This document shows positions 1-26,991 of a stretch of DNA of 26,991 bases, one piece after another. A model generated the notes under the pieces. The model was not told where the DNA came from. It did no database searches and saw nothing but the letters and a program-made list of their open reading frames with translations. The stretch spans positions 1 to 26,991 of the IMG/VR virus record IMGVR_UViG_3300015366_000131. One strand, written 5' to 3'. Made by a program: the position numbers and the translations under genes. Positions within the stretch are counted from its first letter, which is position 1. Every line of letters begins with the position of its first letter. Origin of the DNA: a virus.

Positions 1-96
1 ATTACACAGGGTGGTGGAATCGCAGTTGTCGTTGATGAGAATAATACTGATGCGATTATGGTTCAGTTGTTTGGTGATGAAGATGGGAGATGCTGA
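1..96 (+). CDS. 3' end of an unrecognised gene (partial)
   Basis: An open frame runs from the left edge to a TGA at 94-96 and gives 31 residues (ITQGGGIAVVV near the left, LFGDEDGRC at the end). Its stop overlaps the next start in TGATGA, the spacing seen throughout this block, so I take it as the tail of a real gene whose start lies outside the window. The visible part is a Gly-rich, Val-rich strand followed by an acidic tail. I do not recognise it. Confidence 0.55.
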   Translation: MTQGGGIAVVVDENNTDAIMVQLFGDEDGRC

Positions 97-353
97 TGAA
101 CAATGAACCAGTAGCGTATGTAGATAATGTTTGGATTAACAGACCTGATTTGGCTATGGAGTTAGGGATTGGTCAAATGTTTTCAAGATGCCAGCTATCA
201 GACCATCAAATTCCACTCTATACCCATCAATACGAAAGACCGCACAACACAGTATTAATGCCATGCGATAAGTTAGCGGAAATGCAAGCTGAAATAAAAA
301 GACTAACCCAAGAAAACCATGACTTATGGGAGCAATTAAATGAACGCAACTGA
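96..353 (+). CDS. Small modular phage protein, MNNEPVA start and coiled-coil end
   Basis: An 85-residue protein of unknown function. I place the start at the ATG at 96, not the one at 90, because two downstream paralogues (606 and 1085) begin with the same MNNEPVA residues and because this gives a TGATGA overlap with the preceding gene. The N-terminal half carries the IPLYTH segment shared with the gene at 606. The C-terminal third, from about residue 52, is a short heptad-like helix (AEMQAEIKRLTQE) instead of the KELT module of its paralogues. It overlaps the next gene by 14 nt. Small proteins of the type EPVA...IPLYTHP...KELT are familiar to me from many phage and prophage genomes, but I know of no tested function. 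Confidence 0.75.
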   Translation: MNNEPVAYVDNVWINRPDLAMELGIGQMFSRCQLSDHQIPLYTHQYERPHNTVLMPCDKLAEMQAEIKRLTQENHDLWEQLNERN

Positions 354-609
354 ACTAGCTGATGAATTAGAAAGACCAAATAACTGGCAACAGGAAAATA
401 ACTTTACTGCAAGAGCCGCCACCATGCTACGCCAGCAACAAGCTGAAATAGAAGCGTTGAAAGCAGCTATCATTTTTGAAAACGAGGCTTGTGCTCAAAT
501 ACTTTTAGATTCATATGACACAACAGAGCCATACGAATCTATTAGCCCAGACTGGTTACTTACTTTAGTGGATTTAATTGATGACAGAGTTGGAAGGGTA
601 AGAACATGA
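340..609 (+). CDS. Small helical phage protein of unknown function
   Basis: An 89-residue protein starting at an ATG inside the end of the previous gene, with AGCAATTAA upstream and no strong Shine-Dalgarno site, so translation is probably coupled. The N-terminus (ATELADELE) and the stretch AATMLRQQQAEIEALK at about residues 26-41 form a predicted amphipathic helix or coiled coil. The C-terminus is acidic and ends in basic residues. Its end overlaps the next start in ATGA at 606-609. No catalytic motif is visible. The coiled-coil part echoes the C-terminal helix of the gene at 96, suggesting shared building blocks. Confidence 0.7.
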   Translation: MNATELADELERPNNWQQENNFTARAATMLRQQQAEIEALKAAIIFENEACAQILLDSYDTTEPYESISPDWLLTLVDLIDDRVGRVRT

Positions 610-860
610 ATAACGAACCAGTAGCGTGGCTATGGACTCAAAACGGAAAGCCACAATCAGCTTTATTAAATGAACCCACAACTGTTCCAGGTGACCCATA
701 TTGGAAAGACAAAGGTTTTAAAGCTATTCCACTCTATACCCATCCAGTAAAAGAACTAACAGATGAGAAAATATTAAATTTATGGTGGGATTCAGACCAT
801 ACTAAAGATGAAGATGATTTAATTCTTACTTTTGTCAAAAGAATTTTAAAAGAAAGGTAA
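606..860 (+). CDS. Small modular phage protein, MNNEPVA plus KELT module
   Basis: An 84-residue protein with the fullest form of the modular architecture: MNNEPVAWLW at the N-terminus, IPLYTHPVKEL at about residues 41-51, then an acidic helix (LTDEKILNLWW) and a basic end (VKRILKER). The start overlaps the previous stop in ATGA. The module boundary matches a DNA repeat found again at 942 and 1187. The protein has no recognisable enzyme motif. Paralogues lie at 96, 864 and 1085. Confidence 0.75.
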   Translation: MNNEPVAWLWTQNGKPQSALLNEPTTVPGDPYWKDKGFKAIPLYTHPVKELTDEKILNLWWDSDHTKDEDDLILTFVKRILKER

Positions 861-1210
861 AAAATGAACTACCAACAAGGCTACGAAGATGGCGTTAGAG
901 CCACTAAAGCGGAATATTTAAAACTGCTTGAAGAAGAAAGTCATCCAGTAAAAGAACTAACAGATGAGGAAATATTGATTCTTTGGACTTCAAGTAATTT
1001 TGTGCGTTATACAGAAAATGGGCATATAGACGAAATATTTTTTAATAAATTTGCTAGAGCAATACTAAGAAAGGCGCAAGAGAAATGAACAATGAACCAG
1101 TAGCGTGGATGCCAATACAGTCAAAGCACACGAGGATTGTAGAAGCCAAGCCTGATGATGAGCAGAATTGGATTCCTCTTTATTTACATCCAGTAAAAGA
1201 ACTAACAGAA
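741..1210 (+). repeat. Direct DNA repeat in the modular small genes (CATCCAGTAAAAGAAC type)
   Basis: Copies lie at 741-767, 942-968 (27 nt, identical) and 1187-1210 (first 23 nt kept). Each encodes HPVKELT(D/E) at the junction of N- and C-modules. An additional shared 19-nt element starting ATTCCACTCTATACCC is at 210-228 and 726-744. The identity at DNA level suggests recent copying or recombination between genes. Confidence 0.8.
864..1088 (+). CDS. Small modular phage protein, alternative N-terminus plus KELT module
   Basis: A 74-residue protein preceded by an AAAGG site in the end of the upstream gene. The first 27 residues (MNYQQGYEDGVRATKAEY...) differ from the MNNEPVA start of its neighbours, but from HPVKELTDEEIL onward it follows them and it ends FARAILRKAQEK. 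It is therefore a chimera of a different N-module and the common C-module. The stop overlaps the next start in ATGA at 1085-1088. Function unknown. Confidence 0.75.
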   Translation: MNYQQGYEDGVRATKAEYLKLLEEESHPVKELTDEEILILWTSSNFVRYTENGHIDEIFFNKFARAILRKAQEK

Positions 1211-1312
1211 AAAGAAATAGTTGAAGTAATTAACGAGCATGGATGGCGAGGGCTTACTGGCTATCTTCTGACTTTTGCTCATGCAATACTAAGAAAGGCA
1301 CAAGAGAAATGA
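1085..1312 (+). CDS. Small modular phage protein, MNNEPVA plus KELT module
   Basis: A 75-residue protein with MNNEPVAWMP at the start, PLYLHPVKELTEKEIV at about residues 32-47, and the ending FAHAILRKAQEK. It combines the N-module of the genes at 96 and 606 with the C-module of the gene at 864. Start and stop both sit in ATGA overlaps (1085 and 1309). No known catalytic or metal-binding motif is present. Confidence 0.75.
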   Translation: MNNEPVAWMPIQSKHTRIVEAKPDDEQNWIPLYLHPVKELTEKEIVEVINEHGWRGLTGYLLTFAHAILRKAQEK

Positions 1313-1452
1313 AAGAAAACACAAAGCATGAACTAATGAAGGCTTGCATTGACTTTCGTTATGACATGAAAGATATGAATAAATCAGGCTGGCTTTATAA
1401 GTTTTTTGATTGGTTTTTGAAAAAAGCTGAAAGAAAGGCACAAGAGAAATGA
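1309..1452 (+). CDS. Mini-protein with RKAQEK tail
   Basis: A 47-residue basic protein. The frame stays open upstream to an ATG at 1243, but that lies deep inside the previous gene. The ATG at 1309 forms the usual ATGA overlap and follows the AAAGG-bearing repeat, so I choose it. The body (HELMKACIDFRYDMKDMN...WLYKFFDWFLKKAE) is a likely aromatic-rich amphipathic helix. The end RKAQEK is shared with the genes at 864, 1085 and 1449. Function unknown. Confidence 0.6.
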   Translation: MKENTKHELMKACIDFRYDMKDMNKSGWLYKFFDWFLKKAERKAQEK

Positions 1453-1613
1453 TTACCAACGAAGAAATACATAACATTTATTTGCACCAAGGCGGTATCG
1501 CAGAAGGATTGCTTAGGGCTGGAGCAGATGCTGATTTTCCTGTGATGTTTGCTAATGCTTTATTGGAGTTTTATGAGTTAAGAAAGGCACAAGAGAAAAA
1601 TGAAAGCAAGTAA
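1449..1613 (+). CDS. Mini-protein with RKAQEK near its end
   Basis: A 54-residue protein starting in an ATGA overlap with the gene before it. The sequence MITNEEIHNIYLHQGG...FANALLEFYELRKAQEKNESK is helical and ends with the same RKAQEK element as its neighbours. The repeat is followed here by AAAATG, so this gene runs on for four residues past the tag and overlaps the next start (1600) by 14 nt. No function is recognised. Confidence 0.6.
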   Translation: MITNEEIHNIYLHQGGIAEGLLRAGADADFPVMFANALLEFYELRKAQEKNESK

Positions 1614-1749
1614 GAAAAAGTATTTAACTTTTGACGATTTAAAGCCGTACAAACCAACACCTCATCCGATGCAACACCGCATTGATGAGTTCCGTTTAGT
1701 ACCAAGTCTAGTTACAGGGAGAAAATATGAGAGCGATGGAAGAGTATAG
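1600..1749 (+). CDS. Basic mini-protein
   Basis: A 49-residue protein (MKASKKKYLTFDDLKPYKPT...) that starts just after the last copy of the AGAAAGGCACAAGAGAAA repeat, which would serve as ribosome binding site. It overlaps the following gene by 23 nt. The N-terminus is lysine-rich and the middle carries HPMQHRIDEF. I recognise similar short phage proteins beginning KKYLTFDDLKF but know no function. Confidence 0.5.
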   Translation: MKASKKKYLTFDDLKPYKPTPHPMQHRIDEFRLVPSLVTGRKYESDGRV

Positions 1750-1951
1750 TAAGTGGTGCGCACTAGAGCGTCAATGGGAAGAGTCACGATTCAGTCCTCA
1801 ACAAGAAAAAGCTTATGTGACTGGCTTCAATCGTGCGATTGCGTTAATGGAAACACTTTTAAAGGAGAGGCAACATGAAACTATCACGAGTATTTCGCCC
1901 ACAAGTAGTAGCAGAACCACCCAAGAAAGAAGTCAAGCCACGTTTAACTGA
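1727..1951 (+). CDS. Small helical phage protein with out-of-frame overlap at its end
   Basis: A 74-residue protein with a good GGGAGA site 5 nt before its ATG. Residues 1-48 (EEYSKWCALERQWEESRF...YVTGFNRAIALMETLLKERQ) form an amphipathic helix. The last 26 residues are Ser/Thr-rich and are read from DNA that also encodes the start of the next gene in another frame, a 77-nt overlap. The tail may simply be a consequence of the missing stop. Function unknown. Confidence 0.6.
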   Translation: MRAMEEYSKWCALERQWEESRFSPQQEKAYVTGFNRAIALMETLLKERQHETITSISPTSSSRTTQERSQATFN

Positions 1952-2084
1952 CACTAATTCCAAGTTTGTTTGGACTAAAGGCGCTGATGTAATGAAGACT
2001 TTTAAGCGACATGGTTTTGTTCCACCATCCGAGTACCGAACGGATTACTTATTTAAAAAGAATCGAGACCTAACCGATGAATGA
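1875..2084 (+). CDS. Basic phage protein of unknown function
   Basis: A 69-residue protein preceded by a strong AGGAGAGG site. Its N-terminus is basic and Pro-rich. The C-terminal half has the compact motif SKFVWTKGADVMKTFKRHGFVPPSE, written here as a description: an aromatic FVW, an acidic pair, a basic helix and a PPSE end. I associate this pattern with short phage proteins of unknown role. The stop overlaps the next start. Confidence 0.65.
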   Translation: MKLSRVFRPQVVAEPPKKEVKPRLTDTNSKFVWTKGADVMKTFKRHGFVPPSEYRTDYLFKKNRDLTDE

Positions 2085-2271
2085 ACAAGACCTAAGAGAT
2101 TGTTTTGCGATGTTTGCTATGTGTGGCGCAATCATGCGTGGCGAGAGTTGGACTCCAAAGCAAATATGGAATGTTGCTGATGACATGATTGAAGCAAGAA
2201 GTAAAACCCCCGACATCGGGATAACCGCAGTAAAACCAAAAAGGAGAAGTAAAGATGAAGAAGTTAACTAA
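2077..2271 (+). CDS. Small phage protein, LRDCFAMFAMCG type
   Basis: A 64-residue protein starting within the last codons of the previous gene. Residues 5-45 (LRDCFAMFAMCGAIMRGESW...VADDMIEAR) match a layout common in phage early regions, an LRD-FA-A hydrophobic helix, a short linker with a tryptophan and a second ADxML/I-EAR helix. The C-terminus is basic. It overlaps the next gene by 17 nt, with that gene's AAGGAGAAG site inside this one. Function unknown. Confidence 0.65.
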   Translation: MNEQDLRDCFAMFAMCGAIMRGESWTPKQIWNVADDMIEARSKTPDIGITAVKPKRRSKDEEVN

Positions 2272-2710
2272 GACCGCAAAGGTATTGTCTTACATTAAGA
2301 ACAATCCTAATGCAAAAGCAAGTGAAGTAGCAAAAGCCGTCGGTGTTACACCCAATAGTGTGTATCAGATAATTCATAAATCAAAGAAAGTAGCGCAGTC
2401 TAAACCTAGCACTAACGTGCCTAATGGTCAGATGTCTTTGGCGCTATTTAGTGATCCACCCAAGCGTGGAAGACCAAGTAAGAAACTTGTGATGAAACAC
2501 ACTAAACCTGATGCAGTTAATCATCCCCCTCACTACAAAACAGGCGGGATTGAGACGATTGATTTTATCGAGGCAAAGTCTCTTAACTATAACCTCGGCA
2601 ACGTGGTCAAGTACATTACTCGTGCAGACCATAAGGGGAACAAGTTAGAAGATTTGAAGAAAGCCCAATGGTATCTCAATCGTGAGGTAGGAAAGTTGAG
2701 CAAGAAATGA
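2255..2710 (+). CDS. HTH, AT-hook and DUF3310 protein
   Basis: A 151-residue protein that appears to be a three-part DNA-associated protein. Residues 8-45 form a winged-helix-like HTH (VLSYIKNNPNAKASEVAKAVG...SVYQIIH). Residues 70-77 are KRGRPSKK, a GRP-centred AT-hook. Residues 88-145 match DUF3310, with NHPPHY, the IETIDFIE helix, NYNLGNVVKYITRA and a C-terminal Leu/Lys helix. DUF3310 is widespread in phages and has been loosely annotated as nucleotide kinase-like, but its biochemistry is not clear to me. A strong AAGGAGAAG site precedes the ATG. The stop overlaps the next start in ATGA. The HTH and AT-hook suggest a regulator or DNA-binding adaptor, which is an inference. Confidence 0.8.
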   Translation: MKKLTKTAKVLSYIKNNPNAKASEVAKAVGVTPNSVYQIIHKSKKVAQSKPSTNVPNGQMSLALFSDPPKRGRPSKKLVMKHTKPDAVNHPPHYKTGGIETIDFIEAKSLNYNLGNVVKYITRADHKGNKLEDLKKAQWYLNREVGKLSKK

Positions 2711-2850
2711 AAAAACTTTTAATTCTTGGATTCGCTGCGGTGTGTTTGAACGCTCATGCAGTTATTGTTTGCGAGACAGACAAGCAAGGTCGCCTATGTT
2801 GTTGGGATGTTGATAGGGATGGTACACAAAGACCTTGGACTTGCGGTTAA
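2707..2850 (+). CDS. Secreted cysteine-rich mini-protein
   Basis: A 47-residue protein with a textbook Sec signal peptide: MKK, a hydrophobic core (LLILGFAAVCL) and an AHA cleavage site after residue 18. The mature part would be 29 residues with four cysteines (C22, C31, C32, C46), suggesting one or two disulfides in the periplasm. There is no cysteine at +1, so it is not a lipoprotein. It starts in an ATGA overlap with the DUF3310 gene and is the last gene before a terminator. A role at the envelope, for instance in superinfection exclusion, is only a guess. Confidence 0.65.
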   Translation: MKKLLILGFAAVCLNAHAVIVCETDKQGRLCCWDVDRDGTQRPWTCG

Positions 2851-2857
2851 ATAGTTT

Positions 2858-2893
2858 TTAGGGAGTCGGGCTTATGCCTTGCTCCCTATTTTT
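2858..2893 (+). terminator. Rho-independent terminator ending the first gene block
   Basis: TAGGGAG (2859-2865) pairs with CTCCCTA (2882-2888). The inner GGGC and GCC arms extend the stem around a TTAT loop, with one mismatch. A run of five T follows at 2889-2893. It lies right after the stop at 2850 and before the next start at 2928. Confidence 0.8.
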
Positions 2894-2927
2894 GTAACTT
2901 TTGGTTTTGTTATTTAAGGAGAAGTAA

Positions 2928-3293
2928 ATGAGTGAAGACATTAAAAAGATGGAAGAAGAAAGCGTAGACCTAGCTGGTATCTGCGGTGGTGGGGTAGGCA
3001 TCGTGCTGGCAAGGATGGACACGCACCCCGAGGAGTTCCATGCCGATAGCGATAAGTGGAAGTTCATCTATAAAGATTATTTCCGAGATGCTATGAACGA
3101 GACCGAGAAGGGCATGATCTTTGACAAGATTAAACAGATTCGCAAGAACGAGTTTAATCAGATGGTGTTGCAGACGCTAGTCCCACCCGAGGAAGAGACG
3201 GAAGAGGAAGATGATAGCCCATTCGGTCGTGCGGTAGCAAAAGCTCAAGGTAGTGCAATTTCTTATGCTGGCAAAGGGAGATACAAGGTATGA
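2928..3293 (+). CDS. Acidic phage protein, first of a paralogous pair
   Basis: A 121-residue protein preceded by TAAGGAGAAG. Residues 20-85 (GGGVGIVLARMDTHPEEF..., WKFIYKDYF, EFNQMVLQTLV) align by eye with the next gene (NGGVAILLERMKTHPEEF...). A strongly acidic linker (EEETEEEDD) follows, then a C-terminal segment ending GKGRYKV. It is the first gene after the terminator and lies two genes before the DNA polymerase. The family is unknown to me. The shared RM-THPEEF signature suggests a duplicated domain of one function. Confidence 0.7.
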   Translation: MSEDIKKMEEESVDLAGICGGGVGIVLARMDTHPEEFHADSDKWKFIYKDYFRDAMNETEKGMIFDKIKQIRKNEFNQMVLQTLVPPEEETEEEDDSPFGRAVAKAQGSAISYAGKGRYKV

Positions 3294-3619
3294 ACGGCGG
3301 AGTAGCAATATTATTAGAGCGAATGAAGACTCACCCCGAAGAGTTCTTTAATCATGGTAGCCGATGGAACAATCTCATCATGGACTTTGAGCGTTCACTA
3401 GACCCAGCCGAGTATAAGTTGCTAGAAGAAGGCATAGCTAAGTGTCGTCAAGAAGAGTTCACACAGAAGGTGATGGGCAAGTTAATTGGTGAAGAAAGAG
3501 AAGACAGGGAAGTATTAAATACTGGCGCAGTATCAGGTTCAGTCACTCTTACCACTAGCGGTGCTGGCACAGGATATTCATGGACATCACCAACAATAAC
3601 TATACCCCCCACTAAATGA
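3290..3619 (+). CDS. Phage protein, second of a paralogous pair, with Ser/Thr/Gly-rich tail
   Basis: A 109-residue protein overlapping the previous stop in ATGA, with GGGAGA and AAGG sites upstream. Residues 2-66 repeat the fold-like pattern of the preceding protein (GGVAILLERMKTHPEEFF, then a C-terminal helix EEFTQKVMGKLIGEE). From residue 77 it carries a Ser/Thr/Gly-rich low-complexity tail ending in a polyproline-like TIPPTK, absent in the paralogue. The stop overlaps the polymerase start. Function unknown. Confidence 0.7.
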   Translation: MNGGVAILLERMKTHPEEFFNHGSRWNNLIMDFERSLDPAEYKLLEEGIAKCRQEEFTQKVMGKLIGEEREDREVLNTGAVSGSVTLTTSGAGTGYSWTSPTITIPPTK

Positions 3620-5502
3620 ATCTAATTACCCTAGACTTTGAAACTTACTACGACTCCAAGATTAAACTTGGTTTTAAGCATCAGACGACTGAGGAATACA
3701 TCAGAGACAAGCGCTTTGAAGTAATCGGTGTTGGTGTCAAGGTAGGTGAGGGTGTCACTGAATGGTTTTCTGGTTCACACCTCGACATCCAAAAATACCT
3801 TTCCACACTCCCGTGGAAAGATTCTGCTTTGCTTTGCCACAATACTTTATTTGATGGCTCTATCCTTGCGTGGAAGTTTGGCATCAAGCCATCTTTTTAT
3901 TTAGACACGCTTTGCATGGGTCGTGCAATTCATGGTGTGGATGTCGGGGGTTCTTTATCCTATCTTGCCGAGCGTTATAAGCTAGGGGTCAAGGGTCACG
4001 AGGTTGTGTTGGCAGAAGGCAAGCAAATAACTGGTTTCACTTCAGCCGAACTCACAGCCTACGGCTCATACTGCATCAACGACGTGGAGTTAACTTTTAA
4101 GCTCTTCCAAGTATTGTCGAGCGCGTTCCCACCCGATGAATTGCTTTTGATAGATATGACTTTAAAAATGTTTATCAATCCAATACTAGAGGTTGACGAT
4201 GCGCTACTCAATGACCGACTAGAGGAACTTAAGCATGAGAAATTACAGTTATTAGGGACACTCAAAGCTACCTTGCAATGTGAGAATGAAGAACAAGTAC
4301 GCAAGAAGTTAGCTAGTAATAAACAATTCGCTGCCGTGTTAAAAGAGTTTGGAGTTGAGCCACCCATGAAGGAGAGCAAGACAACTGGCAAACAGACCTT
4401 TGCGCTGGCAAAAAATGACGAAGGGTTCATCGCATTAACGGAACACGAAGACCCAATCATCCAACAACTCGCTGCCGTGCGACTGGGAACAAAATCAACT
4501 ATTGAGGAGAGCAGAATTGAACGTTTCATCGACGTGGGAGCACGTAACAAAGGTCGCCTACCAATTCCCCTCAAATACTATGGGGCGCATACGGGTCGTT
4601 GGGCAGGGTCGGATAAGGTCAATTTTCAAAACCTTCCGAGTAGGGACAAGAAGAAAAAGGCTCTCAAGAACGCGGTGGTCGCACCCGAGGGCTATATGGT
4701 TATCAACTGCGACTCGTCTCAAATTGAGGCACGGGTACTCGCATGGCTTGCGGGGCAGGAAGATCTCGTCAAAGAGTTTGCCAACGGCGATGATGTTTAC
4801 TCCATTTTTGCGTCGAAGATTTACGAACAAGAAATCACCAAAAAGAATCCCGTTGAAAGGTTCGTGGGCAAGACGTGCATTCTCGGTCTAGGCTACGGGA
4901 CTGGCGCATTAAAGTTACAGCACACACTAAAGACTAGTCCGCCAGGAGCAGACCTCACAGAGGATAAGTGTAAGGAAATAGTTAATCTATACAGAGATAC
5001 CAACGACATGATTGTTAAGCTATGGCGGGATGGCGACGACGCTCTCAAGCGATTAGCTGATTGGCAACCTAAACAAAAGCCATTTGCCTATGGCAAACAC
5101 AAGTGTGTGCGGGTTACTAAAGAAGGGATTGAATTGCCAAACGGACTATATATCCGCTACCCTGACTTACAGATCACTGATGACTCTAAAGGCGGATACC
5201 AATACAAGTCACGCAAAGGCCCCGTGTCTCTATGGGGCGGTTCAGTTGTGGAAAACGTAGTTCAAGCACTAGCTAGAATTATTGTGGGTCAGCAGATGAT
5301 TAAATTAACGGAGCGCTATCGACCCGTGCTAACTGTGCATGATGCGGCGGTGTGCGTAGTTCCCGAAGACGAGGTAGATGAGGCTTGTGCATGGATCGTC
5401 GAGGTCATGTCTACACCACCTAACTGGGCTAAGGGTTTACCAGTAGCTTGTGAAGCTCACTTTGGTAAGAATTATGGTGAGATGGAGGAGTGGAAAGCGT
5501 GA
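3616..5502 (+). CDS. Family A DNA polymerase with 3'-5' exonuclease domain
   Basis: The 628-residue replicative polymerase. The N-terminal DEDDy exonuclease shows Exo I DFE (D7, E9), Exo II N76...D80 and Exo III Y152...D156. The polymerase domain shows motif A (CDSSQIEAR, D366), motif B (R415-x3-K419, then L423-G424-x2-Y427-G428) and motif C (VHD, H575-D576). No 5'-3' exonuclease domain is present, as usual for T7-type phage enzymes. Residue L423 aligns with E. coli Pol I Phe762 and T7 Tyr526. In surveys of viral PolA this residue (Phe, Tyr or Leu) has been linked to polymerase speed, fidelity and phage lifestyle. The ATG overlaps the upstream stop with no clear Shine-Dalgarno site, so translation is probably coupled. 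The PPK2 gene follows in a GTGA overlap. Confidence 0.97.
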   Translation: MNLITLDFETYYDSKIKLGFKHQTTEEYIRDKRFEVIGVGVKVGEGVTEWFSGSHLDIQKYLSTLPWKDSALLCHNTLFDGSILAWKFGIKPSFYLDTLCMGRAIHGVDVGGSLSYLAERYKLGVKGHEVVLAEGKQITGFTSAELTAYGSYCINDVELTFKLFQVLSSAFPPDELLLIDMTLKMFINPILEVDDALLNDRLEELKHEKLQLLGTLKATLQCENEEQVRKKLASNKQFAAVLKEFGVEPPMKESKTTGKQTFALAKNDEGFIALTEHEDPIIQQLAAVRLGTKSTIEESRIERFIDVGARNKGRLPIPLKYYGAHTGRWAGSDKVNFQNLPSRDKKKKALKNAVVAPEGYMVINCDSSQIEARVLAWLAGQEDLVKEFANGDDVYSIFASKIYEQEITKKNPVERFVGKTCILGLGYGTGALKLQHTLKTSPPGADLTEDKCKEIVNLYRDTNDMIVKLWRDGDDALKRLADWQPKQKPFAYGKHKCVRVTKEGIELPNGLYIRYPDLQITDDSKGGYQYKSRKGPVSLWGGSVVENVVQALARIIVGQQMIKLTERYRPVLTVHDAAVCVVPEDEVDEACAWIVEVMSTPPNWAKGLPVACEAHFGKNYGEMEEWKA

Positions 5503-6266
5503 GTACAATAGATCAGTCAGAAGAATCACCACGGAACTTGATTAGTCTTAAGGAGTACGAGGCGAAAAAGTATTTATTACAAGTAGAACTTTTGAAATGG
5601 CAAAATCATGTTAAAGAAACTAATACACAACATATTATTATTTTTGAAGGGCGGGATGCCGCAGGTAAAGGTGGGTCAATTAAGCGATTCATGGAACACC
5701 TCAACCCAAGAACCGCAAGAGTCGTTGCCCTCTCCAAGCCCACAGAGCAAGAAGCGAAAGAGTGGTACTGGCAACGCTACATCAAAGAGTTTCCTAAAGC
5801 AGGAGAAATCACGTTCTGGGACAGATCATGGTACAACCGAGCAGGAGTCGAGCCTATCATGGGTTTCTGCACAGTTAACCAAACCAAGCAGTTCTTCAAA
5901 GAAACGCCCGTCCTTGAAAAAATCTGGGTCGAAGGAGGAATTAAAATCATCAAGTTCTGGTACTCCGTCAGCAAAAAAGAGCAAGCCCGTCGCTTCCAAG
6001 AACGTGAAACGCACCCGCTCAAGCAAGGCAAACTCAGCCAAATAGATATTGCTAGTCAAACTATGTGGGATGAATATACCAAAGCAAAAATACAGATGCT
6101 TGATAAGACTAGCACTAAAGAATGTCCGTGGATACAAGTACAATCTGATTGTAAAAGAAGTGCTAGGATTGCTAGTATGCAGTATGTATTATTAAAAAAC
6201 GATTACCCTGATCGGAACCTTGAAAACATTGGGGCAATTAACCCAAACATCCTTAAAGGAGTCTAG
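5499..6266 (+). CDS. ppk2: Polyphosphate kinase 2 (PPK2), class I-like
   Basis: A 255-residue kinase that would transfer phosphate between inorganic polyphosphate and nucleotides. Walker A is GRDAAGKGG (51-59, with D53 and K57), Walker B is FWDRSWYNRAGVE (D108-R109-S110), and the lid region is KKEQARRFQERE...PLKQGKLSQID (159-183). The single-domain length fits the family. Family members usually read PLKRWKLS in the lid; here R and W are Q176 and G177. I start at the GTG at 5499, which overlaps the polymerase TGA in GTGA and has GGAGGAG 8 nt upstream. A GTG at 5490 would collide with that site. The overall wording is closest to single-domain class I enzymes (NDP to NTP), but substrate class cannot be proved by eye. 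Coupling to the polymerase suggests (d)NTP or ATP supply during replication. Host acquisition is likely. Confidence 0.93.
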   Translation: MSTIDQSEESPRNLISLKEYEAKKYLLQVELLKWQNHVKETNTQHIIIFEGRDAAGKGGSIKRFMEHLNPRTARVVALSKPTEQEAKEWYWQRYIKEFPKAGEITFWDRSWYNRAGVEPIMGFCTVNQTKQFFKETPVLEKIWVEGGIKIIKFWYSVSKKEQARRFQERETHPLKQGKLSQIDIASQTMWDEYTKAKIQMLDKTSTKECPWIQVQSDCKRSARIASMQYVLLKNDYPDRNLENIGAINPNILKGV

Positions 6267-6267
6267 T

Positions 6268-6558
6268 ATGGCATCTAAAAAATTGACGGTAAAAGCCCCC
6301 GCCATCAAAGAAAAATCGGGCAAAATAGTTAAAGCTCCAAACAAGTCATATTCACATGATGAGTTAATTGCGAAAGAAGGTAAGAAAGCAAAGGGCGCTA
6401 AACATGAATTTGTTTTGTCCGATGGTGAGATTGCTAATCGCAAACGTGCCGCAAAAGTAGCTGAAGCTGCTGGCGAAGTTCCAAAGTCAGTCGGTAAAAA
6501 ACTTCATAGTCATGATCTTCGTAGAGCTGCTGGTATCAAGAAAAAGGCAATGAAATGA
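6268..6558 (+). CDS. Lysine-rich basic phage protein
   Basis: A 96-residue protein. The frame is open upstream to 6220, inside the PPK2 gene, but AAAGGAG at 6255-6261 sits correctly for the ATG at 6268, one base after the PPK2 stop. It is very rich in Lys and Ala (start ASKKLTVKAPAIKEK, end AAGIKKKAMK) and holds two SHD(E/L) elements, YSHDEL at about 28-33 and HSHDLR at about 85-90. The charge suggests nucleic-acid binding, which I infer only from composition. The stop overlaps the next start in ATGA. Confidence 0.65.
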   Translation: MASKKLTVKAPAIKEKSGKIVKAPNKSYSHDELIAKEGKKAKGAKHEFVLSDGEIANRKRAAKVAEAAGEVPKSVGKKLHSHDLRRAAGIKKKAMK

Positions 6559-6746
6559 GAGAGCCTATCCCTTTTGTAGGTTTTATTGAAGTTGATGATG
6601 AGCCAGCACCGTTGATGACTCAAGAAGATATAGCATCAGTTATGGGAGTTAGTCGTCAGACTGTGCGCAATATAGAAGCTAGCGCATTTAAAAAAATTCG
6701 CAAAGAATTATTCAAAAGAGGATACAACAAAGACGATTTGTTGTAA
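6555..6746 (+). CDS. Stand-alone sigma-70 region 4-like HTH protein
   Basis: A 63-residue protein. Residues 21-50 (TQEDIASVMGVSRQTVRNIE...KKIRKEL) follow the sigma-70 region 4 pattern: an acidic first helix, the GVSR turn, a recognition helix TVRNIE and a basic KKIR end. The first 20 residues are acidic and Pro-rich. No region 2 is encoded nearby, so it is not a full sigma factor. It could bind promoter -35 DNA or core RNA polymerase as a phage regulator, or be a simple HTH protein. It starts in an ATGA overlap after the basic protein and precedes the nuclease gene. Confidence 0.7.
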   Translation: MREPIPFVGFIEVDDEPAPLMTQEDIASVMGVSRQTVRNIEASAFKKIRKELFKRGYNKDDLL

Positions 6747-6755
6747 TATGTAAAC

Positions 6756-7409
6756 ATGAACTTTACTTGGTCATTCTCCTCTCTCAAAGACTACGTTAAC
6801 TGTCCTAAGCAGTATCAGGAAGTTAAAGTATTAAAGCGCTTTGTCAAATACCCAACCGAACAAATGCGTTATGGCACGGAAGTGCATAAAGCTTGTGAAG
6901 ACTACGTAGGTGAGGGTATACCCTTAGCTGAAAACTACAAGCGATTTCAGCCTGTACTAGATTCACTTAGGGAAATCCCTGGGGTCAAGTATCCCGAACA
7001 TAGAATGGGACTAGATGCCAATAAAAAAGCGTGTGCTTTTGGCAAGGGCTACTGGGTGCGCGGTATCGTGGATTTGTTAATTGTAGATGGCGAGCAAGCA
7101 TTTATTGTAGACTACAAGACTGGCTCAAATCGCTATCCTGACCCCAAACAGTTAAAGCTGATGGCGCTAATGACCTTTGAGCATTTCCCCGAAGTTAAGC
7201 ATATCAAAGCTGGTCTGTTGTTTGTGATGCACGAGAGTTTCATAGACGAAGAATACACACGGGATCAGATTCCTAAGTTGTGGAATCAATTTAGTACAGA
7301 CCTTGAAAGATTAAACATATCCTACGAAAATGATGTATGGAATCCAAATCCTACACCGCTATGTGGCTGGTGTCCTGTTAGAACCTGTGAGTTTCACAAG
7401 GAGAGATAA
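6756..7409 (+). CDS. PD-(D/E)XK exonuclease, Cas4/RecB-like, with probable Fe-S cluster
   Basis: A 217-residue nuclease. The core shows H44 in YGTEVHKACE, D106 in GIVD, D119-x-K121 in FIVDYKTG and Q132 in the Q-x3 helix, the RecB/Cas4 motif order. Four cysteines are placed as in Cas4 and AddB: C16 near the N-terminus and C203, C206, C211 at the C-terminus, so a 4Fe-4S cluster is likely. Enzymes of this type trim DNA ends 5'-3' or 3'-5' and in phages stand in for the T7 gp6 or lambda Exo class in recombination, host DNA breakdown and end processing. No Cas genes are nearby. The ribosome binding site is weak. The stop overlaps the next start in TAATG. Confidence 0.85.
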   Translation: MNFTWSFSSLKDYVNCPKQYQEVKVLKRFVKYPTEQMRYGTEVHKACEDYVGEGIPLAENYKRFQPVLDSLREIPGVKYPEHRMGLDANKKACAFGKGYWVRGIVDLLIVDGEQAFIVDYKTGSNRYPDPKQLKLMALMTFEHFPEVKHIKAGLLFVMHESFIDEEYTRDQIPKLWNQFSTDLERLNISYENDVWNPNPTPLCGWCPVRTCEFHKER

Positions 7410-7753
7410 TGCCTTACGTTAACAAACCTAGACCTTATGCTAAAGAATACCAACAAGAGAAAGCCCGTGGTGAACATGAACGTCGAATGGAAAGACAACG
7501 CGCTCGTAGAGCAGTTGATAAACAGTTTGCAGATAAAAACAAAAACGGTAAAGCGGATATTCGTGAAGGCAAAGATGTGGCTCACGTTAAAGCTTTGGAC
7601 AAAGGCGGTTCAAATAAAGCTGGTTTGTTTATTGAGAGCGCGCACGGTAACCGCTCGTTTAAAAGAGATTCAAAAGGTAATTTAGTTTCTGAAAAAGCCA
7701 AGGGTGAAAAAGGCGATAAGAAACTAAGCAAGGTAATAAAACCTAAAAAGTAA
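7409..7753 (+). CDS. Small HNH-like putative endonuclease
   Basis: A 114-residue, highly basic protein with an AAGGAGA site inside the end of the nuclease gene. Residues 54-84 (KDVAHVKALDKGGSNKAG...SAHGNRSFKR) resemble the D-x-H...GG-N...NRSFKR layout of small HNH/endonuclease-VII-like phage nucleases, with H59 as possible catalytic His and a later Asn. The zinc-binding cysteines of many HNH proteins are absent, as in several small phage members. The flanks are Lys/Arg-rich and could bind DNA. It could act with the upstream nuclease in branched-DNA or end processing. The assignment rests on the motif only. Confidence 0.55.
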   Translation: MPYVNKPRPYAKEYQQEKARGEHERRMERQRARRAVDKQFADKNKNGKADIREGKDVAHVKALDKGGSNKAGLFIESAHGNRSFKRDSKGNLVSEKAKGEKGDKKLSKVIKPKK

Positions 7754-7920
7754 GTATCCGCTGTAAGGCATGAGTGGGCGGTAGGGTATTGACTTCCCCT
7801 TATAACCGTGTCAGTTGGGCGGCGCTCGAAGTTAATTCATTTGGCTTCTCCTTGGCGTGACAGGCTTGACCGACTAACCCCCGTAAGGGGTCACAGTTAA
7901 ATTTTAGTTAGAGGATAGTT
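7754..7920 (+). other. Intergenic region with GC-rich hairpin before the helicase gene
   Basis: At 167 nt this is the longest gene-free stretch in the window. It holds a CCCC-GTAA-GGGG hairpin (7879-7890) with a GNRA tetraloop, and TGACC (7867-7871) that could instead pair with GGTCA (7889-7893), so two exclusive folds are possible. A TTGACT at 7789 and a TATAAC at 7801 are not spaced as a promoter. No T-run follows the hairpin, so it is not an ordinary terminator. No tRNA fold is seen. An AGAGGA site precedes the GTG start at 7921. Confidence 0.4.
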
Positions 7921-9498
7921 GTGGAAATAGTTGATAACCAAGCCGTTAAATTTAGGATCAAATCAGATCGAATCAACCTGATTACGGACTATCTAGAAAA
8001 AAGCGAAGTCATAGAAGACAACGGCGATCAAGCAGAAGTTCTAGTGTATTGGGGCATTAAAGAGATGCAACACATGGTAAAAGTCTGTGGGGATAAAGTT
8101 CCTTCACCGATGCAAAGAGATTACACCTGGCCTGGAATGTACACACCATTCAAACACCAAGAAACTACTGCCTCATTCCTTTCACTACAACAACGCGCAT
8201 TCTGCTTTAATGAAGCGGGTACAGGCAAGACTTCATCGGTTATATGGGCTGCCGACTATCTAATGACACAAGGCTTGATTAAACGCGTTTTAATCATCTG
8301 TCCCCTATCTATTATGTATTCAGCGTGGCAAGCAGATATATTTAAAACTGCTATGCACAGAAGCGTAGCTGTAGCTTATGGCGACGCAGACAAACGCAAG
8401 AAAGTTCTTAATGGAGTCTATGAGTTTGTCATCATTAACTATGACGGTGTAGGAATTGTTAAAGAAGAAATAAGTAAACTAGGGTTTGACCTAATAGTAA
8501 TTGATGAAGCAAACGCTTATAAAACAGTTACGACCAAAAGATGGAAAACACTAGCAAAAATAATGATGCCTTCAACAAAACTTTGGATGCTTACTGGCAC
8601 ACCTGCTTCGCAGTCCCCGCTTGATGCGTTTGGGCTTGCAAGGCTTGTATCTCCTGGGAATGTGCCTAAGTATTTTACGTCATGGCGAGATAAGGTAATG
8701 CACCAAGTAACCCGTTTTAAGTATGTACCAAAGCCTAATGCACGGCAAGATGTTTACAACGCTTTGCAACCCGCTATTCGTTTTGAGAAAGCTCAGTGTT
8801 TAGATTTACCGCCTGTGATGTACCAGACCCGTGAAGTGCCACTCACAACACAGGTCATGCGTTACTACCAAGCTATTAAGAGTCAGATGCTTATCCAAGC
8901 GGCAGGAGAAAAAATTAGTGCGGTCAATGCGGCGGCAAAGTTAACAAAATTGTTACAAATTTCGGGAGGGGCTGTCTATACAGACAACCGAGATGTTGTG
9001 GAGTTTGATGTGTCTCCACGATTAAATGCCCTAATGGAAGTGCTTGATGAGACGGAACATAAAGTCATTATCTTTGTTCCCTATGGTCACACTATTGATT
9101 TAGTTGCTAAACATTTACAAGGAGAAGGAGTCACTAATGAAATTATTAGAGGAAGCGTAGCCGCTAAAGAGCGGTCGGAAATTATTAGTCGGTTTCAAAA
9201 TTCAGAATTTCCACGAGTGTTAATTATTCAACCACAAGCTGCATCGCATGGTGTGACTCTAACTGCCGCAGACACAGTAGTATTTTGGTCTCCAGTAATG
9301 AGTGTGGAAACATATCTGCAGTGCGTAGCCCGTATTGACCGTGTTGGTCAGGTTAACAAGATGACTGTCGTACACTTGCAAGGTTCAGAAATTGAACGAA
9401 AGATGTATGCGATGCTTCAGTCTAAAGTTGATAGCCACGAGAAGCTGGTTGACTTGTATAGAGAAGAGTTAGGAATAGAAGATGACAACAATGACTGA
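7921..9498 (+). CDS. SNF2-family DEAD-like helicase/translocase
   Basis: A 525-residue superfamily 2 ATPase with GTG start and AGAGGA about 6 nt upstream. The motifs in order are Walker A EAGTGKT (98-104), motif II as DEAN (195-198), motif III TGTP (225-228), a motif IV/V region with HGVTLTAAD, and motif VI Q-x3-RIDRVGQ (467-477). DEAN replaces the DEAH/DEAQ of typical members. SNF2-type enzymes translocate on duplex DNA and occur in phage replication modules, where they may remodel forks, strip proteins or drive recombination. It leads a cassette with a conserved unknown, the Cys4 protein and an HTH protein. The replicative helicase itself is more likely the C-terminal domain of the protein at 11157. 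Confidence 0.92.
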   Translation: MEIVDNQAVKFRIKSDRINLITDYLEKSEVIEDNGDQAEVLVYWGIKEMQHMVKVCGDKVPSPMQRDYTWPGMYTPFKHQETTASFLSLQQRAFCFNEAGTGKTSSVIWAADYLMTQGLIKRVLIICPLSIMYSAWQADIFKTAMHRSVAVAYGDADKRKKVLNGVYEFVIINYDGVGIVKEEISKLGFDLIVIDEANAYKTVTTKRWKTLAKIMMPSTKLWMLTGTPASQSPLDAFGLARLVSPGNVPKYFTSWRDKVMHQVTRFKYVPKPNARQDVYNALQPAIRFEKAQCLDLPPVMYQTREVPLTTQVMRYYQAIKSQMLIQAAGEKISAVNAAAKLTKLLQISGGAVYTDNRDVVEFDVSPRLNALMEVLDETEHKVIIFVPYGHTIDLVAKHLQGEGVTNEIIRGSVAAKERSEIISRFQNSEFPRVLIIQPQAASHGVTLTAADTVVFWSPVMSVETYLQCVARIDRVGQVNKMTVVHLQGSEIERKMYAMLQSKVDSHEKLVDLYREELGIEDDNND

Positions 9499-9895
9499 AG
9501 TTAATTTAGATGAATTAGTAAAAACTTACTTGACAATAAGAGCAGAGCGTGAAAGAATTGCTGCAGAGTGGAAAGTACAAGACAAAGTATTTGAGAATGA
9601 TTTAGTAGTTTTAGGTCAGCAAATGCTTGCAGTGTGCAACGAAACAAACGCAACCAGTATTAAAACCAAAGAAGGTCGAGTGGTTAAAAAGTTAAATGAA
9701 CGCTACACCATATCTGATGGAGATAGCTTTCGCAAGTTTGTTATGGAGAAGGAAATGCCTGAGTTGTTTGAAGGGCGCATACACCAAACAAACTTTAAAG
9801 AATTCATGGCTGAGCATGCAGGTGATGGCTTGCCGCCTGGCGTGAATGTAATGAGAGAGTTTACTGCAGTAGTATATAAACCCACTCAAGATTAG
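9482..9895 (+). CDS. Conserved phage replication-region protein of unknown function
   Basis: A 137-residue protein overlapping the helicase end by 17 nt, with AGGA about 7 nt before its ATG. A second ATG nine bases on is also possible. The N-terminal third is a charged helix (LTIRAERERIAAEWKVQDKVFE), the middle is a beta-rich TSIKTKEGRVVKKLNERY, and the end has the pattern LPPGVNV...FTAVVYKP. I recognise this layout, including the PPG-hinge and the strand at the end, from unnamed proteins that sit beside ssDNA-binding genes in other phages, sometimes grouped with host-nuclease-inhibitor-like proteins. No function is proven. Confidence 0.7.
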   Translation: MTTMTEVNLDELVKTYLTIRAERERIAAEWKVQDKVFENDLVVLGQQMLAVCNETNATSIKTKEGRVVKKLNERYTISDGDSFRKFVMEKEMPELFEGRIHQTNFKEFMAEHAGDGLPPGVNVMREFTAVVYKPTQD

Positions 9896-9923
9896 TTAAA
9901 TACAGTTAAATAAGGAGTTTTAA

Positions 9924-10769
9924 ATGAGTACAGAATTAGTTAATTTAAGTGCCCTCGGTGCGTTGGCTACGGTTGGCGGATTAGATGAAGATACATTAGC
10001 CGTTGCTGGTGGCAATCGCCAAGGCAATAAGCGTATCTCTATTAAGGGCGGAGTCTTCCGTAAGTATGCAGGTGGTAAAGAGATCGGTGCTATTGAAGAC
10101 CGCTACATGAATGTCATCATTGTTAAGATGGCACACAATGCCTCACGTATGTTTTATGATAAGGGCTACAAAGAAGGTGAGAAGGTATCCCCAGCTTGCT
10201 GGTCTTCTGACTCTAACAAGCCTGATGAAGATGTTAAAAATCCAGTTGCATCCAGTTGCTCGGCATGTCCGAATAGTGCGAAGGGTTCTAGCGATAATGG
10301 TACAAGCGCAAAATGCAGATTGTCATGGCGCACCGCAGTTGTTCTACCGAACGACCCAGCAGGTGATGTTATGCAGTTAGTACTTCCAGCTACTTCGTCT
10401 TTCGGTAAAGAAGATAATGGTCGTTGGCCTTTCCGTCCTTACATTCAGCACCTAGCGTCACACAATGTGTCAGCGGGCCGCGTTGTTACTAAGATGGCTT
10501 TCGATACAAAATCTCCTACGCCAAAAGTATTGTTCTCTCCAGTTGGTGCTGTGTCTGATAGCGATTTAGAAATCATTGCTCGTCAAGCTAAAAGCCCAAC
10601 GGCTGAACAAGCCATCAAGTTAAATGTCTATCAAACAGATAGCGCTGGTGAAGCTCCAGAGGTTGCAGAGCCAGAGGTAGCTGAACCAGTCAAGCGTGAG
10701 TCAAAAGCTTCCGCTGGTGAGAAAGCATCCGACGTATCGGATATTGTTAAAAAATGGTCTAAGAAGTAA
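9924..10769 (+). CDS. Cys4 zinc-finger protein, putative ssDNA-binding protein
   Basis: A 281-residue protein with a strong AAGGAG site. Four cysteines (C92, C112, C115, C131) in PACWSSD...CSACP...KCR form a likely zinc site, flanked by beta-rich segments. From about residue 230 the tail is a low-complexity EVAEPEVAEPVKRE stretch and it ends SDIVKKWSKK. Position between helicase and primase, size, and the inserted zinc knuckle suggest a phage ssDNA-binding protein with gp32-like wiring. Unlike most such proteins the extreme C-terminus is basic, with the acidic part just before it. I call the function tentatively. Confidence 0.6.
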   Translation: MSTELVNLSALGALATVGGLDEDTLAVAGGNRQGNKRISIKGGVFRKYAGGKEIGAIEDRYMNVIIVKMAHNASRMFYDKGYKEGEKVSPACWSSDSNKPDEDVKNPVASSCSACPNSAKGSSDNGTSAKCRLSWRTAVVLPNDPAGDVMQLVLPATSSFGKEDNGRWPFRPYIQHLASHNVSAGRVVTKMAFDTKSPTPKVLFSPVGAVSDSDLEIIARQAKSPTAEQAIKLNVYQTDSAGEAPEVAEPEVAEPVKRESKASAGEKASDVSDIVKKWSKK

Positions 10770-10777
10770 GGATAAAA

Positions 10778-11092
10778 ATGCCACGGACGTATAGCAAAGA
10801 ATTTATTAAAGAGTTAGGTGGACTGCGCCCATTCGATACCACAGGGGTGCAGTTGGCAAAAGCTTGTGTGAGAGCGAACCTCCCCGCAAAGTACGTTGCT
10901 GTCGCACTAGAAGTAACTCGTATGTCGGTTCATAGCTGGTTCCGTGGCAATCCTATCCGTGATAAGAAGCGCCGATTGATTGCTGCATTTACATCATTAG
11001 TTGAGAAGGACTTAGATGATGGCATATTGCCAGCTAAGAACACCGCCCAAGCTAAGGCTTATATAGAGGACATGATCGGTCAAAAGATTTAA
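10778..11092 (+). CDS. HTH DNA-binding phage protein
   Basis: A 104-residue protein preceded by AAGGATA. Residues 24-60 (GVQLAKACVRANLPAKYVAVALEV...SVHSWFRG) show a clear helix-turn-helix: LPAKYVAVALEVTRMSVHSWF. A basic helix (IRDKKRRLIAAF) and an acidic C-terminal region follow. Similar small proteins with the phrase SVHSWFRG-PIR occur near replication genes of other phages, probably as regulators or origin-associated factors. It is the last gene before a terminator and before the primase gene. Confidence 0.7.
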   Translation: MPRTYSKEFIKELGGLRPFDTTGVQLAKACVRANLPAKYVAVALEVTRMSVHSWFRGNPIRDKKRRLIAAFTSLVEKDLDDGILPAKNTAQAKAYIEDMIGQKI

Positions 11093-11120
11093 AGGGCGGG
11101 GGAAACCCCATGAATTAACC

Positions 11121-11143
11121 AAGGCGGAGTAATCCGCTTTTTT
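11121..11143 (+). terminator. Rho-independent terminator before the primase gene
   Basis: GCGGA (11124-11128), loop GTAA, TCCGC (11133-11137) and six T (11138-11143). Flanking AA on the left can pair with the first T residues. Only 13 nt separate it from the next start. A second hairpin, GGGG-GAAA-CCCC at 11099-11110, lies just upstream with no T-run. Confidence 0.85.
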
Positions 11144-11156
11144 AGACTCTGCGCAT

Positions 11157-14054
11157 ATGTTAAAACAATTCTATGAGAAAGCATTGCCATCGCAGGGTGT
11201 TTATTGTGTAAGTGGTATAGAACAAACAACAAAGAAAACAGTCAACCGCTTTGCAGAAACACTTGAAGATGTATTTAAATTAGTCGAGAAGTTAAAAAGT
11301 CAGCAGTTAAATGTATTTGTAGCACCTGGGTCGTTCGATGGGTTTAGCCGTAAAGCGGAGAACTGCATCTTTTATAAGTCGTTCTTCGTTGATCTCGATG
11401 TTGGAGAGGGTAAAGCTTATGGTGACAAAGGCGAGGCGCAAACAGCCTTATGGAAGTTCCTTGGTGAAACAGGTCTGCCTGATCCTGTGTGTATTGATTC
11501 TGGCGGTGGTCTGCATGCCTATTGGATTATGGATAGGGATATCCCAATTGAAGAGTACCTTCCCTATGCACAGAAGTTCAAGACATTTGCATTAGCAAGG
11601 ATAGGCGCTGACCCGATGGTGATGGCTGATCCAGCTAGGATCATGCGTTGCCCTGACACATTCAATCATAAGTTTAATCCCCCAGAACCTACGTCAGTTA
11701 TTGGTGATGAGATTTCTAGCTATGACTGGGATGAGTTTAAAGCATTCTTAGATTCTTTTGAAGTTGTTGAACAAGCTAAGACCGTAGACCCGTTTGCTAA
11801 TGTACGCAAAGGCTTAGACGAAGATGCACTAGCTATGAAAAAGCTAGATGACTACGAGTGGAGCTTTCAAAAGATTGTAGAACGCACACTTGCTGGTGAT
11901 GGCTGTGCGCAGATTAAACACATATTAGTTGAGGCTGCAACGCTAGAAGAACCACTATGGCATGCTGGTCTATCTATAGCCAAGTTCTGTACTGATGGCG
12001 CAAAAGCTATACATCTAATATCAGAAGACTATCCCACTTATTCATACGAAGAAACAGAAAAGAAAGCCAAAGACTTTCCAGCCCCTCGCACATGCGAATG
12101 GTTTGAAGATAACTACCCTGACAGATGCAAAGGATGCAAACACCGTGGAAAAATTAAAACCCCAATCGTTTTGGGAAAAGTTATTAAGGAAGCAACCGAC
12201 GAAATTATTATTACCCCAGCAGGAGAACAGTCAGCCAGCGACATTAACGCCGCCCTCGGAATACAAACCGATGAAGAGGAATCAGTTTGGGAGACATCGA
12301 ATACCCAAAAAATTCCAAAATTACCAACCCCCTATGTAGTAGGCGCTAGTGGCGGTGTTTATTTTGTACCTCCACCGAAAGCTGATAAGAAGGGGCAGGT
12401 TCACTACGAAGACCCATTTGAGATTCTTGCACAACTGTTATACCCCACACGCAGACTATTTAGTCCTCTAGATGGTGAGTGCTTGACTATGCATTTGATT
12501 CTTCCTAATGATGGTCTTAAAGAGTTCTTACTACCTATGAAGTCTGTATATGCGTTAGAAGAATTTAAGAAGACACTCTCGTTTCACCAAGTTATTTATA
12601 GTCCGAAGCATATCAATCACATACAAGAATACATTGTCACATGGAGCAAATATATGATTCTCATAAACAAAGCGCAACAGATGCGTATGCAGTTAGGTTG
12701 GACAGAGTCTAAGAACTCTGAAGAATGGAATAAACGTAGTTTTGTTGTTGGCGATAAAGAGATTACCCACGATGGTAAATTAGTTGAAGCACCTATTTCG
12801 CCCTACATCCGTGGAGTATCTAAACACTTTAAAACAGTTGGAACTTTTGAACGTTGGCAAGAGTCAGCTAATGAACTAAACCGTCTTGGGTTTGAGTTGC
12901 ATGCTATGGTCTGCATGGCTGGTTTTGGAACCACACTCATGTCCTACATGTCTACACCTGGCGTTGTGATATCTTTGTTGGGTAGATCAGGTAGCGCTAA
13001 GACTGGTGCTATGTATGCTGGCATTAGTGCTTTTGGTGACCCCGACGCGCTAAGCGTATTTGAAAGTACGGACAACGGTTTGACTGGTCGTATGCTTGGT
13101 CTTAAGAACTTGATGTTTGGAGTTGATGAAGTTGGTAACAAAGACCCTAAGCCACTATCTCAGTTAGTTCATAACGTCTCAAATGGTAAAGCCAAGATTC
13201 GCATGCAAGCATCAGTCAATGCTGAACGGGTTACCGAGATGATAGCATCTTTAATAGCAGTGTTAACCACTAATGAATCGGTTTACAACAAGTTTGAGGT
13301 TCTTAAGGGAAGTCCTGACGGAGAAGTAGCTCGTCTGATTGAGTTCTTGATTGAACAACCAGAGGACTTAAAAGGGGCAGAAGGCGCAAAGCTAGGTGTT
13401 CATATCTTTGATGCATTCAAACATAACTATGGTCATGCAGGTCCGATGTTTATCCAGCAGGTCTACCAGATTGGTGATGCTCATATTCAGATGCGGATTG
13501 GTCATTGGATTAATAGATATTTAACTGACACAGGTGGCGATTCAGCTTATCGTTTCCATCAGAACTACGTAGCGGCTGTGTTTACAGCAGGAGAAATTCT
13601 AAACGATGCTGGTATTGTTAAGTATGATTTAGAACGTATTTACCGCAAAGTAATTCATGAGCTTATCAACATCAAGCTAAATGTGGTCAAGGTTAACAAT
13701 ACCGACTACTCTGCTGTTCTCAATGACTTTATCTACGAGAATATGGGTAACATCTTACGTATTAAGGATGGCAAGGTGATTGATGAACCCCGCGGCAAAT
13801 TAGTTGCAAGAGTTGCTACCGATGAACCTACTCGCATATCTAAAGAAGCGTTCAAAGAATATTTGCAGAAGAAAAAGATTTCTCCACGAGAGTTTGAAAA
13901 GCATATGCTCGAGTCTGGCGATATGGTAGACAAAGGTGCTAAGAAACATTTGGAAACTGGCTGGAAAGCAACGACTACTACCAAAGCTACCAACGTTTAT
14001 CTATTCAAAAATACAATGGAGTTCACGGATGATAAACCCCACGCAGATCATTGA
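11157..14054 (+). CDS. Primase-helicase (AEP primase domain plus AAA-type helicase domain)
   Basis: A 965-residue fusion. The N-terminal archaeo-eukaryotic primase-type domain has FFVDLD (D79, D81), SGGGLHAYW (H120) and ADPARIMR (D158), the three AEP motifs. A Cys/His cluster CKGCKH near 340 may bind zinc. The C-terminal half is a DUF927/RepB-like ATPase with Walker A GRSGSAKT (609-616) and Walker B FGVDEVGN (D657-E658). The protein would both prime and unwind at the fork beside the polymerase, replacing a T7 gp4-type enzyme. No Shine-Dalgarno site is seen before the ATG (CTGCGCAT), and a terminator ends 13 nt upstream, so expression is probably low or depends on readthrough. The gene overlaps the next by 26 nt. 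Confidence 0.88.
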   Translation: MLKQFYEKALPSQGVYCVSGIEQTTKKTVNRFAETLEDVFKLVEKLKSQQLNVFVAPGSFDGFSRKAENCIFYKSFFVDLDVGEGKAYGDKGEAQTALWKFLGETGLPDPVCIDSGGGLHAYWIMDRDIPIEEYLPYAQKFKTFALARIGADPMVMADPARIMRCPDTFNHKFNPPEPTSVIGDEISSYDWDEFKAFLDSFEVVEQAKTVDPFANVRKGLDEDALAMKKLDDYEWSFQKIVERTLAGDGCAQIKHILVEAATLEEPLWHAGLSIAKFCTDGAKAIHLISEDYPTYSYEETEKKAKDFPAPRTCEWFEDNYPDRCKGCKHRGKIKTPIVLGKVIKEATDEIIITPAGEQSASDINAALGIQTDEEESVWETSNTQKIPKLPTPYVVGASGGVYFVPPPKADKKGQVHYEDPFEILAQLLYPTRRLFSPLDGECLTMHLILPNDGLKEFLLPMKSVYALEEFKKTLSFHQVIYSPKHINHIQEYIVTWSKYMILINKAQQMRMQLGWTESKNSEEWNKRSFVVGDKEITHDGKLVEAPISPYIRGVSKHFKTVGTFERWQESANELNRLGFELHAMVCMAGFGTTLMSYMSTPGVVISLLGRSGSAKTGAMYAGISAFGDPDALSVFESTDNGLTGRMLGLKNLMFGVDEVGNKDPKPLSQLVHNVSNGKAKIRMQASVNAERVTEMIASLIAVLTTNESVYNKFEVLKGSPDGEVARLIEFLIEQPEDLKGAEGAKLGVHIFDAFKHNYGHAGPMFIQQVYQIGDAHIQMRIGHWINRYLTDTGGDSAYRFHQNYVAAVFTAGEILNDAGIVKYDLERIYRKVIHELINIKLNVVKVNNTDYSAVLNDFIYENMGNILRIKDGKVIDEPRGKLVARVATDEPTRISKEAFKEYLQKKKISPREFEKHMLESGDMVDKGAKKHLETGWKATTTTKATNVYLFKNTMEFTDDKPHADH

Positions 14055-14238
14055 ACCAGAATGGCTGCTACCGTTTGAAGGCATGGAGGTTGGGGAGAGT
14101 TTTTTTATCCCTACCCTTCGCCCAGCGGAGTTAATTTACTCTTTAGACTGTGGCGCAAAGCGAGCTGGAGTGCGTGTAAAGTCGTACGTTACAACTAAAG
14201 ATAGTCACCTAGGGGTACGTTGTTGGCGTACCGCCTAG
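14029..14238 (+). CDS. Small phage protein of unknown function
   Basis: A 69-residue protein. The frame is open upstream into the primase gene, but GGAG at 14018-14021 fits the ATG at 14029. The sequence (IEPEWLLPFEGMEVGESFFIP...) has the pattern E-WLLPFEGMEVGESF followed by a basic KRAGVRVKSYV and a C-terminal GVRCWRT. I recognise the W-PF-x-ME-VG-SFFIP layout from unannotated phage proteins, often in the replication region. The TAG stop is part of the CTAG shared with the opposite-strand gene and lies in a terminator stem. Confidence 0.7.
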   Translation: MINPTQIIEPEWLLPFEGMEVGESFFIPTLRPAELIYSLDCGAKRAGVRVKSYVTTKDSHLGVRCWRTA

Positions 14239-14246
14239 TCTTTTTT
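14209..14246 (+). terminator. Rho-independent terminator at the convergent junction
   Basis: CTAGGGGTACG (14209-14219) pairs with CGTACC (14227-14232), then a bulged G, then CCTAG (14234-14238), around loop TTGTTGG. Six T follow at 14241-14246. The T-run serves + strand transcription. On the - strand the hairpin lacks a T-run. The stop codons of both flanking genes are in the stem. Confidence 0.8.
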
Positions 14247-17200
14247 CATACCATATGCTTGGAACATACTAACCATACGGTACTTAATTAAGTTCTGTTG
14301 GAACTGATTTATTTTAAGTAGCTCAGCTTTTGTCTTGGGATCATAAGCAGGGTTGGCTCTAATTTTATTAGCGTCTGCCCTGTAATCTTTTAAATTACCG
14401 TTAATACTTTTTTCATAATAATCAACAATTAAAGTATTTAATGGCTTTTCAGCTTTATAACGTGCTAGTTGCGCAGGATTAGACTTAAACTCATTCATAA
14501 TCTTTTGCATTTCCTGTACGTCTTTTTCCATTTTAGAAAACTCACGGGCATCAACGCTTGACTTAGCGCCAAAGAAAGAACCAAACAATGGTAAGTCTGT
14601 TTTAGCGGTAAATTCTTTTCTACCTTTTTGCATTTCTGATAAGCCGTAAGCTAGTTCTCCGATACGGCTAGCTCCATCAGCATAGCTATTGGCAAAGAAG
14701 TACAAGGAGTTAGGACTAATATCAATACCACCCAAACTTTCATTTGCCATCCACACTGCTAAGTCTTTATACACCTGTGGGATTTTGTCTCCGCCAAGAT
14801 ATGCATCACCCATACGACGGTTAGAGTCATTATAAATGTTTTGACCAAGACCATTTTTATTCATAACAAACTCAACCAAAGGACGTACGGTGCTTGGCAT
14901 CATAGAGTCAACTGCAAATGCCAATGGGTTTTCCATAGCATTCATACGAGATACTGGAATTGGCACAAACGAATCAAGCGATATCTGTAAGAAGATATTA
15001 CCCAAAGCATTCTTCATAGACTGTGAGCCACTCAACACAGAAGCAAATTGCGCACCAGCAGCGGCAAACGCACCTAGTCCAAAACCCCAAGGAATCTGTA
15101 TAGGAGTTCTATCTTTGCTTATCCAGCGTGGTAAATGGAAACGAGCAAAGCGAGTCCACTGATCCATATTATCGTTTAATACATCGTTTCGACCCATGTC
15201 ATCATCATCTGCCATCAACGCTGCCATAGCATAAGCAGTCACACCCATACCAAGTAGAACACCAACCATATTTTGGGCGTTTCTCTTTTTAGCCATGTAG
15301 TTTTTTCTAAACGTATCTTTGGCTTCTTGGTTGTCTCTAAGTCCTGGCAACGTAGCTTCTGCTTCTATCATTACTTTATTAATGTTACGGAACGCTGGAG
15401 TAATAGCCTCAATAGCACGAACAGCACCTGTTGCAGATGGGCGGAAGAACATAAAGAATGCACCCATAGCTTTACCAAGTTCACCGACCTGTTCAAAGTT
15501 AGCTAGGTTTTTAGCGTAGGCAGCGGCGCGGGTTGCAGCGGCGGCTTCGGTCATGCCTTGAGTCATATAGTTACTCTTCATCAAACCATATGCTGCGGTG
15601 CGGCTAGCCAATTCAAATGAATTGTTATAGATATCAATGAATTTATCAAACTGTTCTTTAGTCTGAATAATCTTAGAAGTACCTAATTCGCTACGTAATT
15701 TCTGGTAGTTAGCTTTTAAACTTACGCCCTCTAAATAAGAAGTCATACCGCCTTGGCTTAAAAACTCCAACATATTTTTGGTAAATGCATTTTGCTCAGC
15801 GTAGGCTGCCAACTGGTCAAACTGCCTAGTCTCTAATAAGTATGCTACTTTTGCTGCTTTAGCTAGACCACCATTTGCCACCGCAGCGCTAATTTGACCA
15901 ATGAACTGAGCAGACTTAACTGGACCTAAGTCAGCACCGATAGCCCAAGCGTTGGTCAATGCATCACGAACAAAGTTTAAAGGCGCAAAGTTATAGTTGT
16001 AGCGAGTATGTAATTGACCAAAGAAGCTAGTAATACTATTACCAAGCTCAGTTAGGGTACTAGTTTGCTGATAAGTACGACGGATGCTATCTAGCATTGG
16101 CTTATCGTCAATCTCTAAAATATCAATACTACCATCTTCGTTGTAATGGAAAATGGTTTTATCTTTAGGGATAGCGTCTAGTTTAGCTTTATCTCGTTCA
16201 TTAAACGGTATATGGTCAATAACTCGACCAGCAATAATGCCTTGCCCATTAGGATTTAATTTGCCTTTATGTAAAAGATTTTTAACTGATTGAGTTAATC
16301 CTACACGTCCAGCACGGGTTGCAGCGCGAACTGCATCAGACATAGTTTGAAGTACTGGGTTATCTGCAGGAGTAAAACGACCATCAAATCCGTAGGCGGC
16401 GTCTTGCAAGTCTTTACCCAAGCGTTTGCTTTCAAAACCTAAGTCCTCGTCAAGGGTAGTATGAGAAGAAAACGCACCCTTACCTTTAAACGGCGCATAA
16501 TGATCATAGCCATAGAAGTTTACTCGGTTATCTACATAGGCAGACCAGTAGTTTGCCTCTTTATTAAGCATTGTAGTTACATCGTTAACTTCTTTTAAGT
16601 TAGCAAGAATGCTATCGTAGATAGGTTTAAGTTCCGTATTCTTTTCGTAATCAGCAAGACGTGCAGCCATCTTGTCAGATTTAACACCTAACACGTTATA
16701 ACGTATGTTATTAATATCCAATAAGCTCTTATCGCCTAATTGTTTTCCAGATAACTCATCACTCATCGCTGTAGCATAGCGAGATACAATTGTATCTAAT
16801 TCAGCACGTAATGCTTGAGCTTGTGCTTTAGATAAGCGTTTACTATCTAATAGATTAACAATTGTTTTGCGTCTATCAGCAGGACTCAATGTATTATTGT
16901 TTAGTATTTTATTAGTATCTAAAGGCACAGTTAGAATGTATTTAACTAGACGACGTTCTTTTTCGTGCAGTGCTTCTAATAGCATATGCACCTTGCTTAA
17001 CGCTTCGTCCGTATCTACTTTTAAAGTTTTAGCTAACTGGGCAATACCTTTTTGCAAACGCTCATGTGGCTCTGCAATATATCGGCTATATAGGTTACGC
17101 GCTTTAGTATTAGATAGAGTCAGGAAAGTCCAAACAGTATTAATCTTGCTATCGTCTTCCCAGTTAGTCTGATCAGCAAGTTCCATTAAATCTTGCAAAT

Positions 17201-20200
17201 GCTTAGCGTTGTAGCTTCTATTTTGAAAAAGCGTAGCAAGTCTGCGTAACCCAGGGGCTGTTGTAAAGAATTTATGGATGCCAGTTATGTTCTTTGGTTT
17301 CTGTTTAGATGATAGTTTGTATGGGCTATCTTTCGCTAATGGCGCGGTTAAGTCACCTTCTTCACCACGTAGTTTGGCTTCAGCCTCTTCAGCTTTAGTA
17401 ACTTTTGATTTACCTGCAGCGCCTTTTTTAGCGGCAGCAAGCGGAGCAACTTTAATGCCTTTCTCTGGGGAAGCAAGAATACGGCTAAAAACTTCAGACA
17501 TCTCTAACATGAGATTGCCTTCATAGCCTGGGTAGGTAGTTAAAAACTTTCTAGCTTGCGTTGCATGTACTTTTTCTTTTTTAACTACAACTTCTTTTTC
17601 ATTGCCTTCTTCATTTAACATAGAAGTAGCAAATTCGCCTACGGTTTCAGCATCTTTAATAGCTTCATATAGCTCATCTGGATCCATTGAGCCATACTCT
17701 TTGGCAACTTGCGCATACATTTCAGCAGTTAATTCTTCTGTTTGAGCTTTAGCGTCATACAAACCAAACATCTTGCTAAGCGCTTGAGTAAATTGTTTCC
17801 AAGCTGCCATAGCTTTAGCAGTGTATTTTGCAAGGGGACGTACTTGTGTTTCAGCTAAAGCAATTTGAAATTTATTATCTGTCATTGCATAACTAACAAA
17901 CTCGTACAAATTTTCGTATGCGTTTTTAAATCTACCGCCTAAACGTTTTTTAGAAAAGTCGTATATCTTTTGCAAATGCTCAGCCGCATCTCTTTGTGTT
18001 TGAGTAAGCTTAGATGGGTCTTTTAAATATTGACTAATAATTTTTACAGTACCTGCGTGAACAATTTCATGAAGGACAGTAGACTCATCAAATCCGCCAG
18101 GGGTAAAGTAAAAAGTATCTGTTTTAGGATTGTATTCAGCCAGCTTACCTTCTTGTTCTAAACGTTGAATAACTTTATTATTAGGATCAGTAATAACTTT
18201 AGAATTAAAAGTTAGTGTATTTAAAGAAGTAGCCAATAATCTAAAAGTTAAAGCGCTAGCCCGTTTACGAATACTTGCAAGATAAGCATAAGCTTGACGA
18301 TAAGTCTTGTCACCTTTTTTTAAATTTAATCCTTTAAACCCTTCAGAAGATGAAATGAGATCAGACAGCACTCCGTTAATATCACCAGTTATTAATTTAG
18401 CTTTTGTATTTTCAGATAATGCTTCGCCTTTGCCTTGGGCAGATGCTTCTTCCGCAGCTTCTTTTTTAATTCGTTCAGTAGCTGCAGCTTTAGATACTTC
18501 TTCAGTACCTTTAAGTTTTAAATTTCTAACGCCCTCACGAGACACATTACGAATGCCATGACCTTCTTGTTCTAGTTGTTCAGCTACAGCAGTAAATCCT
18601 GCATCCCGCTCAACAGGGCTATTAGTTTTTACTTTACTGGTATAAGCGGATTGAGCCTCTGGAGATAAACTACCCCATGCTGGCATGTCAATACCTAAAG
18701 AACGTTGAAAAATTGGGCGGTTCTTTTCGTAGCCATTAACTATGCGTTGTTCAACTGGTTTTAAACCAGAACCTTTATTTTGTTCTCTATAAGCAGCAAG
18801 GGTTTTTGCAGCATTATCAAAATCTTCTGCTGACGGATTAGTTTTAAGACTGCCTAGATATGTTTCTTTTTCATCAGCTTTTAAATCTTTCCAAGCAGGT
18901 ATAACTACACCAGCTTCTTTTTGCGCTTGGCGTGATAACTCATATTCTTCACGAGTTTGCTCATCAGTTTTAACTTGCGGTATGTTTTGCCCAATAGTTT
19001 CTTTTAAGGCTGCTTGGCGTGCTGCTTCATCTTGAGCGGCTTGCGCTTGGTCTTTCTCTAGTGCAGCTTGTGATTCTGTAGGAGTAATTGTTTGAGACTC
19101 TTCTTTTAACGGAAGAGGTCTTGTTGGCATAGCCGTTGATTGTTGTTTTAGTGCAGGACGCTCTGTTCCTTCTCCAGTTTGAGACACCTGAGCAGGTGGC
19201 TTAATTCCTCCCACTCCTCCACTTTCAGTTGTGGTAGTTCCTGCGGCGGTGGTATCAGCACCTTGCTGTCCAGATATTTGAGAGCTAACTCTATTTGTTG
19301 CATCGAGAGTGCTAGTTGTTGGGGCATTTGGATCTCCTATAGTTGCCAAATGGTCTTTAAGTAATTGCGTAGCTTGCAAGTTGTCCATACCTTCTGGACG
19401 CTCAAGACCAAACTTACCAAACAAAGACTTAATAGTAGATGGGTGTAGTGCTTTGCCTTCAGCTAATTTACCCAGTTTCTCATTTGCTTCTTGAACATTC
19501 TTTTCAATTTGCAATTCTTCTGGTGTCTTTGGCTTAACAATGTTTTGGACGACAGGTGCAGCTTCAGCTAATGACTTACCAGTCTCATCTAGCGCTGGGG
19601 ATATAACAGCGGCTTCTTCTGGAGTAAGCGTATCAACTTTAGTTTCTATGTTTTTATCAATGCCAGTAAATGCGTCTTTGCTTTTAGCTTCGTTGCCAGG
19701 CTTAACTTCAATCTTGCCATTCATGAAAGTGCGTACGCCACCTAGACCGCCAGGAACTACAGACATACCTACTGAAGCAGCGGCAGTATTAATATAATCT
19801 TTTAAAGCTTGCGCATCGGCTAAAGACAGATTAGCGCCATAGCGCTCTGCCATTGTTTGAATTTCTTCTGGAATTACTTCTTTAAGACCTGTTGTACCAA
19901 TAGCTTTAGCTATGTCATAAACTAATTTGCCAGTACTCTCTGCAGGTAACCCACTTAAGTTAAGCCCTTTAACTGCGCCTAATGTAATTTTTTCAGTTGC
20001 AAAGTCAGCGATTGCATGAATAGCGGCGGCAGGAAGAACCCGACCCAAGTCTAAGTCTTCAGCAGTTTTGCCTTGTTGTTGTAATTCATCTAATGCTCGC
20101 CCAGTAGTTTCACCAGCGCCATGCATACCAGCTTGGGCAGCCATACCAGCAGTTGTACCAAAGCTTCTAATAACATTTTTAGCTTCGTTCTGAATTAACT

Positions 20201-20789
20201 GTTCAGCTTTTTCTTTAGCACCTTGCGCAATTAAAGCTTCAGCTGCATCTTTAATACCTTTTTTAACAATAGACCGTTCTATTAAACCAGCTATACCTCC
20301 AGGGATTGCGCCAACACCTGCGCCAGTTGCAGCGCCAGCCACCGCACCAAGACCTGTAAATGCTGCTGTTTCTGCCAGCGTACCAATACCAGAACCAATT
20401 TGATATGGTAACCAGTCTGTTAATACAGTACCAATACCTTTATTTAATGCCGTAGTAAATTCATCAGAGGCACGTACTTTTTGCGCTGCTTGGGCTTCAT
20501 TCATGCCCTGCACACCAGCATTCATCATTTCTTTACTGCCAACCGCTTTGCCTGTTAGAACTTTAGCTGCATTGTAAGTTTCTTTAATGCCAGGTAATGT
20601 GTTTGTAATACCACGAACTAAATCGCTAGATGTATCTTCATCGCCTAATACTCTAGGACCAGTTTGAGTAGGTTGTGCTGGACTAGCTGCCCCAACTTTA
20701 TACTGTTCAAAGCGGGATAGTAAATCTTCTTGTGTAATTCCTTCTGGTACGTTTCTAACAAGCGTACCGTCTGGCATCCTTACATCCAT
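14235..20789 (-). CDS. Giant virion/ejected protein with zincin metallopeptidase domain
   Basis: A 2184-residue protein with AAGGAAT before its ATG. The N-terminus (MPDGTLVRNVPEGITQEDLL...) is a short domain I know from the start of other giant phage proteins. A Gly-rich hydrophobic stretch at 131-170 could enter membranes. A zincin motif HEIVH (H907, E908, H911) with E963 in NLYEFVSYA fits a gluzincin-like metallopeptidase. The middle (about 400-820) is a long Gln/Ala/Lys-rich helical region. The C-terminal third (NFVRDALTNAW near 1610, a hydrophobic segment at about 1838-1859) resembles large polyvalent protein-associated domains of phages. Such proteins are packaged and enter the cell with DNA. 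Its place after the GNAT-like and 854-residue genes parallels T7 gp16. The protease target, viral or host, is unknown. Confidence 0.8.
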   Translation of the reverse strand: MDVRMPDGTLVRNVPEGITQEDLLSRFEQYKVGAASPAQPTQTGPRVLGDEDTSSDLVRGITNTLPGIKETYNAAKVLTGKAVGSKEMMNAGVQGMNEAQAAQKVRASDEFTTALNKGIGTVLTDWLPYQIGSGIGTLAETAAFTGLGAVAGAATGAGVGAIPGGIAGLIERSIVKKGIKDAAEALIAQGAKEKAEQLIQNEAKNVIRSFGTTAGMAAQAGMHGAGETTGRALDELQQQGKTAEDLDLGRVLPAAAIHAIADFATEKITLGAVKGLNLSGLPAESTGKLVYDIAKAIGTTGLKEVIPEEIQTMAERYGANLSLADAQALKDYINTAAASVGMSVVPGGLGGVRTFMNGKIEVKPGNEAKSKDAFTGIDKNIETKVDTLTPEEAAVISPALDETGKSLAEAAPVVQNIVKPKTPEELQIEKNVQEANEKLGKLAEGKALHPSTIKSLFGKFGLERPEGMDNLQATQLLKDHLATIGDPNAPTTSTLDATNRVSSQISGQQGADTTAAGTTTTESGGVGGIKPPAQVSQTGEGTERPALKQQSTAMPTRPLPLKEESQTITPTESQAALEKDQAQAAQDEAARQAALKETIGQNIPQVKTDEQTREEYELSRQAQKEAGVVIPAWKDLKADEKETYLGSLKTNPSAEDFDNAAKTLAAYREQNKGSGLKPVEQRIVNGYEKNRPIFQRSLGIDMPAWGSLSPEAQSAYTSKVKTNSPVERDAGFTAVAEQLEQEGHGIRNVSREGVRNLKLKGTEEVSKAAATERIKKEAAEEASAQGKGEALSENTKAKLITGDINGVLSDLISSSEGFKGLNLKKGDKTYRQAYAYLASIRKRASALTFRLLATSLNTLTFNSKVITDPNNKVIQRLEQEGKLAEYNPKTDTFYFTPGGFDESTVLHEIVHAGTVKIISQYLKDPSKLTQTQRDAAEHLQKIYDFSKKRLGGRFKNAYENLYEFVSYAMTDNKFQIALAETQVRPLAKYTAKAMAAWKQFTQALSKMFGLYDAKAQTEELTAEMYAQVAKEYGSMDPDELYEAIKDAETVGEFATSMLNEEGNEKEVVVKKEKVHATQARKFLTTYPGYEGNLMLEMSEVFSRILASPEKGIKVAPLAAAKKGAAGKSKVTKAEEAEAKLRGEEGDLTAPLAKDSPYKLSSKQKPKNITGIHKFFTTAPGLRRLATLFQNRSYNAKHLQDLMELADQTNWEDDSKINTVWTFLTLSNTKARNLYSRYIAEPHERLQKGIAQLAKTLKVDTDEALSKVHMLLEALHEKERRLVKYILTVPLDTNKILNNNTLSPADRRKTIVNLLDSKRLSKAQAQALRAELDTIVSRYATAMSDELSGKQLGDKSLLDINNIRYNVLGVKSDKMAARLADYEKNTELKPIYDSILANLKEVNDVTTMLNKEANYWSAYVDNRVNFYGYDHYAPFKGKGAFSSHTTLDEDLGFESKRLGKDLQDAAYGFDGRFTPADNPVLQTMSDAVRAATRAGRVGLTQSVKNLLHKGKLNPNGQGIIAGRVIDHIPFNERDKAKLDAIPKDKTIFHYNEDGSIDILEIDDKPMLDSIRRTYQQTSTLTELGNSITSFFGQLHTRYNYNFAPLNFVRDALTNAWAIGADLGPVKSAQFIGQISAAVANGGLAKAAKVAYLLETRQFDQLAAYAEQNAFTKNMLEFLSQGGMTSYLEGVSLKANYQKLRSELGTSKIIQTKEQFDKFIDIYNNSFELASRTAAYGLMKSNYMTQGMTEAAAATRAAAYAKNLANFEQVGELGKAMGAFFMFFRPSATGAVRAIEAITPAFRNINKVMIEAEATLPGLRDNQEAKDTFRKNYMAKKRNAQNMVGVLLGMGVTAYAMAALMADDDDMGRNDVLNDNMDQWTRFARFHLPRWISKDRTPIQIPWGFGLGAFAAAGAQFASVLSGSQSMKNALGNIFLQISLDSFVPIPVSRMNAMENPLAFAVDSMMPSTVRPLVEFVMNKNGLGQNIYNDSNRRMGDAYLGGDKIPQVYKDLAVWMANESLGGIDISPNSLYFFANSYADGASRIGELAYGLSEMQKGRKEFTAKTDLPLFGSFFGAKSSVDAREFSKMEKDVQEMQKIMNEFKSNPAQLARYKAEKPLNTLIVDYYEKSINGNLKDYRADANKIRANPAYDPKTKAELLKINQFQQNLIKYRMVSMFQAYGMKKD

Positions 20790-20798
20790 AGCTATTCC

Positions 20799-23363
20799 TT
20801 ATTTTTTAGCAGATGGTAGCTTACTAAAGTCTACAACATTCGTAGCATCTTTTACAGCAGCATCAGATTCTGGATTGTATTGAGTATTAAAAGTCCTATC
20901 CCTACGTTCTTTAATATCTCGTTCAAGAGCATCAACCCTAGATTGAGCGTTTGATTTTATCTGTTTCATTTGGTCAGACGCATCAGCTGGCAATGGCATA
21001 TTAGCTGTATCATAAAGCTCTTTGTTTTTTGTTCTAATTTGATCAGCGGCTTTATCAATATTAGCGCGTAAAGCTTCAGTCTTTTGCCAACGCAAGAACT
21101 CTTTATCGCCGCCAACTTTTGCCATACCAACGTCACGTTGAGTATTAGCTTGGTAAATGTCAACCCCAGCTTTAAGATCGTAGCCGTATTTAGTCAATGC
21201 ATTTTTGCCAAGTTCGGCTCTACGTTTAGCAGCTTCTTCCCAGTTACCTGATTTTTCAAGTCGCTCAACTTTATCAAGCTCAGCAATATCTTTATCAATC
21301 TGACGTCTAACTTTAGATGCATCTTTCATATCAGCAATAAAGTCTGGTACTCTGTTTTTAAGTGCATTTAAACCAGCAACAATAGTATTGCCAGGAGTTG
21401 AACCCCAAGCACCAAAAAACTCAGCCATGCGTAATGCAGTAGTACGACGTGCTTCATCAGCAGCATTAGCTTTTTCAGCCATTAAATTAGCGCGTTCTTT
21501 TTGGACTCCAAGGTTAGGACCCATGTATGCTTCTTTTTCTGCAATCATATCTTGTATAGATTTATTAGCATCTGCGTCAGCTGGAGCTTGAATACCAAAC
21601 GGAACATTACCTCCTTTAATATTAGATGTAGGAAGCAATCCATTAGGGTTTGTAATTTCACGTCCAGATTGAGTACCACCAGCAGGACCACTAGGAGGAA
21701 CGTTATTAATACCAAGTCTAGCAGGAGGAGCGGCGGCTGGAGCAGTGTTATCAACAGGAGCGGCGGCTGGAGCAGTGTTATCAACAGGAGCAGCACCTTG
21801 CGATACTGCATTAGGAGCAACACCAGCAGCTCTTTGTCTTGTTAATGCATCCATATGTGGTGTAAGTGAACTTGCATCACCACCATAAAAACTAGATGGT
21901 AAATATGGTACGTCAACACCCATTGCGCGAAGCGGTCTGGTTACGCCAGTTTCAAACGCACCAGCTATACCTCTACCAGGCAAAGTTAATATATCTCTTG
22001 TAGCAGCTTTAGTATTTTCCCACCCATACTTTAAATCAGACGCGTCTTTTGATTGTTGCGCTGCAGCAGCATCATCTCCAACAGAATTACCTTTAGTTCC
22101 TTCATCAAACGCAATAATGCCGCCACCAGCTTTTTGGACACCAGCCATTTGACGCTCAGCCATAATGCGTTGAGCCATCTGACGAATTTTTTGGCTTGGT
22201 GATTTAAGTTCTTTTTGCAAATCGTCAATTGGCATTTCATATAAATTATTTTCAGTTGAGTCAACAACGTCGCCTTCATAATAACTAGCAATACCACCAC
22301 CTGCCATTTTCTTTTCTTTAATAACACCACCAGCTTTTTTAGTAGCGTTAAGAATAGAAGCACCAGCACCAGCTAGACCAATACCTTGTGTAACTTGGTT
22401 AGGAGCAGCCACATACTGGTTAGTAGTAGACGCTTGCATTGGTAGACCACGCAACATGTTAGACATAGTACCCAACTGCATGAGTGGATATTGTTGTGCG
22501 TTAGCGTAGTCTTGCATCGCCTGATTAATAACCTGTTGTTGCTGAGCTTGTTGTGCAATACCTACTTGGTTTTGAGCATTTAAAATGCCTTGTTGAGCTT
22601 GCAACTGTTGACCGCCAAGACCAGCTAACTGAGCGCCCATAGCGCCTTGTTGACCTAAAGCACCCAACGCAGCTTGATTAGCGTTTAATTGGAACTGACC
22701 TTGTTGGTTATATTGGTTTTGTGCAGCGCCAAAAGCTTGGTTATAAGCATTACCGATTAATTGGTTTTGTGCCAGCATCTGGTTCTGTTGATTTAAACCT
22801 TGTTGCAGTGCATTACGTGAACCGCCAAACGCACCAGCGCCAGTAGCTTGACCAGCCATCTGTTGTCCAGACATACCGTATTGTTGATTAGCTAACTGCA
22901 ATGCTGGAGCCAAAGCTTGTTGAATGTAGGGGTTCATATAACCACCTACTTGCTGTTGAAAGTTTTCTGGGGTAGCAGTTTGTCCTAATGCATATTGTTG
23001 TCCAGCTAATGCTCCAGAGCCAAGAGCAGCTTGTCCAGTAAGACCCATAGCCTGACCATATTGAGCTGGGGTTTGAAGACCCATAATTCCCGCTTGAGCT
23101 TGTTGTTGAGCAGGGCTAAAGCCAGCTATAGCTTTGCTTGGGTCATAACTAGTCTGGTTACCCTGAGCATCGTACGTTCCGCCGTACGCTTTATATGGTT
23201 GGAAACCAGTTATGTTCCCAGAATCATCCATGTTAAATAATTGTTTTTGAGTAGCGCCCAGCATTGTCTCAACATATGGCTGTGCGTATTCTGGGATGTT
23301 TGATACATTACTTGTACTAGTTGTTTGTGTTGGCTGTCCACCGCCACCGCCGCCTTTACCCAT
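20799..23363 (-). CDS. Gln/Gly-rich virion protein (probable internal or ejection protein)
   Basis: An 854-residue protein with GGAG 7 nt before the ATG. The start is MGKGGGGGGQ. Residues 80-330 are extraordinarily rich in Gln, Ala, Asn and Gly (many QQ and QAQ repeats). The middle has two short repeats, AGGGIASYYEGD and AGGGIIAFDEGT, at about 355 and 420. Further on lies a 30-bp tandem DNA repeat giving VDNTAPAAAP twice, and the last 230 residues are a charged helical region (AEKANAADEARRTT...). No enzyme motif is visible. Position and composition suggest a core or ejected protein of a podovirus-like particle. Similar AGGGIxxFxxG proteins occur in many marine and freshwater phages without known function. 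Confidence 0.7.
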   Translation of the reverse strand: MGKGGGGGGQPTQTTSTSNVSNIPEYAQPYVETMLGATQKQLFNMDDSGNITGFQPYKAYGGTYDAQGNQTSYDPSKAIAGFSPAQQQAQAGIMGLQTPAQYGQAMGLTGQAALGSGALAGQQYALGQTATPENFQQQVGGYMNPYIQQALAPALQLANQQYGMSGQQMAGQATGAGAFGGSRNALQQGLNQQNQMLAQNQLIGNAYNQAFGAAQNQYNQQGQFQLNANQAALGALGQQGAMGAQLAGLGGQQLQAQQGILNAQNQVGIAQQAQQQQVINQAMQDYANAQQYPLMQLGTMSNMLRGLPMQASTTNQYVAAPNQVTQGIGLAGAGASILNATKKAGGVIKEKKMAGGGIASYYEGDVVDSTENNLYEMPIDDLQKELKSPSQKIRQMAQRIMAERQMAGVQKAGGGIIAFDEGTKGNSVGDDAAAAQQSKDASDLKYGWENTKAATRDILTLPGRGIAGAFETGVTRPLRAMGVDVPYLPSSFYGGDASSLTPHMDALTRQRAAGVAPNAVSQGAAPVDNTAPAAAPVDNTAPAAAPPARLGINNVPPSGPAGGTQSGREITNPNGLLPTSNIKGGNVPFGIQAPADADANKSIQDMIAEKEAYMGPNLGVQKERANLMAEKANAADEARRTTALRMAEFFGAWGSTPGNTIVAGLNALKNRVPDFIADMKDASKVRRQIDKDIAELDKVERLEKSGNWEEAAKRRAELGKNALTKYGYDLKAGVDIYQANTQRDVGMAKVGGDKEFLRWQKTEALRANIDKAADQIRTKNKELYDTANMPLPADASDQMKQIKSNAQSRVDALERDIKERRDRTFNTQYNPESDAAVKDATNVVDFSKLPSAKK
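21727..21786. repeat. Perfect 30-bp tandem repeat (two copies)
   Basis: Unit 1 is 21727-21756 and unit 2 is 21757-21786, with a partial third copy after it. The unit starts GGAGCGGCGGCTGGAGC. It lies in frame in the 854-residue gene and encodes a repeated VDNTAPAAAP, likely a flexible linker. Confidence 0.85.
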
Positions 23364-23365
23364 AT

Positions 23366-23785
23366 CTATTCTCCAATCGGTAATTCATAGCTCATCCATA
23401 CTTCTTTAAAGCCATCATTTTTAAATACTTTAGACCAACCTGGTCTTCCAGTAGACTCAATTCCATCACATCCCATGTCTCTTGCAAATCGTTGCAATAA
23501 AGCTAACATAGGCACTTTCCATTCTTTTAACTCGATACCACCACAAAATTGCATGGCTAATAACTTTCTTTTAGGATAAACAATTACGTTAGTAACTACT
23601 GCTCCTTTAAAATTTCCATCTTCAAATGCTGCCCACAACTGATAATCATGTTCTTTTACTGAATCATAAATATCATCGCTAGTGTATCTACCATAAGTAT
23701 ATACAGCAGCTTTTTCCATAAATGGTTCAATTTTCTCCCAACAAGTATCAATGTACTCTTTAGGAACCATAGATACTTGAATCAT
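23366..23785 (-). CDS. GNAT-fold protein, possible T7 gp13-like virion factor
   Basis: A 139-residue protein whose sequence runs like a GNAT acetyltransferase: an N-terminal helix (CWEKIEPFMEKA), a central strand (WAAFEDGNFKGAVVTNVIV), a helix (KVPMLALLQRFARDMG) and a C-terminal strand pair with GFKEVWMSYEL. The Gly-rich acetyl-CoA loop (Q/R-x2-G-x-G/A) is not clearly kept, so enzymatic activity is doubtful. In T7 a GNAT-like gp13 sits just before the internal core proteins and aids assembly, and this gene has the same relative position. It starts in an ATGA overlap with the 542-residue gene and has no separate Shine-Dalgarno site. Confidence 0.6.
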   Translation of the reverse strand: MIQVSMVPKEYIDTCWEKIEPFMEKAAVYTYGRYTSDDIYDSVKEHDYQLWAAFEDGNFKGAVVTNVIVYPKRKLLAMQFCGGIELKEWKVPMLALLQRFARDMGCDGIESTGRPGWSKVFKNDGFKEVWMSYELPIGE

Positions 23786-25410
23786 TTTGGTATGTACTTA
23801 TCCGCCTTTACTGCAGGTGCTTGTTTCTTTTTACCTGTTCTATCCATCCGTACTTTATCCATCATGCCATGTAACTTTTTAGCACCAGCGTCAGTAGAAC
23901 CATTACCGAGATGAGAAACCACATCCGCAGGAACAACAAACTCTCCATTAGCCAAACGAGCAGGCTGCCTATTGCCAATAGTGGCAGGAATATTATCAGA
24001 CATGCCGTCACCAGGACCTTGTAACAAACGCGGATTACCACCACTTGCATATCCTCCTAAGCTATAACCCATGATACCGCCACTTGCGGCTAATACTTGG
24101 TCTGAGTTATCAGCAGTTTGTTGTTGTGGTTTACCAGTTTGCGGCGCAAAGTTTAATTGCCCGATTGTTCTAGTAGGAATACCGTAATTAGTAGGCACAT
24201 TTACATTAGCTTTTTTATTAATTGCATTTTGTCTTGTAGCTGCTGCAGTAGCAGCGTCTTGGTAACGAGTAGAAGGACTAGTATCCGTAACAATACCTAC
24301 GTCTGGCAATCCAGCTGGAGCTTGATATCTAGAAGCTGGATCGTACATATTTAAAAAACGCTGCGTTGCGCTATACACATCGCCACGACCACCAGGGGTA
24401 GTAGTTAAATCACCAGTACTATATCTAGGTACAGAAGTAATACCGCCTTCCGCGTAGGAAGAACCTGCCATACCCGAGTAATTAGGTTTGTACTGGTAAT
24501 CAGAAGGGTTAGGATGAGTGCCTTGAAAGTTAGGCGAAAAACGATAAGGGCTATAAAATCCACCAGTATTTTGTTGACCAAAAGTTTGTCTAGGCGGGTT
24601 TAACATACCAGTAGCATTAGCAACTGCATAAATACCAGCACCAGTCATAAACGGATGTTTATCTACAAAATTACTAAAGCCATCCATAAACCCACTTTCA
24701 GGAGTTGTAGGTGCTAGATTAGCTAAAGATGGGTTTACTCCAGTGCCAAGAGGGCCACCACTTATACCACCGCCAGGCGCAGTACCAGGATTAATTCCAT
24801 ACGGTTGTGAAGGCGCAGACAATGTACCTGGAGATATAGTTTGAGTACCAATTCCAGGTGGGTTTGGTTTTAATCCTTGCCCAAGATTTTCAGTACCACT
24901 AGGAGCAGAAGGAGCTGGAGCGTTACCACTAGCTTGCAATACTTCTGAACTTAATTCTTGATTTGGAACAAACTGATTAGTATCAATAGCATTTTTCCAC
25001 GCAGTATAGTCAGGATTTACACCTACATCAGTTACAGGACCTCCAGGAACGTTAGCGCTTGCTATTTGGTTAATACCAGCAGATGGGGCTTCTGGCAAAG
25101 CTGCGCCAGTTTGAACAGCGCTTGGAGTAGCGGAAGTAATACCAGCGCCAGCACCTTCACCACCAGCTATAACACCTTCAGCTGCGGGAGTAACGGCTTG
25201 TTGCACTACAGCAGGGGCAATTTCAGAACCTAATGCAGAACCAAGAGTAGATGCACCAGCGCCTAGTTCTGGTAAAGCAAACCCTGCACCTTCAAAAGTA
25301 CTACTTAAAAAAGCATCCGTTGCTAACGGCATTAATTCTAATGCGGCATCTGTTCCTATAGCGTCTATTGCGCCCTCAGCTAAAATTGTTCCGCTAATCT
25401 CAAATGCCAT
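23782..25410 (-). CDS. Virion-type protein with Gly/Pro-rich middle and conserved C-terminal domain
   Basis: A 542-residue protein. The frame extends 11 residues further, but GGGAGA 5 nt before the ATG at 25410 (MAFEISG...) fixes the start. Residues 1-260 are Ala/Gly/Pro/Ser-rich and low in charge. A short hydrophobic segment (FMTGAGIYAVANATGML) follows near 275. The C-terminal 90 residues (DGMSDNIPATIGN..., ARLANGEFVVPADVVSHLGNG, GAKKLHGMMDKVR) form a pattern I know from structural proteins of many podo- and siphoviruses, with no assigned role. Two Gly-Gly-Ile elements resemble those of the 854-residue protein. Probably a minor head or internal protein. Confidence 0.7.
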   Translation of the reverse strand: MAFEISGTILAEGAIDAIGTDAALELMPLATDAFLSSTFEGAGFALPELGAGASTLGSALGSEIAPAVVQQAVTPAAEGVIAGGEGAGAGITSATPSAVQTGAALPEAPSAGINQIASANVPGGPVTDVGVNPDYTAWKNAIDTNQFVPNQELSSEVLQASGNAPAPSAPSGTENLGQGLKPNPPGIGTQTISPGTLSAPSQPYGINPGTAPGGGISGGPLGTGVNPSLANLAPTTPESGFMDGFSNFVDKHPFMTGAGIYAVANATGMLNPPRQTFGQQNTGGFYSPYRFSPNFQGTHPNPSDYQYKPNYSGMAGSSYAEGGITSVPRYSTGDLTTTPGGRGDVYSATQRFLNMYDPASRYQAPAGLPDVGIVTDTSPSTRYQDAATAAATRQNAINKKANVNVPTNYGIPTRTIGQLNFAPQTGKPQQQTADNSDQVLAASGGIMGYSLGGYASGGNPRLLQGPGDGMSDNIPATIGNRQPARLANGEFVVPADVVSHLGNGSTDAGAKKLHGMMDKVRMDRTGKKKQAPAVKADKYIPK

Positions 25411-25411
25411 A

Positions 25412-25924
25412 TTATTCTCCCTTGCTTTCCAGCAACTTATCAATAGAGTCCATCAAGCCTACGTCTGCATAATCTACAGTCACAAGGTCTTGCTCAACTT
25501 TATCTAAATTCTCTTCACCGCTATATTTAGTCAAGTGAACGTTTACAAATATACTATCTTCTGACGCAAACACTACACGCTTTACATTAGCTTCACCCTT
25601 AATGATACAGGGAGCTATATACCATTGTTTACCAAATTCAGTAGCTACGTAAATTTTACCCTTTAAAAGAAAGTTTAATCCTTGTCTTTTATGAATTTTT
25701 CCAACTACTAAAGTGCCTTTGGGCATAAACATTTCTCTGCCATACAAACAGCATCCATGCTCATTATCTATCTCGGTAAAGTGGTGTGTCAACTTTCGTT
25801 CTTCAATCCCAGACGGCAATGTACCGCTAGAGACAAGTTCATCTATCTTATGCTGCACAGCCATAATATTTTCACGGCGCTTTACAGTGCTTAAAGAGTT
25901 ATCAAGTTTAGCTAAAGTAGTCAT
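25412..25924 (-). CDS. Cupin-like phage protein
   Basis: A 170-residue protein. I use the ATG at 25924, giving a TGATGA overlap with the preceding gene, not the TTG at 25927. Residues 50-130 show a single beta-barrel-like series (GREMFMPKGTLVVGKIHKRQGLNF, then LLKGKIYV and FVNVHL), typical of a cupin, with His residues at HKR and VHL that might bind metal. The N-terminus is helical. Cupin-like genes of this form recur among phage structural genes. Function is unknown. Confidence 0.6.
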   Translation of the reverse strand: MTTLAKLDNSLSTVKRRENIMAVQHKIDELVSSGTLPSGIEERKLTHHFTEIDNEHGCCLYGREMFMPKGTLVVGKIHKRQGLNFLLKGKIYVATEFGKQWYIAPCIIKGEANVKRVVFASEDSIFVNVHLTKYSGEENLDKVEQDLVTVDYADVGLMDSIDKLLESKGE

Positions 25925-26226
25925 CAAACTACTGTCCCGTTATAGTTAACCCACTTAGTTCCATTCCACCAAATAGGATATCCCAGAGTGGTATCAAAGT
26001 AAAATTGACCAATTTGTTGATTAGCAGTAGGTCTTTGGGTTGTTTTGCCGTAATCTGGTGTGGCAGTAGCTTGGGTGTAATTATTAAGCTGGTTAAAGTA
26101 CAACCGTAATTGGTTTAGTAAACGGTTTTCAAACTCGGCACTATAGCTTTGTGGCGCATTTTGTAAGTTTGGCGGCGCTGGATTTAATGGTGTGCCGTTA
26201 TAATTAAGATAGGTTGGCAAAGTCAT
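25924..26226 (-). CDS. Small appendage-like structural protein
   Basis: A 100-residue protein rich in Asn, Gln, Tyr and Thr. The last 35 residues (QRPTANQQIGQFYFDTTLGYPIWWNGTKWVNYNG) follow the form often found in phage tail-fibre or receptor-binding proteins: a DTTLG...P-WWNG-TKWV strand pair. The N-terminus is a proline-rich segment and a helix. Start and stop both touch neighbours (TAATG with the HNH gene, TGATGA with the cupin gene). Possibly a virion decoration or tail protein. Confidence 0.55.
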   Translation of the reverse strand: MTLPTYLNYNGTPLNPAPPNLQNAPQSYSAEFENRLLNQLRLYFNQLNNYTQATATPDYGKTTQRPTANQQIGQFYFDTTLGYPIWWNGTKWVNYNGTVV

Positions 26227-26855
26227 TATCTATTACTCCAGTATTTAAATTCAAGTTCTTTACGAGCAAGTGCAGCCTCTTCAATTGTATTGAATACTTT
26301 AGAATAATACGCATGTTTGCCAACGGATACTTTTGCCATAAACCTACCAGAGCCTGTTTTAGAAACGCCAGTAACCCCTGTGGTGCTATCTGGTCTAACT
26401 CGAATATTTCTGTTTTGAGTTTTTATACCAGCCCAACGACAATTAGATGGTTCATAGTTTCCGTATACATCAATACGATCTAATGTTTCATCACCTTCTG
26501 GTTCGCCCATGTTTTTAGCAAAAGTAGCATAGTCTAACCATTCTGGAAAAACAGTCACCCCTTTACCGCCATATCTTGGGTAGTCTTTATCTTTTGGGTT
26601 AGTACATCTTCTAATCATTGCTCGCCATGTATTGTAAGAACTCTTATTCCATCCACCATGTTTTGTAATAGCTTCTTTTAAAGCACAACCACACGATGTT
26701 GTATTACCTGTTACTAAACTTCCTGAATCTGTTTGTGTTTCGTTACCGCAATCACAACGGCATTTCCATAATACTTTTTTACTTTTTGTTCTACCAGCTT
26801 GCTCTACAACTGTTAATCTTCCAAACTTCTGTCCTGTACGGTCTACTAGTTTCAT
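26226..26855 (-). CDS. HNH-AP2 homing-endonuclease-like protein
   Basis: A 209-residue protein with three parts. Residues 28-57 form a Cys-rich ribbon (C32, C34, C36, C55, C57). Residues 75-150 match the phage HNH family with YNTWRAMIRRC, a YGGKGV turn and LDRIDVYGNYEPSNCRW; the two Asn and the D-R-I-D core fit the catalytic region. Residues 158-205 are an AP2-type DNA-binding domain (TGVTGVSKTG...KVFNTIEEAALARKELE). Such proteins spread by cutting DNA at gene-free sites and often sit as extra genes in phage operons. AAGGAGAA precedes the ATG, and a dedicated promoter lies upstream. It is flanked by structural genes. Confidence 0.85.
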   Translation of the reverse strand: MKLVDRTGQKFGRLTVVEQAGRTKSKKVLWKCRCDCGNETQTDSGSLVTGNTTSCGCALKEAITKHGGWNKSSYNTWRAMIRRCTNPKDKDYPRYGGKGVTVFPEWLDYATFAKNMGEPEGDETLDRIDVYGNYEPSNCRWAGIKTQNRNIRVRPDSTTGVTGVSKTGSGRFMAKVSVGKHAYYSKVFNTIEEAALARKELEFKYWSNR

Positions 26856-26878
26856 AATGTTCTCCTTGTGGAGTTATC

Positions 26879-26887
26879 ATTATATCA
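26879..26887 (-). promoter_or_regulatory. Extended -10 promoter for the HNH-AP2 gene
   Basis: Read on the - strand, TG-A-TATAAT gives a perfect -10 hexamer (26884 down to 26879) with a TG extension. The -35 region 17 nt away (TGTTCA) is weak, as is usual with an extended -10. The likely start of transcription is near 26872, 17 nt before the ATG. Confidence 0.65.
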
Positions 26888-26908
26888 CCATTTGTACAGA
26901 CTGAACAT

Positions 26909-26989
26909 TTACCTTCTGCCGTCTAGTCTAATATCAATACGAGGCGCTCCCAACTGCCAAGCTACTCCAGTACCAGTAGATTCAATCCG
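26909..26989 (-). CDS. 3' end of a structural-type gene (partial)
   Basis: On the - strand an open frame enters from the right edge and ends in TAA at 26909-26911, giving 26 residues that end WQLGAPRIDIRLDGRR. The pattern (GTGVAWQLGAPRIDIR) is like the C-terminus of phage tail or stabilisation proteins. The start and most of the gene are outside the window. It marks the - strand virion block as continuing to the right. It ends just before the promoter of the HNH-AP2 gene. Confidence 0.55.
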   Translation of the reverse strand, partial: RIESTGTGVAWQLGAPRIDIRLDGRR

Positions 26990-26991
26990 AA

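Follow-up and report, generated by a model that had tools for sequence, protein, structure and literature searches.

The window analyzed here, a 26,991-base IMG/VR virus record, carries a gene of 281 codons and a stop in the midst of replication genes, which a preliminary description took for a single-stranded DNA-binding protein (SSB) with a zinc site and a basic end, and possibly for a distinct class of SSB. The locus thus raises two questions: does the gene encode an SSB, and, if so, what sets it apart from the SSBs already known? The coordinates, frame and length given at the outset hold, with AAGGAG lying 6 bases before the ATG, as does the flanking by a SNF2-type helicase and a DUF927 primase/helicase, with one small ORF on each side (Table 1). 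We consider it very likely that the gene encodes a phage SSB, an assignment supported by a predicted OB-type core, its operon position, the failure to detect another SSB in its relatives' records and the SSB-Ct tips found on distant members of its family.

Table 1. Features of the window around the candidate SSB gene
Feature	Position	Strand	Basis or remark
DNA polymerase A	3616-5502	+	
PDDEXK exonuclease	6756-7409	+	
SNF2-type helicase	7921-9498	+	Pfam PF00176 1.6e-21; phrog_62 4.8e-103
137-aa partner ORF, directly upstream of the candidate SSB gene	9482-9895	+	phrog_13900 'minor head protein'
Ribosome-binding site AAGGAG	9912-9917	+	read from sequence; 6 bases 5' of ATG at 9924
Candidate phage SSB gene (P0001)	9924-10769	+	ORF; matches two PHROGs of 'unknown function', phrog_27714 and phrog_23155
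Predicted OB-type core, residues 35-235	10026-10628	+	AlphaFold2 and VIA-align (phiC31 gp3, BRCA2 OB, gp32)
Four-cysteine site, probable zinc	10197-10316	+	invariant in 183/183 and 82/82 family ORFs
C92; C112; C115; C131	10197-10199; 10257-10259; 10266-10268; 10314-10316	+	
Flexible linker, residues 239-269	10638-10730	+	low pLDDT, low conservation
Acidic EVAEPEVAEP, residues 246-255, inside the linker	10659-10688	+	
C-terminal peptide DVSDIVKKWSKK, residues 270-281, probable docking tip	10731-10766	+	predicted short helix; conservation
104-aa ORF between the candidate SSB gene and the primase/helicase	10778-11092	+	
DUF927 primase/helicase	11157-14054	+	Pfam PF06048 8.5e-18; phrog_8841 1.9e-29

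The protein, P0001, has no Pfam match at E<=1 and no NCBIfam model. HMM searches linked it to phrog_27714 (4.4e-21) and phrog_23155 (3.7e-5), which are matched, respectively, by 103 and 99 of the 105 members of our main family alignment and by 34 and 36 of the 36 members of an alignment spanning all branches. Using tblastn and scans of viral contigs, with the best 80 loci taken from each scan, we recovered a first branch of at least 183 ORFs in 183 loci, whose members we divided into 'window-like' and 'distant' at 50% identity to P0001. Distant matches led further to Thermoanaerobacterium phage THSA-485A and Faecalibacterium phage FP_Epona, and from there to a second, distant and mostly Bacillota branch of 82 ORFs in 82 loci (the THSA-485A branch). 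The Bacillota label derives from the named phages and from the titles of genome-contig records, some of which name no Bacillota organism; collected with THSA-485A as the one query, the set also takes in KPP25 and Tunturi_4. A 90% redundancy filter (183 to 108 and 82 to 62 sequences), with ORFs open at a contig end excluded, preceded the counts given below. The two branches constitute one family since the second-branch HMM matches 179/183 first-branch members (P0001 at 4.6e-10 in that small set) as against 0/366 shuffled or reversed sequences, and since hhalign joins them at 99.8% (E 4.9e-30 over 207 columns).

The most striking shared feature is the set of cysteines that had been singled out as a probable zinc site. 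C92, C112, C115 and C131 are the sole cysteines of P0001, and all four are invariant in 183/183 first-branch ORFs (108 non-redundant at 90%) and in 82/82 of the second branch. In the 36-sequence alignment spanning all branches, invariance is limited to five columns, namely one proline and these four cysteines. Ten named phage records with relatives were recovered by tblastn, annotated as 'hypothetical' or 'uncharacterised' throughout. The named members include Xp15 gp40, KPP25 ORF069, THSA-485A Tsac_2873 and FP_Epona gp21, along with proteins of Rollin, Acinetobacter phages Effie and HHU4, and RHph_TM3_14A; every one is a 'hypothetical protein' encoded in a replication operon. In the open-access literature we recognized no paper as describing this four-cysteine family. 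The assignment would give a function to a family of at least 265 loci (183 and 82 ORFs) that lies outside Pfam and NCBIfam.

Gene neighborhoods were counted over those non-redundant loci whose flanking DNA was long enough. The SNF2 helicase and a homologue of the 137-aa partner ORF lie upstream in all 101 loci (71/71 window-like, 30/30 distant), and the primase lies downstream in 88/91 (60/60 window-like, 28/31 distant). In the second branch, the family gene of THSA-485A and FP_Epona is likewise preceded by a helicase and followed by a primase/helicase; in KPP25 a helicase and a polymerase precede it, with no primase within the stretch read. The 'minor head protein' label attached to the partner ORF through phrog_13900 is probably wrong, because that gene stands directly before the SSB gene in 101/101 loci. 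In FP_Epona, the stretch matching its position holds a gene annotated as a Mu Gam-like DNA-ends protection protein (PF23984).

The PDDEXK exonuclease is nearly as constant an upstream companion (71/71 window-like and 28/30 distant loci, 99/101 overall), which might indicate that the protein is mainly a recombination factor, an annealing protein or mediator acting with the exonuclease, with coating of ssDNA secondary; the SSB of T7, too, is annotated in a record note as an annealing protein. However, the exonuclease is found at a median distance of about 2.5-3.7 kb, the nearest neighbors being the helicase, the phrog_13900 gene and the primase/helicase, and no annealase-family match was obtained in Pfam, PHROGs or NCBIfam. 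We therefore regard a primarily recombinational role as improbable.

Several other genes in these loci deserve mention in their own right. A Polyphosphate kinase 2 gene (5490-6266, +; PF03976, 9.3e-84; no PHROG match) is inserted between the DNA polymerase and the exonuclease of the window; among the 183 loci it occurs only in L001-L004, all with an identical candidate SSB. A 2184-aa ORF (14235-20789, -) partially matches phrog_2206 'virion RNA polymerase', over residues 768-1037 only, and a 151-aa ORF (2255-2710, +) combines C-terminal matches to a nucleotide-kinase family with an N-terminal MarR-type match. In Xp15 (NC_007024) the SSB gene is followed by gp39 (L083 8723-10366), annotated as a Nol-like carbamoyltransferase, which occupies the place of the small ORF and the primase in the window's clade.

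We searched 28 relatives' records (5 named phage records and 23 contigs of about 59-68 kb, several of them possibly incomplete) for SSBs of the bacterial, gp32, Enc34 and T7 types. None of the 28 yielded a bacterial SSB (control positive in 10/14 genomes), a gp32 (T4 control positive), or, by HMM, an SSB of Enc34 type (Enc34 control positive) or T7 gp2.5 type (T7 control positive); DUF669 and phrog_224, run without a control, were likewise found in 0/28. A bacterial-type SSB was also found in none of 19 second-branch records, KPP25 among them. The candidate is a replication-operon gene for which no second SSB of bacterial, gp32, T7 or Enc34 type was detected in these records.

To what extent does the predicted structure agree with this? 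AlphaFold2, run on a 105-sequence alignment, returned a model of P0001 with a mean pLDDT of 82.4, in which the blocks of the 35-235 core mostly reach 90-97, followed by a low-confidence tail with a short helix at 272-279. In VIA-align searches this model retrieved phiC31 gp3 first (9teh; Z 8.7, 149 residues), along with a BRCA2 OB domain (6.6), RB69 gp32 (6.5; 148 aligned, rmsd 4.1) and T4 gp32 (5.3). The AlphaFold2 model of Xp15 gp40 retrieved gp3 (6.9), BRCA2 (6.0), RB69 gp32 (5.8; 101 aligned, rmsd 3.7) and the T4 gp32 core (5.3), and lower in the lists are many OB proteins, such as RPA, CST, Mcm10 and HIN domains. The case for an OB fold stems from the same proteins heading the lists of both models, though Z values of 5-9 are middling and can also be reached by unrelated folds. 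Against the PDB, no Foldseek match reached an E of 1e-3, the lowest values for the two models being 0.016 and 0.051; against viral models it gave 20 matches at E<=0.001, all without a named function. The structure prediction, which had been proposed as a check on the assignment, thus favors an OB-type core through the gp3, BRCA2 OB and gp32 matches that lead both lists, but does so with middling scores and without a significant Foldseek match in the PDB. Matches to RecA fusions in the PDB (E 2.2e-4, residues 68-129) were dismissed as chance: they are weak, no stretch passes alone, and profile searches did not recover them.

The position of phiC31 gp3 as the top match of both models brings in a further reading, under which the protein would be a recombination directionality factor acting on a serine integrase, and THSA-485A and FP_Epona do encode a large serine recombinase. 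Nevertheless, this reading fails for the window's clade because no large serine recombinase (PF07508) was found in any of the 28 window-side records; KPP25 was negative as well, whereas phiC31, THSA-485A and FP_Epona were positive. Moreover, hhalign against the gp3 family finds nothing (0.2% and 0.1% for the family profiles), and only 1/105 family members touched PF18897, at an E of 0.06 that missed the cut-off. We accordingly deem a directionality factor the least probable of the alternatives, and a very slight prospect.

The C-terminus provides a different line of evidence on the candidate SSB. As had been pointed out, the acidic EVAEPEVAEP segment is internal (residues 246-255 of 281) and the protein ends in the basic DVSDIVKKWSKK (net +2). 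A W near the end is present in 75/75 window-like members, the pattern D-h-x-D-h-h-x-x-W in 71/75, and a net positive charge over the final ten residues in 72/75. Pairwise identity among these 75 non-redundant proteins is 68% over the nine residues up to the W, as against 22% over the preceding 18, and at the level of sequence the conservation of the tip exceeds chance. We asked whether such a W-tip is common to other proteins of the clade: it occurs in 16/4959 ORFs, and the tails listed resemble the end of the window's DNA polymerase, a likeness that we judged coincidental. A DVSDIVKKWSKK-type peptide stands at none of the seven neighboring ORF ends that were read.

The remaining branches end differently. 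All 33 distant first-branch members carry a net acidic charge over their final 20 residues, with ends such as FDDIANKW, GWDD and FEADLDSMLDELL. In the THSA-485A branch, PF falls within the final six residues of 28/62 non-redundant members (EENIPF, DDLPF, DDLPFN, EELPFK) and is absent there from 34/62, many of which end in LPL or LPA; the window's clade has no SSB-Ct tip of this kind. A regular expression for the acidic-LPF tip matched 34/75 unique members of this branch as compared to 24/1201 other ORFs; among the 20 of these 24 that were listed, most are the neighboring primase/helicase, which shows that such a tip also occurs outside SSBs. The tip is reminiscent of E. coli SSB, which, according to a passage of PMC5872125, docks partners including primase through its DDDIPF hub peptide; acidic tails are termed characteristic of prokaryotic and phage SSBs in part of another paper (PMC5686142). 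In three loci (L261 1437-1865, L263 1469-1894 and L270 1383-1808), a third, upstream ORF of about 140 aa ends in a LDGDRESLPE-like sequence, which recalls the LPA/LPL tips that the SSB has in such loci.

In 20/36 loci of the THSA-485A branch the family protein and the primase/helicase (e.g. L221 5749-8505) share this SSB-Ct-like tip class. Together with the primase downstream in most loci, this might be read as pointing to an OB-fold adaptor of the primase/helicase, acting as a loader or a clamp-like cofactor rather than as a bulk coat of ssDNA. Yet the shared tip class would rather suggest a common third partner than mutual binding, and such an adaptor would leave the 28 records with no detected SSB of bacterial, gp32, Enc34 or T7 type. 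We hence hold a pure adaptor to be quite improbable, slightly more so than the recombination factor.

Returning to the SSB assignment, the basic tip is, as far as the sequences go, confined to the window's clade, the other branches being acidic or bacterial SSB-Ct-like. DVSDIVKKWSKK is probably a conserved docking-like peptide that replaces the acidic tips of those branches. The place of the tip is kept and its chemistry is branch-specific, with W-tip, acidic and SSB-Ct-like ends on the same core. The basic end therefore does not serve as the mark of a class, as the preliminary description had it, the more so as the unrelated N4 SSB is already non-acidic. The broader notion of a distinct SSB class fares better: the family has no Pfam or NCBIfam counterpart and its profiles do not join those of gp32 or N4 SSB, even though the basic end itself belongs to one clade.

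Taken together, these observations suggest the following model. A zinc-stabilized OB-type core of about residues 35-235 would coat the ssDNA that the phage helicase and primase-helicase generate, with the four cysteines holding zinc in a loop region between strands. A disordered linker of ~30 residues would present a short C-terminal amphipathic peptide, DVSDIVKKW with a basic cap, which would dock other replication proteins and bring them to the coated strand. In distant relatives this docking place may be held either by an acidic-LPF tip copied from bacterial SSB or by an end that is acidic and amphipathic, on which account the docking peptide seems to have been exchanged to suit different partners while the core was retained. 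The window-clade tip combines hydrophobic positions and two Asp with a Trp-bearing, Lys-rich end; its docking target may be a phage protein, and contact with DNA is conceivable as well. The family, its invariant cysteines, its operon and the conservation and exchange of its tips can be read from the alignments and gene order; for zinc holding, ssDNA binding and docking by the tip, we infer all three. All in all, we are confident that this is a real, conserved and hitherto unnamed phage SSB family, with ssDNA binding as its predicted activity. It would offer a natural series of one SSB core with varied docking tips, so that tip and partner could be swapped for testing.

How, then, does the family compare with known systems? 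A passage of PMC5686142 sorts the SSBs of dsDNA phages into four groups, the T7, T4, bacterial and N4 types, and our family, compared with all four by HMM or profile, matches none of these. It resembles gp32 of T4 and RB69 (PF08804), likewise a phage SSB, in its OB-type core and zinc site, both of them predictions in the candidate. Zinc in gp32 is held by one His and three Cys, unlike the four Cys of the candidate site, and the gp32 end is acidic (DDTDLDDLLNDL). Zinc in gp32 is described in PMC8276246. PF08804 had no HMM match among 105 family members, and hhalign gave 0.9% and 1.6%. With bacterial SSB (PF00436) the family shares the acidic-LPF tip class of its THSA-485A-branch members, but it differs in the four-Cys site and in the tip of the window's clade; PF00436 was matched neither by the P0001 core nor among the families that the 105 members hit at E<=0.1.

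Phage N4 SSB (phrog_743) is similar in its non-acidic aromatic C-terminus, and it provides a precedent for such a tip because it ends in SLFGKK and because LFG or LFN is retained close to the C-terminus in its relatives (19 loci, 18 with a readable protein). It differs in lacking a four-Cys site, those 18 proteins having 0-3 cysteines. P0001 lies outside phrog_743; a family profile scan gave N4 SSB an E of 0.0024 among four control proteins, but profile-profile comparison (hhalign 0.8% and 0.1%) did not support kinship, which we rejected. T7 gp2.5 and Enc34 ORF6 (PF21265, PF10991) are likewise phage OB-fold SSBs with a disordered partner-binding tail, as part of PMC5686142 describes for this type; their tails, however, are acidic and their HMMs matched nothing in the 28 records. 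Cyanophage Pam3 gp34 (PF23977) was dropped as a relative after one member at E 0.25 and 0/20 records at E<=1.

A bolder reading, which we put forward tentatively, is that the family constitutes a further major group of tailed-phage SSBs, to be set alongside the T4, T7, bacterial and N4 types and defined by an invariant four-Cys OB core and an exchangeable tip, with gp3 as a repurposed member of the same fold. It is conceivable, though doubtful, that Bacillota phages copied the SSB tip of their host and carry it on the neighboring primase/helicase too, and that the window's clade uses an unrelated peptide, D-x-x-D-hydrophobic-KKW. For gp3 itself, descent from a phage SSB, or its still being one, is a speculative proposal of the same standing; were it true, integrase direction in THSA-485A, FP_Epona and other phages with a serine integrase may be set by the SSB itself. 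Part of the gp3 literature reports that gp3 binds integrase and that gp3 alone did not bind att DNA (PMC3132441). We claim no shared zinc site because MAFFT left the gp3 cysteines unaligned with those of the family; by eye, gp3 has a C...CxCP run similar to that of the candidate family, a lead only. phiC31 gp3 (PF18897) differs from the family in that its cysteines are not conserved across all gp3 relatives and in its serine integrase, a counterpart of which was found in none of the 28 window-side records; yet it is the top structural match, and its gene likewise lies between exonuclease and primase. Through this structural likeness, the question of where gp3, a directionality factor in wide use, originated becomes testable.
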